Of a DNA stretch of 64,000 nucleotides, positions 1 to 64,000 are shown piece by piece; positions within the stretch are counted from its first letter, which is position 1, and every line of letters begins with the position of its first letter. The stretch is from NCBI GenBank assembly GCA_021827995.1, contig JAKATK010000004.1, positions 1-64,000 on the forward strand, written 5' to 3'. Below the pieces are notes generated by a model. That model searched no databases. It worked only from the letters and a program-made list of their open reading frames with translations, and was not told the origin of the DNA. Origin of the DNA: Microcaldota archaeon. Its GTDB lineage: Archaea > Micrarchaeota > Micrarchaeia > Micrarchaeales > Micrarchaeaceae. The position numbers were made by a program, and so were the translations under genes.

Positions 1-94
1 GGCCGTTCTTGTACGGGTGCCCGTACGCTCTTGCAATCCGCGCCACGCGCGGAAGCAGCACAGGTATTTTATCCTTCAGTTTCGATATTTCCAT
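1..94 (-). CDS. Transposase N-terminus, partial
   Basis: An open frame starts with ATG at 94 and runs off the window; only about 31 residues are visible (begins MEISKLKDKIPVLLPRVARI, continues to YKNG). The same segment is recognisable, with a small deletion and later frameshifts, in the IS fossil at 41189-41640, which then continues into LTLAKYWIAIAIKQLFWYKS and LGYKRKPDTSSLSK. That order is reminiscent of N-termini of archaeal IS4/IS5-type transposases. The visible part has no frame disruption, so this copy may be intact, but that cannot be judged from the window. Confidence 0.6.
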   Translation of the reverse strand, partial: MEISKLKDKIPVLLPRVARIARAYGHPYKNG

Positions 95-276
95 GTTTGT
101 CGACTAGGCGGGAGGTCGCCGTCCGCACACAACGGGCGGCGCCTCCGCTAAGGATTGTAGATATCTACCAAACAGACAGTCGCCTGTAGAAGGTCTGCCC
201 GCCCACAAGTATTATGATGGGAAAACGTAAGGCGCTTTCGGGTGTACGGGCGCGGTATTAAATTTTCAGCATCCTA
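1..276 (-). mobile_element. Insertion sequence end (truncated by window edge)
   Basis: Reading the minus strand from 276, the sequence begins TAGGATGCTGAAAATTTAAT, continues through about 180 nt of untranslated leader and enters a transposase-like reading frame at 94. The whole stretch aligns by eye with 41189-41640 on the plus strand: same tip, same leader blocks (for example CGAAAGCGCCTTAC and CAGACCTTCT) and the same first codons. Two diverged copies with a shared boundary define the element end. The family is uncertain; the protein fragment looks like a DDE (IS4/IS5-like) transposase N-terminus. The rest lies outside the window. Confidence 0.75.
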
Positions 277-332
277 TCGGGTCAATTGGAAACACCCTTA
301 AGTTATTAAACTCTTACATTCCCAATCTTCTC

Positions 333-1847
333 ATGATGGGGATTGGAAGCTCGCAGGTTCGCAATTGCCGGTCAAGGACAGCGGACGTGCACAAAGCGCA
401 GTCGGCAATGGAGTATCTCATGACCTACGGCTGGGCCATCCTGATCATAGCTGTAGTCCTCGCAGCGCTCTTCGAACTCGGAGTCTTCAACGGCTCGAAC
501 CTCTCACCACAGGCCTGCATCGCGCAGGCCGGCTTCGTATGCAGGAACCCCGTATACACCTCCAACGGCATAACGTTCGCGTTCGGCCAGACCACTGGCA
601 GGGACTACTACGGCAACTGGGTCTTCGTGGCCTCGCAGGGCGAGGCTCTAAATTCCAATGGCGTTCCTGCCGGTTTCTCTACGAACACCGCGGTGCAGGT
701 CGGCGGCCCCTCCGACGTACTTATACCCGGCCAGACGGTCCAGGTTGACTTCCCTGCGAACGACTTCCAAACGGGCAACGTACCGGACAACCCGACGATA
801 GGCACTCCGTTCGCCGGATACGTCTGGCTAGGCTACTGCCTTAACCCGTGCACATCTCCAACAGCGTACTCGAAGGTCGCCACGGTAACGATTAAGTCTA
901 CGGCAGGATTATCTGGACCTACCAGTACCTCAACAACCAGCACCTCTACATCAAGCACATCTACTATATACACGGATCCTGCATTCTGCTCAAGTTGCAC
1001 CGGTGACATAGTGTTTGATGGCAGTATGCCGTCCAGTGGGCTCACTGGCGATATTGTAACGACGGGAAATGTAGTTATAGAAAGTGGCGCAACACTTTAT
1101 ACAAATGGATTTTATATAGTCGCGGGCGGCACATTCAACAATGGCAACGGTGGCACCGTGATTACTGGGTATATTCCTAGTAGCGGCGGAGCGGCACTTT
1201 CTGGCGGAAGCGACAGCACGGGCAACCCAGGAACAAACTATCCGAATTCCTTTGGCGGCGGAGGCGGCGGGGGAGGCGGTAGTAATATGTGCTGCTCTGT
1301 CTTTAGTCAAAATAATGGAGGAAACGGGGGCTATACGGCTAATTCTTTAGATTTTGGTGCGGGTGGCCAGACTTCAGTATACGGATGCCCCAACTTCTGT
1401 GGCGAACCAGGCACTTCCACGGCCATGCCAAGTATGACCAGAAGCGATATTTTAACATGGACGGCAAGTATGGACACTTATCTTGTAGGGGCTGGGGGCG
1501 GAAGCGGTGGAACCAATCAGTGGTACACATCGGATAGCGCGGCGGGCGGCAATGGTGCTTATGGGGTATACATTCAAGCCCATGACTTGATAGTGGGTAA
1601 TATTTATGCAAATGGCCAAAATGGCGCTCCAAATCCAACCACGGGTTGGGCGGGGAGTGGTGGAGGCGGCGGGGGAGTTATATTGTTGGCGGCGTATTCA
1701 AGCGCAGAATACACTCCTGGTACGGAGGAGGTTAATGGTGGCAGTGGCGGTGCGGCTGGTCAAACATATAATTGGGGAGGCAACGGGGGGAATGGTAATG
1801 CTCCGCCGGTGTTTTATTACGGTAGCAATACCCCGATAACGCCTTGA
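333..1847 (+). CDS. Pilin-like surface protein with Thr/Ser linker and Gly-rich C-terminus
   Basis: The 504-residue protein begins with a short basic leader and a class III (type IV pilin/archaellin-like) signal peptide: K-A before Q-S-A-M-E at about residues 21-27, then a hydrophobic stretch (TYGWAILIIAVVLAALFELG). Glu at +5 after the predicted cut fits prepilin peptidase processing. Residues about 55-190 form a domain with four cysteines shared with the protein at 15027-16766. A Ser/Thr linker (about 197-215) is followed by a Gly-rich region with beta-helix-like repeats and runs of Gly. A TATA-like ATTAAAC at about 306 puts the transcript start almost on ATG 333, so the message is probably leaderless. 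The second half is clearly more AT-rich in codon choice than the first. Likely an adhesin or filament subunit; exact role unknown. Confidence 0.8.
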   Translation: MMGIGSSQVRNCRSRTADVHKAQSAMEYLMTYGWAILIIAVVLAALFELGVFNGSNLSPQACIAQAGFVCRNPVYTSNGITFAFGQTTGRDYYGNWVFVASQGEALNSNGVPAGFSTNTAVQVGGPSDVLIPGQTVQVDFPANDFQTGNVPDNPTIGTPFAGYVWLGYCLNPCTSPTAYSKVATVTIKSTAGLSGPTSTSTTSTSTSSTSTIYTDPAFCSSCTGDIVFDGSMPSSGLTGDIVTTGNVVIESGATLYTNGFYIVAGGTFNNGNGGTVITGYIPSSGGAALSGGSDSTGNPGTNYPNSFGGGGGGGGGSNMCCSVFSQNNGGNGGYTANSLDFGAGGQTSVYGCPNFCGEPGTSTAMPSMTRSDILTWTASMDTYLVGAGGGSGGTNQWYTSDSAAGGNGAYGVYIQAHDLIVGNIYANGQNGAPNPTTGWAGSGGGGGGVILLAAYSSAEYTPGTEEVNGGSGGAAGQTYNWGGNGGNGNAPPVFYYGSNTPITP

Positions 1848-2001
1848 TTTTTATCGCATGCACTGAAAGCGGTGTACCGCGCCCGCGCAAGACCGAACGC
1901 GAGCTTATGCGCGCTTACAGCTGCGCGGCATCGGACTGGCTCGCGAGAAACAACCGCACTGTTAAAAAGGTTTTGAACTAAAGCTTATCGTTACCTGAGG
2001 T

Positions 2002-2121
2002 GTGTTGTTGGGAAGCATCCCACGCAAGTGGAAGAAGAGAGGAAGGATGCGCTGGAAGTGGAAGAAGAAGCGCAGGAAAAGGCTGAAAAGAGCACAGAAG
2101 CGCAGAGTGGGCGAGGTATGA
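2002..2121 (+). CDS. rpl41e: Large ribosomal subunit protein eL41
   Basis: This is a 39-codon frame of almost only Arg, Lys and Trp: GTG start, then GSIPRKWKKRGRMRWKWKKK and RRKRLKRAQKRR before the stop. It matches the archaeal eL41 pattern as I recall it from Pyrococcus ([20 protein letters not shown]...). eL41 is a single basic helix bound to rRNA at the subunit interface. GTG 2002 is chosen because the Thermococcus-type proteins include the PRKWKK segment; an internal ATG at 2047 would give only 24 residues. A TATA-like GTTAAAAAGG at 1961-1970 lies at the right distance for a start near 1992. Confidence 0.88.
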   Translation: MLLGSIPRKWKKRGRMRWKWKKKRRKRLKRAQKRRVGEV

Positions 2122-2230
2122 TGGCCTGCTCTGTAGCGGCTCCTGGCTGATCTACCGACAGGACTTGCGGTGTATCGCGCCGAACCATGAGCGTGAGCGC
2201 GGCACGTCAAGAATCATGCTGCATGAGCAC

Positions 2231-2250
2231 CAAATGGTATAAATATGTTG
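2231..2250 (+). promoter_or_regulatory. TATA-box promoter candidate upstream of gdhA
   Basis: GGTATAAATATG within AT-rich sequence is a good archaeal BRE/TATA match. It implies transcription start near 2270 and a leader of about 70 nt before the glutamate dehydrogenase ATG at 2342. No closer TATA is visible. Confidence 0.45.
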
Positions 2251-2341
2251 ATTGCGAGTTTAGACGCGGTTGCGCGTTGCATGACATGCGCTGTTTGCGC
2301 GCACCGCTCCGGTTACGCTAAGATCTTAAGGGATGGTTTCT

Positions 2342-3613
2342 ATGCCTGAAGAGTTGAATCCGTTTAAGGAGGCACAGCAGCAGCTCGACGAGGCTGCGGA
2401 GATAATGAACCTCGACAGGGAGGCTCATGCGCTGCTCAAAGAGCCAAGACGCACTATAATGACCAACATACCGGTCAAGATGCGCGACGGCCACACAGAG
2501 GTCTTCCAGGGCTTCAGGGTGCAGTACAACGATGCCAGGGGACCAGCGAAGGGCGGCATAAGGTTCCACCCGCAGGAGACCCTGGACACGGTGAAGGCGC
2601 TTGCGGCCTGGATGACATGGAAGTGCTCCCTAGCGAACATACCGTTCGGCGGCGGGAAGGGAGGCGTCATATGCGACACCAAGAAGATGAACGAGGCCGA
2701 GCTAGAGGCCCTATCTAGGGCTTACATAAGGTCTATTGCGCAGTTCATAGGCTCTGAGAAGGATGTGCCTGCGCCTGATGTGTACACCAACCCGCAGATA
2801 ATGGCCTGGATGTTAGACGAGTATGCGACGATAAAAGGCCACAACGAATTTGCCATGATAACCGGCAAGCCGGTTGACCTGTGGGGTTCTGAGGGCAGGG
2901 TAGACTCGACGGCACTTGGCGGCATGTTCGTAATGAGGGAGGCCGCGAAGCGCATGAAGATAAACTTGAAGAGGGCTACGATAGCGGTGCAGGGCTTCGG
3001 CAACGCGGGCAAGTACGCTTACGAGCTGTCGAAGGAGCTGTTCGGATCAAACGTCGTTGCGATAAGCGACTCGCAGGGAGGCGTTTACGACCCGGAGGGG
3101 CTCGACCTGGACAAGTTGGAGAAGGCGAAGAAGGCGACAGGCAGCGTGGACAGCTACGAAGGCAAGAACTCCAGGAAGGTCAGCAACGACGAGCTGCTGA
3201 AGCTCGACGTCGATATACTAATACCGGCCGCGATTGAGAATCAGGTAAGGGGTGACAACGCAGACAAGATCGAAGCTAAGCTGCTCCTTGAGCTGGCCAA
3301 CGGCCCGGTAACGCCTGACGCGACTAGGATACTCTTCGAGCGCGGCGTAGTGGACATGCCAGACTTCCTTGTAAACAGCGGCGGGGTCATAGGGTCTTAT
3401 TTCGAATGGCAGCAGAACGTGAGCGGCTACTACTGGGACACGGAGAGGTTCCACTCTGAACTGGACCGCTTCATAACCAAATCGTTCAGGGACACGATGG
3501 ACATGCAGAAGGACTACGCATCGAAGGGCAAGAAGATACCGGAGAGGATGGCAGCATACGTGATAGCAGTAGACCGCGTGGCCAGGGCGATGAAAGCCAG
3601 GGGCTGGTACTAG
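2342..3613 (+). CDS. gdhA: Glutamate dehydrogenase
   Basis: Hexameric Glu/Leu/Phe/Val dehydrogenase family, 423 residues, the usual archaeal length. It interconverts glutamate with 2-oxoglutarate and ammonia, linking nitrogen metabolism to the TCA genes downstream. Visible landmarks are PAKGGIR (about residue 68-74), the catalytic-lysine motif FGGGKGGV (about 102-109) and the Rossmann motif GFGNAG (about 218-223). NAD or NADP preference is not clear from reading. ATG 2342 is preferred to the in-frame ATG at 2333 because it is preceded by GGATGGT. The stop shares a CTAG with the convergent IPP isomerase gene. Confidence 0.95.
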   Translation: MPEELNPFKEAQQQLDEAAEIMNLDREAHALLKEPRRTIMTNIPVKMRDGHTEVFQGFRVQYNDARGPAKGGIRFHPQETLDTVKALAAWMTWKCSLANIPFGGGKGGVICDTKKMNEAELEALSRAYIRSIAQFIGSEKDVPAPDVYTNPQIMAWMLDEYATIKGHNEFAMITGKPVDLWGSEGRVDSTALGGMFVMREAAKRMKINLKRATIAVQGFGNAGKYAYELSKELFGSNVVAISDSQGGVYDPEGLDLDKLEKAKKATGSVDSYEGKNSRKVSNDELLKLDVDILIPAAIENQVRGDNADKIEAKLLLELANGPVTPDATRILFERGVVDMPDFLVNSGGVIGSYFEWQQNVSGYYWDTERFHSELDRFITKSFRDTMDMQKDYASKGKKIPERMAAYVIAVDRVARAMKARGWY

Positions 3614-4746
3614 GCCTTGTCGAATAGTGCGCACCAGTCCTTGAGCTCGCTGGTCACGATGTAGCGTGACTTCCTCAGCTCTGCCACGTTCCTGCAGCCG
3701 GTCACGAACATCACGCTCTTGAGCACGAAGATCACGTTTTCCAGGTACTCCCTGACCTTCGCGCTTGACACTGTGGCCGGGCGCAGCAGGGGCCACGCCA
3801 TCGCGCACAGGTCTGCGCCCATAGCCATGGCCTTAGCTACGTCAAGGCCTGTGCGCAGCCCGCCGGAAGCGACTACAGGGATCTTTACGGACCTCCTGAC
3901 GCCGTAAAGCGCGGCCGCGGTCGGTATGCCCCAGTCCCAGAGCATATTGCCAGCAGCGAACCTGAGCGTGTCACCGGCTTCCTTGGCCCTGTAGGACTCA
4001 ACGCCTGGCCAGCTGGTCCCACCCGAGCCAGCTACCTCGATGGCGCTAGCGCCCACAGCCTCGAGGCGCCTCGCGACCTGGTCGGATATGCCGCTGCCGA
4101 CCTCCTTTACCACCACCGGCTTGTCGAGCCCCGCTATTAAATCCTTTATCTTAGCTAGGACACCGTTGTATTCAGGTTCGCCCTCAGGCTGAATCAGCTC
4201 CTGCAGCGGATTAAGGTGCACGTACAGTGCATCCGCGTCCAGCATGGTTATGAGCTTCTTGGCCTCGCCCAGGCCAAGCCCGTGAGAGAGCTGCGCGCCG
4301 CCTATGTTTGAACCAAGGAATATGTGCGGGCCTGCCTGCCTCGCCACAGAATAGGTATCCGCTAGAGACTTTGTCAGTAAGCCTGCACGCTGGCTGCCGA
4401 CCGACATGCCTATGCCCAGCTCCTCGGCAGCCTCGGCGAGGTTCCTGTTTATCTTTTTTGATATCTGCGCGCCGCCGGTCATGGCGCCTATCATTATGGG
4501 CGCGGAGAACTTGTGGCCCAGGAACTTCGTGGACGCGTCTATGTCATCGAAATCTATCTCTGGCAACGCATTGTGTACAAGGCGCACGTCGCCGAAAAGA
4601 GTTGAGCCTTTCCTGGCCTGCACAGGCCTGTCTAGGCAGAGACGAACGCCCTCCTCCTTGCGCCTCTCTACAAGAACGGCCTTGGCCCTGAGCTCTTTGG
4701 AATCCATTGTTATCGTTGTGATATCTCTCATCAGCAATTTTAACAC
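3610..4746 (-). CDS. fni: Type 2 isopentenyl-diphosphate delta-isomerase (FMN-dependent)
   Basis: This TIM-barrel flavoenzyme interconverts IPP and DMAPP for the isoprenoid ether lipids of archaea. Family signatures are MIGAMTGGA (about residue 86-94), SVGSQRA (about 115-122), a phosphate/FMN loop GSGGTSWPGVESYRAKEAGD (about 240-260) and SGGLRTGLDVAKAMAMGADL near the C-terminus. The 378 residues are slightly longer than the usual 350-370; the ORF opens with GTG at 4746, and internal ATGs at MRDI (4731) or MDSK (4707) are plausible real starts. Convergent with gdhA; no other mevalonate-pathway gene is in the window. Confidence 0.94.
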   Translation of the reverse strand: MLKLLMRDITTITMDSKELRAKAVLVERRKEEGVRLCLDRPVQARKGSTLFGDVRLVHNALPEIDFDDIDASTKFLGHKFSAPIMIGAMTGGAQISKKINRNLAEAAEELGIGMSVGSQRAGLLTKSLADTYSVARQAGPHIFLGSNIGGAQLSHGLGLGEAKKLITMLDADALYVHLNPLQELIQPEGEPEYNGVLAKIKDLIAGLDKPVVVKEVGSGISDQVARRLEAVGASAIEVAGSGGTSWPGVESYRAKEAGDTLRFAAGNMLWDWGIPTAAALYGVRRSVKIPVVASGGLRTGLDVAKAMAMGADLCAMAWPLLRPATVSSAKVREYLENVIFVLKSVMFVTGCRNVAELRKSRYIVTSELKDWCALFDKA

Positions 4747-4864
4747 TTTTCATCGGCAGCGCGCAGTGCCGTTCGAACCGACAGCGCTGGCGCAACAGAG
4801 TAAGTATTTTATTCCGGCATTAACCCAAGGGCTAGGAAGGGGCTGCTGACTTACAAAATGGGCC

Positions 4865-5422
4865 GTGAACGCTATGCCACGCACTGCGCCACAAAGAAAT
4901 GGCAAGCTCGTGATTGTCGACTTCGACAACACCCTCTTCTTTACCGACAGGTGCAACGCCATGGCCTCGAAGGAGCTTTTTGGTAGGGCCATGAGCCTGA
5001 AAGAGATCAGGGCTCTGCAGCGGGCAGACAAGAGCAGGGTCTATGCACTGTCGTTTTCCAAGTATGCGCACCTCTGCATACCGAATGCGAAACTGGTTCG
5101 TGCCTTAAGGGCTGAGAACACGGCAAAGATAATAATACTGACTGCAAAGAGCCGTGAGTCAGAGCCAACTGTGCTGCGCCTGTTGAGGAAGTACGACGTC
5201 AGATATGACAGGATGATACTGAGACCGAAGAGAGAACTATCGAAGAGCGACGAGGGCTGGAAGCTAGAAAGAATAAGGAGCTTGTCAAGGGGCTTCGAAA
5301 CAGTAGAGCTGTACGAGGACAAAAAGGACAACATAGCGTACATTTTGAACGGCATTAGGCGGCGCGGCGTCAGTGCTTTTCTTGTAAGACCTGGCAGCAT
5401 TACGCGCTCAGACGGCTACTAG
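4865..5422 (+). CDS. HAD-superfamily phosphatase-like protein
   Basis: The 185-residue protein has the HAD core in order: nucleophile motif DFDNT (D19/D21), a motif II threonine in IILTAKSRES (about 93-102), and an acidic motif EDKKDN (about 160) before the last helix. The cap appears small. HAD proteins of this type hydrolyse phosphate monoesters or act as polynucleotide or protein phosphatases; the substrate cannot be inferred. ATG 4874 (MPRTAP) is an alternative start. It stands alone between divergent and convergent neighbours, with an AT-rich promoter-like stretch (GTATTTTATTCC) about 50 nt upstream. Confidence 0.75.
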   Translation: MNAMPRTAPQRNGKLVIVDFDNTLFFTDRCNAMASKELFGRAMSLKEIRALQRADKSRVYALSFSKYAHLCIPNAKLVRALRAENTAKIIILTAKSRESEPTVLRLLRKYDVRYDRMILRPKRELSKSDEGWKLERIRSLSRGFETVELYEDKKDNIAYILNGIRRRGVSAFLVRPGSITRSDGY

Positions 5423-5497
5423 AATAGTTGGGTTGCACCGCGTAGTCGCGCAAACGCTCGTGGGATTTCTCCTCCTTTTAACAATATGCTTGGTCCT

Positions 5498-6934
5498 TCA
5501 GCCCTTAGCAACTGCGAGTGGTACCAACCTGGCTACTATGTTGGATATCTTGGCGCCAGCTACGCAGGCGACCACCTCGTCGACATCCTTGTAGGCCCAC
5601 TCCGCTTCCTCGCTGACAAGGCTGCGGTTGTGCACCCTCAGCTCTACGCCTTTGCTGGACATGGATCCGAGAGTCTTCGCTGCCGGTATTTCCCTTATCG
5701 CCTGGTGCCTTGACATGAGCCTGCCAGACCCGTGGCACGACGACCCGAAGGTCTCGGCCAGCGACTCAGACCTGCCGGACAACACGTAGCTGGCGGTCCC
5801 CATGCTCCCGGGTATGAGCACCGGCTGCCCGTGGTCCCTATATGCCCTTGGTATCTCGTCCCTGCCCGGACCGAAGGCCCTGGTGGCACCTTTCCTGTGC
5901 ACAAGAAGCTTGTGCCTCGCGCCATCGACCACGTGCTCCTCTTCCTTCACTATGTTGTGGGCTAGGTCGTACAGGAGTTCCATGCCGAGGGCGTCCGCGC
6001 TCTTACTGAATGTCTGCTCGAAAGCCTTGCGTATCGAGTCGGTCATCACCTGCCTGTTCGTGAAGGCGAAGTTGACCGCGCATCGCATTGCGGCCAGATA
6101 ATCGTCGGCTTCTCTCGACCCTATGGGCGCGTAGCTCAGCTCGGGATCCACGAGCTTTATGCCGTTCTTCCTCTGGTACTCAGACAGGCGCTCAAGGTAA
6201 TCGCTGCATATCTGGTGCCCGTAGCCGCGCGAACCGCTATGCAGCATCACGACGACCATGCCCTCGTGGAGGCCGAATGCCTTTGCCATTGACTGGTCCG
6301 CGACCTTCTCTACCTTCTGCACCTCTAGGAAGTGGTTGCCCGCGCCCAGGGTGCCCACCTCGTGCAGGCCGCGCTTCTTCGCGAAGTCGCTCACCATGTC
6401 AGGATCAGAGCCGCTGATGCAACCGCTCTCCTCCATGTGCTCAGCGTCCTTCGCAAAACCGTAGCCCTTGCTTATCGCGAACGGTGCGCCCTCTAATGCG
6501 ATTCTATCGAGATCCGATGCCCCCATGCCGGTGTTCATCCTGCTGCCCACACCGCTGGGCACGCTCTTGAACAGCGCATCGGCCAACTGCCTTATATTGG
6601 GCTTGAGGTCCTTCTCGTCAAGATTTGTTTTTATTATCCTGACGCCGCAGTTTATGTCAAAACCGCAGATGCCAGGCGATACTATGCCGCCGACCGCATC
6701 GAAGGCTATGACGCCGCCTACCGGAAAGCCGTAGCCCTCGTGGCCGTCAGGCATTACCAGCATGTCGCCGACTATGCCTGGCAGCGTTGTCGCATTCACG
6801 GCCTGCTGCAGCGTCCGGTCTCTCTCCATGTACTTGGCTATGTACTCGTTGGCGTATATCCGCACATTCGTGTTCATACCCCTGTTGGTATCCCTCCGCA
6901 CAATAAGCCTGCAGTCATCAATCCTCTCTGGCAT
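5498..6934 (-). CDS. rtcB: RtcB tRNA-splicing RNA ligase
   Basis: RtcB joins 2',3'-cyclic phosphate and 5'-OH RNA ends using GTP and Mn(II); in archaea it seals tRNA exons after intron removal. All catalytic elements are visible in 478 residues: D93 and C96 in GFDINCG, H201 in GAGNHFLEVQ, H232 in LHSGSRG, and the histidine that is guanylylated in this family, H401 in SCHGSGR. No intein is present. The N-terminus (PERIDDCRLIVRRDTNRGMN) lines up with other archaeal RtcB proteins, supporting the ATG at 6934. The window holds three intron-containing tRNA genes that would need this activity. Confidence 0.96.
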   Translation of the reverse strand: MPERIDDCRLIVRRDTNRGMNTNVRIYANEYIAKYMERDRTLQQAVNATTLPGIVGDMLVMPDGHEGYGFPVGGVIAFDAVGGIVSPGICGFDINCGVRIIKTNLDEKDLKPNIRQLADALFKSVPSGVGSRMNTGMGASDLDRIALEGAPFAISKGYGFAKDAEHMEESGCISGSDPDMVSDFAKKRGLHEVGTLGAGNHFLEVQKVEKVADQSMAKAFGLHEGMVVVMLHSGSRGYGHQICSDYLERLSEYQRKNGIKLVDPELSYAPIGSREADDYLAAMRCAVNFAFTNRQVMTDSIRKAFEQTFSKSADALGMELLYDLAHNIVKEEEHVVDGARHKLLVHRKGATRAFGPGRDEIPRAYRDHGQPVLIPGSMGTASYVLSGRSESLAETFGSSCHGSGRLMSRHQAIREIPAAKTLGSMSSKGVELRVHNRSLVSEEAEWAYKDVDEVVACVAGAKISNIVARLVPLAVAKG

Positions 6935-7090
6935 TTTAGCACCGAAGCATATAGCAAACGCGGTAGATATCCAAGTAGCTGTTTATATTCCTGTGCCAGC
7001 GCGCGCCACACTGCAGAACGGCGCGATTATCGCATAGGCATCCGCCTTGACCGCAAAAAGGGTTAAAGGATTTGCCGTACCATGCTTTGT

Positions 7091-7408
7091 ATGCCTGCAC
7101 GTGAGCACACGGTCAACGCATTCGTAGTATCCGGAAATCCGTACAACGAGAGCGAAGCAGCGAAAGCTGCGCACGCCATATTCTTGATAACGCAGAGAGA
7201 TTATGGTAACGAGGCGGCAGTGCACTTAGACTGCGCAGGTCCGAAGCGCGTGCGCACGGAATGGCCGCGTGTCGAATACATGCTGGGCGAGGCACTCGAA
7301 GCAGGCGTCGTGAACTGCGCGTGCGGCTTCCGCGCGTCACCAGCATCGATGGACGCCGAGGACCATATTACTGCAAGGTCGAGCTGCGTGACGCTTCCTT
7401 TTGGATGA
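7091..7408 (+). CDS. Small conserved-looking protein, function unknown
   Basis: An open frame of about 105 residues lies in the gap between rtcB and aconitase. It starts hydrophobic (HTVNAFVVSGNPYNES), has an acidic middle and ends with NCACGFRAS. The fold order and a cysteine near the C-terminus faintly resemble DsrE/DsrF-like sulfur-relay proteins, but I cannot claim homology. GGGTTAAAGG at about 7060 serves as a TATA box; its spacing favours ATG 7091 over ATG 7082. The codons are GC-rich like the neighbours, which supports a real gene. Confidence 0.5.
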   Translation: MPAREHTVNAFVVSGNPYNESEAAKAAHAIFLITQRDYGNEAAVHLDCAGPKRVRTEWPRVEYMLGEALEAGVVNCACGFRASPASMDAEDHITARSSCVTLPFG

Positions 7409-7486
7409 GAACGCGTATATAGCTGTATCAAAATCTATAAAGAAATGTTATCCAGTATTCGTGGTGTAGCGCTAACCGGTGGTTAA

Positions 7487-10279
7487 ATGGCGAACAATGC
7501 AAGCGATATAAGAGAAGCGAGTCTTTCGAGTTTCAAGCTTTCCAGCGGCAAAATGGTATATTACCATTCGCTGCCGTACCTAGAAACGGCTGGCATCGGC
7601 AAGGTCTCGCGTCTCCCGTTTTCGATGCGCGTTGTGCTGGAATCGCTGCTCAGGAACGCGGATGGCGGGGCGGTCGCGCGCCGTGATGTCGAGGCCCTGG
7701 CCAACTGGAACGCCAAGAAGCCGGCGGATGCGGACATACCGTTCAAGGTCTCCAGGATACTCATGCAGGATTTCACCGGGGTGCCTGCGGTCGTTGATCT
7801 CGCGGCCATGCGTGATTATGCGGTCGCACACGGGGGCAAGCCCGACACGGTGCAGCCTGGAGTGCCGATCGACCTTATCATAGACCACTCGGTGCAGGTG
7901 GACGCGTTCAACACCGCCAACGCCATAGAGATAAACCAGGAGAAGGAGATGGAGCGCAACAGGGAACGCTATCTGCTGCTCAAATGGGCGCACCATGCCT
8001 TCGACAACCTGAGGGTGTTCCCGCCTTCTGCGGGTATATGCCACCAGGTGAACCTCGAATACCTCGCAACATGCGTGGCTACCAGGACGGTCGATGGGAA
8101 GACTATTGCAATGCCCGACACGCTCGTGGGCACAGACTCGCACACCACAATGATAAACGGCCTTGGCGTCGTCGGTTTTGGCGTCGGCGGCATAGAGGCC
8201 GAGGCTGCGGCGCTCGGCCAGCCGGTATCGTTCGAGACGCCGAAGGTTCTGGGCGTGCACCTCACCGGGAAACTCAGGGAGGGCACCACCGCCACGGACT
8301 TCGCGCTCACGCTGACCAGGATACTCAGGGAACATGGAGTAGTGAGCATGTTCGTAGAGTTCTTCGGCGACGGGCTCAAGAGCCTGTCGCTGCCAGACCG
8401 CGCCACGCTCTCGAACATGTGCCCGGAGTACGGCGCCACGATCGCGTTCTTCCCTGTCGATGAAGAGACGCTGCGCTATATGAAGAGCACCGGCAGGAGC
8501 GAGGAGCAGCTGGAGCTCGTGAAGAAGTATTACGAGGCACAGCAGATGCTCAACTTAGACTACAGCAAGGTGGAGTACAGCGAGACTATCGAGGTCGACC
8601 TAGGCTCCATAGTGCCGAGCGTATCGGGGCCCTCGCAGCCAAAGCAGCAGGTGCCGCTCGAGGCGATAACTGAGGACTTCAACGATTCGTTCATGCTCAA
8701 GGCTGGACCGTACTCTGGCGAGCATACGCTGAACAAAAAGGATTTCACGCGGTGGAGCACGGAGAGCCCGCTAGACGGCACGCCGGAGCACAAGGACGAG
8801 AAGCCAAGGCGGGCCATCAAGCACGTGGAGATAGCGTACGATGACGGCCACAAGACCGCGCTGTCGGACGGCGATGTAGTGATAGCATCGATAACAAGCT
8901 GTACGAACACTAGCAACCCGTACGTGATGATAGCCGCAGGCCTTCTGGCTAAGAAGGCGCTAGAGCATGGCCTTCGCGTAGACACCAGGAAGGTCAAGAC
9001 GAGCATGGGCCCGGGCTCTAGAGTGGTGACGCGCTACTTAGAGAGGGCCGACCTCATAAAGCCGCTGGAAAGGCTGGGCTTCGAGTTGGTCGGCTATGGC
9101 TGCATAACGTGCATAGGCAACAGCGGCAAGCTCATAGAGAAGCAGAGCGAGGCCATAAACGCGAACGACCTCGTGGCCGTGTCGGTGCTATCCGGCAACA
9201 GGAATTACGAGGCTAGGATACACCGCGACATAAGGGCAAACTATCTGATGTCTCCGCCACTCGTGGTCGCCTTCGCGATAGCAGGCACCGTGCTCAAGGA
9301 TCTCACGCGGGAACCGCTGGCAAGGAACGACAAGGGCCAGGACATTTATCTTAAGGATATATGGCCTAGCAGCGCGGAGATAAACGAAGCCGTCAGGAAG
9401 GTTGTCAGCGCTGACCTGTTCGACAAGGAATACGGTGCCAACATATACGACGTGAACCCGTACTGGAACAAGCTGGACGCGCCGACAGGTAAGATGTACG
9501 GCTGGGATCCGAAGAGCTCATACATAAGATCGCCGCCGTTCTTCGATGGGGCTGCCGTCGGCGGGACCGCGACAGGCATAAACGGGGCTAGGGTGCTAGC
9601 GGTCTTCGGTGATTCTATATCTACGGATCACATCTCGCCGGCTGGCGCCATAGGCACGGACAGCCCTGCCGGGAAGTACCTGATAGAGCATGGCGTAAAC
9701 TCATCGAACTTCAACACCTACGGCTCCAGGCGAGGCAACCATGAGGTGATGATGCGCGGCACGTTCGCGAACAACAGGATAAAGAACCTCATGCTGCCTG
9801 GAGTGGAAGGCGGCTTCACGGTGCACCTGCCGGACAACGAGCGCATGAGCATATACGACGCAGCGATGAAGTACAAGAGTGAGGGCGTCCCGCTGGTCGT
9901 TCTAGCCGGCATAGAGTACGGCTCTGGCAGCTCAAGGGATTGGGCAGCGAAGGGCCCAGCCCTTCTTGGCGTCAAGGCAGTCATCGCGAAGAGCTTCGAG
10001 AGGATACACAGGAGCAACCTGGTCGGCATGGGCATAGTGCCGCTGCAGTTCATGAACGGCGAGGACGTCAAGAGCCTAGGGATAGACCCGACGAAGACCA
10101 TCGACATAGAGCTGCCGAAGGACATGAAGCCAGGCCAGCAGATAAGGGTGACGTACCACAAGAATGACGGCGGGACGGCTAGCACGATGGTCAAGAGCAG
10201 GATAGACTCGGCGATAGAGTTGGAGTACTACAAGAGCGGCGGCATACTTAACTACGTAGCCAGGAGGCTTGTCCGCTAG
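7487..10279 (+). CDS. acnA: Aconitate hydratase (AcnA/IRP type)
   Basis: Aconitase converts citrate to isocitrate through cis-aconitate with a [4Fe-4S] cluster. The 930-residue protein has the AcnA domain order: N-terminal catalytic domains with DHSVQVD, GTDSHTTMINGLG and GGIEAEAAALGQP, cluster cysteines C472 (SCTNTSNP), C539 and C542 (GCITCIGNSG), and a C-terminal swivel domain with EYGSGSSRDWAAKG. It is a little longer than the usual 890-900. GGTGGTTAAATG gives a strong start signal and ATCTATAAAG at about 7430 a promoter. It is followed after 32 nt by mqo, so the two probably share a transcript. Confidence 0.97.
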   Translation: MANNASDIREASLSSFKLSSGKMVYYHSLPYLETAGIGKVSRLPFSMRVVLESLLRNADGGAVARRDVEALANWNAKKPADADIPFKVSRILMQDFTGVPAVVDLAAMRDYAVAHGGKPDTVQPGVPIDLIIDHSVQVDAFNTANAIEINQEKEMERNRERYLLLKWAHHAFDNLRVFPPSAGICHQVNLEYLATCVATRTVDGKTIAMPDTLVGTDSHTTMINGLGVVGFGVGGIEAEAAALGQPVSFETPKVLGVHLTGKLREGTTATDFALTLTRILREHGVVSMFVEFFGDGLKSLSLPDRATLSNMCPEYGATIAFFPVDEETLRYMKSTGRSEEQLELVKKYYEAQQMLNLDYSKVEYSETIEVDLGSIVPSVSGPSQPKQQVPLEAITEDFNDSFMLKAGPYSGEHTLNKKDFTRWSTESPLDGTPEHKDEKPRRAIKHVEIAYDDGHKTALSDGDVVIASITSCTNTSNPYVMIAAGLLAKKALEHGLRVDTRKVKTSMGPGSRVVTRYLERADLIKPLERLGFELVGYGCITCIGNSGKLIEKQSEAINANDLVAVSVLSGNRNYEARIHRDIRANYLMSPPLVVAFAIAGTVLKDLTREPLARNDKGQDIYLKDIWPSSAEINEAVRKVVSADLFDKEYGANIYDVNPYWNKLDAPTGKMYGWDPKSSYIRSPPFFDGAAVGGTATGINGARVLAVFGDSISTDHISPAGAIGTDSPAGKYLIEHGVNSSNFNTYGSRRGNHEVMMRGTFANNRIKNLMLPGVEGGFTVHLPDNERMSIYDAAMKYKSEGVPLVVLAGIEYGSGSSRDWAAKGPALLGVKAVIAKSFERIHRSNLVGMGIVPLQFMNGEDVKSLGIDPTKTIDIELPKDMKPGQQIRVTYHKNDGGTASTMVKSRIDSAIELEYYKSGGILNYVARRLVR

Positions 10280-10311
10280 GCACCGGCGCATGCGCGGATT
10301 GATTGGTCAGC

Positions 10312-11652
10312 ATGGAAAAAGAGTACGACGTGGTAATAGTAGGAGGCGGCGTCATAGGCTCTGCACTGCTGTATGCGATAAGCTCGTTCACCGACATAAA
10401 GAGCGTGCTGCTGCTAGAGAAGTACGGCGACCTGGCGACGTTGAACTCGAACAGCAATAGCAATTCCCAGACGCTCCATTGGGGCGATGTCGAGACGAAC
10501 TACACCATAGAGAAGGCGAAGAGGGCGAGGGACGCGTCCAGACGGTTGCTCGGATTTGCGTCCAAGCTAGACAAGGAGGAGCGCGACTACATCGTCCAGA
10601 AATGCCAGAAGATGGTGCTTGCAACGAATGAGCGCGAGGTAGAGCTTCTCGAGCGCACTTACTCTGATGCGTTCAGGGAGCTCTTTCCTGGCGCGAAGTT
10701 CATAGGCAGGGAGGAACTGGCCCGCGTAGAGCCGAACACGATGAAGGGTAGGGATCCGGACGACAAGGTGGCCGCCATACTCTCGGATTCGGGCTACATG
10801 GTCGACTTCGGAGCGCTGGCCCATGCGATGGTGAAGCGCGCGCAGACGGTCGGCGGCAAAACTGTAGATGTGCTCTTCAATTCTGAGGTGCTCTCCGTCG
10901 AGACCGGTAGTGGTGGCAGCGTAGTGAGAACGAGGAACGATACTTACAGGGCAGGCTTTGTCGATATCGCAGCCGGCATGCACACCCTCGTTTTCGCAAA
11001 GGCGGCCGGCTACGCCAAGGACATGGCTGCGCTGGCGGTGGGTGGCAACTTCTATACCTCGAGGCGCGTCCTTAACGGCAAGGTATACAGGGTGCAGATA
11101 GGCGGCATACCGTTCGTGACCGTACACGGCGATCCTGACATAAGGAACAAGGGCATAACGCGCTTCGGCCCGACAGTGTCTCTGGCCGCGAGGCTGGAGC
11201 GCTACACTCCAGGCACGAGATCTGCCTTTATGAAGGCGCTATCTCCTAGCATACAGACGTTCGCCGGCATGAACAGGGCTTTCGTGAAGGATAAGGATAT
11301 GTGGCGCATAATGAAGGACAACGCACTGTACCTGACGCCTTTGATAGGTAAGCGCGCGTTCCTTGAGCGCGAGGTACGACGCATAGTGCCGTCTATGGGC
11401 ATCGACGACATAAAGTTCGGGAAGGGCATAGGCGGCGTTAGGATGCAGGCCATAGACGTTAAGAAGCGCGGGCTTATACTGGGCGAGATGCAGATAATCG
11501 GCAGGGAGAACATCATCTTCAACCTGACGCCGTCCCCTGGCGCCACGATGTGCCTCACCATGGCCGTCGAGGACGCCAAGCGGATAGCCTCGGCTCTAGA
11601 CAGGGAGTTCCACGCCGACAGGTGCGCGGCCGAACTTGGAGTGCCGGCCTAG
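10312..11652 (+). CDS. mqo: Malate:quinone oxidoreductase-like FAD enzyme
   Basis: Mqo oxidises malate to oxaloacetate on the membrane and passes electrons to quinone. The 446-residue protein has an N-terminal FAD-binding motif VVIVGGGVIGSA (about 8-19). It has the region corresponding to the Mqo GTGH...E.NYTP block (HWGDVETNYTIEKAKRARDA) and the MKGRDPDDKVAAI...VDFGAL block, and ends with a SPGATMCLTMAVEDAKRIA helix typical of Mqo. The repeated SNSNSNS before HWGD replaces the usual SSNNWNNAG. L-2-hydroxyglutarate oxidase is the main alternative. ATG 10312 is preceded by GGTCAGC. The stop shares CTAG with convergent citrate synthase. Confidence 0.82.
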   Translation: MEKEYDVVIVGGGVIGSALLYAISSFTDIKSVLLLEKYGDLATLNSNSNSNSQTLHWGDVETNYTIEKAKRARDASRRLLGFASKLDKEERDYIVQKCQKMVLATNEREVELLERTYSDAFRELFPGAKFIGREELARVEPNTMKGRDPDDKVAAILSDSGYMVDFGALAHAMVKRAQTVGGKTVDVLFNSEVLSVETGSGGSVVRTRNDTYRAGFVDIAAGMHTLVFAKAAGYAKDMAALAVGGNFYTSRRVLNGKVYRVQIGGIPFVTVHGDPDIRNKGITRFGPTVSLAARLERYTPGTRSAFMKALSPSIQTFAGMNRAFVKDKDMWRIMKDNALYLTPLIGKRAFLEREVRRIVPSMGIDDIKFGKGIGGVRMQAIDVKKRGLILGEMQIIGRENIIFNLTPSPGATMCLTMAVEDAKRIASALDREFHADRCAAELGVPA

Positions 11653-12806
11653 GCTCTCTTATCTATCGGCACGTACTGCAGGTCCACCTTGCCGGTGTAT
11701 ATCTCTAGCGGCCTGAATATCCTGTTGTTCTGCCAGTACTCGAGAACGTGCGCGGTCCAACCAACCGACCTGCTGGCAGCGAATATGGGCGTGAAGAGAT
11801 CAGCCGGTACGCCGGCCGCCAGGTATATCGGGCCAGCGAAGAAGTCTATGTTTGGCCATATGCCCTTGGATGCGCCGAGCTTGTCTATCATGAGCTTCTC
11901 TGCCCTGAGCGCTATCTCAGTGTAGGTCCTGACCTCAGGAGAGGAGCTGTCCTTTATCTGCAGCAGGTAGTCCCTGACGATCCTGGCCCTCGGGTCGTAT
12001 GTCTTGTACACCCTATGGCCGAAGCCCATGATCTTCTGCTTGCCAGCTAGCGCGTCCTCTATGTACTGCTCGGTGTTGTTGGGATTGCCGATCTGCCCCA
12101 TCATCTTGAGCGCGGCCTCGTCGGCGCCGCCGTGGAGAGGTCCCTTGAGAGTGGCTATGCCGGCTGTGACCGCGGCATACATGTCGGCCATCGTAGACGC
12201 GGCGACAAGCGTGCCGAAGGTGGACGCGTTCGAGCTGTGCTCCGCGTGCAGGATGAACATGTCCTTGACGATGTTGTACTCGAGCTGCGTGGGCTTCCTG
12301 CCATTTAGCATGTATAGGAAGTTCGTAACGTGGTCGAGGGTCGTGTCCGGCTTTATGTAGGGCTGGCCCTTCTGCAGACGGCCTATCGCGGCCACTATGC
12401 TCGAAACCTTCGATATTATGCGTATGGCCTTCCTCATGTTCGCTTCGCTAGACTGGTCAGTGACCTCCTTGTCGTACGCTGACAGCGCTGAGAAAGCCGA
12501 CCTCAGCGTGTCCATAGGGTGGGCCTTGCCGTTCATCTCCTTTATTATCTGTATCACGCCGTCTGGCAGGTCGCGCTCCTTGGCCATAGTCTTAGTTATG
12601 TCATCGAGTTCGGCTTTGTTCGGCAGCCTGCCGTTGAGGAGCAGGAATGCCACTTCCTCGTAACTGGCGTTCTTGCACACCGCTTCTATCGGATAGCCCC
12701 TGTAGTAGAGCTTGCCCGCCTGCCCATCGACCTTGCATATGCTGCTCTCGTCTATGTATATGCCTTCAAGGCCCTTGCTAACCTGTGGTGTTTGTACATC
12801 TGCCAT
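11649..12806 (-). CDS. gltA: Citrate synthase
   Basis: It condenses oxaloacetate and acetyl-CoA to citrate. The 385-residue protein matches the archaeal and Gram-positive short form. Motifs are GPLHGGADEAALKMM (active-site His, about residue 220-235), MGFGHRVYKTYDPRARI (about 258-275, with the second His and substrate Arg), and a C-terminal WTAHVLEYWQNNRIFRP. GGTG sits 7 nt before ATG 12806. It is transcribed divergently from malate dehydrogenase, apparently from one symmetrical TATA element at 12834-12854. Confidence 0.96.
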   Translation of the reverse strand: MADVQTPQVSKGLEGIYIDESSICKVDGQAGKLYYRGYPIEAVCKNASYEEVAFLLLNGRLPNKAELDDITKTMAKERDLPDGVIQIIKEMNGKAHPMDTLRSAFSALSAYDKEVTDQSSEANMRKAIRIISKVSSIVAAIGRLQKGQPYIKPDTTLDHVTNFLYMLNGRKPTQLEYNIVKDMFILHAEHSSNASTFGTLVAASTMADMYAAVTAGIATLKGPLHGGADEAALKMMGQIGNPNNTEQYIEDALAGKQKIMGFGHRVYKTYDPRARIVRDYLLQIKDSSSPEVRTYTEIALRAEKLMIDKLGASKGIWPNIDFFAGPIYLAAGVPADLFTPIFAASRSVGWTAHVLEYWQNNRIFRPLEIYTGKVDLQYVPIDKRA

Positions 12807-12833
12807 AAAAAAGCACCCATGATGATTGGCAGG

Positions 12834-12854
12834 ACAAAAATTTAAATATATGCT
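12834..12854. promoter_or_regulatory. Shared divergent TATA element for gltA and mdh
   Basis: CAAAAATTTAAATATATGCTG is AT-rich on both strands in a GC-rich context. It lies about 40 nt from the gltA start and about 53 nt from the mdh start, so the same element can recruit TBP in both orientations. This would couple citrate synthase and malate dehydrogenase expression. No operator-like palindrome beyond the TTTAAA core is evident. Confidence 0.6.
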
Positions 12855-12898
12855 GAGCTATGCTTAGCTTGAAGTACAATCTACTTCTGGTGTATTGA

Positions 12899-13822
12899 AT
12901 GCGAAGGAAGGTCTCAGTCGTTGGAGCGGGAAAGGTCGGTTCTACAGTGGCGCACATACTGGCGCTGAAGCACATGGCGGACGTGGTCATAGTGAACAGG
13001 ACTGTAGGGACCGCGCAGGGCATAGCGCTCGATATCAAGCAGAGCCTGCACATAGAGGACTCGGATGTGAACGTGATAGGAACCAGCGACTACGGCCAGA
13101 TGGCCGGCAGCGATATCGTGGTCGTGACTGCAGGAGCCCAGAGGAAGGAGGGCATGACAAGGGACGACCTGCTCAGGGTGAACTCGGACATAATAGGTGG
13201 CGTTGCTGACGAGATAAAGAAGAACGCGCCGCAGAGCATAGTAATAGTTGTGACCAACCCGCTTGACGCGATGGCGCAGCTGACAAAGGCCAGGACGGGC
13301 TTCGGTAGGGAGCGCGTCATAGGCATGGCCGGAGCTCTAGACTCCGCTAGGTTCGGCGCCTTCATAGGCGAGGAGCTCGGAGTGAGCGTCAATGACATAA
13401 GGCCCATGGTGCTGGGTAGCCACGGCGACAGCATGGTTGCTGCGCTGTCAACTACGACAGTGCACGGCACTCCGGTGGCAAAGCTCATAGAGAAGGAGAA
13501 GCTGTCGAAGATAGTGGCGAGGACTCGCGACGGCGGCGCAGAGATAATAAAGCTCGAGGGATCGAGCGCTTATTACGCACCGGCGTCAGCCGCGGTCAGC
13601 ATGGTCGACGCGATACTCAACGACAGGAAGCGCGTCATACCGTGCTCGGTATATCTCGAGGGCGAGTACGGCATCAGCGGCGTCTTCGCCGGCGTGCCGG
13701 TCATGCTGGGCAAGGGGGGCGCCGAGAAGGTCGTTGAACTTGCGCTGCCTGAGGAGGAGCGGAAGGCGCTGGCCGACTCGGCAGCGAAGATCAAGCAGTC
13801 AATGGCACAACTGAAGTTGTGA
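12899..13822 (+). CDS. mdh: Malate dehydrogenase (LDH/MDH family)
   Basis: The 307-residue Rossmann-fold enzyme interconverts malate and oxaloacetate. It has GAGKVGS at residues 9-15, the substrate loop QRKEGMTR with Arg82 at the position that selects malate over lactate, Arg88, N120 in VTNPLD, catalytic D148/R151 in LDSARFG and H175 in GSHGDS. After beta-strand 2 the usual Asp is replaced by Asn33-Arg34, which hints at NADP(H) use (inference). GGTGTATTGAATG marks the start. With mqo nearby the organism would have soluble and quinone-linked malate oxidation. Confidence 0.93.
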   Translation: MRRKVSVVGAGKVGSTVAHILALKHMADVVIVNRTVGTAQGIALDIKQSLHIEDSDVNVIGTSDYGQMAGSDIVVVTAGAQRKEGMTRDDLLRVNSDIIGGVADEIKKNAPQSIVIVVTNPLDAMAQLTKARTGFGRERVIGMAGALDSARFGAFIGEELGVSVNDIRPMVLGSHGDSMVAALSTTTVHGTPVAKLIEKEKLSKIVARTRDGGAEIIKLEGSSAYYAPASAAVSMVDAILNDRKRVIPCSVYLEGEYGISGVFAGVPVMLGKGGAEKVVELALPEEERKALADSAAKIKQSMAQLKL

Positions 13823-13948
13823 GCGCGCAGCGGACCAAGGGCATGGTCGCCGGGGCGTAGCTTATCGGAAATGGCAGCGCGCAGCTGGAGCTCGGTAACT
13901 GTTCGGTCACTGCGTCGCAGCTGGTGTCTAGCACCGCCACGCACAGGC

Positions 13949-13962
13949 CTGACAGCTGTCAG
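13949..13962. repeat. 14-bp perfect palindrome downstream of mdh
   Basis: CTGACAGCTGTCAG is a perfect inverted repeat about 130 nt past the mdh stop. It has no T-run. The 207-nt gap (13823-14029) holds no convincing gene; a plus-strand frame through it (GNCSVTASQLVSSTATHR...) is open but has no start codon. Confidence 0.4.
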
Positions 13963-13995
13963 CCTGCCTACCTAGCGTCTGGGAGTTGCATTGCG

Positions 13996-14028
13996 GGCGC
14001 GGTATAACTGTTTGCAACTGCCCGCGCC
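13996..14028 (-). terminator. GC stem-loop after the 14030 gene
   Basis: GGCGCGG (13996-14002) pairs with CCGCGCC (14022-14028), placed directly after the stop codon of the minus-strand gene ending at 14030. It may mark the 3' end of that transcript or of mdh from the other side. No U-tract follows. Confidence 0.4.
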
Positions 14029-14029
14029 G

Positions 14030-14923
14030 CTATGACGGCACGGTATTTGAATCCGAGCCTGTGGGCGTGGGCAGGAGCGCGGCCAGATACAGTGGGTTGA
14101 AGTTGTCCAGGAAGTATACGTACGTGCCCAGATACTCGGACGAAGCGCCCTGTGGTAGTTTCGAGAGCGTAGCATTCTGTAGTAGGATGGAGACCGCACT
14201 TGCAGCATCCAATGTCCGCATGGATGTCAGCGATCCGGCTATCACCGTGTGCCGTACAGACGAGCGTATTGTGAAATTGTATATGACGCCGAGTTGCCTT
14301 GACACGCACGCTGTCACGTTGACGCCGGAGCCCAGGAAGGCGTATTCTCCGGATACTATTGTGCATGCATGCCCTTCAAATACAGCCGTTGAATTGTTCA
14401 CAACGGTAAAGTTCACAGACCTGCTGGCGTTGTACAGCACACTGCCGAAAGAGGCCGCGTACCCGAGCACGGAGGCATTGATCAGGTAGCACCTTGACGT
14501 GCCAATTACGATCTGGCAATAAAAGTAATTCGCACCTGACCTGACGAACGATCTAGTGAGAGTAGGTGCCTGGCTCTTCGATGGTGTGCTTATGGTGAGC
14601 AGAAGACCGGAGTCGTTTCCGTAGCGCTCCATGCTCACGTTTATTTCCGTGACCACGGTCCTGTTTTCTACGCTCATTGAGCTAACAATCGTGTAGTTGG
14701 CACCAAAGGCAGGGCTGTTGTTCGATATGCTCAGAATGCCGCTAAGGAACGCGTGTGTGTATGGCACGGCGATTGAGGCAGTGGTGGTGCCGTTTGCCGG
14801 CGCATGGACGGTGACCAGTGCTATTATTACAACAGCTATTATTAGAGCAAAAACTGCAAGAAGAAGCACTATGCGTGGGCGTGAAGCTTCATAACCTATC
14901 GACCACGGCCAATCACGCAACAC
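14030..14923 (-). CDS. Membrane-anchored four-cysteine surface protein, paralogue 1
   Basis: The 297-residue protein has one N-terminal transmembrane segment (IVLLLAVFALIIAVVIIALV, about residues 18-37). The rest is an exported domain rich in Asn, Ser and Thr with many N-glycosylation sequons. It is clearly paralogous to the 20550-21485 protein: both share FGANYT, RCY.INAS, GH.CT, ACVS...G..YNFT and NFNPLY, including four cysteines in matching positions. I do not recognise the family. The start is GTG 14923, about 22 nt from a TATA-like CTAAAAAC. It lies just downstream of the pilin-like gene and may be co-expressed with it. Confidence 0.75.
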   Translation of the reverse strand: MLRDWPWSIGYEASRPRIVLLLAVFALIIAVVIIALVTVHAPANGTTTASIAVPYTHAFLSGILSISNNSPAFGANYTIVSSMSVENRTVVTEINVSMERYGNDSGLLLTISTPSKSQAPTLTRSFVRSGANYFYCQIVIGTSRCYLINASVLGYAASFGSVLYNASRSVNFTVVNNSTAVFEGHACTIVSGEYAFLGSGVNVTACVSRQLGVIYNFTIRSSVRHTVIAGSLTSMRTLDAASAVSILLQNATLSKLPQGASSEYLGTYVYFLDNFNPLYLAALLPTPTGSDSNTVPS

Positions 14924-15026
14924 ATCATCTTGTTTTCCAGTTTTTAGCCAATTGCCAAAACTAACAACCTGTGGCTTTATTTGTATGGTTACTCTGGGTT
15001 ATCCAAGCTGCCTAGCTAGCACCAAG

Positions 15027-16766
15027 TCACGGGTTTATCGGCGGGGTAGAGTACTGATATGCTATAACCTGACCGGCTCCTCCGTTACCGCCATTGGTAC
15101 CGTAGCCGCAGCCATTAAAGGTGCCGCCGCCTCCGCCGCTACCTGCATATGAACTACCGAAAGAGGTGCCAGGGCCCAGACCACCGGTATAGCAACCGCT
15201 GCCGCCGCCTCCGCCGCCGGACTCAAGATACGACTGTATCCCGGTGCCGCTACCGCCCCAGGCGCTTATGGCCGATAGAACCTGCGACTGCGATGGTTCT
15301 GGTGGCGTCGATCCCGGACTACCGGAACCACCGTTGCCGCCCTGGATCTCGGTATTGCCACCATTGGCACCGGACGCAGCAGCGCAGAAGCAACCGCCGC
15401 TGCCGGTATTGTGGCCGCCGGAACCGCCACTGAGGTTACAGCTACCAGGCGTATAGCTAGACCCATACTCCACAAGTACGGAGCCACCGCCGCCGCCGCC
15501 GCCGCAAGCGACTGCCCCGCAATTGCCACCAGGCTGGCCCTGCGCGTTCACGGTGCCCACCGTCACGCTGTTGGCCTGTATGTAAAGACCGTATGCATTA
15601 TTCCCGCCATCAACACCGCAGCAGCCATCCCCACCGGTATTCGGCTGGCTACCGGTGTTTATAGTTCCCATGTTGTTGAAGGTGCCGCCGGCGATGAAGC
15701 CGTAGCCGTTTGTTGTTATGGTCACTCCACTGTCTATGGTTATGTCACCGGTTGTAGTTATGTCGCCAGACAGAGTGCCACTACTAGAGAACTCCACGTT
15801 ATCCGATCCGCTGTAGCCGCCAGTTGGGTTGTATGTCACTGGTACGGTGGTCGTTGTAGTGGTTGTGCTCGTTGTAGACGTGGTCGTGGTTGTAGAGGTG
15901 ACCGTTGTGGATGAGGTGGATGTGGTTGACGTGGTGGTCGTCACGGTCGTCGATGTGGTTGTTGTAATAGTGGTTGTTGTGGTTGTAGTTGTGGTAGTAA
16001 TGTAGGTATCATACGCAGATTGCGACATTATCTGTATCACTGCGCCAGGCAGGTGGCCAGGTACGTTGTTGTAGTAACCGGAGCCCTGCCAGCCACCGCC
16101 GAACGGGAACGGATTGGATGGGCTACCCAGAGGTCCCACCGATTGTAGGATAACGCCACTGACGGATACGAGCGTCATGGTCGCGACCTTCTCGTAGTTT
16201 GTAGGCGCGGCGCACGGGGTCGAGGTGCAGTAGCCCAGCCAGACATAACCTGCGAAGTTCGTTCCTGTAGGTATGCCTGGTGGTATGGCGCCTGCAGCGA
16301 AGTTCGTGAAATCGACAAAGACGGTCTGGCCCGGTATGAGCTGGCTGTTAGGCCCTATGCCGACTGGAAGGCCGTTGGCGGGGTTCGTGAAGTTTACCGG
16401 TATGCCCTGCACGTTCAGCGGCTCTCCCTGCGATGCGATGAATACCCAATTCCCGTAGGTATACCTGCCGGTGTTCTGGCCAAAGGTGAAGCCTATCGCG
16501 TTCGATGTGTAAATTGGATTCTTGCACACGAAGCCAGGAATTGGTATGCAGGTGCTGGCCGCGAAGCCGTGGTTGAAGATCCCGAGCTCGAAGAGCGCAG
16601 CGAGAACCACTGCCACAATAAGGATCGCCCAACCGTAGGTCATGAAGAACTCCATGGCCGACTGCGCAGCAGGGTTGTATGCACTGCCGTAGCGTGCACG
16701 CTGATGAGCAGGAGCAAATCCCCTCTCATGCGCGACGCGGCCCTTTTTGGCCCTAGTACCGGTCAA
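15027..16766 (-). CDS. Pilin-like surface protein with poly-Thr stalk and Gly-rich C-terminus
   Basis: Paralogue of the 333-1847 protein, 579 residues. A basic leader precedes a class III signal (AAQSAMEFF, about residues 33-41) and hydrophobic helix, then the shared four-cysteine head (CIPIPGFVCKNPIYTSNAIG, YGNWVFIASQGE, FAGYVWLGYC). A stalk of about 50 residues of almost pure Thr/Ser follows (about 254-308). The C-terminal part is Gly-rich with beta-helix-like strands (TTGDITIDSGVTITTNGYGF) and extra cysteine pairs (CC, C..CGGGG). TTG 16766 is used as start with GGTAAC before it; no ATG lies before the signal. Probably processed by a prepilin peptidase and displayed as an adhesin or fibre. 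Confidence 0.8.
   Translation of the reverse strand: MTGTRAKKGRVAHERGFAPAHQRARYGSAYNPAAQSAMEFFMTYGWAILIVAVVLAALFELGIFNHGFAASTCIPIPGFVCKNPIYTSNAIGFTFGQNTGRYTYGNWVFIASQGEPLNVQGIPVNFTNPANGLPVGIGPNSQLIPGQTVFVDFTNFAAGAIPPGIPTGTNFAGYVWLGYCTSTPCAAPTNYEKVATMTLVSVSGVILQSVGPLGSPSNPFPFGGGWQGSGYYNNVPGHLPGAVIQIMSQSAYDTYITTTTTTTTTTITTTTSTTVTTTTSTTSTSSTTVTSTTTTTSTTSTTTTTTTVPVTYNPTGGYSGSDNVEFSSSGTLSGDITTTGDITIDSGVTITTNGYGFIAGGTFNNMGTINTGSQPNTGGDGCCGVDGGNNAYGLYIQANSVTVGTVNAQGQPGGNCGAVACGGGGGGGSVLVEYGSSYTPGSCNLSGGSGGHNTGSGGCFCAAASGANGGNTEIQGGNGGSGSPGSTPPEPSQSQVLSAISAWGGSGTGIQSYLESGGGGGGSGCYTGGLGPGTSFGSSYAGSGGGGGTFNGCGYGTNGGNGGAGQVIAYQYSTPPINP
15841..16005 (-). repeat. Thr-codon microsatellite encoding the stalk
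   Basis: About 165 nt consist almost entirely of ACN/TCN codons on the minus strand (seen as GTNGTN on the plus strand), giving a strongly purine/pyrimidine-skewed, imprecise trinucleotide repeat. Such tracts can change length by slippage, which would alter stalk length while keeping frame. Confidence 0.8.
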
Positions 16767-16836
16767 GTTACCAGACCAGATTCAGTCAATTTCATCACAT
16801 ATAGTATAATTGCGCTTTGAATATAAAAAGCGTCTG

Positions 16837-17877
16837 CTATCTGCGGACTATGCCGTCTGTAGGGTTTGAGAGGGCATAATCGCTGATGGCAGAATCCAGG
16901 CGCCTCACCAAGCCGGCCTTATCGCGATCGCTCAGGAACGACGCCTCGAAAGAGTTCCTTGCTAGGGTGTATAGCTCATCCGGTATGAGGCGCAGCGCAT
17001 CCGATAGCGCAATGTAGTTATCGTTCAGGTAACCGCCGAAGTAAGCTGGGTCGTCCGAGTTGAGCGTGACCACCACGCCACTGCTCATGAGCCGCCTCAG
17101 CGGGTAATCCTTTAGGTTCTTGACGACACGCAGCTTTAGGTTCGAGATCGGGCACATAGTCAGCGGCACGCGCCTGCGGGCTAGTTCGGCCATAAGAGCA
17201 GGGTCTTTGACCGCGTTGTTGCCATGGTCTATCCGCGACACGCCCAGAAGCTTTATGGCCTGGCGCACGTACGATGCGGGGCCCTCCTCCCCTGCGTGGG
17301 CGACCGCGAGGAAGCCCTCGCTTCGTGCCGCATCGAAGACCTTCCTGAACTTCGACGGCGGGTTGCCGACCTCCGACGAGTCCAGGCCTACCGCCCTTAT
17401 CCACCTCTTGAAGCGCGCGGCCTCCTCCAGTACCTCGAGAGCCTGGCCCTCGTCCAGATGCCTAAGGAAGCACATTATTATGCTGCTCGATATGCCGTAG
17501 CGTTCGCGCGCTTCGGAGAGCGCCCTGTGCAGACCTTTGACTACAATGTCGAACGGCACGCCGTTGCGCATGTGGGTCTGCGGATCGAAGAATATTTCGA
17601 CATGCACTATGTTCTGCAGTTTCGCCCTGTCTAGATAGGCCATGCACAGCTCGTAGAAATCGCGCTCGGTGGCGAGCACGCCTGTGCCCTCGTAGTATAT
17701 GTCCAGGAAGTCCTGCAGGTTGTGGAAGTTGTAGGCCTTCTTTATCTCGCCGACCGAACGCTGGTTGAGCTTCACGCAATTCCTCTCGGCCAGCTTGAAC
17801 ATCAGCTCCGGCTCTAGCGTGCCCTCTATGTGCAGGTGCAACTCAGCCTTTGGCAGGGCCCCGATGAAGCCGCTCAT
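16837..17877 (-). CDS. Adenine deaminase-like member of the adenosine deaminase family
   Basis: Zn-dependent amidohydrolase of 346 residues. Metal and catalytic motifs in order: AELHLHIEGT (H14/H16), VAHAGEEG (His and catalytic Glu, about 190), RIDHGNNA (about 213) and LNSDDPAYFGGYL (about 270). The sequence resembles bacterial and yeast adenine deaminases (EC 3.5.4.2), including LEPELMFKLAERN, NLQDFLDIYYEG.GVL, HVEIFFDPQTH and AVGLDSSEVGNPPSKF, more than true adenosine deaminases. So hypoxanthine production from adenine for salvage is the likely role. ATG 17877 follows GGTCACGGC; ATG 17898 is the alternative. Confidence 0.85.
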   Translation of the reverse strand: MSGFIGALPKAELHLHIEGTLEPELMFKLAERNCVKLNQRSVGEIKKAYNFHNLQDFLDIYYEGTGVLATERDFYELCMAYLDRAKLQNIVHVEIFFDPQTHMRNGVPFDIVVKGLHRALSEARERYGISSSIIMCFLRHLDEGQALEVLEEAARFKRWIRAVGLDSSEVGNPPSKFRKVFDAARSEGFLAVAHAGEEGPASYVRQAIKLLGVSRIDHGNNAVKDPALMAELARRRVPLTMCPISNLKLRVVKNLKDYPLRRLMSSGVVVTLNSDDPAYFGGYLNDNYIALSDALRLIPDELYTLARNSFEASFLSDRDKAGLVRRLDSAISDYALSNPTDGIVRR

Positions 17878-17922
17878 GCCGTGACCGTTCTCCAGCATCG
17901 ACTACAACCCGTGGAAGGCCAG

Positions 17923-19104
17923 TCAGCCACGCTCAGCACTTGGCTCATCCCGCTTCGATATCTCTATTCCCCTGCGGCCGAGCTCATCGAAGAACATACC
18001 GGTGTCTATATCTAGGGACTCCGGCGCCTTCGCGCCAACTGTGGTGACCTCTCCCCTTGCCATCATCTGGGCCAGTATCGATGGCGGCACACCAGTGTCC
18101 CACACGCCAGCAGACAGGTTCAGCTTCTTGTTGGCCATTGTCTTGCAGTACCAGGCGACGGTCTTCTGCTTGCCGGATTTCCTGCCGCTCAGCTCCACCC
18201 TTAGGAACTCCATATCGTTTATCCTGACGTCGCCAGTGGGTATGAACCTGTTCATCAGGCTCACGGTGAAGTTCTTGGGCGTGACCGAAGTACCATTGAC
18301 AGCGACCCGGTCACTGGACGCGAAGCCGGCTTCTATCAGGAATTTAGTCTTCCTTATGAAGTCCTCGTCCCAGCCTCCGCGGAAGCTGCAGGCACGAAGG
18401 CCGTTGGTCCTGAAAGATGCGGGCATGGTAGCTAGCTCGGAGTGGATCGCGTACATGCACTTCACCCTGCCGAGTGGCGCCGGGAAGTTAACATTCACCT
18501 CGCCGCTCAGGGGCGCCACGAATTTCATGGCGCCGCCGCTGAACACCGGGGCCTTCTCAGTGAATTCGTCGAAGACGGTGTGCATCGAGTATGGCACGAC
18601 GAACGGCGTGTTGTACTTCGTGTTGTCCTTGTCGCCGAACTGTATGTGTATCGATGACAGGCTGTCAAAGGCGCTCGACCCCGCTAGGGCTAGGACGTTC
18701 GTTATGCCTGGCGTGGAGCCGAAGCCGAGAACCGCAGTAAGGCCACGCCTCCTGAACAGAGCGTCTAGCTTGAGCTGCTTGAGCGTCATGTGATACAGGC
18801 CACCCAGGTCGATGTAGTCGACGCCGCTGGCCAAGCAGGCCTTCATGACATCTATGTTCGCGTAGTAGTTGGTGGCGTTTACCAGCACGTCAGCGCCCTT
18901 AAGGACCCCCTTCATCTGCTCCTTGTCGTGGGCATCGGCGCGCGCGGCGGACAGGTTCTTAGAGTGCAGTTTAGAAACGAGCCGCTCTGCCTTCTCGACG
19001 TCCCTTCCTGCGACGACGACATCGAAATCCTTAGCTGTGGCGGCCAGGTCCGCTGATGTGCACGCGCCTATCTCTCCGTAGCCACCCAGTACTACAATCT
19101 TCAT
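17923..19104 (-). CDS. Saccharopine dehydrogenase-like NAD(P) oxidoreductase
   Basis: The 393-residue protein opens with a dinucleotide-binding motif VVLGGYGEIGACTSADLA and continues with AGRDVEKAERL and NATNYYANIDVMKACLASG, then VDYIDLGGLY and GFGSTPGITNVLA, the pattern of the Sacchrp_dh_NADP family. Members act on saccharopine, carboxynorspermidine or uncharacterised amino-acid conjugates; which one applies is not clear because no lysine or polyamine genes are adjacent. GGTGAGTAAAATG places the start at 19104 rather than 19116. The gene follows endonuclease IV with about 70 nt between. Confidence 0.82.
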   Translation of the reverse strand: MKIVVLGGYGEIGACTSADLAATAKDFDVVVAGRDVEKAERLVSKLHSKNLSAARADAHDKEQMKGVLKGADVLVNATNYYANIDVMKACLASGVDYIDLGGLYHMTLKQLKLDALFRRRGLTAVLGFGSTPGITNVLALAGSSAFDSLSSIHIQFGDKDNTKYNTPFVVPYSMHTVFDEFTEKAPVFSGGAMKFVAPLSGEVNVNFPAPLGRVKCMYAIHSELATMPASFRTNGLRACSFRGGWDEDFIRKTKFLIEAGFASSDRVAVNGTSVTPKNFTVSLMNRFIPTGDVRINDMEFLRVELSGRKSGKQKTVAWYCKTMANKKLNLSAGVWDTGVPPSILAQMMARGEVTTVGAKAPESLDIDTGMFFDELGRRGIEISKRDEPSAERG

Positions 19105-19174
19105 TTTACTCACCAAAGGCCTGCAGCAGATTTCTTTGTAAAGGTTAAATAACGTTACGACGGCGCGCGGCGTT

Positions 19175-20017
19175 TCAGTCCCTTACGAGGGCACGCAGGG
19201 TGTTTATCTCCCATGACTCGCTGACAGCCGGGTTCGGCGCGGTCTCGAGTATCAGGGCCTTGGACGCTATGCCATGATAGTTGAGGAGCGTGCGGAACCT
19301 CTCGATGCCTATCTGGCCCATGCCTATGTTGTCGTGCCTGTCCCTATGGGAGCCGAGGCCGAACTTGGCATCGTTGACGTGGAGTACTGGCACCTTGCTA
19401 AAGCCCAGAACCCTGTCGATGTGGCGCAGCACGTTCCGGTCGCCTATGTCGTAGCCGGCAGCGAACGCATGGCACGTGTCTATGCAGAGACCCAGGCCGC
19501 CTGCCGCGGCTAGCGCGGATGCGTCATACACGGAAGCGAGCTCCTCCATGGACGAGCCTGTGCTGTTCGCATGGCCAGCCTGGTTCTCCAGCAGTATCGT
19601 GACGTTGCCGATAACTTCTGCAACGCTGTCGATGGCAGCTAGTATGCGCCTGGCGCCGTTCTCCCTTCCGCGACCCATGTGGCTGCCCATGTGCGCGATT
19701 AGATACTCTATGCCGAGGCTGTTGCACACGGCCAGGTTTTCCTTTAGTGCACGCACCGACTTCTTGAATATCGCGTAGTTAGGCGACGCCAGGTTTGGCA
19801 GGTACGGCATGTGGGCGCACACAGGCCTTATGTCCACTACCGAGCGCTTCTTTCTGAAGGCTGCGGCCTCTCCTGCAGAGGCGCTCAGTGAACCATTGCC
19901 CCACGACCTAGCGTTAGCCACAAATATCTGCATGGCGGTGCAGCCCAACGCTGACGCCCTGTCGAGCGAGAGACTGAGACCACCAGCTATAGAAACGTGA
20001 CGACCTATGCGCAGCAA
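19175..20017 (-). CDS. nfo: Endonuclease IV (AP endonuclease)
   Basis: It cleaves 5' to abasic sites in base excision repair. The 280-residue TIM barrel has the three-zinc ligand set of the Nfo family: HMPY (about 69), AHMGSHMG (about 109), LENQAG (about 145), DTCHAFAAGYD (about 179-182), HVNDAKFGLGSHRDRHDNIG (about 215-231) and a C-terminal LETA. The start is TTG at 20017, chosen because a perfect GGTGAT lies 3 nt upstream; this is one of the clearest Shine-Dalgarno examples in the window. Confidence 0.95.
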   Translation of the reverse strand: MLRIGRHVSIAGGLSLSLDRASALGCTAMQIFVANARSWGNGSLSASAGEAAAFRKKRSVVDIRPVCAHMPYLPNLASPNYAIFKKSVRALKENLAVCNSLGIEYLIAHMGSHMGRGRENGARRILAAIDSVAEVIGNVTILLENQAGHANSTGSSMEELASVYDASALAAAGGLGLCIDTCHAFAAGYDIGDRNVLRHIDRVLGFSKVPVLHVNDAKFGLGSHRDRHDNIGMGQIGIERFRTLLNYHGIASKALILETAPNPAVSESWEINTLRALVRD

Positions 20018-20510
20018 TGAATCACCGTGATTGACAAGAACGCTACATGGGCTGCCGGGCTGGCAATGACTACTAGCACAGATGGCGACCGCGAGGACGC
20101 AGATAGGGCGGCGCCTGCCAAATCAAACGCACCGCCGTATTCCGTACCGAAGGTGAAGCCCTGCGCAAAAGAGCCGACCGCACCGTTTATATAATCTGTC
20201 GGCGTATAGTTGTATTGATTGGATGTTTGATTACTGGGACTGTTGACTGGGATACTCTTGACTGCGATAGGGGCTGTTGTGTTCCTGTATTCTGTGTGGA
20301 AATGGCCGATATTTGGTTATACACCATCAACCCAGTATTCACAGCCAAATAAAACCCGCCCATCGTCAGCCCAACTTTGGCTGTCTGCCCTGCTACGTAA
20401 GCTGCGGTCTCTGCTGCAGTAACCGATGACTTGAGCACGCCGCGGGATACTCCTATTGGGTTGACGAGGCCGCCGAACACCGCTCCGGTAACGGCTAGGG
20501 ACATGGTCAT
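20003..20510 (-). pseudogene. Possible frameshifted small membrane protein
   Basis: A frame from ATG 20510 gives an Ala/Gly-rich hydrophobic segment (AVTGAVFGGLVNPIGVSRGV ... LTMGGFYLAVNTGLMVYNQI) and ends at 20187 after a poor tail. The alternate frame from about 20280 remains open to 20003 and reads plausible coding sequence (YNYTPTDYINGAVGSFAQGF, EYGGAFDLAGAALSASS). A single frameshift near 20275 would join them. The joined frame would overlap the nfo start, so it may be a decaying gene. No family recognised. Confidence 0.35.
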
Positions 20511-20549
20511 GGACAGGCCGGGGGCGGTTCCTCTAGCGCGACGCAGTCA

Positions 20550-21485
20550 TTAGGATGCCAGCCTGGAAGGGGTGCCGCTAGGCAACGATACGATTAGGGT
20601 TGGGCCGTACAGCGGGTTGAAGTTGTTTATGACGAATACCGGTATGGCCAGTACATTTATGGTTACGTTGGCAGGCTGCGATGACAGCGTAGAGTTTGGC
20701 AGACTTATCAGGCCGCTGGAAGATGACGGCTGGAACTGTGCGGACAGCGATCCGGTTACATGTGACGAGGTCGAGTCCAGGGTGAAGTTGTACACCATAC
20801 CGGTCGAGTTGGACACGCACGCCGCTATTGTGCTGCCAGCAATGGACGCCAGCGTGCCGAATGCAAGGGTGCATGGATGGCCATTGAACAGAGCCTGCGT
20901 GTAGCTGGTGTTGCTGAAGCTCAGGTTGCTGCTGGTGCTTATTATTTCCCTACCGAGCGTCGCCGAGAAGTTCACCGCAGACGCGTTTATTTGGTAGCAT
21001 CTGGACACGTTTGGGTTGATTGAGCATGCGTAGTAATCGCCGCTCTTCTTTACGTACACTTCAGTATTGCTGACGCTGCCTGACCGTGATAGGACGGTCA
21101 GTTCCAACCTAGAGTCGTTGAAGTACCGCTGTATGCTCATCCTTGCGACTGTGTTGCTCGTGAAGTTGCCCGCACTGAACGAGCTCGCCACCGTGTAGTT
21201 GGCACCGAAAACTGCGCTTGTGTTCGTTATGCTAAACAGGTTGGACAGGAACACATGGTTGTAGGCTATGGTGGTCGTGGTGCTGATTGATGGCGTGCTA
21301 ATAGGAGTTGTGCTTATTGTGGGTATTGTGCTAGACTTGTTGCCCAACGAAACCGTCGACGTGGTAGGCGGCGACCTGCCCAGGCCTAAGGCGAAGACCG
21401 CAACCGCTATTATTACGACTGCTACTATGGCAGCGGCGATCCCGACCTTTAACTTCGTGTTACCGTACAGGCTAAGGGAATCCAT
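20550..21485 (-). CDS. Membrane-anchored four-cysteine surface protein, paralogue 2
   Basis: The 311-residue protein has an N-terminal anchor (VGIAAAIVAVVIIAVAVFAL, about 13-32), a Ser/Thr/Pro linker (about 36-70) and an exported domain homologous to the 14030-14923 protein. Shared landmarks include VFGANYTV, SRCYQINAS, NGHPCT, AACVSNSTG.VYNFT and INNFNPLYGP; the four cysteines match. Numerous N-x-S/T sequons suggest N-glycosylation. A TATA-like TTTAAAC at about 21525 gives a leader of about 15 nt before ATG 21485. Function unknown; the domain architecture suits a cell-surface receptor or structural protein. Confidence 0.75.
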   Translation of the reverse strand: MDSLSLYGNTKLKVGIAAAIVAVVIIAVAVFALGLGRSPPTTSTVSLGNKSSTIPTISTTPISTPSISTTTTIAYNHVFLSNLFSITNTSAVFGANYTVASSFSAGNFTSNTVARMSIQRYFNDSRLELTVLSRSGSVSNTEVYVKKSGDYYACSINPNVSRCYQINASAVNFSATLGREIISTSSNLSFSNTSYTQALFNGHPCTLAFGTLASIAGSTIAACVSNSTGMVYNFTLDSTSSHVTGSLSAQFQPSSSSGLISLPNSTLSSQPANVTINVLAIPVFVINNFNPLYGPTLIVSLPSGTPSRLAS

Positions 21486-21602
21486 GTGCTCACTCGCGGT
21501 ACGCGTATTGAGTTGGCAAAATGTTTAAATGCTTGTCCAGGCACTACGCGCGGCGCTCTGTAGACATGGTCAGACCCGTACTATTAGCATGTGGCCGCGG
21601 TG

Positions 21603-22094
21603 TCATGCGAACCTTTCCATAATGAGCATGTCGCTGTACCTGCCGTTGATCCTAAGCTCTTTCCTTTGCCTGCCTACCACCCTGAAGCCGTGCTTCTCGT
21701 AAAGGCGCAGCGCGGCCCCCTGCCGCGGGTTCACGTCCAAGTCCATCTTGAGGATGCCACGGCCCCTGCCCAGCTCTATTGCGCGCTCTATGAGCTTATC
21801 GCCAGCGCCAAGGCCGCGGGATCCGCTCCTAACGTAAACGCCGTATATGTCAGCAACATGGCTGCGTTTGCGGTGCGCATCGAAGACCAGTGTGAGCATG
21901 CCGACGGGCTTGCCATCGCGGAACGCGAACAGCACGTTGCCCATGCGCCGGCGCCATTCCGCGCCCGTCTGGCCACGCTCCTCACCGTAGGAGCTGCCGA
22001 ACGCGTATGGCTCGGTCCTCAGGGCTTCGAGCCTTATGTCGCGGTACTCGCGCCATCGCTTGCTAGCGAGCCTGCCCACACTTATCCCTGGCAT
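21603..22094 (-). CDS. GNAT-family N-acetyltransferase
   Basis: Transfers an acetyl group from acetyl-CoA to an amine. The acetyl-CoA loop is visible as VRSGSRGLGAGDKLIERAIE (motif A, about residue 90-109), followed by KMDLDVNPRQGAALRLYEKHGFRVVG, the typical motif B with the conserved Tyr. The open frame extends upstream into tRNA-Phe and cannot all be coding; ATG 22094 is taken as start, but a GTG four codons upstream would restore the first beta-strand (ITVCRM). Substrate unknown. Confidence 0.85.
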   Translation of the reverse strand: MPGISVGRLASKRWREYRDIRLEALRTEPYAFGSSYGEERGQTGAEWRRRMGNVLFAFRDGKPVGMLTLVFDAHRKRSHVADIYGVYVRSGSRGLGAGDKLIERAIELGRGRGILKMDLDVNPRQGAALRLYEKHGFRVVGRQRKELRINGRYSDMLIMERFA

Positions 22095-22170
22095 GCGGCA
22101 CACCGTAATGCGTACAGGTTCACACGGCCTGAAGCCGCACGACGTCCATTTCAGAGTTAAACCAAGAGTA

Positions 22171-22255
22171 TGCCGCAAGCAGGATTTGAACCTGCGACAT
22201 TCCGGTGACCGAAAGGATTCTTCAGCCGGACGCTCTCCCACTGAGCTATTGCGGC
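22171..22255 (-). tRNA. tRNA-Phe (GAA) with 13-nt canonical intron
   Basis: The minus strand folds as a full cloverleaf: acceptor GCCGCAA/TTGCGGC, U8-A9, D-arm GCTC/GAGC, anticodon stem TCCGG/CCGGA, T-arm GCAGG-TTCAAAT-CCTGC, discriminator A, no encoded CCA. The anticodon loop CTGAAG is separated from its last A by a 13-nt intron at the canonical 37/38 position. AT-rich CTATATTTTTAAG about 35 nt upstream on the minus strand is a likely promoter. Confidence 0.95.
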
Positions 22256-22370
22256 AGGGATTGCAGCGTATCATCGCATCGAACGCTTAAAAATATAGAT
22301 GGTCTCGCTGGCCATCTGGCGTGCGCCTGCGATACGTTAATAACTTGTTGGGCAATAAGAATCGGTCAGC

Positions 22371-23924
22371 ATGCAGAGCCCATGGGACGAGCTAGGCCCG
22401 TCGATAGGCCTTGTGCGCACCGAACTGGTCGAGCCCAGGGAGTACCAGATAGAGATAGCGAGGAGCATAAGCGGCGGCTTGAACACGCTCGTGGTGCTGC
22501 CTACGGGCCTGGGCAAGACGCTCATAGCTGTCCTGGCCATAGCCAGGGCGCTCCACGAGGGCAGGAGGGCGCTCATACTGGCGCCGACGAAGCCATTAAG
22601 CGAACAGCACTACTCGAGCCTTACCAGGCTGCTAAGCATAGACAACCATGGCATAGCACTGCTCACTGGCACGGTGGGCAGGCCCAGGCGCACGGAGGTC
22701 GAGGCTGGAGCGAGAGTCATAGTAGCCACGCCGCAGACCATAGCCAACGACCTCAAATCTGGGCGCATGACGCTGAACGGCTTCGGCATAGTGGTGATGG
22801 ACGAGTGCCACCGCGCTGTGGGCAGGTACGCCTACACGCGCATAGCTGACGAGGCCAAGGCCCTAGGCGTGCAGCTCCTGGGCCTCACAGCTTCTCCGGG
22901 CAGCGACAGGAAGAGGATACGCACCCTTGTCGACGCGCTCAGCATACGCAACATAGAGCTCAGGGTCTCTACAGACCCAGACGTCGCGCCCTACGTCTTC
23001 GGCAAGGACTTCCACGTGATTTATGTGGATAAGACGCCCACGATAGAGCGGGTAGTGGCGCTGCTGAAGCCGACGATAGACGAGCACCTCTCCAAGCTGT
23101 ACAGCATGGGCCTGAGCCCGTTCAAGAGGTTCGAGAGCATGCCGAAGGGCAGACTCATAGAGATCGGCAAGAACATAAACGGCATAGGGGCGAGGAACTA
23201 CAAGTTCGCCGCGCTGTCGAACTACATATACGTGCTCGACCTGGTGCACGCCTACGACCTAGCTGCCACTGAGGGCCTCGGGCCGTTCGTCGCGTACTTC
23301 GATGGCCTCAGGGAGCGCGAGCCAAAGGGCAGGACAGTCAGGAGCATACTCAGCAACGGCACCGTGGTGAGCGCGATAGAGACTGCAAGGGCCGCCACCG
23401 CCACAGGCGAGGAGCACGCCAAGGTTACCAGGCTCGTAGGCATACTCGGCACGGAGCTCCGCGACAAGAGCGCCATAGTGTTCACGCAGTACAGGTCGAC
23501 GGCAAGGACGATCGTTTCTGCGCTGGACCGGGCAGGCATCAGCTGCAGGATGTTCGTGGGCAGGCGCGAGGGCATAACGCAGGCGCAGCAGAAAGGTATC
23601 ATAGACGACTTCCGCGATAGCAGGTTCAGGGTGCTCGTCGCGACCTCGATAGGCGAAGAGGGCCTAGACATACCGGCTGTCGATGCAGTGGTCTTCTACG
23701 AGCCTATACCGAGCGAGATAAGGAGCATACAGCGCAGGGGGCGCGCAGGCAGGCTCAAGTTCGGCAGCGTATTCGTGCTTGTTACTAGGGGCACCAAGGA
23801 CGAGGCGTACTTGGCAGTGTCGAGGCGTAGGGAGGCCAGGATGAGGGAGATACTAGTTGGCATGAAGGCGTCGATGGGCGGTGCGGCCGGCGGCGCTGGC
23901 CAGAAGAGGCTTGCGGTGGAGTGA
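22371..23924 (+). CDS. Hef/FANCM-like superfamily 2 helicase
   Basis: The 517-residue protein has the helicase half of archaeal Hef: Walker A LPTGLGKT (43-50), APTKPLSEQH (motif Ia, 71-80), DECH (144-147), TASPGS (motif III, about 173), the Hef thumb insertion (about 215-310) and motif VI QRRGRAGR (about 450). The XPF-type nuclease domain of euryarchaeal Hef is absent; the protein stops after the helicase, as in crenarchaeal Hef-like proteins. Expected role is processing of stalled or branched replication forks. ATG 22371 follows GGTCAGC. The antiporter ATG follows its stop codon after one base. Confidence 0.88.
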   Translation: MQSPWDELGPSIGLVRTELVEPREYQIEIARSISGGLNTLVVLPTGLGKTLIAVLAIARALHEGRRALILAPTKPLSEQHYSSLTRLLSIDNHGIALLTGTVGRPRRTEVEAGARVIVATPQTIANDLKSGRMTLNGFGIVVMDECHRAVGRYAYTRIADEAKALGVQLLGLTASPGSDRKRIRTLVDALSIRNIELRVSTDPDVAPYVFGKDFHVIYVDKTPTIERVVALLKPTIDEHLSKLYSMGLSPFKRFESMPKGRLIEIGKNINGIGARNYKFAALSNYIYVLDLVHAYDLAATEGLGPFVAYFDGLREREPKGRTVRSILSNGTVVSAIETARAATATGEEHAKVTRLVGILGTELRDKSAIVFTQYRSTARTIVSALDRAGISCRMFVGRREGITQAQQKGIIDDFRDSRFRVLVATSIGEEGLDIPAVDAVVFYEPIPSEIRSIQRRGRAGRLKFGSVFVLVTRGTKDEAYLAVSRRREARMREILVGMKASMGGAAGGAGQKRLAVE

Positions 23925-23925
23925 C

Positions 23926-25257
23926 ATGCTCAGCGTGAACATAGTCTTCATCGTCGTCGCCGTGATAGCCTTCTTAGGTTTCATACTCAACGCGCTCTTC
24001 GACAGGCTCAGGATAACGAGCATACTGCCGCTCATGCTGATAGGCTTGGCCATAGGGCCGGTCTTCCACATCGTGAGCACATCGACCGGCAGCGTGGTAT
24101 CCGAGCTCACGCCATACATAACTGCGCTCACGGTAGCCTTCATACTGTTCGACGTGGGCATAAACATGGACGTGGCAGAGCTAGGCAGGGTGATCCGCAA
24201 GGCCACGAAGTTCATGCTCTCTCTCGCGCTCCTGACCGGCGTAGCGTGCGGCCTCTTGGCCTTCGCTGTCTTTTCGGTGGTGTACGGCTGGAACCTGCTG
24301 GACGCGCTGATATTCGGCTTCGCCATAGCCGGGCCGAGCACGATCATAGTGCCCACTCTCGTCAAGCTGGTCAGGCTGCCGGACGACCTCAAGAACACGC
24401 TGCTCTATGAGGGCGTCACAAGCGACGCGGTGCAGCTGGTCGTGCCTTCGATACTGCTCGGCCTGCTGGCTGCCAGCAACGTGACAGCGGGTTATGTGGC
24501 CGACCTCTTAATCGGTTCGATCGTAGGCTCGGTTATACTGGGCGTGATCTCCGCGCTCTTCTGGCTCAGGGTCATGAACAAGTTCAGCGATTATAGCGAG
24601 GGGTACGGCTGGACCCTGACCATAACTATGATAATAGCCACTTACGGCCTGGCACAGCAGCTGGGCATGAGCGGCCTGTTCGCGGTATTCGTGTTCGGCA
24701 TCGCGTTCGCGAACGTGGGCTCGTACAAGCGCAGCAGCGAATACATCGCGAGGAACGAGTGGGCCGCCAGGGTTGTTATCGGCACCGTGAGCAGGTACTT
24801 CTCGATAGGCGGCACGATGGTCGGGCACATACGCAGCTACCAGAGGGAGATAGTGTTCTTCACGAGCACGTTCTTCTTCGTGTACATCGGCCTGCTCTTC
24901 AGCATCACGCAGCTAGGCGCTGTTGACCTGCTTGCGGCTGCGATGTTCACCGCGCTCATCCTTTTCCTGCGCTCGCTAGCTGCACCGATGCTCAATGGTT
25001 TCATGACCAAGGACGACAGGGCGATGGCGGCGGAGACTGGCGTAGTGTCAGTCAACGTCGGCAGGGGCCTGTCGCCGGCGGTCGTGGCGACGCTACCACT
25101 GGCACTTGGGATACAGATACCTGGGTTGCTGGACCTGATATTCCTAGTCATACTATTCACTAATATCCTGTCATCGGTATTGCTCTTCTTCATCTACAGG
25201 CCGCCCAAGAGGAGGGCGCAGGTCGACGGTGCGACCATAGCTACGGCAGGCGCCTGA
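23926..25257 (+). CDS. Cation/proton antiporter (CPA2-type)
   Basis: The 443-residue protein has about 12 hydrophobic segments across its length and the Na+/H+ exchanger family pattern: DVGINMD (about 77), FGFAIAGPSTIIVPTLVKL (about 129-147), YEGVTSDAVQLV (about 160-172) and a GRGLSPAVVATLP segment near the C-terminus. There is no C-terminal regulatory domain. Predicted to exchange Na+ or K+ for H+, relevant for pH homeostasis. ATG 23926 directly follows the helicase TGA, within GGAGTGACATG, so it is translationally coupled to it. Confidence 0.85.
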   Translation: MLSVNIVFIVVAVIAFLGFILNALFDRLRITSILPLMLIGLAIGPVFHIVSTSTGSVVSELTPYITALTVAFILFDVGINMDVAELGRVIRKATKFMLSLALLTGVACGLLAFAVFSVVYGWNLLDALIFGFAIAGPSTIIVPTLVKLVRLPDDLKNTLLYEGVTSDAVQLVVPSILLGLLAASNVTAGYVADLLIGSIVGSVILGVISALFWLRVMNKFSDYSEGYGWTLTITMIIATYGLAQQLGMSGLFAVFVFGIAFANVGSYKRSSEYIARNEWAARVVIGTVSRYFSIGGTMVGHIRSYQREIVFFTSTFFFVYIGLLFSITQLGAVDLLAAAMFTALILFLRSLAAPMLNGFMTKDDRAMAAETGVVSVNVGRGLSPAVVATLPLALGIQIPGLLDLIFLVILFTNILSSVLLFFIYRPPKRRAQVDGATIATAGA

Positions 25258-25316
25258 GCCGCGAGACCTCGCGGTAGGCATGGGGAAAAAATAAAGAAAT
25301 AGAAATGGCAGCCAGC

Positions 25317-26008
25317 CTACTTCTTTATGGTGTTCGGGTCCAGGCCTACCATAAGCAGTATCACGCCCAGGAACGGGAATATAAGGTAGAGTATGGCGCC
25401 GACCTTGAGGAGGCCGCTGCTGTTGGCCGAACCGAGCCGCCAGAAGCCCACCAGCACCATTATCACCCCGATGAACGACATTATGCCGCCGACCGCTACG
25501 AGCGCCAACATGCCGAGCGCGCCGGCTATCGCAGCGCTAGGCGACGCGAGTAGCAGCGCGCCGAACACTATGAAACCTATCAGGAACAGCAGGAAACCTA
25601 TGAGCTCAAGCAGAGCGCCGGTACCGCCCAGGCCGTAGGCTTTGTTGCTGCTGCTTATGCTCTTGAATCCAGAGCGCAGGAAGAGCACCGCGATCAGGGA
25701 CAGAACGAAGCCGACTATCGCGGCGATCACACCAGGTATGATGGACCCTATGGTTGCGCCAATAGCATGGCCGGCAGTACCGGAGATTATGGCCGAGGCG
25801 TTTGTATAGTTAGGGAAGCCTGGATAAGAGGAGCCGCCCGTATAGCCTGGGTAGCTGCTGCCCGGCGAACCCGCCACGTTGCCCAGAGACAGTAAGTTGA
25901 AAGCCCCAGGAAGAAGCCCACGAGCACGACAATGGTCCCTACAAGATATAGGATCATCGACATGCGCAGCTTGCCCACGCCAGCACCAAAAGCTCCTCGG
26001 TCCGCCAT
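25317..26008 (-). pseudogene. DUF996-like membrane protein split by a frameshift
   Basis: A frame beginning at ATG 26008 encodes MADRGAFGAGVGKLRMSMIL followed by a membrane helix ending VLVGFFLG. At a run of four G (about 25903-25906) the reading shifts: the other frame continues AFNLLSLGNVAGSPGSSYPG and runs to 25317 with four or five more hydrophobic helices and the C-terminal GLDPNTIKK. Adding one G to the run rejoins both parts into one protein of about 230 residues of the DUF996 type. Either an assembly error in a homopolymer, a phase-variable tract, or early decay. Function of DUF996 is unknown. Confidence 0.7.
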
Positions 26009-26022
26009 CGTATCACGCTAAG

Positions 26023-28287
<2,265 letters not shown>

Positions 28288-28295
28288 GTGGTCGC

Positions 28296-30719
28296 ATGGC
28301 GCAAGAGGTAATCGACTCACCAATAGAGAAGGAGATGCAGTCCAGTTACCTGGACTACGCGATGAGCGTGATAATAGGCAGGGCCTTGCCCGACGCCAGG
28401 GACGGCCTCAAGCCGGCGCAGAGGAGGACCCTGTACGCCATGCAGCAGCTGGGCAACACGCACGACAAACCTACTGTAAAGAGCGCCAGGGTGGTCGGAA
28501 CTGTCATAGGACGGTACCATCCCCACGGCGATCTCGCGGCCTATGACACGCTGGTGAGGATGGCGCAGGACTTCTCTATGAACCATACCCTCGTAGAGGG
28601 ACAGGGCAACATGGGGTCTATTGACGGTGATCCGCCGGCGGCGCAGAGGTACACTGAGGTCAGGCTCACTAAGCTAGCGGAGGAGATGCTGGCGGACCTG
28701 GAGAAGAAGGCCGTGCCTTTCGTCCCTAACTTCGACAATACTGAAGAGGAGCCGGTGGTGCTGCCTTCTAAGATACCGAACCTTCTCGTGAACGGCGCCG
28801 CTGGAATCGCGGTCGGCGTCGCCACGAACATACTGCAGCACAACCTAGGCGAGGTATGCGACGCGGTAATAGCTTACGTTGACAAGAGGGACATAACTCC
28901 GCAGGAGCTCATGCAGCTCATAAAGGGGCCGGATTTCCCGACGGGCGGCACGGTGTTCTACAACCAGGCACTGGCATCGTCATACCTGGCCGGCAAGGGA
29001 TCGTGCACCATAAGGGGCAAGACTGTGCGCGAGGACAGGGGCGACAGGGCGGTCATAGTAGCGACGGAGATACCGTATGGGGTGAACAAGGCCTCGCTCG
29101 TGCAGAAGATAGCTGAACTGGTCAAGGACAGGGTGCTTACGGGCGTATCCGACCTGAGGGACGAGTCCGGCAAGGAGGGCATCAGGATTGTAGTAGAACT
29201 CAAGCGCGATGCGAATCCTGATGCAGTGCTCAACGCGCTGTTCAAGCACACGCAGCTGCAGATGACCGTTCCGGTAATGAACATAGCGGTGATGGGCAAC
29301 AGCCTCATGACGATGAACATAAGGCAGTTCATCAAGGCGTTCGTCGACCATAGGATTGAGGTCATAAAGAACCGCACGGGCTACGACCTGCAGGTGGCAT
29401 CCGATAGGCTGCACATAGTCGATGGCCTGCTCACGGCCATAGGCGACATAGACGCCGTGGTCGCTATGATAAGGGGCAGCAAGGACGCCGGCGAGGCGAG
29501 GGCGCGCCTGACCGAAAGATACAAGCTCTCGGAGAAGCAGACTACGGCGATACTGGAGATGAAGCTCAGCAGGCTCACAAGCCTGGAGAGCGGCTCGCTG
29601 AAGAGCGAACGCGACGACTTGGTCCAGAGGATCAAGAGCTACTCCGACGTATTAGCGGACGAAACGAGGGTGTACGCCATAGTCAGGGAGGAGACCATCG
29701 ATGTCAAGAAGAGGTACGCCAGACCGAGGAAGACTGTGCTCGAGCAGCGGGAGGGCGTAGAGCTCGTAGAGCCGGAGGAGCTGATAAGCGATACCGATGC
29801 AATGGTGATACTCACCAGGAACAACTATGTCAAGCGCATGGCGCTCGAGGCCTTCAAGCTGCAGTCGCGAGGCGGGAAGGGCGTCATAAGCATAGGCCTC
29901 AACGAGGACGACTACGCTAAGGGCCTCGTCTCATGCAGGCTCAAGGACTACCTGCTCGTAATATCGACCCTGGGCAGGCTCTACTGGCTCAAGGCCTACG
30001 TGGTGCCGGAAGCGCAGAGGTATGGCTACGGCAAGGCGATGGTTAACCTGGTCAAGTTGCACGACGGCGAGGGCGTGGCCGTCATCGCCAACACTAGGGA
30101 ATTCGCTGGAAGGAACCTGGTGTTCGTGACAAAGAGGGGCAACATAAAGAGGGTTGACGCCGCGCGGTTCTCGAAACCGCGGTCCAACGGGACGACGGCT
30201 ATGCCGCTCAGGCAGGGCGACGCGCTGGCGGACGCGCTGTTGACCGATGGCGCATCTGACGTGCTGATAGCGACGAGAAACGGCAGGGCGATACGCTTCG
30301 GCGAGAAGGAGGTGAGGCTCTCTGGCAGGCTCGCACACGGCGTTCGCGGCGTGCGCCTGGTGGGGGACGACTCGGTGGTCAATGCGGTCGCGGCGAAGAG
30401 CGGCGACATGATATTGTCGGTCACGGAGCGCGGCTTCGGTAAGGCCACGCCGATAGAATCGTACCGTGTCGCCCACAGGGGCGGCAAGGGGGTCATCAAC
30501 ATGCGCATCAGGGACAAGAACGGCAAGGTGGTGAAGGTGCTGAAGGCGCATAAGGACAGCAATGTAGTGCTGATAAACTCCAGGGGCGTCTCCATAATGT
30601 TCGGTATCGACGATGTCAGGATAACCGGCAGGGCTGCCGCGGGGGTGCGGCTCATGCGCGTGGATGCATCGACTAGACTGGTGGATGCGCAGGTGCTGCC
30701 GAAGCAGCAGGGCGCGTAG
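28296..30719 (+). CDS. gyrA: DNA gyrase subunit A
   Basis: DNA cleavage subunit, 807 residues. The catalytic tyrosine is Y119 in AAQRYTEVRL; the preceding GRYHPHGD and GNMGSIDGD segments are conserved. The C-terminal beta-pinwheel carries QSRGGKG (about residue 525-531), a form of the GyrA box that marks gyrase rather than topoisomerase IV. ATG 28296 follows GGTCGC; a GTG at 28284 overlapping the gyrB stop is an alternative. Ends 4 nt before the convergent MIP18-like gene. Confidence 0.97.
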   Translation: MAQEVIDSPIEKEMQSSYLDYAMSVIIGRALPDARDGLKPAQRRTLYAMQQLGNTHDKPTVKSARVVGTVIGRYHPHGDLAAYDTLVRMAQDFSMNHTLVEGQGNMGSIDGDPPAAQRYTEVRLTKLAEEMLADLEKKAVPFVPNFDNTEEEPVVLPSKIPNLLVNGAAGIAVGVATNILQHNLGEVCDAVIAYVDKRDITPQELMQLIKGPDFPTGGTVFYNQALASSYLAGKGSCTIRGKTVREDRGDRAVIVATEIPYGVNKASLVQKIAELVKDRVLTGVSDLRDESGKEGIRIVVELKRDANPDAVLNALFKHTQLQMTVPVMNIAVMGNSLMTMNIRQFIKAFVDHRIEVIKNRTGYDLQVASDRLHIVDGLLTAIGDIDAVVAMIRGSKDAGEARARLTERYKLSEKQTTAILEMKLSRLTSLESGSLKSERDDLVQRIKSYSDVLADETRVYAIVREETIDVKKRYARPRKTVLEQREGVELVEPEELISDTDAMVILTRNNYVKRMALEAFKLQSRGGKGVISIGLNEDDYAKGLVSCRLKDYLLVISTLGRLYWLKAYVVPEAQRYGYGKAMVNLVKLHDGEGVAVIANTREFAGRNLVFVTKRGNIKRVDAARFSKPRSNGTTAMPLRQGDALADALLTDGASDVLIATRNGRAIRFGEKEVRLSGRLAHGVRGVRLVGDDSVVNAVAAKSGDMILSVTERGFGKATPIESYRVAHRGGKGVINMRIRDKNGKVVKVLKAHKDSNVVLINSRGVSIMFGIDDVRITGRAAAGVRLMRVDASTRLVDAQVLPKQQGA

Positions 30720-30723
30720 CTGG

Positions 30724-31017
30724 CTACTCCCTGTACTTCAGCTCGTCGCTCATCATCTCCGGGCTCCACATGGGCTCCCAGACAAGATTGAGTTCGACCT
30801 TGCCGATGCCGTTTATGGCCTCTAGCCTTAGTTGCGCGTCTGCGAGTATCACGCTGGTGACCGGGCACATCGGCGAGGTCATCGTGATCGTTACCTTGAC
30901 GTCATTGCCCTCGGATATCTTTATCCCGTAGATAAGGCCCAAGTCTATTATGTTGGCGTTCAGTTCCGGATCGGTGCAGCCGACCAGGGCATCTATGACG
31001 TCCTTGTTCGTGACCAT
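30724..31017 (-). CDS. MIP18/DUF59 family iron-sulfur assembly factor
   Basis: The 97-residue protein has the DUF59 core: TDPELNANIIDLGLIYGI (about 16-33), TITMTSPMCPVTSVI with the conserved Cys (about 44-58) and a final VWEPMWSPEMMSD. Homologues (SufT, PaaD, CIAO2) help deliver Fe-S clusters to apo-proteins; here aconitase, Dph2 and the oxidoreductase are candidate clients. It lies 21 nt after the C39-like gene, probably in one operon. Confidence 0.88.
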   Translation of the reverse strand: MVTNKDVIDALVGCTDPELNANIIDLGLIYGIKISEGNDVKVTITMTSPMCPVTSVILADAQLRLEAINGIGKVELNLVWEPMWSPEMMSDELKYRE

Positions 31018-31038
31018 GAGTACACCGCTATGACAAGC

Positions 31039-31782
31039 CTAGCGCTTCTTCGCGCTGACCGATACGATGCAGCACTCGTTGTCGAAGCCAAGGGCGTTCT
31101 TGAAGACCTCGGGTTGCATCGCGACGGTGCTATCGGAGTATGGATCGTTTATGTAGAAGGCGTCCTTGTCGTAGCCCTTGACAACGACCCAGTGCGGCGA
31201 CGGCTCCAGCGACGGGTTTATCGCGCTGATGTTGACTAGCGCTATCGGTATCCTGCCGCTGCTTATCTGCTTCTTCAGCAGGTTCGCTGATGTCTGCATG
31301 CAGACCTCCCTGACCCTGAGAGCCGCTGCCTTCTTCTTGATCTCTGCGAACGAAGCCATGAGGGTTTCCAGCTTCACGCCGTCGTAGACTGCGAGCCTCC
31401 TTTCGTAGCCCTCGTCCTTGAAGTTGCTCACTATCATTGGCTTGAGGCCCCTCTTAGCCAGCGCGTACGCGAGGCCGTAGCGCGAACCGTGCCAGACGCT
31501 GCCGTTGACCGCGTCCTGCCATATCCCGAACTCGTCCTCCCTGGTGCCCTTGAAGCCCCGCTTGGAGTACTTGAGCACCATTATTGCGCATGCTGCAGCG
31601 CTGGTGAACTCCTCGCTCTGCGCGTATGTCGGTATGTCGAACATCCTGGAGTCCCTGAGAGCTGGCTGCACCTTCTTGCTCTGCGCGGCCCTCTTCGGCT
31701 TCAGTGTGGCGTGCTTCCGCCTGCTCTCTGCCTGTGTCCTCGAAACCGTCTTGGTCGCATTGGTTTTTTTCTTGCTCGGCAT
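31039..31782 (-). CDS. Peptidase C39-like/DUF3335-type protein, nucleophile apparently lost
   Basis: The 247-residue protein starts with a Lys/Arg-rich tail of about 45 residues without a signal peptide. A papain-like domain follows, with YAQSEEFTSAAACAIMVL at the position where C39-like proteins have a Q...TCGPA motif. The expected Cys is Ser61 and a Cys appears four residues later. The later His motif is kept (PHWVVVKGYDKDAFYINDPY). GIWQDAVNG and HGSRYGLAYALAKRG match the C39-like family I know as DUF3335. Either an altered active site or a non-catalytic binder. GGTGAAGCAATG marks the start. Confidence 0.7.
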   Translation of the reverse strand: MPSKKKTNATKTVSRTQAESRRKHATLKPKRAAQSKKVQPALRDSRMFDIPTYAQSEEFTSAAACAIMVLKYSKRGFKGTREDEFGIWQDAVNGSVWHGSRYGLAYALAKRGLKPMIVSNFKDEGYERRLAVYDGVKLETLMASFAEIKKKAAALRVREVCMQTSANLLKKQISSGRIPIALVNISAINPSLEPSPHWVVVKGYDKDAFYINDPYSDSTVAMQPEVFKNALGFDNECCIVSVSAKKR

Positions 31783-31807
31783 TGCTTCACCTAGATAAGC
31801 GCAATTA

Positions 31808-31904
31808 TGCAGGGAGGGAGATTTGTTCGCTCGTTTGAACTCCCGCAGGCCTAAGCCAACGGATCTTGAGTCCGTCGCGTTTGACCAGGCTCCGCCATCC
31901 CTGC
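31808..31904 (-). tRNA. tRNA-Leu (CAA) with 12-nt intron in the T-loop
   Basis: Acceptor GCAGGGA/TCCCTGC, long variable arm, anticodon stem ACGGA/TCCGT around loop CTCAAGA (anticodon CAA), T-stem GGGAG/CTCCC. The T-loop is 19 nt instead of 7; removing 12 nt (CGAGCGAACAAA) restores TTCAAAT. Mature length 85 nt suits tRNA-Leu. Discriminator A, CCA not encoded. A minus-strand TATA (CGCTTATATAGC) lies about 27 nt upstream, near 31930. Confidence 0.93.
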
Positions 31905-32059
31905 CAGCGATTACTTTCGCGACCAGCTATATAAGCGTGCGCGTGGTCGGGTTGAGTAGCGGCTAACTTTATATTTATACATTGGCACACCGGCAGCACA
32001 AGATTTTTAAAGGATGGTACGAACGGCAAGCCGCCACAAGAAGCTTACGGGCACATTTC

Positions 32060-32076
32060 TGCGGTTATAAATATAT
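32060..32076 (+). promoter_or_regulatory. TATA promoter of the TRAM-metallopeptidase operon
   Basis: CGGTTATAAATATATGCC is a strong archaeal TATA match about 35 nt before ATG 32105, implying a short leader that contains GGTGG. The rest of 31905-32104 holds AT-rich sequence and the tRNA-Leu promoter but no gene. Confidence 0.6.
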
Positions 32077-32104
32077 GCCATGCCAGATTTCTTTTGGTGG
32101 AACG

Positions 32105-32425
32105 ATGGCGCGCGGTGACGGTGCTACGGAGGCACCGGGACAACATTCGGTGAGCGATATTCTCATGCATATGGCGTTTGCCGAACCAGCATCGCGTGTG
32201 ATGCCGCGAGACTGGCCGGTAAAGACCGGTGACGAGATAGAGGTCGAGATAGACGAGATCGATCCGGCCGACAGGGGCGTGGGCGTGGGCATGTACAAGG
32301 GGGGCGTCATATTCGTCGAGGGGGCGCATCCGGGGGAGCGGATCAGGGTCAGGATAACTAAGCTGCTATTGGGCAGCGGTTTTGGCATACACATCGCGAG
32401 CGCTGTCGGAGAGCGCATGAAATGA
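32105..32425 (+). CDS. TRAM-domain protein
   Basis: The 106-residue protein has a single TRAM beta-barrel: VKTGDEIEVEIDEIDPADRG, VGMYKGGVIFVEGAHPGERI and RVRITKLLLGSGFGIHIASA (about residues 38-100). TRAM domains bind RNA, and stand-alone archaeal TRAM proteins act as RNA chaperones. The N-terminal 35 residues are not part of the fold. GGTGGAACGATG selects ATG 32105. The downstream metallopeptidase starts 9 nt after the stop, so the two are co-transcribed. Confidence 0.88.
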   Translation: MARGDGATEAPGQHSVSDILMHMAFAEPASRVMPRDWPVKTGDEIEVEIDEIDPADRGVGVGMYKGGVIFVEGAHPGERIRVRITKLLLGSGFGIHIASAVGERMK

Positions 32426-32434
32426 CGTGGTCGC

Positions 32435-33496
32435 ATGGCAGAATTGAGAATCGAAACAAGAGGCGCGGCCCAGACCCCGACTCCACAGCCAGCGGAGAGG
32501 CCCATGGATCAAGAGCTCTACAAGGATTTCAAGGTTTACATGACTGCCAGAGCCGGCGAAATCTTCGACAAGGCGATAAACAGGCTCTACGGCGAGGTAT
32601 CCATGGCTTATACCGGCAGGGTCGGCTCGCTGGCCAAACCGCGCGTAGAGTTCGACATGAGAAGGATGGACGCGACTGCGGAGTACAGGGATTATCCGGA
32701 GAATGGTACGGATGCGCCTCCGGAACACATAATCTTCTGCAGGCCTGCATACGACATTTTCGAGGAGATGGCAAAAACCAGCGACAAGGATTACAGGAGC
32801 TCGCTGGCCTTGGTACTGGACACCGTGATCGGGCACGAACTAGGGCATGAACTGGTGGACAACGCCATATCATTGACCGGGGCGGGCGAGTTCCCAGACA
32901 ATTCAATCAATGCACTGGCCTCCAACTACGACGTGATGGGCATAAGGAGGCTCATGGAGTCGATGGCCGAGCTCATCGGCGTCTACGCCTCTCAGGCGGC
33001 CAACAACCATGGCACTGACTCCCGCGAGATAGCCAGGATTATGCTCGAGAACAGGGCGCGGGAGGCGGGCGGGTACGCGCTCCTAGCGCGGATGCTCGCC
33101 AAGGGCAAAACAGCGGACGAGCTGGGGCTCAGCCAGGCAGACATAGACGCGTTAGTAGAGGGGGCTGCCGAGAGCATAGCCATTTACAACTACCCGGAGC
33201 TCGGCATGGCGTCGGCGCTAGCAGACATGGCCAATGAGACGCTCGCCGCTTTCATAAAGGAGGTACTGTCAGGCTGCATGACCATGCACGGCCAGATAGG
33301 CAGGTATGTGCTTGGTGAGGGTGGCGATCTGACAGGCGTGCAGGAAGCGCTGGGCGCACGAACGTGGAACCGGGATGGCACGCTGAACGTGCAACCAGCG
33401 GCAAACGATGCGGAGCTAAAGGCCAGGTACGAGGCCATGGCGAAGTACTTCAGTGACATAGCCGAGCGGGCCAGGGACGCTCTTGGACGCATCTGA
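32435..33496 (+). CDS. Putative HExxH zinc metallopeptidase, unrecognised family
   Basis: The 353-residue protein has no signal peptide. It contains HELGHE at 134-139 in a hydrophobic helix (VLDTVIGHELGHELVDNAIS), the zincin signature. SMAELIGVYA about 40 residues later could supply the third ligand, as in gluzincins. Short Cys content, Ala-rich helices after residue 200 and a final helical tail suggest an intracellular helical protein. I do not recognise the family. Operon partner of a TRAM RNA-binding protein. GGTCGC lies just before the ATG. Confidence 0.7.
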   Translation: MAELRIETRGAAQTPTPQPAERPMDQELYKDFKVYMTARAGEIFDKAINRLYGEVSMAYTGRVGSLAKPRVEFDMRRMDATAEYRDYPENGTDAPPEHIIFCRPAYDIFEEMAKTSDKDYRSSLALVLDTVIGHELGHELVDNAISLTGAGEFPDNSINALASNYDVMGIRRLMESMAELIGVYASQAANNHGTDSREIARIMLENRAREAGGYALLARMLAKGKTADELGLSQADIDALVEGAAESIAIYNYPELGMASALADMANETLAAFIKEVLSGCMTMHGQIGRYVLGEGGDLTGVQEALGARTWNRDGTLNVQPAANDAELKARYEAMAKYFSDIAERARDALGRI

Positions 33497-33525
33497 AAGA
33501 ATACGGCTTTAGGCACGAAGGTAGC

Positions 33526-34425
33526 TTATGGCCACGGCGACCACGATGACGTGTCGATGCCAATTGAATGGGCGGCCATGAGTAGCGCGCCGAAGGCCTT
33601 TGGTTTTTGCGCAACAGCGACGCGCATATTCGCCGCGCGTATCGCGGAGAAAAACGAGCGCTTGAATCTGTCGGATTTGAATACGCCACCGGTCACGTGG
33701 ACCAGCCTGACGCCGGCTCGACCGGCTATGCCGACAGCGTACCCGGCCAGGCGCGTGCTCGCGTCATCCATTATTTTCTCGGCCTCGCGGTCGCCCTTCG
33801 CGCAGGCGCGGTCGACCGCAACCTGCAGCGCCGCTATCTTATCTATCGCATGGGCGTTCGCGTACGCCCATGCCACCATGTCATCGAGAACGTCTGCGCT
33901 TATGCTGGCCATGATTGCGCGTGTCAGCACGGTCTTCCTGCTGCCAGCGTTGAGCACCCTGAATGCTGCGCGAAGGCCCTCCCTGCCTATCGAGTAGCCG
34001 GAGCCGTCATCGCCGAGCAGATAGCCGCAGCCTGATGCCCTGTACCTGCGCCTGCCGTCGTAACCTAGAACTACACTGCCGGTACCGGCTACAACCATTA
34101 CACCGGGTCCACCGCCGGTCTCGCCATAAAGCTCGCCGAAGGCGTCCTGGTCAACAATCACGCTCCTGGCGAGGCTGCGCAACGCTGACGTCATTTTCCT
34201 GACGCTGCTCTTGGTATCGACACTAGCCAGGGCGAAGCAGGCCGCGTCGGCGCGACGCACTCCTGCCGCGCGGGCGGCGCGCCTGATGCTGGCAGCCGCA
34301 GCGGCCAGACCTGCGTTGTAGTAGTTGGAGCCCCCTGCAGAACCAGTACCTATAAGGCTGCCATGCTCATCGCACGCGATGGCCTCCGTGCCGGTGCCGC
34401 CACCATTGACCCCTAGGATTATCAT
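33526..34425 (-). CDS. BadF/BadG-type ATPase, N-acetylglucosamine kinase-like
   Basis: ASKHA-fold protein of 299 residues. Phosphate 1 motif GVNGGGTGTEAIACD (about 4-18), DQDAFGELYGETGGGPGVMV (phosphate/metal region, about 97-116), adenosine-binding VAGTGSVVLGYDG and GYLLGDDGSGYSIGREGL, then HVTGGVFKS near the C-terminus. The pattern is that of eukaryotic-type N-acetylglucosamine kinases and related sugar kinases; a 2-hydroxyacyl-CoA dehydratase activator is less likely because the cluster cysteines are missing. Could salvage amino sugars of surface glycans. Confidence 0.8.
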   Translation of the reverse strand: MIILGVNGGGTGTEAIACDEHGSLIGTGSAGGSNYYNAGLAAAAASIRRAARAAGVRRADAACFALASVDTKSSVRKMTSALRSLARSVIVDQDAFGELYGETGGGPGVMVVAGTGSVVLGYDGRRRYRASGCGYLLGDDGSGYSIGREGLRAAFRVLNAGSRKTVLTRAIMASISADVLDDMVAWAYANAHAIDKIAALQVAVDRACAKGDREAEKIMDDASTRLAGYAVGIAGRAGVRLVHVTGGVFKSDRFKRSFFSAIRAANMRVAVAQKPKAFGALLMAAHSIGIDTSSWSPWP

Positions 34426-34465
34426 CGTGCCAATTGTTCATGCTTTCAATTTATGCCTTTCTGAG

Positions 34466-34642
34466 TCACACTGCAGTGCATGCTACTACTCTGAGCGGTT
34501 GGCCGACGATACTCTTAGGCGGGGTCTTGATAGGCAACACTGGAACAGCATACTTGAATTCGCCGCTCCCGATTGCGGTCACAATGTTCTTGAGGTCCCT
34601 ACTCCAGAGCCTCCTCATCCCACCACCAATATTTTTAGCCAT
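34466..34642 (-). CDS. Small 58-residue protein, unknown
   Basis: ATG 34642 is preceded by GGTATTATC, the same start context as the gene at 49074, and by a TATA-like CATAAATACC about 38 nt upstream. The product (MAKNIGGGMRRLWSRDLKNI ... VPVLPIKTPPKSIVGQPLRV) has a basic N-terminus and a beta-rich C-terminus. An overlapping plus-strand frame (34434-34721) has no comparable start signal. Adjacent to a transposon-encoded protein gene; possibly cargo of the same element. Confidence 0.5.
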   Translation of the reverse strand: MAKNIGGGMRRLWSRDLKNIVTAIGSGEFKYAVPVLPIKTPPKSIVGQPLRVVACTAV

Positions 34643-34749
34643 GATAATACCGGTGGTGTATGTAACAGAAGGTATTTATGTTTATACTTTGTATAAACTA
34701 TTATTAATCACCTGGGAATAAAAATAGCAACGGGAATAATGATATTGTG

Positions 34750-34911
34750 ATGTTTATGCGCACCGTGAAAATAAGGGAGAAAGCAGAGCTAAAGGTCAGT
34801 GGCATAGTTGGATTCTTTGAAGGAAAAGTTACGCCAATCGGGAATGGCGCAAAGGTCGGGTGTCCTAGGGAGTATATTGGCCGGCGCGTTTACATTATTA
34901 TCCGTAAATAA
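34750..34911 (+). CDS. DUF2080-like transposon-encoded protein
   Basis: A 53-residue frame reads KIREKAELKVSGIVGFFEGK then VTPIGNGAKVGCPREYIGRR and VYIIIRK. It resembles the DUF2080 'putative transposon-encoded protein' family, short AbrB-like beta proteins often found beside insertion sequences in archaea, which have the same ...G.V.P.GNGA.V..P.EY.G..V.V pattern. ATG 34756 is the alternative start. Together with the transposase remnant at 34955-35245 it marks a former mobile element. Confidence 0.72.
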   Translation: MFMRTVKIREKAELKVSGIVGFFEGKVTPIGNGAKVGCPREYIGRRVYIIIRK

Positions 34912-34954
34912 GAATTTTGTCCCAACGCCGCTGCGGATGGCTTTGTTTAATAAG

Positions 34955-35245
34955 TCAAAATCTGTTTAAAAAGAGCCTTGCAGAAATCATTCCATAGGAT
35001 TTTCGTCGATACATGGTTAGGTATGAAAAAGCGCAGAAAATATGTCGTCGGGACAGTAACGCATTACCACTTACCCTCATGTACCTGTATATGTTGTAAG
35101 CTATGTCCTTCAGTCTCTGCTCCTTTTTCTTCATCCACCACTTTTTACTGGTGAGTTCCTCGCCCATTTTAGTCTTCTCCACAAAGTTTACCGTTTCTAC
35201 CTTGCTCCTTCTATGATACATTTTATTCGGAAAGTACTTTCGCAA
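34955..35245 (-). pseudogene. DDE transposase C-terminal remnant
   Basis: The minus-strand frame contains YHRRSKVETVNFVEKTKMGE, then LTSKKWWMKKKEQRLKDIAY and NIYRYM, which follows the C-terminal pattern of IS4/IS5-type transposases (R-R-x-x-V-E, then ...L.S....Q..E...K.IAYN). Upstream sequence (35246-35560) should hold the catalytic core but shows only broken frames. The 34912-35602 interval therefore looks like a decayed IS; nothing else coding is visible. Confidence 0.65.
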
Positions 35246-35569
35246 TTTCTACCTGTACTCCTCCCATTGTTCTACTTACTGGAGTACCCTCCCATCGCAA
35301 AGGTATTATCGATTTCCCAGTATAAACTAATATTGGGTGTTTGAGACGGGCTGTTGAATTGGTACAGTGCACACGAACTATTCAAGTCTGCATCCAAAAT
35401 TCCGACTGCAATTTCTGAGGGGACATTTCTGGAACCGTGGTTACTTCTATCGTCCTGTGAGCGACGTAAACGACGAAACGGTAATGGTGTATGTACGAGA
35501 AGGCAACGCCCTGCTCCGGCTACGTCTTGCATAAACATGTCCTAAACCCCAACTTTACGTGGGGAAGAA

Positions 35570-35586
35570 GGCCATTATAAATGGCC
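35570..35586. repeat. Perfect 17-bp palindrome
   Basis: GGCCATTATAAATGGCC lies 17 nt beyond the stop codon of the gene ending at 35603, just after another small stem (CCCC...GGGG, 35547-35564). It may be the 3' stem-loop of that gene or a terminal structure of the neighbouring IS remnant. No T-run. Confidence 0.5.
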
Positions 35587-35602
35587 GCTGCCCCTAAGCA
35601 CC

Positions 35603-36121
35603 TTATCTGCGCATATTGGTGTAGGTGTGCCCTAAGTCCGTAGGCCCCCCGGCGCCTGCAGGCTCATCCTCAAAGCCGTCCATCAACACCGCAATGACCG
35701 AGAAATACGTAGCCCACTCCATCATCTTAAGGTAAACCCTAGAAGTGAGTTTCTCTTCGTCCGTCATCTGGCTGCCGTCTATGGCCTTGTACGCCTCATC
35801 GAAATAGTCAGCATCCAGAGGGCTCTTTCCGGAGAGCTGCAAATTCATCAGCGCAGCCTGCATCTTCGGTCCTACCCGCTGTGTGTCAAATGCTAGGCGT
35901 ATAGTTATCGTGGGATTTTTCATCAGCGCGACCAGCTCCTCAATGCCCTTTTCTAGCTCTGTGAACGCTGCCTCGTCGAGTGCAAGGGTAGCGATCCCCT
36001 TTGTAAAGGCCGTTATCATGTCTGGATCCAGCTTCCTCATGTCGCGCAGTATCTTCAGGCTGCCGTCAAACTTGCTCTCAAGAACCTTGTAGTCGTCGTT
36101 GTTCACTTGTTTCTGCGCCAT
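35603..36121 (-). CDS. Acidic helical protein, function unknown
   Basis: The 172-residue soluble protein is predicted to be helical throughout, acidic, with no signal peptide, no Cys-based motif and no recognised domain (LESKFDGSLKILRDMRKLDP near the start; EKLTSRVYLKMMEWATYFSV near the end). GGTTATTGC before ATG 36121 and a minus-strand TATA (TTTATATATTTAA, near 36160) support the start; ATG 36148 is an alternative. It sits alone between two patches of mobile-element debris and may have arrived with them. Confidence 0.7.
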   Translation of the reverse strand: MAQKQVNNDDYKVLESKFDGSLKILRDMRKLDPDMITAFTKGIATLALDEAAFTELEKGIEELVALMKNPTITIRLAFDTQRVGPKMQAALMNLQLSGKSPLDADYFDEAYKAIDGSQMTDEEKLTSRVYLKMMEWATYFSVIAVLMDGFEDEPAGAGGPTDLGHTYTNMRR

Positions 36122-36183
36122 GCAATAACCTAGGTTAGAGATAGACATTGATTAAATATATAAACGCTTCTATCTGCATGGCT

Positions 36184-36622
36184 TTTAGGACGCTGAAAAT
36201 CTTGGACATCACATCTGCATAGTTATAGCTGCACCATGAGATTGCATGTCGCTGCCAACTTTACGGCACCTGGTTACCACTAGGGGAAACCCGTGCATCT
36301 CCTACATTAAAATTTTGTCGTCAGTCCATGAAGTGAGGGTATGAGAACTAGTCCTTAAGGAGCATCGGTTGACATTTGACCGGTGTTTTGGATGAAAGAG
36401 TATTATTTCGGACTCCCTCTTTTTCATCTCCCTCACTATCCACCGTACCTTCCTCAGATTCAATTTTCTCATGATTTCTTTGTCTCTGAGGGCCAATATC
36501 TTTCTTGTCGTGAGGAACTTATTTCGGGATAAGACACAAAGCCCAGACCAGGGTAAAACGTAAATATATGGTACGTGCCTATAGTAGTGGAACCGCGCAC
36601 TAGGACGCGCCGCTAACGCCAC
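36184..36622. mobile_element. Insertion-sequence debris with a conserved IS tip
   Basis: TTTAGGACGCTGAAAAT at 36184-36200 is identical to the tip of the IS fossil at 41189-41205. Further right, on the minus strand at about 36400-36480, a broken frame reads MRKLNLRKVRWIVREMKKRE, which looks like the helix-turn-helix N-terminus of an IS481/IS630-like transposase. The two may belong to different elements. The only long frame (36302-36622) has no promoter or start signal. No intact gene in the interval 36150-36695. Confidence 0.5.
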
Positions 36623-36695
36623 TATCGTGGCCGGTATCGTGTCGTATTGCGCATCGTCCAGCGCGCGGTGCTGTTTTGCACGGCAGCATGCGCGC

Positions 36696-37709
36696 TCAGT
36701 GCAGCACAGTAGAATTGCAGCCCTGCGGCTGCGCGCCGCCGCTGAACGCGAGCTTCACGAAGCCAAGGTACGGCACGCTCAGCACCACGCGGCCCTCTAT
36801 CTGCGTTGAGTTCGGCGGGTAGTTGCCGTACTGTATATCAAGGCCCGGGTTGTTGTCGCCCTTGGTGAGGAAGTAGTACGAGCCGCTCACGTTAAGCACA
36901 GCGTAGAGCCTGTGCACTATGAGGCTGTCGCCCTGCCTGTAGAACGAGTCCTGGGGCGTAGTCTCGTATACCACGATGGTGTTGTTCTGGTCGCCGCTTA
37001 TAGTTGTGTTGAGCACCCTGATCGCGGTGGTGTATGCCTCGGTTAGGACTGTGCCGTTCTGGAACCTGACCTGCGCGGTGCCGCACTCGTAGCCTATCAC
37101 GCCGCCGGACTGGCTCGAGTTCTGCATCAGCACGCCGCCGCCTGAGGGCGAGCTCCTGTACAGGCCAACCGAATAGCCCGTACCGACGTACTGCGACAGG
37201 TACACCGAGCTGCCTGCGCGCTTGTATGCTATGCACTCAAGCGGCCCGGCGCTTATTTCGCCCAACAGGCCGGCGAACTGCGCCTTGGTCATATCTATCA
37301 CGGGCGCCTTGATGCCGCTCAGCGACTGGTCCGTGCCCTGCAGGATTATTAGGTCGCCCCTCTGCAGCGCGGGTAGCATGCTGCAGCTCGGTACGACGTC
37401 AATCGGGTCAGAGGTGCGGAGCAGTGCGCCGAGCGCGTACCAGAACGCTATGACTATTATTATCGCTATGGCTATCTCGGCTATGCTCCTGATGAAGCCG
37501 GTCTCCCTGTAGCCGTTTATGAACTCTATGGCAAGGAGCACTATGATGAGCATGAAGACGGCGCCGCCTGCGAGCGATGCGATGGCTGGCGAGCCCTGCG
37601 AGAGAATGTATGCCGCGAGCAGCACCACGAGCAGTATGTACAGCGGCGTGGTGTTTATATGAAGGCGCTTTGCAGCGCGCGACTTGGCGGCCTTCTTCGA
37701 CGTACGCAT
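36696..37709 (-). CDS. Archaeal signal peptidase I (Sec11-like)
   Basis: Cleaves Sec signal peptides at the membrane. Three hydrophobic segments (about 21-38, 46-66, 73-96) precede catalytic S110 in PSCSMLP, then H266 in DSLIVHRLY (His in place of bacterial Lys, the archaeal/eukaryotic form) and D285 in TKGDNNPGLD. The 337 residues are long for the family; the S-to-H spacing of about 155 residues indicates a large inserted, sequon-rich extracellular domain. Start: GGTGCGTCC before ATG 37709; an ATGA overlap with the smc stop at 37724 is an alternative. Cotranscribed with smc. Confidence 0.88.
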   Translation of the reverse strand: MRTSKKAAKSRAAKRLHINTTPLYILLVVLLAAYILSQGSPAIASLAGGAVFMLIIVLLAIEFINGYRETGFIRSIAEIAIAIIIVIAFWYALGALLRTSDPIDVVPSCSMLPALQRGDLIILQGTDQSLSGIKAPVIDMTKAQFAGLLGEISAGPLECIAYKRAGSSVYLSQYVGTGYSVGLYRSSPSGGGVLMQNSSQSGGVIGYECGTAQVRFQNGTVLTEAYTTAIRVLNTTISGDQNNTIVVYETTPQDSFYRQGDSLIVHRLYAVLNVSGSYYFLTKGDNNPGLDIQYGNYPPNSTQIEGRVVLSVPYLGFVKLAFSGGAQPQGCNSTVLH

Positions 37710-37720
37710 GGACGCACCGC

Positions 37721-40700
37721 TCATGCGCCCTTGGGCGCTATCTGCAGCCCGACGACGCTCGATACGCCGCCCTGCTTCGAAACGCCTATTGCGGTGTCCG
37801 CAGACGTGATCAGCGTGTCGTTGTGGCTGACTACGACGAACTGCGAGCTCTTGCCCATCTCCCTTATCATGCTCGAGAGCTTCTTAGAGTTGACCTTGTC
37901 GAGCGACGAGTCTATCTCGTCGAATATGTAGAAGGCCATCGGCCTCATCATCTGTATCGCGAAGAGCAGCGTAAGCAGGAATAGCGCCTTCTCGCCGCCG
38001 CTCCTCGTAGTGAACGGCGGGGCCAGCGGCTTGCCGGTATCCGATTTGATCACCAGGCCGGACTCGAACGGCTTGGTCTGGTCCTCGAGGGCCAGCGTCA
38101 CGCCCTCGGTAGAGATGTGCGCGTACAGCGCCTTGAAGTTCTCGTTAACCTTGTCGAACGTCTCCCTGAATATCTGCTCCCTCTTCGTGTCTATCTCGCC
38201 TATCATCTGCAGCACGGCCGTGCGCTCGCGCTCGAGGGTCTCAAGGCGCTCCTTCGCCTCGGTAACGTCACGGCTCTTCTCCTCGTACATCTCTATGGCC
38301 TTGAGGTTGACCGTGCCCAGGGCCGCCTGCTCGGCCCTCGCCCTGTCGCGCTCGGCCTCGAGCTCCTTCACGGTCTTGCCGGACATTGTTCCTGGGCTCT
38401 CGGTGCTCGCGTACGACGCCAGCTGCGCCTTTATGTCTGCGAGCCTTGTGCTCAGCTGGCCCCTGGTCGCGTTTATCTCGGCTATGTCGGACACGATGCG
38501 CTCTAGGGCAGCCATGGTCTTGCCCTTTTCTTCAGACAGCTGCGAGGCCTGCTCCTCGAGGGCGCGCACCTTCTTGAGCATGTCGCTTGATCTCTTGTCG
38601 TGGCTTTCTATCTGGGTCTGCAGCTCCCTCTGCGCAACGCGGTCCTGCTCCATCTCCTCGCGCAGACGGGACGCAAGCTCCTTCTGGGCCCTGGCCCCTG
38701 ACAGCGCGCTCTCCAGTTCCTGCTTGAGCTCCACAAGCCGACGCTCAGTCATCTCGCACTGGGTGGACAGAGACGCGATGGCCTCCCTGGTGCGCGACAC
38801 CTCGTCGCGCAGGCCCTTCGTGTCTGCCTTCATGTCAAGCTTGGCGGCCCCCCCAGCTGCGGCAGAGACGCTGTTGATCATCGCGTACAGCGAGTCGGAC
38901 CTAGGCGCGAGGTCGGCCACGCCCTTCGCAAGCTCGGACGCCTTTGCGGCCAGGCCCTTGTACGATGCAGCGGCCTGGTCGCGCTCCGTCTCGAGCCTGA
39001 CGAGCTCGGCCGATTCCTTCGCGATCGACGCGCGCATGGACTCGGCCTCTGCGCCCATGCCCTTGAGGGTTATGGAAGCCTCGAGCTCGGACACCTCGAG
39101 CCGGCCCAGCGTGGCCCTGGCCTTAGATTCCGCGTCCTCTGCAGTTGATAGGCGCTGCTGCAGCGATGACATCTCAGCCTCGAGCTCCTTGCGCCTCTTC
39201 TCCAGCATGCCTATAGGCTTCGCTGCCCTGAACGTGCCACCTGTGACCAGCCCGGACTGCTCCAGCAGCTCGCCGTCAATCGTAACCAGCCTGGACCTGC
39301 CGAGGGCCTTGCCCTTTGAACCGGTTATGCTGTCTACAAGGTACGTGTTAGAGAATATGTACTCGAACGCGCTCCTGAACCGGCTGTCGAACTGCACCAG
39401 GCTTATCAGCGGCACCATGCCCTCCTCTGCGCCGCCGCCCTGGCTCCTTATCTCTTTTATTGGTATGAACGACGCCCTGCCAAGGCCCTTGGCCTTTAGC
39501 ACGCCGACGGCGCGGTCTGCCACGTCTATCGAGTCCACGATGAAGTAGTTGAGCCTGGCACCTGCCGAGGCCTGCACAGCGGTCGCATACTTGTCATCGT
39601 ACGCGCACAGGTCCGCGGCCCTGCCGTAGAAGCCTTGACCAAGCTCCCTCTTCAATGTCCGTGCGGCGGCATCGGAACCCTCCTGCCTTGAGGCAAGTTC
39701 GGCGCGCACGGACGAGATTTCGGCACCGAGTTTTGACAGCGCGACCCTAGCGCTCTCGAGCTCTTTCTGCGCGCCGGCAAGCGCGGCCTTGGCTTCGGAT
39801 ACCGACTTCGAAGCCTCCTTGGACGCCGCGGACTTCTCGCTAATCTTGCCATCTAGATCCGCAAGCCTGGACTTCAGCTGCTCCAGCGCCTGGCGTCTGG
39901 ACTCGATCGTGCGCGTCAATTCCGTAGCCCTGAGCTCGGCCTGCGTGGCCTGCTTCTCAGCTTCTGCGTGCTCGCGGCGCCGCTTCTCGAGCTCTGCCTG
40001 CAGCGCGCCGTAATCGCTGACCAGCTTTGCCATGCCGGCGTCCGTACTGGTATCGGTGCGGCGCAGCTCCGCCTCGAGCCCCCCAAGGCGCGAGCGCTGT
40101 TCCGACAGCCTGGACGCGTCGGAGGCCAGGCTTGCAGACTTTTCGTCTATTTCCTTCTTGAGCGATGAGGCGCGGGACTCGAACGAGGCGGCGCTCTCCT
40201 CCGCTACCTTCAGCTTCGTCTCGGCCACGGCCAGGGCGCTCTCGACGCTCTCGCGTCGACTGTTCACCGCGCTGATTTCGGCAGAACGCGCGGTCATTTC
40301 CTTCGTGAGCGCGGAGCGCTCCTTTTCCAGCGACGCGGCGCCGTCCTCAAGCTCGCGCTTGTGCGAATCCAGTTCCGCCCTCTTTGCCTGCTTGGCCTCG
40401 AGTGCGTCTATCGACGCCTTGAACTGGGCCTCAACCTCGCCCTGCCTCAGCGTAACTATCGTGTATTCCGAGGAGCGTATGAGCTTGTCGAGCGCTATGT
40501 ACTTCTCGGCGTCCTGCTTCTGCCTCTCCAGCTCCTTCAGGTAGCCAAGGCGCTCGCCCAGAAGGTTGTTGGCGCTGCCGATCTTCTCGTGCACCTTCTC
40601 CAGCTCCGCCTCGGCCGCCTTCTTCTTCTCCTCGAAGTCCTTTATGCCGGCAGCCACGTCTATGAGCTCCCTGCGCTCCTTGGCGTTGAGGTTCGTGAGC

Positions 40701-41122
40701 GTACGTATCTCGTCCTGCGTTATCGTGTTGACCTCGCTTATGCCGCTGCTGTATGCCCTCAGCGCGTCGAGCACCTCCTGCCTCGTGGCCCGCTTGCCGT
40801 TGAGCCTGTAACCGATCTTGTTGTTCGATTTTATTATGCGAGCGATCTCTATCGGGGTCTCGCCGGTGAGCATAACCTGCACGTAGGCGCGCTTGGTGCC
40901 ATCCTCCTTCGGCTTGGCGCCCATGTTTATGGCCTCGGCGAACGACCCTATGCGCAGCCTGCGCAGGGAGGTCTCGCCAAGCACGAAGAGGAGCGCGTCG
41001 CAGATGTTGGACTTGCCGGACGTGTTCGGGCCCAGTATGCAGTTGAAGCCCGGGCCGAGCCTTACGTTGGCGTGCTTGAAGGACTTAAAGTTGTGGAGTG
41101 TGAGCCGGTCTATGTGGAGCAT
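37721..41122 (-). CDS. smc: Chromosome segregation ATPase SMC
   Basis: The 1133-residue protein has head-coil-hinge-coil-head organisation. Walker A is GPNTSGKSN (31-39), with Thr where GPNGSGKS is usual; long heptad-rich coiled coils flank a hinge (DLCAYDDKYATAVQASAGAR ... GSKGKALGRSRLVTIDGELL, about 495-630). The C-terminal head has the signature TRSGGEKAL and Walker B YIFDEIDSSLD. It dimerises to organise and segregate chromosomes. No ScpA/ScpB genes are adjacent. A TATA-like CTAATAAAAAC lies about 38 nt upstream. Confidence 0.97.
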   Translation of the reverse strand: MLHIDRLTLHNFKSFKHANVRLGPGFNCILGPNTSGKSNICDALLFVLGETSLRRLRIGSFAEAINMGAKPKEDGTKRAYVQVMLTGETPIEIARIIKSNNKIGYRLNGKRATRQEVLDALRAYSSGISEVNTITQDEIRTLTNLNAKERRELIDVAAGIKDFEEKKKAAEAELEKVHEKIGSANNLLGERLGYLKELERQKQDAEKYIALDKLIRSSEYTIVTLRQGEVEAQFKASIDALEAKQAKRAELDSHKRELEDGAASLEKERSALTKEMTARSAEISAVNSRRESVESALAVAETKLKVAEESAASFESRASSLKKEIDEKSASLASDASRLSEQRSRLGGLEAELRRTDTSTDAGMAKLVSDYGALQAELEKRRREHAEAEKQATQAELRATELTRTIESRRQALEQLKSRLADLDGKISEKSAASKEASKSVSEAKAALAGAQKELESARVALSKLGAEISSVRAELASRQEGSDAAARTLKRELGQGFYGRAADLCAYDDKYATAVQASAGARLNYFIVDSIDVADRAVGVLKAKGLGRASFIPIKEIRSQGGGAEEGMVPLISLVQFDSRFRSAFEYIFSNTYLVDSITGSKGKALGRSRLVTIDGELLEQSGLVTGGTFRAAKPIGMLEKRRKELEAEMSSLQQRLSTAEDAESKARATLGRLEVSELEASITLKGMGAEAESMRASIAKESAELVRLETERDQAAASYKGLAAKASELAKGVADLAPRSDSLYAMINSVSAAAGGAAKLDMKADTKGLRDEVSRTREAIASLSTQCEMTERRLVELKQELESALSGARAQKELASRLREEMEQDRVAQRELQTQIESHDKRSSDMLKKVRALEEQASQLSEEKGKTMAALERIVSDIAEINATRGQLSTRLADIKAQLASYASTESPGTMSGKTVKELEAERDRARAEQAALGTVNLKAIEMYEEKSRDVTEAKERLETLERERTAVLQMIGEIDTKREQIFRETFDKVNENFKALYAHISTEGVTLALEDQTKPFESGLVIKSDTGKPLAPPFTTRSGGEKALFLLTLLFAIQMMRPMAFYIFDEIDSSLDKVNSKKLSSMIREMGKSSQFVVVSHNDTLITSADTAIGVSKQGGVSSVVGLQIAPKGA

Positions 41123-41188
41123 CGTAATCCCTGGTTGCCCTATCCTTATCGTCTACACTGTTTTTATTAGTTGCTGGACGCCGGATAC

Positions 41189-41640
41189 TTTAGGACGCTG
41201 AAAATTTAATGACTGCCTTGTCGAATCCGAAAGCGCCTTACATTTTTACGTCGTGATACTAGTGGGTGGACAGACCTTCTGCAACGACCTTTGCAGAGTT
41301 GACTTCTACAAACGTTAACGTAGGTGCCGCCCGTTGTGCACGAACGGCGACCTGCCATCTAGGACAAAGCTTGAAATATCGAAATAATACCTGTGCTGCT
41401 TCCGCTCGTGGCGCGGATTGCGAGGGTCTACGGGCACTTCTACAAGAACGGCTCACGCTGGCAAAGTACTGGATCGCCATCGCCATAAAGCAGTTGTTCT
41501 GGTACAAGAGCGGCAAGAAAACCGTAGACAGCATCTGATAGGACTGCATCGCTGCGCAACTTGGCTACAAGCGCAAACCAGATACGTCATCGCTCTCGAA
41601 GGCGGGGAAACCCGCTGAAAGTGGCGCGCGGTAAAAGGTC
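41189..41640 (+). mobile_element. Degenerate copy of the left-edge insertion sequence
   Basis: The segment starts TTTAGGACGCTGAAAATTTA and aligns through the leader with 276-95 (minus strand). It then enters the transposase frame with a small deletion after EISK, a frameshift after YKNG and stop codons after TVDSI. Recoverable peptides are IPVLLPLVARIARVYGHFYK, LTLAKYWIAIAIKQLFWYKS and LGYKRKPDTSSLSKAGKP. Clearly non-functional. The remaining 41123-41188 and 41641-41676 are short spacers. Confidence 0.8.
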
Positions 41641-41676
41641 TACAACGAGTTAGCGGCATGGTATGCAGGGCGTGGC

Positions 41677-44217
41677 TCAGTGCGCGTTCTTGCTCTTGCT
41701 CTTTTGCGTTGTCTCTGCCTGCCCGTTGCGCTCGATGACGCGCGTGTTGGCAGCCACCCTCTCGAGAAGGTGCTTGACCGCTACCTCTATGTCGTCACGC
41801 CTGTTCTCCGGCTTGGAGAAGAACGCCTTTAGCTCTGCGAGGGTGTCGCGGCCATAGGCCATGCCCATGCTGTCCACGAAGTCCTCGAGCAGGTGGGTGC
41901 CGCTTGGGTATCGCGCCATGAACTCCTGCCAGTGGGATTCGGTCCAGAGCATGAGGCCTCTAATCGCCGCCTCGTTGCCGCCGACTACCGATGGTATGAT
42001 TGTGGAGTCTTGCAGCCTCACAGCCTCCGTCAGCGTAATTTCGAGAGCCTTATCGACCAGCGCCGGATCCCTGAAATGCCCCAGCGCAGAGAGCAGCTTC
42101 AGCCTCTCCTCCGGGTCGGACTCTGCCTTGTAGCGCGAAACGAATGAGTCGAAGACCTGCCCGTCGCCGTTCATTGCGACTATCTTGTAGATCGCTGACC
42201 TGAGGTTGGCGTCCACCATGCCCTGCGTGAACGAGTTCCTGAATATATCGTCGGCCATGTCTATGACCTGCGGGTCGCCGGCCTCGCCAAGGGCGCTTAT
42301 CACCTGGCCGCGCAGCAGAGTGTCCACGTCGCGCTCGCCAGGCCTCTTCGACCAGCCCAGCTCAGCCAGTATCGGAGCCGCGAGCTTCTCGATGACCGCG
42401 TCAACCTCGCTCTCGAGAGGATTGCCGCGGAGGAGCGCGGCCAGCCAGCTGAGGTGCCCGATGGTGCTCTCGCTCAATGGGTAATCCGGGTCATTGCAGT
42501 GCGAGGCTACGAAGTTAAGGTACGTTCTGACTTCGATGAGGCCGCAGCGCGCCATTGCGAAGAGGTCGTTCTCTATGCCCCAGGCGTCCGCACCGCCGAG
42601 CCTGCCCGCCTCGACGAGTTTGCCGAGCCGCTCCAGCGTCGCCTCGTCGTATGAGGCCCTGTACAGCCCCGCCTGGCCGGCGTTCAGCTTTATCCAGTCG
42701 CTCTGCGTCTTGATGACGAGCTTCTTGGAATCCATGAGCACCCTGCTCGTGCCGTCCTCGGTCTCGAACACAAGAGGTATGGGCCACGGTCTGCTCCTGC
42801 GCTCGCCGTCTATAGTGAACCTCTTCTGCCTGAGCTCGAAGCCGCCTCGGACCTTCTTTACCTTTATTACCGGATAGCCTGGCACGTTTACCCAGTGGCG
42901 CATTATTTTTGATACGTTGGCATCGCCGCTGGCGTGCTCGATCGCGAGCCAGAGGTCCTCCTTCGTGGCGTTGCTATAGGCGTTCTTGCCCAAGTACTCG
43001 GCCAGGCCGCGCCTGAAGGCGTCCGCGCCTACGTAGTCCTCAAGCATGTGCAGCACGCTGCCGCCCTTCTGGTAGCTTATCTCGTCGAATATCCTGTCTA
43101 TCTCGGCAGGCGCGCTGACCTTCACGTTGATCGGGTGCGTCGACCTGAGCTGGTCAGCCGACATGGCCCTGCTCGTAGTGCCGCTCAGGTATTGGAGCAT
43201 GACATCCCACTCCGGGTGAGCGTCGTCGAGCGCCTTGAAGCTCATGTAAGTAGCGAAGCTCTCGTTGAGCCAGAGGTCGTCCCACCACTTCATCGTGACC
43301 AGGTTCCCGAACCACTGGTGCGCCAGCTCGTGCGCTATCGTCTCTGCCACCGCCTGCTTGGTCGCCTGCGAAGAACTGTCGTTGCAGAGCAGAGCCGACT
43401 CCCTGAATGTTATCGCGCCCCAGTTCTCCATCGCGCCTGCGGCGAAGTCTGGTATGGCTATAAGGTCAATCTTTGGCAATGGGTAGGCGATGCCGAAATA
43501 GCTCTGGTAGAACTCGACCGCCTTCTTGGCGTACTCCAACGGCAGCTTGGCGTAGGCCGACTTGCCGGGCGTGGTCAGCACGCTTATCTCCACGTTGCCG
43601 ACCTTCTCTGTGACGCGCTCGAACTGGCCGACGCCCATATAGAGCAGGTAACTCGACATCATCGGCGTGGTGCCGAACGTGATGACCTCCTTGCCGCCGT
43701 CGCTGCGGCGAGAGGCCACTGGCATGTTCGAAATGGCCTCAAGGCCCTTGTCTACCACTAGCGTGAGATCGAAGGTCGCCTTGAAGGCGGGCTCGTCGAA
43801 GCACGGGAAAGCGGCCCTGGCATCTGCGGCCTCGAACTGTGTAGTGAGCATCTGCTGTGGTGTGCCGTTGTCCGTGTACGAGCTCCTGTAGAAGCCGTAC
43901 ATCTTGTCGTTGTTCTCGCCGTTGAACTTGAGCTCGAGCTTGGCATCGCCGGACACCGGTCTGTCGAACCTGAGCACCAGCTCCTCGTTGTCCTCGTCGT
44001 AGCTAACCGCGGCCTGCTGGGCGGTGCCGTCTATCGTTATCGAGGCACCGGTCACCGACAGGCCCTTGGCGTTGAGCCTGATGCTCCTCGTGGGCCTAGC
44101 TATCGAGACGTCTATCGCCTCTGAGCCCTGATAGCTGTGGCTCTGCATGTCCGGCCTTATCTCTATGGAGTAGTGGCTTGGGGCCACGTTGCTACCGAGC
44201 GACCTATGACCGTTCAC
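41677..44217 (-). CDS. M1 family zinc aminopeptidase (tricorn factor F2/F3-like)
   Basis: Releases N-terminal amino acids from peptides, finishing proteasome or tricorn products in the cytosol. About 846 residues; exopeptidase motif GAMENWGAI (about 260) and zinc motif HELAHQWFGNLVTMKWWDDL with distal E in NESFA (about 297-325). No signal peptide. The frame opens with TTG at 44226, but the TATA (GTTAAAAGG, 44240-44250) predicts transcription starting at about 44217, exactly at an in-frame GTG, so a leaderless GTG start is preferred. Upstream 44227-44458 contains this promoter and no gene. Confidence 0.94.
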   Translation of the reverse strand: MNGHRSLGSNVAPSHYSIEIRPDMQSHSYQGSEAIDVSIARPTRSIRLNAKGLSVTGASITIDGTAQQAAVSYDEDNEELVLRFDRPVSGDAKLELKFNGENNDKMYGFYRSSYTDNGTPQQMLTTQFEAADARAAFPCFDEPAFKATFDLTLVVDKGLEAISNMPVASRRSDGGKEVITFGTTPMMSSYLLYMGVGQFERVTEKVGNVEISVLTTPGKSAYAKLPLEYAKKAVEFYQSYFGIAYPLPKIDLIAIPDFAAGAMENWGAITFRESALLCNDSSSQATKQAVAETIAHELAHQWFGNLVTMKWWDDLWLNESFATYMSFKALDDAHPEWDVMLQYLSGTTSRAMSADQLRSTHPINVKVSAPAEIDRIFDEISYQKGGSVLHMLEDYVGADAFRRGLAEYLGKNAYSNATKEDLWLAIEHASGDANVSKIMRHWVNVPGYPVIKVKKVRGGFELRQKRFTIDGERRSRPWPIPLVFETEDGTSRVLMDSKKLVIKTQSDWIKLNAGQAGLYRASYDEATLERLGKLVEAGRLGGADAWGIENDLFAMARCGLIEVRTYLNFVASHCNDPDYPLSESTIGHLSWLAALLRGNPLESEVDAVIEKLAAPILAELGWSKRPGERDVDTLLRGQVISALGEAGDPQVIDMADDIFRNSFTQGMVDANLRSAIYKIVAMNGDGQVFDSFVSRYKAESDPEERLKLLSALGHFRDPALVDKALEITLTEAVRLQDSTIIPSVVGGNEAAIRGLMLWTESHWQEFMARYPSGTHLLEDFVDSMGMAYGRDTLAELKAFFSKPENRRDDIEVAVKHLLERVAANTRVIERNGQAETTQKSKSKNAH

Positions 44218-44458
44218 AACGGCCAATATCGTGTGGAAGCCTTTTAACCCTTTCCAGAGGCTACGTCAGGCGGACTGCATCTGGTCAGAGGCGTATCATG
44301 CCAGTGGCACTTTTGTAGAAAGCGACGCCGGATTTGCATGGTATGACGCGGCGGCATGCGGAAGTGCGATTATACCAAACATTTGGAATATAGTGACTTA
44401 CGGTACGCTGGCGAGTAACTGCTGCTCTACGCGAGGATAACTGCGCAGCTAACGCAGT

Positions 44459-45406
44459 TTATTGCTTCGCTGCCTGCGAGCGTGCACGCTCTAGCGCCTC
44501 GAGTTCGGTCTTCATACTGAGCAGGCTCATGAGCTCATTGGCGCTCAGCAGCGGCTTGGGCAGCCGGTCGCAGTCGTCGATTGCTATCCTAGGACAGGCG
44601 GTGTTAACAAAGGCGTCGAACTCGCGCATGTTCGAGAGCGACTCGAAGTCGAATGTGTTGGCCACGAGTATCGCGGAGCTCATGCCATCGCGCTCTATCC
44701 TGGCCTTGAGGAGCTCAGCAAGCCTCATGTTGTGCTGGCCGTTCTTTGTAGTAACCAATATGCCGAAGCTCTTGGCGCCCATCGCGGATAGGACCTTCCC
44801 CCTGCTGCGCCTAGCGTACTGCTCCCTCATTTGGTCCATGCGCTCCATCATGCCGTTGAAAGGGTCTATCGCTATGAACGGCTTCGTAGTAGAGAGAAGC
44901 GCACCAAGAGGGTGGAAGACGCCGCCGCCGAAGTACACGTGGGCGTCGACCTGCCTGTCTATCGACGCGGCACTGCCGACATCGCAGCCTAGGATCTGGC
45001 CGGGCTTCTTGGCGAAGCCGTAGGGCTTGCCGATTACGACCGTCTTGCCTCTGGATTCGTAGAACGATTTTATGTCGCCGAGCTGGTGGACGTGCTGTAT
45101 GGTCGTGCACAGGCCTATGGTGTCGAAACCAGAGAGCAGGTCGAGCGACCGGGGAAGCAGGGCCAGCGATGCGTCCATCTTGTACTCGACGTACTCGACG
45201 TTGAAATCCACATGGTGGAACTCGGCATGGCCGAAATGCACGAGCTTGTCAGCCTTTAGTGACCTGGCCTCGTCAAGTGCCAGGTCGCACGCGCCGAATG
45301 TAGGCGACGCCGAGATGAAGACCTCGTTGCCCGAACGCTCCAACTCCTTCGCGTACCTAAGGGCATACTGCTTGAGCCCCTCTGGGAATTGAAGGAGGAT
45401 TCTCAT
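44459..45406 (-). CDS. dph2: Diphthamide synthase radical enzyme Dph2
   Basis: First step of diphthamide synthesis: transfers the 3-amino-3-carboxypropyl group of SAM to a histidine of elongation factor 2. The 315-residue protein has the three cluster cysteines of archaeal Dph2: C40 (SPTFGACDLA), C141 (ILGCDVGSA) and C271 (NTACPRIAIDD), each in the right domain. It follows rpl10e after 18 nt; both relate to translation and share a transcript. Confidence 0.94.
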   Translation of the reverse strand: MRILLQFPEGLKQYALRYAKELERSGNEVFISASPTFGACDLALDEARSLKADKLVHFGHAEFHHVDFNVEYVEYKMDASLALLPRSLDLLSGFDTIGLCTTIQHVHQLGDIKSFYESRGKTVVIGKPYGFAKKPGQILGCDVGSAASIDRQVDAHVYFGGGVFHPLGALLSTTKPFIAIDPFNGMMERMDQMREQYARRSRGKVLSAMGAKSFGILVTTKNGQHNMRLAELLKARIERDGMSSAILVANTFDFESLSNMREFDAFVNTACPRIAIDDCDRLPKPLLSANELMSLLSMKTELEALERARSQAAKQ

Positions 45407-45424
45407 TGAAGCACTGGCTTAATG

Positions 45425-45949
45425 CTACGACGCGACTACCTTTGCCTTGTATGTACCGGACAGCTTCGACGAGGCGCGCCTAAATGCCTCAAGAACGTGT
45501 TGCCGGTTCTTGGACGACGTGTTTATGGCGAATACAGGCTGGCCCAACCTTAGCCTAGCGGCGACCGATACTGGTCGGCCGAATGCGTTGCTCATGCCCT
45601 GGGATATCCTGTCTGCGCCTGCGCCGGTAGCCATCTTGTGCTCCCTGATAACACTGTGAGGGTACACGAGCACCTTGAAGTGGTAGCCCATGGGTATGAC
45701 CGTTTCCAGGTACTTGTTGGCCACCTGGCGCGCGGCCTCTAGGGAGTTGGAACGGAGCTGGATAGGCTGCTCGGCGTTCAGCGTCATCTTAAGGTCGTAT
45801 GATCCGTTCCTGGTGCCCATATCGAATATGAGCAGGCTGGTGTGCGGCAGCGCCCTTATGTAGTTCTTCTTCGGCTTCTTGAGGGAGTAGCGTGCCCATG
45901 ACTGCGAGTTTAGAGCCCTGCACGTCCTTGCCGGTCTGAGCCTAGCCAT
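45425..45949 (-). CDS. rpl10e: Large ribosomal subunit protein uL16 (L10e)
   Basis: The 174-residue protein starts MARLRPARTCRALNSQSWAR and contains the archaeal/eukaryotic L10e landmarks KKNYIRALPHTSL, YPHSVIREHKMATGAGADRI, SQGMSNAFGRPVSVAARLR and VRxG-type GQPVFAIN. It sits near the peptidyl-transferase centre and the corridor for aminoacyl-tRNA. TGATAGCATG is the start context; a minus-strand TATA (CGCAATAAATATCG, near 45980) lies at the expected distance. Confidence 0.97.
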   Translation of the reverse strand: MARLRPARTCRALNSQSWARYSLKKPKKNYIRALPHTSLLIFDMGTRNGSYDLKMTLNAEQPIQLRSNSLEAARQVANKYLETVIPMGYHFKVLVYPHSVIREHKMATGAGADRISQGMSNAFGRPVSVAARLRLGQPVFAINTSSKNRQHVLEAFRRASSKLSGTYKAKVVAS

Positions 45950-46026
45950 GCTATCACTGTGTTAACGAAAAGCGATATTTATTGCGAAGAAAGGTATAAA
46001 AGCGTGAGCGGCTGCATGCGGCCGAG

Positions 46027-46042
46027 AGCGCGGGACGCCGCG
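46027..46042 (-). terminator. GC-rich stem-loop after the ATP-grasp gene
   Basis: GCGCGG/CCGCGC with a 4-nt loop lies 10 nt past the stop at 46052, next to a second inverted repeat (CGGCTGCATGCGGCCG). These are the likely 3' structures of that transcript, before the rpl10e promoter. Confidence 0.4.
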
Positions 46043-46051
46043 CATGCGTGA

Positions 46052-47569
46052 TCACACGTAACCAAGCCGGTGCAGCTTCGGGTAGTCGGTGAGCCACCTG
46101 TCTGATATGTCTATCCTGTATATGGCGTTGGGAACGATGATGTTCTTCAGCGCGTTGTAAGCGTTGGTCTTCGCATCGAACATCGTATCGCCCCTGCCGG
46201 TCACCACGAAACCATAGCCCCATGATCCTGCCGTTACCCAAGAACCGTTGTCGAACTTGAGGTCGCCGGTGTGGAATTTCTCCAGCGAGGCTTCGTTCAT
46301 TATTAGTACCGGCAGGTCTTTGCCATAGCGCTCGTAACCCTCCGGATACGGGAATGTGGGGACGCAGACTGCGATGCCTATCTGGTAGCCCTGGTCCGCT
46401 TCTATGAAGTCGGTGCTCTTTTCGATTAGACCCATAATCATGTCTGTGACCCTGGTGTGGCCGTTCAGCCCTTCGAAGAGCAGGCTTATCAGCGGGTAGC
46501 CGAAGCGTGAGGTGAACTCCAGCGGCCAGATGCCCTCCCTGTTCACTATGCAGTTTACGTCTATGGTGCCCACGTAGCCATCCTTGCGCAGGTCCTCCTC
46601 TATCTTTTTCAGCGTGTTGTTGAAGAGCTTGAGCTTGTCGAACGTGAAGAAGCCATGGGTGCCCATCTCGCCGGTGAAGACCCCGAGGTCGCCGGTGAGC
46701 ATGCGCTTGTTCTCGAAGTTTATGTAGACCGGCATTATGAATCTCTCGCCGTTGAAGAAGGCAGTGACTGCGACCTCGACGCCAACTATCACCTCCTGCA
46801 GCACGAATCTGGGCTCGCCCCACGCCGTGTTCCACTTCTTTCCGTAGTGGTCGAGCAACATGGCGAGGTCGCTATTGTCGTCGACCTGCGATTTGTACAC
46901 GAGATTCTTCTCATCGCCAGCGGTGCCTAGGAACTTGATTATGAATCTCTTGCCCTGATCCTTGAGGAACCTCTTGGCTGATAGGAAGCTGTTGAACTCG
47001 TAGGTTTCGGGTATCTTGACGTTCATCTTCTGGAAGTACTGCAGGGCGAACTTTCTGTCCAGCTCCAGCTGATCGCCGAGGTAGCTGCCGCCAATCACCT
47101 TAAAACCCTGCTGCCTGAGCTCGTTCTGCCTGAAGCCATAACCGGTGAAATCGAATATTATGGCGTCGGCCCAGCCCTTCTCGCTCTCCCAGTCATCCAC
47201 CTTATCGACAACGCCGTCGAGAACGTCCCTCTCGGCGGCGTCCTGTATGAATAGCTTTACGCTGTTCCCCTCCTTCTTGAGATGGTACGCGATGTCAGAG
47301 CCTGACGCCTCCTTTGAGACTATCAGGAACTTATACCTCTTCCTCTTTTCTTCGACAGGCTGCTTCTTCTCCTCGACGGCAGTCTTCTGCTGCGCCGCTG
47401 GCCTCTCCTCGACCGCGGGCTTCTTCTCAGCTTCAGGCGCCCTTTGCTGTGGCTGCGCCTGTTTATCTTCTGGTGTGGGCTTATTCTCCTCAACAGCTGG
47501 TTTCTGCACCGGCAGCGCCTGTTTCTCCTCGCCTGCCGGCTTCTTCTCTTCGCTCTCCTTGTCGGTCAT
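46052..47569 (-). CDS. ATP-grasp protein related to GAR synthetase, with Lys/Glu/Pro tail
   Basis: Residues 1-75 are a low-complexity tail of repeated EEK/PAVEE/KPA units. From about 76 the protein follows the order of PurD-type phosphoribosylamine-glycine ligases: an N-terminal Rossmann-like subdomain (KFLIVSKEASGSDIAYHLKK), an ATP-grasp core (VIGGSYLGDQLELDRKFA; FIIKFLGTAG; FVLQEVIVGVEVAVTAFFNG), GDLGVFTGEMGTHG and DVNCIVNREGIWPLEFTSRF. A true PurD has no such tail, and no purine genes are near, so another carboxylate-amine ligation is possible. 505 residues, cytosolic. Confidence 0.75.
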   Translation of the reverse strand: MTDKESEEKKPAGEEKQALPVQKPAVEENKPTPEDKQAQPQQRAPEAEKKPAVEERPAAQQKTAVEEKKQPVEEKRKRYKFLIVSKEASGSDIAYHLKKEGNSVKLFIQDAAERDVLDGVVDKVDDWESEKGWADAIIFDFTGYGFRQNELRQQGFKVIGGSYLGDQLELDRKFALQYFQKMNVKIPETYEFNSFLSAKRFLKDQGKRFIIKFLGTAGDEKNLVYKSQVDDNSDLAMLLDHYGKKWNTAWGEPRFVLQEVIVGVEVAVTAFFNGERFIMPVYINFENKRMLTGDLGVFTGEMGTHGFFTFDKLKLFNNTLKKIEEDLRKDGYVGTIDVNCIVNREGIWPLEFTSRFGYPLISLLFEGLNGHTRVTDMIMGLIEKSTDFIEADQGYQIGIAVCVPTFPYPEGYERYGKDLPVLIMNEASLEKFHTGDLKFDNGSWVTAGSWGYGFVVTGRGDTMFDAKTNAYNALKNIIVPNAIYRIDISDRWLTDYPKLHRLGYV

Positions 47570-47616
47570 TTCTTATCAAAAACAATTTTGAATGAACCCA
47601 TATTTATATGCGAACA

Positions 47617-48747
47617 TCACGTGGGCCATTCGTAATTCGTGTCGGAGGATTTCTTTTGCTGCCTCGCGGCGCGGGACTCGCGGGCCATCACATGGGTTAT
47701 GTGCAACGCGACCACATGCTCGACGTGCTGCTGCAGCAGCACGCCTATGATCTCTCCGCGGCTCACGACGGCAGCCACGCCAGCGTCATTGAAACGCATC
47801 GTGTTTATCGCGCTGTCGAGCGAGACCGTGGCCTGAACTGCAGGTATCTCGACTCCAAGGCTCGATATCGGCCTGTTGACGTTGGCCATCACGTTTGGGA
47901 GCGGACCGCGCGGCACGCGGACTAACTTTATCGATTTGCCTTGGGCGAAGAGCGCTATGTGGGTGTGACGGACGAGAACGTCATGGTACAGCTCGGCCAG
48001 TGTCGTTTCTGGTTTCTCAGTTATGAAGTTCTTGCTCATTGCGCTGCGCACACCGAGCGACGCGGTGTACCTCTTGGTCATGGCCGCTTGCAGCTCTGCC
48101 TGCGCACCGCCGTATATGAACAGGAATATTATCAGGTCCCACAGCACCACGAACTCCACGTAGTAGATCGAGTCGCTGGTGAACAGCGTGGCGTAAACTA
48201 TGCTGCCGAATATGAAGAGGATGAAGACGGCGTTGCCTATCTTCACTGTGAGCTTAGTGGCGGATAGCTCGTCGCGTTTCTTTTCAAGATAGCTTCTCAG
48301 GACGCGCCCGCCATCAAGCGGGAAGCTGGGCAGAAGGTTGAAAACCCCGAGCAGTATGTTCAGCTCGAACATTATCTGGACGATCTGGCGGCCCATGCCT
48401 ATTGGCGTGTATATGGCGCCTAAGCCGAAGAACAGGCCTATGAGTATGCTGCTTATCGGACCGGCCATGGCTATGTAGAACTCCTGGTTTGCCTTGATGC
48501 CCTCCATGTTAATGATCGAGGCGCCGCCGAGCGGCATTAGGATTATCTTGCTTACCTGTATGCCGTCGCGTTTCGCCGTTATGGAGTGCGCGAGCTCGTG
48601 GAGCAGCACGCAAATGAAGAGCAGGATTATGATACCGAAGAAGTAGGGGCCTAGGAAGAGCACGAAGATTAGGAGCAGTATGAAAGTCCAGTGCAGCTGT
48701 ATCTGCACGCCGAAGAGCTTGCCTATGTTCGGCGATGATAGTGCCAT
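47617..48747 (-). CDS. M50 (site-2 protease-type) membrane metallopeptidase with CBS-like region
   Basis: Intramembrane zinc protease of 376 residues. HELAH (50-54) lies in a transmembrane helix (GIIILLFICVLLHELAHSIT) and the third ligand in NLLPSFPLDGGRVLRSYL (about 137-154). About six hydrophobic segments fill the first 225 residues; the remainder (FITEKPETTLAELYHDVLVR ... LDSAINTMRFNDAGVAAVVS) has the rhythm of a CBS pair, as in bacterial SpoIVFB relatives that sense ligands. Expected to cleave membrane-anchored regulators or remnant peptides. Confidence 0.88.
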   Translation of the reverse strand: MALSSPNIGKLFGVQIQLHWTFILLLIFVLFLGPYFFGIIILLFICVLLHELAHSITAKRDGIQVSKIILMPLGGASIINMEGIKANQEFYIAMAGPISSILIGLFFGLGAIYTPIGMGRQIVQIMFELNILLGVFNLLPSFPLDGGRVLRSYLEKKRDELSATKLTVKIGNAVFILFIFGSIVYATLFTSDSIYYVEFVVLWDLIIFLFIYGGAQAELQAAMTKRYTASLGVRSAMSKNFITEKPETTLAELYHDVLVRHTHIALFAQGKSIKLVRVPRGPLPNVMANVNRPISSLGVEIPAVQATVSLDSAINTMRFNDAGVAAVVSRGEIIGVLLQQHVEHVVALHITHVMARESRAARQQKKSSDTNYEWPT

Positions 48748-48863
48748 GCGAGCGCCCGGTGATTACAGCTTGTGCTTGGAATAGAAAATAACTTCACACT
48801 TTCGGTCAGAGCAGATACCGCGGTCTACGGTGGATTGCCCTCTAGCGGCACCGAAACCGTCCT

Positions 48864-48881
48864 GGCATGCGTGAGCATGCC
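48864..48881. terminator. Stem-loop between 48747 and 48889 genes
   Basis: GGCATGC-GTGA-GCATGCC is a perfect 7-bp stem with a 4-nt loop, 8 nt past the stop of the small membrane protein gene. A plausible 3'-end signal for that gene; no U-tract. Confidence 0.45.
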
Positions 48882-48888
48882 GCGGTTA

Positions 48889-49074
48889 CTACGACCTGGC
48901 ATCGAAGACTAGCCAGATTATGTCGGCCACGAATATTATTATGCCGAGCATCTCTGGCGTGACCGCCGCAGCGTGGAACGCTATGTAAGTCCAGTATAGG
49001 TCCGCTACCAGTATGATCAGACCCATCAGTATGGCGATCCCCCTGCGCACTACCTTCTTATTCATATTGGCCAT
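48889..49074 (-). CDS. Small two-helix membrane protein
   Basis: The 61-residue protein has two hydrophobic segments (GIAILMGLIILVADLYWTYI and EMLGIIIFVADIIWLVF) and a basic start (NMNKKVVRR). GGTATTAGCATG and a minus-strand TATA (CATATTTATAGC, near 49110) are both well placed, which supports a real gene despite the size. No family recognised. Confidence 0.72.
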   Translation of the reverse strand: MANMNKKVVRRGIAILMGLIILVADLYWTYIAFHAAAVTPEMLGIIIFVADIIWLVFDARS

Positions 49075-49331
49075 GCTAATACCTGTTTGATTGTGAATCG
49101 GATGCTATAAATATGTAGCGACGCGGGTGGGCGCGCTGACAGGGTGCTTCCGATTGACCTGGTTCTCAATTGGAAACGCCCATCATGCGCGAAAAATATG
49201 GCACTTGCATTGCTCATCCATGCCCCAAGAGGTGCGGCATCTGCAATCGTGATTGTGGATGGGAAGAAAATGCGGATAGCGTTAAATAGGTATGGAAGAA
49301 AATGGTTCAACGACTTTTATGGGTGGGGAAT

Positions 49332-49598
49332 ATGGCCGACGACAAGGAGATTGCCCTGCGCATAGAGCAGATAACTAAGCAGATGGATTCTGTCTTATCC
49401 GATACCAGCGTCCCGAAGAATGTGAGGAGCGCGGTCAGCGATGCACGAAAGAAGCTGAACGAGAATGCTGACAGGGTCATGCGCGTCTCTGCGGCGATAT
49501 ATCACATAGACGAGGTCAGCAATGATATAAACCTGCCGCCGCATGCGAGGACGATGCTCTGGAACATACTCAACCTTCTGGAGTCCATAAAGGATTAG
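49332..49598 (+). CDS. UPF0147 family protein
   Basis: The 88-residue helical protein (RIEQITKQMDSVLSDTSVPK, NVRSAVSDARKKLNEN, RVSAAIYHIDEVSNDINLPP, HARTMLWNILNLLESI) matches the archaeal UPF0147 family in length and in the conserved P-N-V-R and D-P-N-h-P-like segments. Function unknown. ATG 49332 follows GGTGGGGAAT; GCGTTAAATAGG near 49285 is the promoter. Its stop is immediately followed by the DP1 start, so it is the first gene of the DNA polymerase D operon. Confidence 0.88.
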   Translation: MADDKEIALRIEQITKQMDSVLSDTSVPKNVRSAVSDARKKLNENADRVMRVSAAIYHIDEVSNDINLPPHARTMLWNILNLLESIKD

Positions 49599-51110
49599 AT
49601 GATTGATGAAAGCAGGCTCAGGGAACTGGCAATGAAGCTATCGGCCGCCCGCATTTTCCTTTCGGCCGATGCACGCGAGGCCACGATAGACGGCATAGAC
49701 ATGGAGTTGCTGGCGACTCGTGTGATAGAGAAGAACAGGGGTTCAGCAGACGCAGTATTCGCAGGCGCGAAAGAGTTGGACGAAATAGTGCGGAGCATGT
49801 CATCAGAGAAGGTGGCAGAACCCATAGAGGTGCTGAGGCAACCGGGCTTCAAGCCGGTGGCTGCGGAGCTCGAACCAGAAATCAAGATAGACGAGAGGAA
49901 GCCGGAGCACGTGTCCGGTACGGTCGACGACTTCGTAGACTACTTTAGGGACAGGCTGGCCAGGTTGAGGCACATAATAGAGAGTAACAGGCAGAGTCTT
50001 TACGGTCTCGTGCCCAGCATGGAATCGCTCAGGGGCTTCCCAGAGGGTCGCGAGGTCACCATAATCGGCATAGTCACGACCAAGTTCGTGACTAAGAGCG
50101 GCAACATACTTGTTATAATAGAGGACGAAACCGCCGAAGCAAAAGCGATATTCATGAACGGCACGTCGCAGAAGGTCAAGGAACTCTTCGTTAAGGCGGA
50201 GAGCATAACCAACGACGAGGTGATAGCAGTGAGGGGCAAGCTATCGCGCGGCTTCTTGATGGTTAGCGAGATCGTCTGGCCAGACATACCAATAAAGAGC
50301 AGGAGGACGTCGGAGAACGACCTCGCGATCGCATTCCTGTCGGACGTGCACGTAGGCAGCAAGCTCTTCATGGACAAGAATTTCAGACACATGCTCAGTT
50401 GGCTAAATGGCGGCGTCAGCAAGCAGGAGCAGTTGGCTGGCAAGATAAAGTATATTATTATAGCGGGGGATGCGGCCGATGGTATAGGCGTGTATCCTGG
50501 CCAGGACCGCGACCTCGCGATACAGGACGTGTACCTGCAGTACAGGTTGCTGATTAACCTGCTGGACGCCGTGCCCGATTACGTCCATGTATTCATACTG
50601 CCGGGAAACCACGACGCAGTGCAGAGGGCGGAGCCGCAGCCGTCGCTTGGAAAGGCGATGGTCGATGAGATGGGCAGGGGCAACATCCACATGGTAACCA
50701 ACCCCTGCAGCCTGACCCTCGATGGCTTCGAGGTGCTCGCTTATCACGGCACATCGCTAGACTCGGTGATAAGCGCAGTGCCAAACAACAGCTACGCGAG
50801 GCCAGAAAAGGCCATGGTGGAGCTCCTAAGGCGACGCCACCTCTCACCGATATACGGGGGCAACGTCGTGGTTCCGTCAAGGAAGGACGGTATGGTTATA
50901 GAGAGCGTGCCAGACATACTGCACATGGGCCACATACACAAGAACGGTCTGACCGAGTACCACGGTGTCGAGGTGGTGAACAGCGGCACATGGCAGGCAC
51001 GCACGGAGTTCCAAGTGAGGCAGGGCCACATACCCTCGCCATGCGTCCTGCCGGTCTTCGAGACCAAGGAGCACAGGTTCTCGTCGATAAACTTCGGCGA
51101 CGGGCAGTAG
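49599..51110 (+). CDS. polB: DNA polymerase D small subunit DP1
   Basis: The 503-residue small subunit of archaeal replicative PolD carries the Mre11-like 3'-5' proofreading exonuclease. An N-terminal helical region (1-100) is followed by an OB fold (REVTIIGIVTTKFVTKSGNI, about 150-170) and calcineurin-type phosphoesterase motifs: FLSDVHVGS (about 246), IAGDAADG, LPGNHDAVQ (about 335), YHGTS and GHIHKNG (about 445). The start abuts the UPF0147 stop and the DP2 gene begins 9 nt after the stop. Confidence 0.96.
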   Translation: MIDESRLRELAMKLSAARIFLSADAREATIDGIDMELLATRVIEKNRGSADAVFAGAKELDEIVRSMSSEKVAEPIEVLRQPGFKPVAAELEPEIKIDERKPEHVSGTVDDFVDYFRDRLARLRHIIESNRQSLYGLVPSMESLRGFPEGREVTIIGIVTTKFVTKSGNILVIIEDETAEAKAIFMNGTSQKVKELFVKAESITNDEVIAVRGKLSRGFLMVSEIVWPDIPIKSRRTSENDLAIAFLSDVHVGSKLFMDKNFRHMLSWLNGGVSKQEQLAGKIKYIIIAGDAADGIGVYPGQDRDLAIQDVYLQYRLLINLLDAVPDYVHVFILPGNHDAVQRAEPQPSLGKAMVDEMGRGNIHMVTNPCSLTLDGFEVLAYHGTSLDSVISAVPNNSYARPEKAMVELLRRRHLSPIYGGNVVVPSRKDGMVIESVPDILHMGHIHKNGLTEYHGVEVVNSGTWQARTEFQVRQGHIPSPCVLPVFETKEHRFSSINFGDGQ

Positions 51111-51119
51111 GCGTTTATC

Positions 51120-54100
51120 ATGACAAACGACCAATACTTCGCGACCCTCACCGAGGGCTTCGAGCGCGCCTACGGGGTGGCGCAGACGGCGCGCGGCAAG
51201 GGGTTGGATCCGGAGCCTTTCGTAGAGGTCATGCCAGCGCCAGACCTGGCGGCGCGGGTAGAGGGAATAATGGGCATGAAGGGCCTTGGCGAGATAATAA
51301 AGTCCAGGATGGCAGGACGCTCCAGGCAGGAGCTCGCGTTCGAGATGGTAAGGGTTGTCTGCACTGACGAGCGCTTCGCGATGGATGTGCAGCGCAGGCT
51401 CACCATAGCGATAAGGATAGGGCTGTCGGTGCTGACAGAGGGCATACTGGTCGCCCCTACAGAGGGCATGCAGGGGGTGGAGTTGCACAAGAATCCCGAC
51501 GGCTCAGATTACGTGTCTGTGCTATATGCAGGGCCGATAAGGGGCGCAGGCGGCACCAGCGCTGCGCTGTCGGTCGCACTGGCCGACCACGGCAGGCGCC
51601 TGCTCGGCATAAGCGCGTACAAGGCGCAGCAGGCAGAGATTGAGCGCTACTTGGAGGAGATAATGCTGTATGATTCGCGTATAGCCAGGCTGCAGTACGC
51701 GCCGAGCGAGGCCGACCTCAGGTGCATACTGCAGAACTGCCCGGTGTGCATAGACGGCGTGCCCACTGAGCAGATGGAAGTCGCGATACACAGGAACGTC
51801 AAGAGGCTAGACTCCGCGGGCAGGCAGCAGCTAATAACGAACAAGATACGCGGTGGCATCCCGCTGGTCCTCTGCGAGGGCATAGCGCAGAAGGCCAAGA
51901 GCGTACTGAAGCACACGAGGACCGCGGGCCTGGACTGGTCATGGCTCGACGGGATAATAAGGGTGGACAAGCCTACGGGCGGCGACTCGAAAGCAAATGG
52001 CGAAGCCGTTTTCCTGCAGGAGCTCGTGGCGGGCAGGCCGGTGCTTTCGTACCCAGAGCACGCCGGCAGCTTCAGGCTGCGATACGGCAGGTCGAGACTG
52101 ACGGGCATAGCGGCCAAGGGTCTCAACCCGGCCACGATGATACTGCTCGACAGTTTCATAGCTACGGGCACGCAGCTCAAGGTGGAGAAGCCTGGCAAGG
52201 GGTGCATCGCCATGCCAGTGGACTCGATAGAGGGGCCGTTCGTCAAGCTGGCGAGCGGCGAGGCCCTCAGGGTGAACACTGCAGACAAGGCCAATGAGGT
52301 ACGGGACAAGGTCGCTAAGATACTCGCCGTAGGAGACATACTGATAACGTTCGGTGACTTCAAGAAGACGAACACACCGCTGCTGCCGTCCAGTTATGTA
52401 GAAGAGTACTGGTGCGCGGAGCTGGCCGAGGCCGGCTACACCGGCGGCACCGATGTGGGATCGTTCGACGAGGCCATGGCCCTGTCAGTAAGGTATGGCG
52501 TGCCCATGCACCCACGGTACACTTACGAATACCAGGACGCGACCGTAGGGGAGCTGGCGTCTGTCGCTGGTGCGGCAATACGTAGCCTTGGTTCGTGCAA
52601 ACATCTGCGCGAAATCGAGAGCATAGAGCTGGCCGGTCCTGACATGGAGACGATCAGGTCAGGCATTGAGAGGCTGTGCGTGCCGCACATGGACAACGGA
52701 AACAGCATAACGATATCCGGCGACGAAGCGCGCAGCCTGGTGGCTGCGCTGGGCCTGGCCGACGCATCCGGGGCAGTATCGCAGAACGCGAAGTTGCTCG
52801 AGCAGGCCAAGAGGCTCACCGATCCGCTCGAACTCGTAAGGAGCGTGGCGCCGTTCAGGGTGGAGCGTAGGTCCACGCGCATAGGCGGCCGTATGGGCAG
52901 GCCGGAGAAGGCCCGGGAGAGGTTGATGAAGCCAGCGCCCCACGTGCTATTCCCAATAGGCGAACGTGGAGGCAAGGAGCGGAATATACACAAGGCATAC
53001 ATCGATGACAGGCGGCGCTTCGGGTCGCCGAACATAGAGGTAGAGATGCCGAGGTACTTCTGCGCAAAGGGCGGAGAGGCTACTACGACGCCGTACTGCA
53101 GGGAGCACGGCTCGCGATCCGTGGTGCGCAGGCAGTGCAGGAACTGCGGCACTGAAACGATGGATGACGTATGCCCGAGGTGCGGCGGCAAGACATCAGG
53201 GGCCGCAGCCAGGACGATAGACCTCGCAGGCATGATGGTAGCCGCGCTGGAGAACATCGGCATTCACGAAGTGCCGAAGACGTTCAAGGGCGTCAAGGGG
53301 CTCATGAGCCTGGACAAGGTCACGGAGCCGCTGGAGAAGGGCCTGCTCAGGAGCATGCACAGCGTCTTCATATTCAAGGATGGGACTTCGCGCTTCGACG
53401 CAACGGACGCGCCCATGACGCACTTCTACCCTGTCGAGATAGGCACGAGCGTAGAGAGGCTGAGGCAGCTGGGCTACACGACGGACGCTAGCGGCGCTCC
53501 GCTGGAGCGCGCTGACCAGCTGGTGGAGCTCAGGCACCAGGACGTGGTGCTGAACACGAGATGCGCCGATTACATGCTCGGCATAGCGAAGTTTATCGAC
53601 GACCTGCTCGTCAGGTTCTACAAGATGGAGCCATTCTACAGGATCTCATCGCCGCAGGAGCTCGTTGGCCACCTGGTCATCACGCTGTCGCCGCACACGT
53701 CCGCCGGCGTCCTGGGCCGCATAATAGGCTTCACCAAGGCCAACGTGGGCTTCGCGCATCCATATACAATATCGGCCAGGCGCAGGAACTGCGACGGCGA
53801 CGAGGATACGACGATGCTGCTGCTCGACACGCTCATAAACTTCTCGCGCAGCTACCTGCCGGTCACTGTCGGCGGCACGATGGACGCGCCGCTAATCCTG
53901 ACGGTGCACGTCATGCCGGAGGAGGTCGACGATGAGGTGCACAGCATGGAGGTAGTGGAATCCTACGGGCTCGGCTTCTACAGGAAGAGCATGGAGTACG
54001 CGTCGCCCGGTTCAGTGAAGGTGGAGCTCGTGGCCGACAGGCTCGGCGGGGAGGGCGCCTACCAGGGCATAAGGTTCACGCACCAGAGCGGCCCGAGCGC

Positions 54101-54560
54101 AGTAACCGACGCGCCGGTCAAGAGCGTGTACACGACGCTCAAGAGCATGAACGAGAAGGTGGAGCGCCAGTTCGCGCTCATGGACAAGCTATACTGCATA
54201 GACCGCACCGACACAGCTAGAAGGCTCATACTCAGCCACTTCATACCTGACCTTATGGGCAACCTGCACTCGTTCTCGAAGCAGCAGTTCCGCTGCGTGT
54301 CGTGCAACGCAAAGTACAGGCGGGTGCCGCTGCGCGGCAAGTGCACGCGTTGTGGCGGCAGGCTGCTGCTGACGATATCGAGGGGCGGCATAGAGAAGTA
54401 CATGACTATGGCCACTACCCTGGCGGACAGGTATGGCGTAGAGCCGTACATAAAGCAGAGGCTAGCACTGCTGAAGAGCGAGATAGAGGAGCTCTTCGGC
54501 GGCCTAACCGACGTTACCGAGAGGGGCACTAAGCAGTTCAACCTCTCGAAGTTCATGTAG
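51120..54560 (+). CDS. polC: DNA polymerase D large subunit DP2
   Basis: Catalytic subunit of PolD, 1146 residues, at the intein-free length. Visible elements: N-terminal DP1-binding region, GPIRGAGGTSAALSVALAD, zinc modules CRNCGTETMDDVCPRCGG (about 675) and CVSCNAKYRRVPLRGKCTRC (about 1060), and the catalytic acidic motif NCDGDED at 891-896 followed by NFSRSYLPVTVGGTMDAPLI. The fold is a two-barrel polymerase related to RNA polymerase. Ends with KQFNLSKFM, without an obvious PIP box. Confidence 0.97.
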   Translation: MTNDQYFATLTEGFERAYGVAQTARGKGLDPEPFVEVMPAPDLAARVEGIMGMKGLGEIIKSRMAGRSRQELAFEMVRVVCTDERFAMDVQRRLTIAIRIGLSVLTEGILVAPTEGMQGVELHKNPDGSDYVSVLYAGPIRGAGGTSAALSVALADHGRRLLGISAYKAQQAEIERYLEEIMLYDSRIARLQYAPSEADLRCILQNCPVCIDGVPTEQMEVAIHRNVKRLDSAGRQQLITNKIRGGIPLVLCEGIAQKAKSVLKHTRTAGLDWSWLDGIIRVDKPTGGDSKANGEAVFLQELVAGRPVLSYPEHAGSFRLRYGRSRLTGIAAKGLNPATMILLDSFIATGTQLKVEKPGKGCIAMPVDSIEGPFVKLASGEALRVNTADKANEVRDKVAKILAVGDILITFGDFKKTNTPLLPSSYVEEYWCAELAEAGYTGGTDVGSFDEAMALSVRYGVPMHPRYTYEYQDATVGELASVAGAAIRSLGSCKHLREIESIELAGPDMETIRSGIERLCVPHMDNGNSITISGDEARSLVAALGLADASGAVSQNAKLLEQAKRLTDPLELVRSVAPFRVERRSTRIGGRMGRPEKARERLMKPAPHVLFPIGERGGKERNIHKAYIDDRRRFGSPNIEVEMPRYFCAKGGEATTTPYCREHGSRSVVRRQCRNCGTETMDDVCPRCGGKTSGAAARTIDLAGMMVAALENIGIHEVPKTFKGVKGLMSLDKVTEPLEKGLLRSMHSVFIFKDGTSRFDATDAPMTHFYPVEIGTSVERLRQLGYTTDASGAPLERADQLVELRHQDVVLNTRCADYMLGIAKFIDDLLVRFYKMEPFYRISSPQELVGHLVITLSPHTSAGVLGRIIGFTKANVGFAHPYTISARRRNCDGDEDTTMLLLDTLINFSRSYLPVTVGGTMDAPLILTVHVMPEEVDDEVHSMEVVESYGLGFYRKSMEYASPGSVKVELVADRLGGEGAYQGIRFTHQSGPSAVTDAPVKSVYTTLKSMNEKVERQFALMDKLYCIDRTDTARRLILSHFIPDLMGNLHSFSKQQFRCVSCNAKYRRVPLRGKCTRCGGRLLLTISRGGIEKYMTMATTLADRYGVEPYIKQRLALLKSEIEELFGGLTDVTERGTKQFNLSKFM

Positions 54561-54585
54561 CGGCGCGTACCCGTGCGCAGTTGCC

Positions 54586-54942
54586 TCAGACCAGGCCGTT
54601 TATGAGCATGAGCACTAGACCTATGAGCACGGGTATGTCGTCGCCGAAGTCCTCCGTGCCGAACTCCACGAAAAGGCCGTATACCTGGAACGCTATTGCA
54701 GCAACCACCAGGGCGAGGATTACAAGCCGCTGCACTGCGATTTCCTTGGTAGAGTTTCTCCTTGCTGAAAGCGCTAGGTATATCAATATCGCGATTGACA
54801 CGGCTGCAAGCCCTGTCTCATCGACCGCGTGCGACAGCACGTCGGCCTCGCCGAACACGTCCAATAGCATTGCTATGGCAAGAAACACAGCGAAGAATGC
54901 GAATACGCGCCTACGCGCCGACCATTTGGCGTCATCGAACAC
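54586..54942 (-). CDS. Small four-helix membrane protein, unknown
   Basis: About 118 residues with four hydrophobic segments (FAFFAVFLAIAMLLDVF, GLAAVSIAILIYLALSA, RLVILALVVAAIAFQVYGLF, IPVLIGLVLMLINGLV). The open frame extends to 55011, into tRNA-Lys, so GTG 54942, preceded by GGTGCC, is taken as start. No domain recognised. Confidence 0.65.
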   Translation of the reverse strand: MFDDAKWSARRRVFAFFAVFLAIAMLLDVFGEADVLSHAVDETGLAAVSIAILIYLALSARRNSTKEIAVQRLVILALVVAAIAFQVYGLFVEFGTEDFGDDIPVLIGLVLMLINGLV

Positions 54943-54985
54943 GGCACCACACTTTTGACTTCTACATCTATTAATAAATAGTCTT

Positions 54986-55085
54986 CGGGCCCGGCGGGAT
55001 TTACATCGCATTTTGCGATGCGATTTTGAACCCGCGACCGACGGATTAAAAGTCCGCCACTCTAGCCATCCTGAGTTACGGGCCC
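54986..55085 (-). tRNA. tRNA-Lys (UUU) with 25-nt intron in the T-loop
   Basis: Acceptor GGGCCCG/CGGGCCC, U8-A9, D-arm ACTC/GAGT, anticodon stem GCGGA/TCCGT with loop CTTTTAA, T-stem GCGGG/CCCGC, discriminator G. The T-loop is 32 nt; removing 25 nt leaves TTCAAAT. The insert contains the perfect stem ATCGCAT/ATGCGAT. The position equals that of the intron in tRNA-Leu (31808-31904). A minus-strand TATA (CGTTTTAATAGC) lies about 25 nt upstream. Confidence 0.94.
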
Positions 55086-55109
55086 GCCTTCCATTCAGCT
55101 TTCAAGCTA

Positions 55110-56690
55110 TTAAAACGTTCGGGCGCGACTAACGATTAGTGGCCTGCCCGTCATGGCATCCGGCCTTGAGAGCCCGAGCATCTCGAGAGCTGTAGGCGCA
55201 ATGTCCCTAAGGCCTGGCGCGTAGCCATGCGGCACCGAGAGCGCCCATTTCTCCGATACCACAATCATAGGCACTGGCGCAGTCGTGTGGGCAGTATGAG
55301 GCTGGCCTCTGGCCTCATCGAACATCTTCTCCGCGTTGCCGTGGTCTGCCGTTATGATCAGGTCCGCACCGCCACGGCATGAGGCACGCGCGCGCTCTAT
55401 CAGGGCGATGCACGAATCGATCGTCTCGACGGCCTTTATAGTCGCCCCAAGGTTGCCGGTGTGGCCTACCATGTCTGCATTGGCTAGATTCGCCAGCAGG
55501 AAACGATGCGTGCCGTGCTCTATCGCGTTGACCAGCCGCTCTGTTATCTCCGGCGCCCGCATCTCAGGCGCGGTGTCATAGGTCGCGACTCGTTTCGACG
55601 GTATCAGTATCCTTTCCTCTAGTCTGAGCGGCTTCTCTACGAGCCCGTTGAAGAAGTATGTGACGTGCGCATACTTCTCTGTCTCGGCAATGTGCAGCTG
55701 GCTAATGCCGTTGTGATCGAGCACGCTGCTAATCGTGTCGGCAACACGCAGCCTCCTGAGCATAGCTGGTACGCCCAGGCCGCCGCCGTACTGCACCATC
55801 GATATGACGCCTGGTCTAGCGGCGACTCTTGTTGATGATTCTGGCTCGCCAAGGACACTTGGCCCCTTGCTTAACGCTAGTGCGAACTGGCGCATCCGGT
55901 CAGGCCTGAAGTTAAACAGTATTGCGACGTCGTCATCTGCCATGCCGTTGCAGCCATAGGCGCACACCGGAACGATGAACTCGTCGGTCACGCCCATTTC
56001 ATATGAAGCATCGATAGACGCGATTGGGTCTTTGAACCGCTCCGCAACACCGCGAACGATGGCATCGTAGGCTATCTTGGTGCGCTCCCAGTGCTTGTCC
56101 CTGTCCATCGTATAATATCTACCGGACAGCGTCGTTATCCTGCCGGTGCCGAGCTCGCCCATGTATTGTATCAGCGCCGTGAGGTACTCCTTGCTGCTCC
56201 GTGGCGGCGAATCCCGGCCATCGAGTATCGCATCGACCGCGACGTTGGCTACGCCGTTTGCTTTTGCGATCCTGAGCAGCTCCTTTAGGTGGCCGAACCT
56301 GCTGTGGACGCCGCCATCCGATAGGAGACCTATGAGATGCAGCGTAGAACCGCGTGAGCGAACCGAGGCCATGGCCTTAAGCAACGTCTTATTCTTGGCC
56401 AGCTCGCCACTCTTCACAGCCTCGTCGATGCGCAGCGCGTCCTGCGGTATGATCCTTCCCGCACCTATTGTTAGATGGCCGACCTCTGAGTTCCCCATCA
56501 TGCCATCTGCAAGGCCAACGCATGGACCTGACGCGCAAAGCTCAGCCATTCCGTAATCCCTTATCAGCGCGTCAATCGCCGGTTTCTTTGCTAGTGTTAT
56601 GGCGTTGTACTTACTTGGTGGCGCTATGCCCCAGCCATCAAGGATGATTAGGATAAGCGTCCTGGAATCACGCTCCTCTTGCTTCGGCAT
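55110..56690 (-). CDS. gpmI: Cofactor-independent phosphoglycerate mutase (bacterial iPGM type)
   Basis: Interconverts 3- and 2-phosphoglycerate with two Mn ions. The 526-residue alkaline-phosphatase-fold enzyme has D18 in ILDGWG, catalytic S68 in MMGNSEVGHL, LSDGGVHS, DGRDSPP (transferase domain) and C-terminal ADMVGHTG and TADHGNAEKM. Most archaea carry the shorter ApgM form; this is the full GpmI architecture of bacteria. GGTGTTATAATG selects 56690 over the upstream in-frame start at 56732. Confidence 0.95.
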   Translation of the reverse strand: MPKQEERDSRTLILIILDGWGIAPPSKYNAITLAKKPAIDALIRDYGMAELCASGPCVGLADGMMGNSEVGHLTIGAGRIIPQDALRIDEAVKSGELAKNKTLLKAMASVRSRGSTLHLIGLLSDGGVHSRFGHLKELLRIAKANGVANVAVDAILDGRDSPPRSSKEYLTALIQYMGELGTGRITTLSGRYYTMDRDKHWERTKIAYDAIVRGVAERFKDPIASIDASYEMGVTDEFIVPVCAYGCNGMADDDVAILFNFRPDRMRQFALALSKGPSVLGEPESSTRVAARPGVISMVQYGGGLGVPAMLRRLRVADTISSVLDHNGISQLHIAETEKYAHVTYFFNGLVEKPLRLEERILIPSKRVATYDTAPEMRAPEITERLVNAIEHGTHRFLLANLANADMVGHTGNLGATIKAVETIDSCIALIERARASCRGGADLIITADHGNAEKMFDEARGQPHTAHTTAPVPMIVVSEKWALSVPHGYAPGLRDIAPTALEMLGLSRPDAMTGRPLIVSRARTF

Positions 56691-56812
56691 TATAACACCA
56701 TAACACCAGGCGCATATTAATAATAAAAACAAATAACAGGATGGTTACAATCAATACAGCAGAATTGGATGAATATGCTTGCATCAAACCAACTTATACT
56801 TTTTATGTCGAA

Positions 56813-57745
56813 CTATATTATCCCTATAGATGGCGCATTACCTGAATACGGCACCGTGCCGATAGTCAAGTAAGCAAATGGGCCTTCGCAAACCTCGTTC
56901 GTAGTAAAGACGGATAACAAGTATGTGCCGGGTAGCGTGGTGAGTGCAACAGCTATCGTAAGGTTGGTGTAAGCGATGTTATTTGAATATACTAACTCGG
57001 ACTTTGGGCTAAATGAGATATTTATGCCCAAATGCGAATAGTTGTCGAAACTGATGTTCAGGAATTCTGGCGGGCGAGGCCCCGGACCACTATAACAAGT
57101 GCCGGGGTAGCATGCTTTATATGCTATTAGTTTGGTTGTGCCGATTTGCAGTCCATTCGGCAGCGCAACATAGGTGTCGTTCGCAAGCGCTAGTGTAGTC
57201 CCATTAGGGAATGTAACCATTGTACCCTTGACAATCCGTATATGCGACTCGGTATCCAGTACAGATTTCCGGCCATCAAAATAGATAATTGTATTATTGG
57301 AGTACCGTGTAAAGGATATATTAAACTGTGTAACATTTTCCTTCACTATTCTATGCGAATTATGGATGAGGTAGAACCCATTTGTTACGTTTAAACTTGC
57401 AGTGCCATTCGGCACTTCAAAAATCATCGCAGAAATCTTATACGTTATTGTGCCGGTATGACCAGGCGCAATCACAAAATCTTGGAAGTTGTTAGTTTGG
57501 TTATGTGTTAAGTTGTATATACCGATGTTTGCCGCACTGCTATACTTAACAGAGCTTACTACCTGTCCTTTAAATAAAAGCGGACAAAGCTCGGAGGTAG
57601 GCACGTTAGCCGGTACGATCTCCTGCGCCTGGCCACCCCGCCCCAACTGCGGGCTACCTTGCCCAAACAACGTGTAAGATACTATAATCACTGCCGCAAC
57701 CGCTACCGCGACCACCGCATACATGTAAGCCCGCTTCTTCATCAT
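56813..57745 (-). CDS. Membrane-anchored exported protein, unknown
   Basis: The 310-residue protein has a basic N-terminus and a single hydrophobic segment (AYMYAVVAVAVAAVIIVSYT, about 6-25), then an extracellular beta-rich domain with many N-x-S/T sequons and four to five cysteines (ELCPLLF, CYPGTC, NEVCEG). The codons are markedly AT-richer than in neighbours, as in the second half of the 333-1847 gene. That may reflect recent transfer or relaxed selection in surface genes. Paralogy with the other surface proteins is not apparent. Confidence 0.72.
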   Translation of the reverse strand: MMKKRAYMYAVVAVAVAAVIIVSYTLFGQGSPQLGRGGQAQEIVPANVPTSELCPLLFKGQVVSSVKYSSAANIGIYNLTHNQTNNFQDFVIAPGHTGTITYKISAMIFEVPNGTASLNVTNGFYLIHNSHRIVKENVTQFNISFTRYSNNTIIYFDGRKSVLDTESHIRIVKGTMVTFPNGTTLALANDTYVALPNGLQIGTTKLIAYKACYPGTCYSGPGPRPPEFLNISFDNYSHLGINISFSPKSELVYSNNIAYTNLTIAVALTTLPGTYLLSVFTTNEVCEGPFAYLTIGTVPYSGNAPSIGII

Positions 57746-57943
57746 ACCACTTTCACTTCACTGGAACCCATAAAAGCGTTGCGGGGGGGGCGTGTAGTCG
57801 GATAAACAATGCCATTGCTACCGTTACCAAAATTATGTCGCTGTACAACTACTTAGCATTAACGACCAGGCCGTCTAGGACGATCAGCACCGAGGATTTC
57901 GGGCAGTGCCCTTCCGGGCTGGGCGTTGGCAACACCGCCCGCT

Positions 57944-59140
57944 TCAAACAATCCGCACCCTAGTTCCGTAGCAGTCGAGGAACTGCTGCTGCATGAGTTG
58001 ACGTAGCCGCTGCATCTCATGCTCGACCGTACCGGCACGCTGCTGCGCCTCCTCCCGGCTGCGCTCCACGGCCTTGGCCTGCGCCTCGCTGCTCTTGGCC
58101 GACGATTCCGCGCGTTCCAGCTCGGTTATGCCGGCCGAAATGCGCGCGGCCGCTTCCCTAGCGAGCCTGTGCTCATCGAGAAGCCTGAACAGCGAGCCGT
58201 CCTTTATCGCGTCGACAGAACCCAATACGCGCTCCATGCTCTTCACCTGCATCTTGCCCGCGTCGACCTCAGCGCCCATCTTCTTCACCGCTTCGAGCAG
58301 GTCCGAACGTGACTCTTTATCGACAAGAGTCGAGGTCGGCTTCGTTATGTACTCGAGCAGCCTGGATTTTTTCACCTGCGAATGCGCGTACTTCCTGGCT
58401 GGGCGCTCCAGCGGCAGAAGTATTGCGGCAATCTCCTTCTCCAGGTTCGATGCGTGGTCTACAACATCTTTCAGTGCGGCCCTCTCGGCTGCGAGCTTGG
58501 CAGCCAAGTCGGAGTTCTCCGGCTTCTGCATTGCCAGATTGGCCACTGGTGCAGCTGATGCCGCGTTGAGCGCGGCCAGCTCTAGTGTAAGGATCTTGAG
58601 CTTCTCTATCTCGTCCGACAGGCTGGCGTAATCCTCGTAATCTGGTTCATGCGCTGCTATCACTCTCTTCAGCGATACGTTCGCGCGCTCTATCGTGGTG
58701 AAGGCCCGCCTGAGACGTTCTATATCGTTCGAGTACGCCGTGAGGACTAGGCCGAACTGGCCGTTTGCATGCAATACTTCGCCTATGAAAGCCTCGAGCT
58801 CCTCTTGCTCCACCTTGTAACGACTGTAGACGTTTGCGTCGTCCGCGCGCTTTTCATGCTTCGCCAGGAGCGCGCGCATCGACTTGATATAGGCGGACTT
58901 GCTCTCCTTCACGAATGACGCGCTGGCGTTTGGGGTGTACTCCAGGTCTGGCTCCGCAGTCAGCGAACCAAAGCTCTCGCACGCGCTGGCGAAATCGGCC
59001 TTGTACCGCGAAGCCCGCTCCAGCAACTCAGAGCACTCGCCGGCAAAGCCAGCCATCTTCGCGTCGAAGCGCTCCTGCAGGTAACCTGCCAGTTGGTCTA
59101 TGCTCAGGGTGATTTCAGCGGCCGGTTTCCTGAAGAGCAT
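57944..59140 (-). CDS. Long coiled-coil protein, unknown
   Basis: The 398-residue protein is Ala/Glu/Lys/Arg-rich with heptad patterns over most of residues 20-390 (for example LSDEIEKLKILTLELAALNA and HNxxE-type EHEMQRLRQLMQQQFLD at the end), and no membrane segment. A conserved-looking central stretch LLPLERPARKYAHSQVKKSR LLEYI (about 250-275) is the only non-repetitive part. GGTTGCATG places the start at 59140 rather than 59161. Could be a cytoskeletal, tethering or SMC-accessory protein; no family recognised. The 57746-57943 gap holds a run of eight G at about 57782 and no gene. Confidence 0.7.
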   Translation of the reverse strand: MLFRKPAAEITLSIDQLAGYLQERFDAKMAGFAGECSELLERASRYKADFASACESFGSLTAEPDLEYTPNASASFVKESKSAYIKSMRALLAKHEKRADDANVYSRYKVEQEELEAFIGEVLHANGQFGLVLTAYSNDIERLRRAFTTIERANVSLKRVIAAHEPDYEDYASLSDEIEKLKILTLELAALNAASAAPVANLAMQKPENSDLAAKLAAERAALKDVVDHASNLEKEIAAILLPLERPARKYAHSQVKKSRLLEYITKPTSTLVDKESRSDLLEAVKKMGAEVDAGKMQVKSMERVLGSVDAIKDGSLFRLLDEHRLAREAAARISAGITELERAESSAKSSEAQAKAVERSREEAQQRAGTVEHEMQRLRQLMQQQFLDCYGTRVRIV

Positions 59141-59304
59141 GCAACCGTAAATGCATGCCAATCAAGATTGATAAGCTTTTGCCGGCGCGTACAGTAATCG
59201 CTATTATGCGCAGGGCGCACTAACCTCAAATGCAGTAAAAGGTGCTATAAGGATCGATAGGTTGCTTTTAATAAATCAGAAACGCTTATAGACGCTGTGG
59301 TGGC

Positions 59305-59835
59305 ATGGCGGTAGTGAGCGATGAGTGGTTCGTGGCGCACATCCAAGGCATAAAGACGTGGATGCGCGTGATATTCGGCGTCGTGTGGGGCATAGACGGC
59401 GCGCTAAAGTTCGCGCCCGGCATGGCTGACAGCTTCACGAGCATGATATCAAACGCGGCGGCCGGCCAGCCGGCCTGGCTCGGCGGCTGGTTTGCCTTCT
59501 GGTCCAGCGCAGTCGCATCGAACGCCGCCTTCTTCGTCTACCTTATTGGCACACTCGAGTTAGCTCTGGCGTTCGCGCTCATCTTCGGCTTCGTGCGAAA
59601 GATCGCGTACTTAGGGGGCTTCGTGCTGAGCTTCTTTATATGGGCCGTGCCCGAAGGCTTCGGCGGCCCGTACGGTCCTGGCTCGACCGATATAGGCACC
59701 GGCATAATATACGCGCTCGTCTTCGTCTGCCTAGCGGTCTTCAACGCGGCATTCGGGTCGAGCAGGTACAGCATAGACCATCTCATCGAGGCGCACTGGC
59801 CAAAGTGGGCCGTGATAGCCGAGATAAAGCGTTAG
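59305..59835 (+). CDS. DoxD/DoxX-like membrane protein
   Basis: The 176-residue protein has about four transmembrane helices; WMRVIFGVVWGIDGALKFAP near the N-terminus and YLIGTLELALAFALIFGFVR, then the GGPYGPGSTDIGTGIIYALV segment, are characteristic of the DoxD subunit of thiosulfate:quinone oxidoreductase and its DoxX relatives. No DoxA partner is adjacent. A quinone-linked role would fit mqo, but related proteins have other functions. GCTTTTAATAAATC at about 59263 is the promoter. Confidence 0.75.
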   Translation: MAVVSDEWFVAHIQGIKTWMRVIFGVVWGIDGALKFAPGMADSFTSMISNAAAGQPAWLGGWFAFWSSAVASNAAFFVYLIGTLELALAFALIFGFVRKIAYLGGFVLSFFIWAVPEGFGGPYGPGSTDIGTGIIYALVFVCLAVFNAAFGSSRYSIDHLIEAHWPKWAVIAEIKR

Positions 59836-59992
59836 CTGCATGCACGCAGCAGCTTTGACGAGACCGGCGCGCCAGAGGGCAACATCTTTAAGTATTTTGA
59901 TATGTAATCATGCTCTGCCGTTTTGACACGGGAATCAGCGCGATCAGAAGTCGCCGTCAGATGATGCGCACCGCTATCGGGGTGCTCTGTTA

Positions 59993-62777
<2,785 letters not shown>

Positions 62778-62858
62778 GCGCTCTGGCCCGCGCGGCCGGC
62801 ATCCGACAGGCCATGGCATAGGTTAAAAAACCTGGACTGACCATGCTTTATCGATTAC

Positions 62859-63086
62859 ATGATTAACGTACTACTGCAGCTGGCCGGCAATGCAAATGCA
62901 ATAGTAGGTACCAGCCAAAGCCTGATTTCGGTGGTGACCGGCTACCTGTCCGGCTTCTCGCCGGTGCTGATGATCATAGCCGGCCTGGTCCTGTGGCTCG
63001 TGGGCAAGCGGGTCGTGGAGATAGTGGCGATAATCCTCGTCATCTACGGCATAGTCAGCCTGGCGCCCATGCTGCTGCACATATAG
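62859..63086 (+). CDS. Small two-helix membrane protein
   Basis: The 75-residue protein has two hydrophobic segments (FSPVLMIIAGLVLWLVG and VVEIVAIILVIYGIVSLAPM) after a short polar N-terminus. GGTTAAAAAACC at 62821-62832 is a well-placed TATA box. Unknown function; GC-rich codons and the promoter support expression. Confidence 0.7.
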   Translation: MINVLLQLAGNANAIVGTSQSLISVVTGYLSGFSPVLMIIAGLVLWLVGKRVVEIVAIILVIYGIVSLAPMLLHI

Positions 63087-63191
63087 TTTCGGCGTGGTGA
63101 CGCGCGCAGGCGATTTGCGCGGTTCTGTTGCGCGTCACGTGTTTTGTGCGTCCGGCGCGTATGCGAAACCGTTGCTGCCGCTCATTACGAG

Positions 63192-63466
63192 TTAGTTGCC
63201 GCAGTCCATTGCAGCAGCTGACAGTATCTGGTTTACCACAGCGCTGATTGTATCGGCGAAATCGACGCTGTCAATAGTGCTGGATGAGCCGGGACTATCA
63301 CGGCAGCGGTATGCACATAACCATTACTGTATATCGAAGCACAGTGTAGCGCGATGCATATGGCACTCGTGTTGTTATGGACGGTGCCAATCCGTATTGG
63401 TACCTAACTTCGCCAAACGACATTCGTTCCTCTAATTCTGCTGCGTAACTTAGTTCGCCAAATACG
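63192..63466 (-). pseudogene. C-terminal remnant of an unidentified protein, frameshifted
   Basis: The minus strand reads FGELSYAAELEERMSFGEVR YQYGLAPSITTRVPY in one frame to a stop near 63310, and from about 63315 another frame continues CRDSPGSSSTIDSVDFADTI and SAVVNQILSAAAMDCGN to a stop at 63192. Both halves look protein-like, so one gene broken by a frameshift is likely. It has no start signal and lies next to transposase debris. Confidence 0.35.
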
Positions 63467-63468
63467 AT

Positions 63469-63843
63469 TTACCTGCGCAGGTCCAAGTCTTTTGTACCGT
63501 ATTTTTTCAGAAAGTCGCCAAAAATCGCGCGCATCTGGGCAGAAATGTTACTGACAACGGTGAAGCTGAAGGCATTTCGCAGCTTTACGATGGTAACTGT
63601 CAAATTTATCAAATTTTTTGAGGAGTTTCACGTTCCTGTCGATGGAAATCTCCGCTGAAATCAGTGTCAGAGTTTCTGTGGATTTCGCAAGGAAGGAAAG
63701 GAACACGATACCGATTATCACACCTCGGCGGTTCAGTGCCTTATTGGCCCCGACTCAATGCCTTCCTTAAGGCTCCTTATGAATTTCTCGGCACTGTCCC
63801 TGTTTTTGTATGTGTACAATGTTTGCTCTAGGCCAATATCCAC
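63469..63843 (-). pseudogene. IS1634/IS4-like transposase C-terminal remnant
   Basis: Three successive frames read LEQTLYTYKNRDSAEKFIRS LKEGIESGPIRH, then NRRGVIIGIVFLSFLAKSTE, then LRNAFSFTVVSNISAQMRAI FGDFLKKYG, ending at a stop at 63469. The order matches the C-terminal region of IS1634-type DDE transposases (Y..R..AE..FR.LK ... P.R.W ... FL). One missing G after ATAAGGCACTG explains the first shift. Upstream catalytic regions are absent. Confidence 0.65.
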
Positions 63844-64000
63844 CGAGGTGAACGGCAGGGACCATTACGACTCGGAGACGCAGAAGGACGAAGATTACTG
63901 GACCAGACGGTTAGTCGAGCAGACGAATTCTGTGTTGGATATGTCGTACAACCTCACAAGCCACAGGATGAGGAGCATTTTGCGGATCACTGCGCACGCA
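63843..64000 (+). pseudogene. Possible DDE transposase fragment running off the window
   Basis: The plus strand reads EVNGRDHYDSETQKDEDYWT then RRLVEQTNSVLDMSYNL and TSHRMRSILRITAHA. RR-x-VE-x-x-N resembles the end of IS4/IS5-type transposases, as in the 34955-35245 remnant. No start is visible and the frame is open at the right edge. Confidence 0.4.

Follow-up and report, generated by a model that had tools for sequence, protein, structure and literature searches.

T-loop introns are rarer than introns at position 37/38 of tRNA genes, yet they have already been described in archaea. Non-canonical introns of the bulge-helix-bulge (BHB) type, known from Thermoproteales, Caldiarchaeum and other archaea, are short, lie outside 37/38, adopt a BHB fold and are associated with a splicing endonuclease (EndA) of broad specificity. 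Cases in the T-arm and T-loop are named in reviews (PMC6379350, PMC12397907, PMC3293823). ARMAN-1 and ARMAN-2 (Micrarchaeum) belong to the same phylum as the archaeon studied here and have the same type of endonuclease, the epsilon2 EndA. In ARMAN, tRNAs with several introns are known, as is the cleavage of relaxed BHB motifs (PMC4033280), and the ARMAN-2 enzyme cuts both BHB and BHL pre-tRNAs (PMC12397907). The permuted tRNAs of Thermofilum pendens and Cyanidioschyzon are likewise joined within the T-loop, by a BHB at 59/60 (PMC3218864), and in Thermoproteales, where introns have transposed between tRNA genes, different isotypes of the same genome carry similar introns (PMC4033280). There is therefore precedent for T-loop BHB introns, for junctions at 59/60 and for enzymes of the epsilon2 type. 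Compared with the non-canonical BHB introns, those described below show a lineage-wide preference for the T-loop and a fixed pairing to U54-A57, in tRNAs for Arg, Lys, Ala and Leu (apparently also Ser).

The window analysed here is a stretch of 64,000 nucleotides (bases 1-64000 of contig 10) from a Micrarchaeota metagenome-assembled genome (MAG) of 1.26 Mb that is 88% complete. Three tRNAs were found in it by Rfam, two of them with T-loop inserts, as the first-pass annotation had stated, while ARAGORN, which does not recognize T-loop introns, called no tRNA in the whole window. The features are collected in Table 1.

Table 1. Features of the window discussed in the text
Feature	Position	Strand	Basis or remark
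Gene for the RNA ligase RtcB, which would join the exons	5501..6805	minus	PF01139, E 1.2e-162
tRNA-Phe(GAA), the window's third tRNA, with an ordinary intron in the anticodon loop	22171..22255	minus	Rfam
tRNA-Leu(CAA) with 12-nt T-loop intron	31808..31904	minus	Rfam; ARAGORN after removal
Leu(CAA) 12-nt intron, best BHB register 58/59	31823..31834	minus	central helix GUUC:GAAC, slipped T stem GGGA:UCUC
tRNA-Lys(UUU) gene, interrupted	54986..55085	minus	ARAGORN call only after insert removal
Lys exon 2, U60 to discriminator G73	54986..54999	minus	
Lys 25-nt intron at 59/60	55000..55024	minus	placed by strict BHB register
Lys central helix 3' strand UGUA, within intron	55002..55005	minus	
Lys inner hairpin UCGCAU-CGCAAA-AUGCGA	55006..55023	minus	
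Lys exon 1, positions 1 to A59	55025..55085	minus	
Lys central helix 5' strand U54U55C56A57	55027..55030	minus	partner strand UGUA (55002-55005), with one U.U mismatch

The tRNA-Lys(UUU) gene consists of a 61-nt exon (GGGCCCG...GCGGGUUCAAA), the 25-nt insert and a 14-nt exon (UCCCGCCGGGCCCG); CCA is not encoded. The insert sits between A59 and U60, and its removal leaves the T-loop UUCAAAU. The Rfam tRNA model reaches 32.1 bits on the unit, with most of the T-arm left out of the match. ARAGORN makes no call on the unspliced sequence and reports tRNA-Lys(ttt) with an intact cloverleaf once the 25 nt are removed, which confirms the T-loop insert noticed at first pass. We consider it very probable that this T-loop insert, at 59/60, is a BHB tRNA intron of the archaeal kind and is removed by splicing. 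In contrast to the permuted tRNAs, the Lys exons stand in their normal order. They are contiguous within 100 nt, and a permuted or split tRNA was rejected. Group I and group II introns have a catalytic core of at least about 200 nt; the insert measures 25 nt, the window contains no such Rfam match, and this class was rejected too.

An Rfam search of the source genome returned 43 tRNA-like places, every one of which was read. T-loop introns are present in four tRNAs, namely Lys(UUU), Leu(CAA), Arg(UCG) (L041) and Arg(CCU) (L284), the last having been missed by the Rfam search and caught by a pattern search. Removal of the intron restores a canonical tRNA in all four: as with Lys, ARAGORN gives no call for the other three unspliced genes and calls Leu(caa), Arg(tcg) and Arg(cct) after splicing. 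The remaining introns are mostly at 37/38, with a few in the D-arm region as judged by eye. Other non-canonical inserts lie in the D-arm region of Ile(GAU) and Ser(GCU) and, in Val(UAC), close to the anticodon stem (L037, L028, L035). In tRNA-Arg(UCU) (L022) the anticodon loop has an intron and the T-loop has none, and its counterparts in the congeners G051-G054 show the reverse. The genome also has a tRNA with the anticodon UAU (Ile; L003), which is unusual for archaea. A tRNA-Ile(UAU) occurs in ARMAN-2 as well (PMC12397907).

To follow the site among relatives, the family was searched with the pattern GGTTCRAAN{5,35}AAATCC, in which the central helix is left unfixed. Matches were found in 72 of 85 genomes and 25 of 27 genera; some are due to chance (e.g. 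L131, L133, L137), and the contexts read show true tRNAs in most genera sampled. A YGRA pattern gave 2.49 matches per genome in the family versus 0.46 for its reversed control. With a loose pattern applied to the whole phylum, the excess over the control shrinks outside the order and many matches are not tRNAs, leaving individual tRNA cases only. Introns of the same kind are present in the public complete genome of Micrarchaeum sp. A_DKE (NZ_CP060530.1), where Leu(CAA) lies near 635,720-635,830 and Arg(CCU) near 330,500-330,640. From the contexts, 94 non-Leu T-loop introns of 13-43 nt were collected, nearly all from the family of the source genome (28 Arg(UCG), 22 Ala(GGC), 19 Arg(CCU), 17 Arg(UCU), 7 Lys and 1 Phe), and three cases in Ser(GGA) were recognized by eye. 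Given four T-loop-intron tRNAs in the source genome and matches throughout the family, the T-loop site is a lineage-wide habit, one of two possibilities that the first-pass annotation had suggested when it proposed this survey of the genome and its close relatives.

The recurrence of the site bears on the possibility that the Lys gene has decayed or been interrupted by an element and is now a pseudogene. Elsewhere in the source genome, 3' copies of tRNAs do resemble scars of integrated elements. However, a Lys pattern search found the gene to be the sole Lys(UUU) match in the genome, for the lysine codon AAA, its cloverleaf is intact after removal of the insert, and the same site and geometry recur across many genera, so that decay is a most improbable explanation.

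Probable remnants of integration were observed at several tRNA genes of the source genome. A 13.6 kb integrated element (L340:315-14000; G000:C13:23614-37298) lies between an intact tRNA-Ala(UGC) and its 3' copy, which comprises everything between the D-loop and the 3' end. Adjoining the tRNA is a tyrosine-integrase-like ORF (L340:366-1307), which is very similar to the integrase of the congener G053 described below; a putative VirB4/HerA-like ATPase ORF and a methyltransferase-like ORF were recognized by eye. Partial 3' copies of tRNA-Val(UAC) (L341; G000:C22:5491-6504) and tRNA-Glu(CUC) (L342; G000:C20:58321) were also seen. For the Glu copy no 5' acceptor strand matches, and the complete Glu gene lies on the opposite strand, at a distance of 21 kb.

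The geometry of the intron was examined next to that of its relatives. Folding of the whole Lys unit is 4.3 SD better than that of shuffled sequences (z -4.3; 0 of 200 shuffles as good). The perfect 7-bp stem reported at first pass is present in two registers, CAUCGCA/UGCGAUG and AUCGCAU/AUGCGAU, and the form compatible with a BHB is UCGCAU/AUGCGA, of 6 bp. Energy folding of Lys alone favours a 6x6 internal loop; the strict BHB has -11.6 kcal/mol versus -17.9 for the minimum free energy (MFE) fold, and the corresponding values for Leu(CAA) are -4.6 and -6.0 kcal/mol. Because energy folding does not select the strict form, the register was chosen by comparative pairing. The Lys intron boundaries are ambiguous by a few nucleotides owing to AAA repeats.

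In the 94 collected introns, the central helix with U54-A57 has all four pairs in 90 cases and three of four in the other 4, and its intron strand reads UGAA in 73 and UGGA in 17. When bulges of 0-6 nt per side were scanned over 78 introns, the register with two 3-nt bulges was a sharp optimum, with a mean pairing of 7.56 bp versus at most 5.22 bp in the 48 others. The inner helix has 3.6 consecutive pairs on average, compared with 1.18 (maximum 1.59 in 1000) when halves were swapped between introns. The patterns fixed GGTTC and AAATCC, and the frequency of the AAU bulge is therefore biased by ascertainment. In a distant Leu (L226), pair 57 co-varies (UUCG:CGGA). This tRNA-Leu(CAA) (L226:1430-1545), from another family in the class, carries an anticodon-region intron in addition to the T-loop intron with its compensated G57-C pair. 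By their predicted pairing, the collected T-loop introns form a textbook BHB, with two 3-nt bulges flanking a 4-bp helix. The BHB at the junctions, which the first-pass annotation had named as a check, is thus found among the relatives, and in a slightly relaxed form, shared by few of them, in Lys (three of four central pairs, UGUA with one U.U mismatch).

The Leu(CAA) intron departs slightly from this arrangement. Its exons are 97-100% identical across the 30 best family loci, every one of which has the insert, and a pattern spanning the whole T-arm, which could also match intronless genes, found 55 genomes in two families and none without it. In the loci read, the inserts are 11-20 nt long and end in GAAC, GGAC, GAGC or GAAU followed by two bases and A, and then U60. 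All 29 loci tested pair four of four bases with G53-C56, and their T stem slips by one place (49-52 with 60-63, four of four). The slipped stem yields 3-nt bulges and a splice at 58/59. The base preceding U60 is invariably A, and the earlier bases vary (AAA, ACA, AUA), as expected if the cut falls before that A. From this pairing, we infer that Leu(CAA) is spliced at 58/59, one nucleotide from the 59/60 site of Lys. The Lys and Leu inserts had initially been placed at the same position; they agree to within one nucleotide, but not exactly.

The same comparison weighs on whether the insert might simply be kept, giving a mature tRNA-Lys with an extended T-arm hairpin. The MFE fold is indeed a stable extension of the T stem. 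However, retention would abolish the 7-nt T-loop required for D-loop/T-loop contacts, orthologues are free of the insert, and the intron interiors vary freely in length and sequence around a conserved BHB core. Retention is accordingly very unlikely.

For the intron reading, both enzymes of the expected pathway are encoded in the source genome. The predicted EndA, on another contig (C1) of this incomplete MAG than the Lys gene, has 406 residues in a three-unit fusion and matches the ARMAN-2 epsilon2 enzyme 4fz2 over its full length (1e-170); the named relatives of the source genome are overwhelmingly Micrarchaeota MAGs. The catalytic residues Y236/H251/K282 and the loop residues Y160/K161 described for the ARMAN-2 enzyme (PMC12397907) are aligned and conserved, and by its three-unit fusion, catalytic Y/H/K and ARMAN loop Y-K the host enzyme is of the epsilon2 type. 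In the precursor, the T stem would remain paired while U54-A57 pair with the last bases of the intron (UGAA-type, UGUA in Lys), so that two 3-nt bulges on opposite strands would present the splice sites. The epsilon2 EndA would cut both bulges, and the RtcB encoded in the window would join the exons to restore the UUCAAAU T-loop. The invariant T-loop would supply half of the BHB in every tRNA, and one intron 3' end (UGAA-NN) would suit many isotypes. This may explain the reuse of the same site and the apparent copying within genomes.

The history of the Lys intron was traced with a Lys(UUU) pattern, which matched 133 of the 164 genomes of the order. Orthologous genes occur with and without the intron: it is present in 7 of the 133 (G000, G007, G010, G050, G055, G057 and G083) and absent from every matched genome of the sister family and from the congeners G051-G053. 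Within one genus, the syntenic Lys(UUU) locus is occupied in G007 and empty in G008, the flanks being 87% identical over 1051 nt and 80% over 734 nt. The simplest reading is that the intron was gained in several lines, and repeated loss may also account for the distribution. For the Lys gene of the window, no syntenic counterpart was found in congeners; therefore, gain of the intron and replacement by a different Lys gene are inseparable in the source genome.

The comparison of intron sequences, also proposed at first pass, showed that introns from different isotypes of the same genome have a higher similarity than expected. The mean is 0.484, versus 0.392 (maximum 0.452 of 500) when introns were re-dealt within isotypes and 0.41 (maximum 0.434 of 300) when letters were shuffled. 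Introns of different genomes in one genus reach up to 0.446; shared composition and ancestry thus account for part of the likeness. Two cross-isotype pairs (G004, G072) have identical interiors, only 6 and 8 nt long, the introns of three isotypes resemble one another in G032, and the Lys and Arg(UCG) introns of the source genome have a similarity of 0.67. This likeness suggests copying between tRNA genes. In comparison with the Thermoproteales transposition, a single fixed site is used, the similarity is modest and the evidence is weaker. The recent spread first proposed fits the scattered Lys intron (7 of 133 genomes, not in three congeners) and the cross-isotype likeness, but not the Leu(CAA) intron, present in all 55 matched genomes. 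A wider scheme can be put forward only tentatively and is more doubtful than not: the T-loop might act as a universal docking half-site for a short, portable intron with a UGAA-NN end, copied between the tRNA genes of a genome by gene conversion or retro-insertion, with Leu(CAA) as an old, fixed member and some gains favoured by the splitting of integrase attachment sites.

Such splitting may also be considered as the cause for which a spliced intron is kept, since it adds to splicing and does not conflict with it. A protective role of tRNA introns against integrases that target tRNA genes was proposed earlier, together with intron gain through integration (PMC3293823). In the congener G053, the intronless Lys(UUU) and a 3' copy of it flank an element of ~6 kb that carries a tyrosine integrase (PF00589). 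The copied part starts in the D-loop, includes the T-loop and continues to the 3' end, and a T-loop intron would split this target. Further Lys(UUU) 3' copies are found in G051 and G052. However, extra Lys(UUU) copies occur in ~8 of 126 intronless versus 0 of 7 intron-bearing genomes, a difference that is not significant with such small counts, and protection is not needed to account for the universal Leu intron. Protection is therefore an unlikely, though not negligible, reason for the persistence of the Lys intron. The extra 3' copies in G051-G053 (L329:2400-8740, L325, L327, L328) are preceded by the same CTACAAGAAAGCTAGGAG-like leader, and in G053 the integrase gene stands between the copies.

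No survey of the T-loop site across Micrarchaeota was found in the literature searched; the primary 2011 ARMAN-2 paper was outside that search, and overlap with it is possible. Within this scope, the additions would be the lineage-wide site, the set of isotypes, the tiny, apparently fixed Leu(CAA) intron with its slipped stem, and the occupied and empty Lys pair. One non-canonical intron site is used across a whole archaeal family, and the occupied and empty versions of one gene among related species, with introns alike or even identical between tRNAs of a genome, make tRNA intron gain directly traceable. Standard finders overlook tRNAs with T-loop introns (ARAGORN called none of three in the window, and Rfam missed Arg(CCU)); therefore, tRNAs that seem to be missing from such genomes may be interrupted ones.
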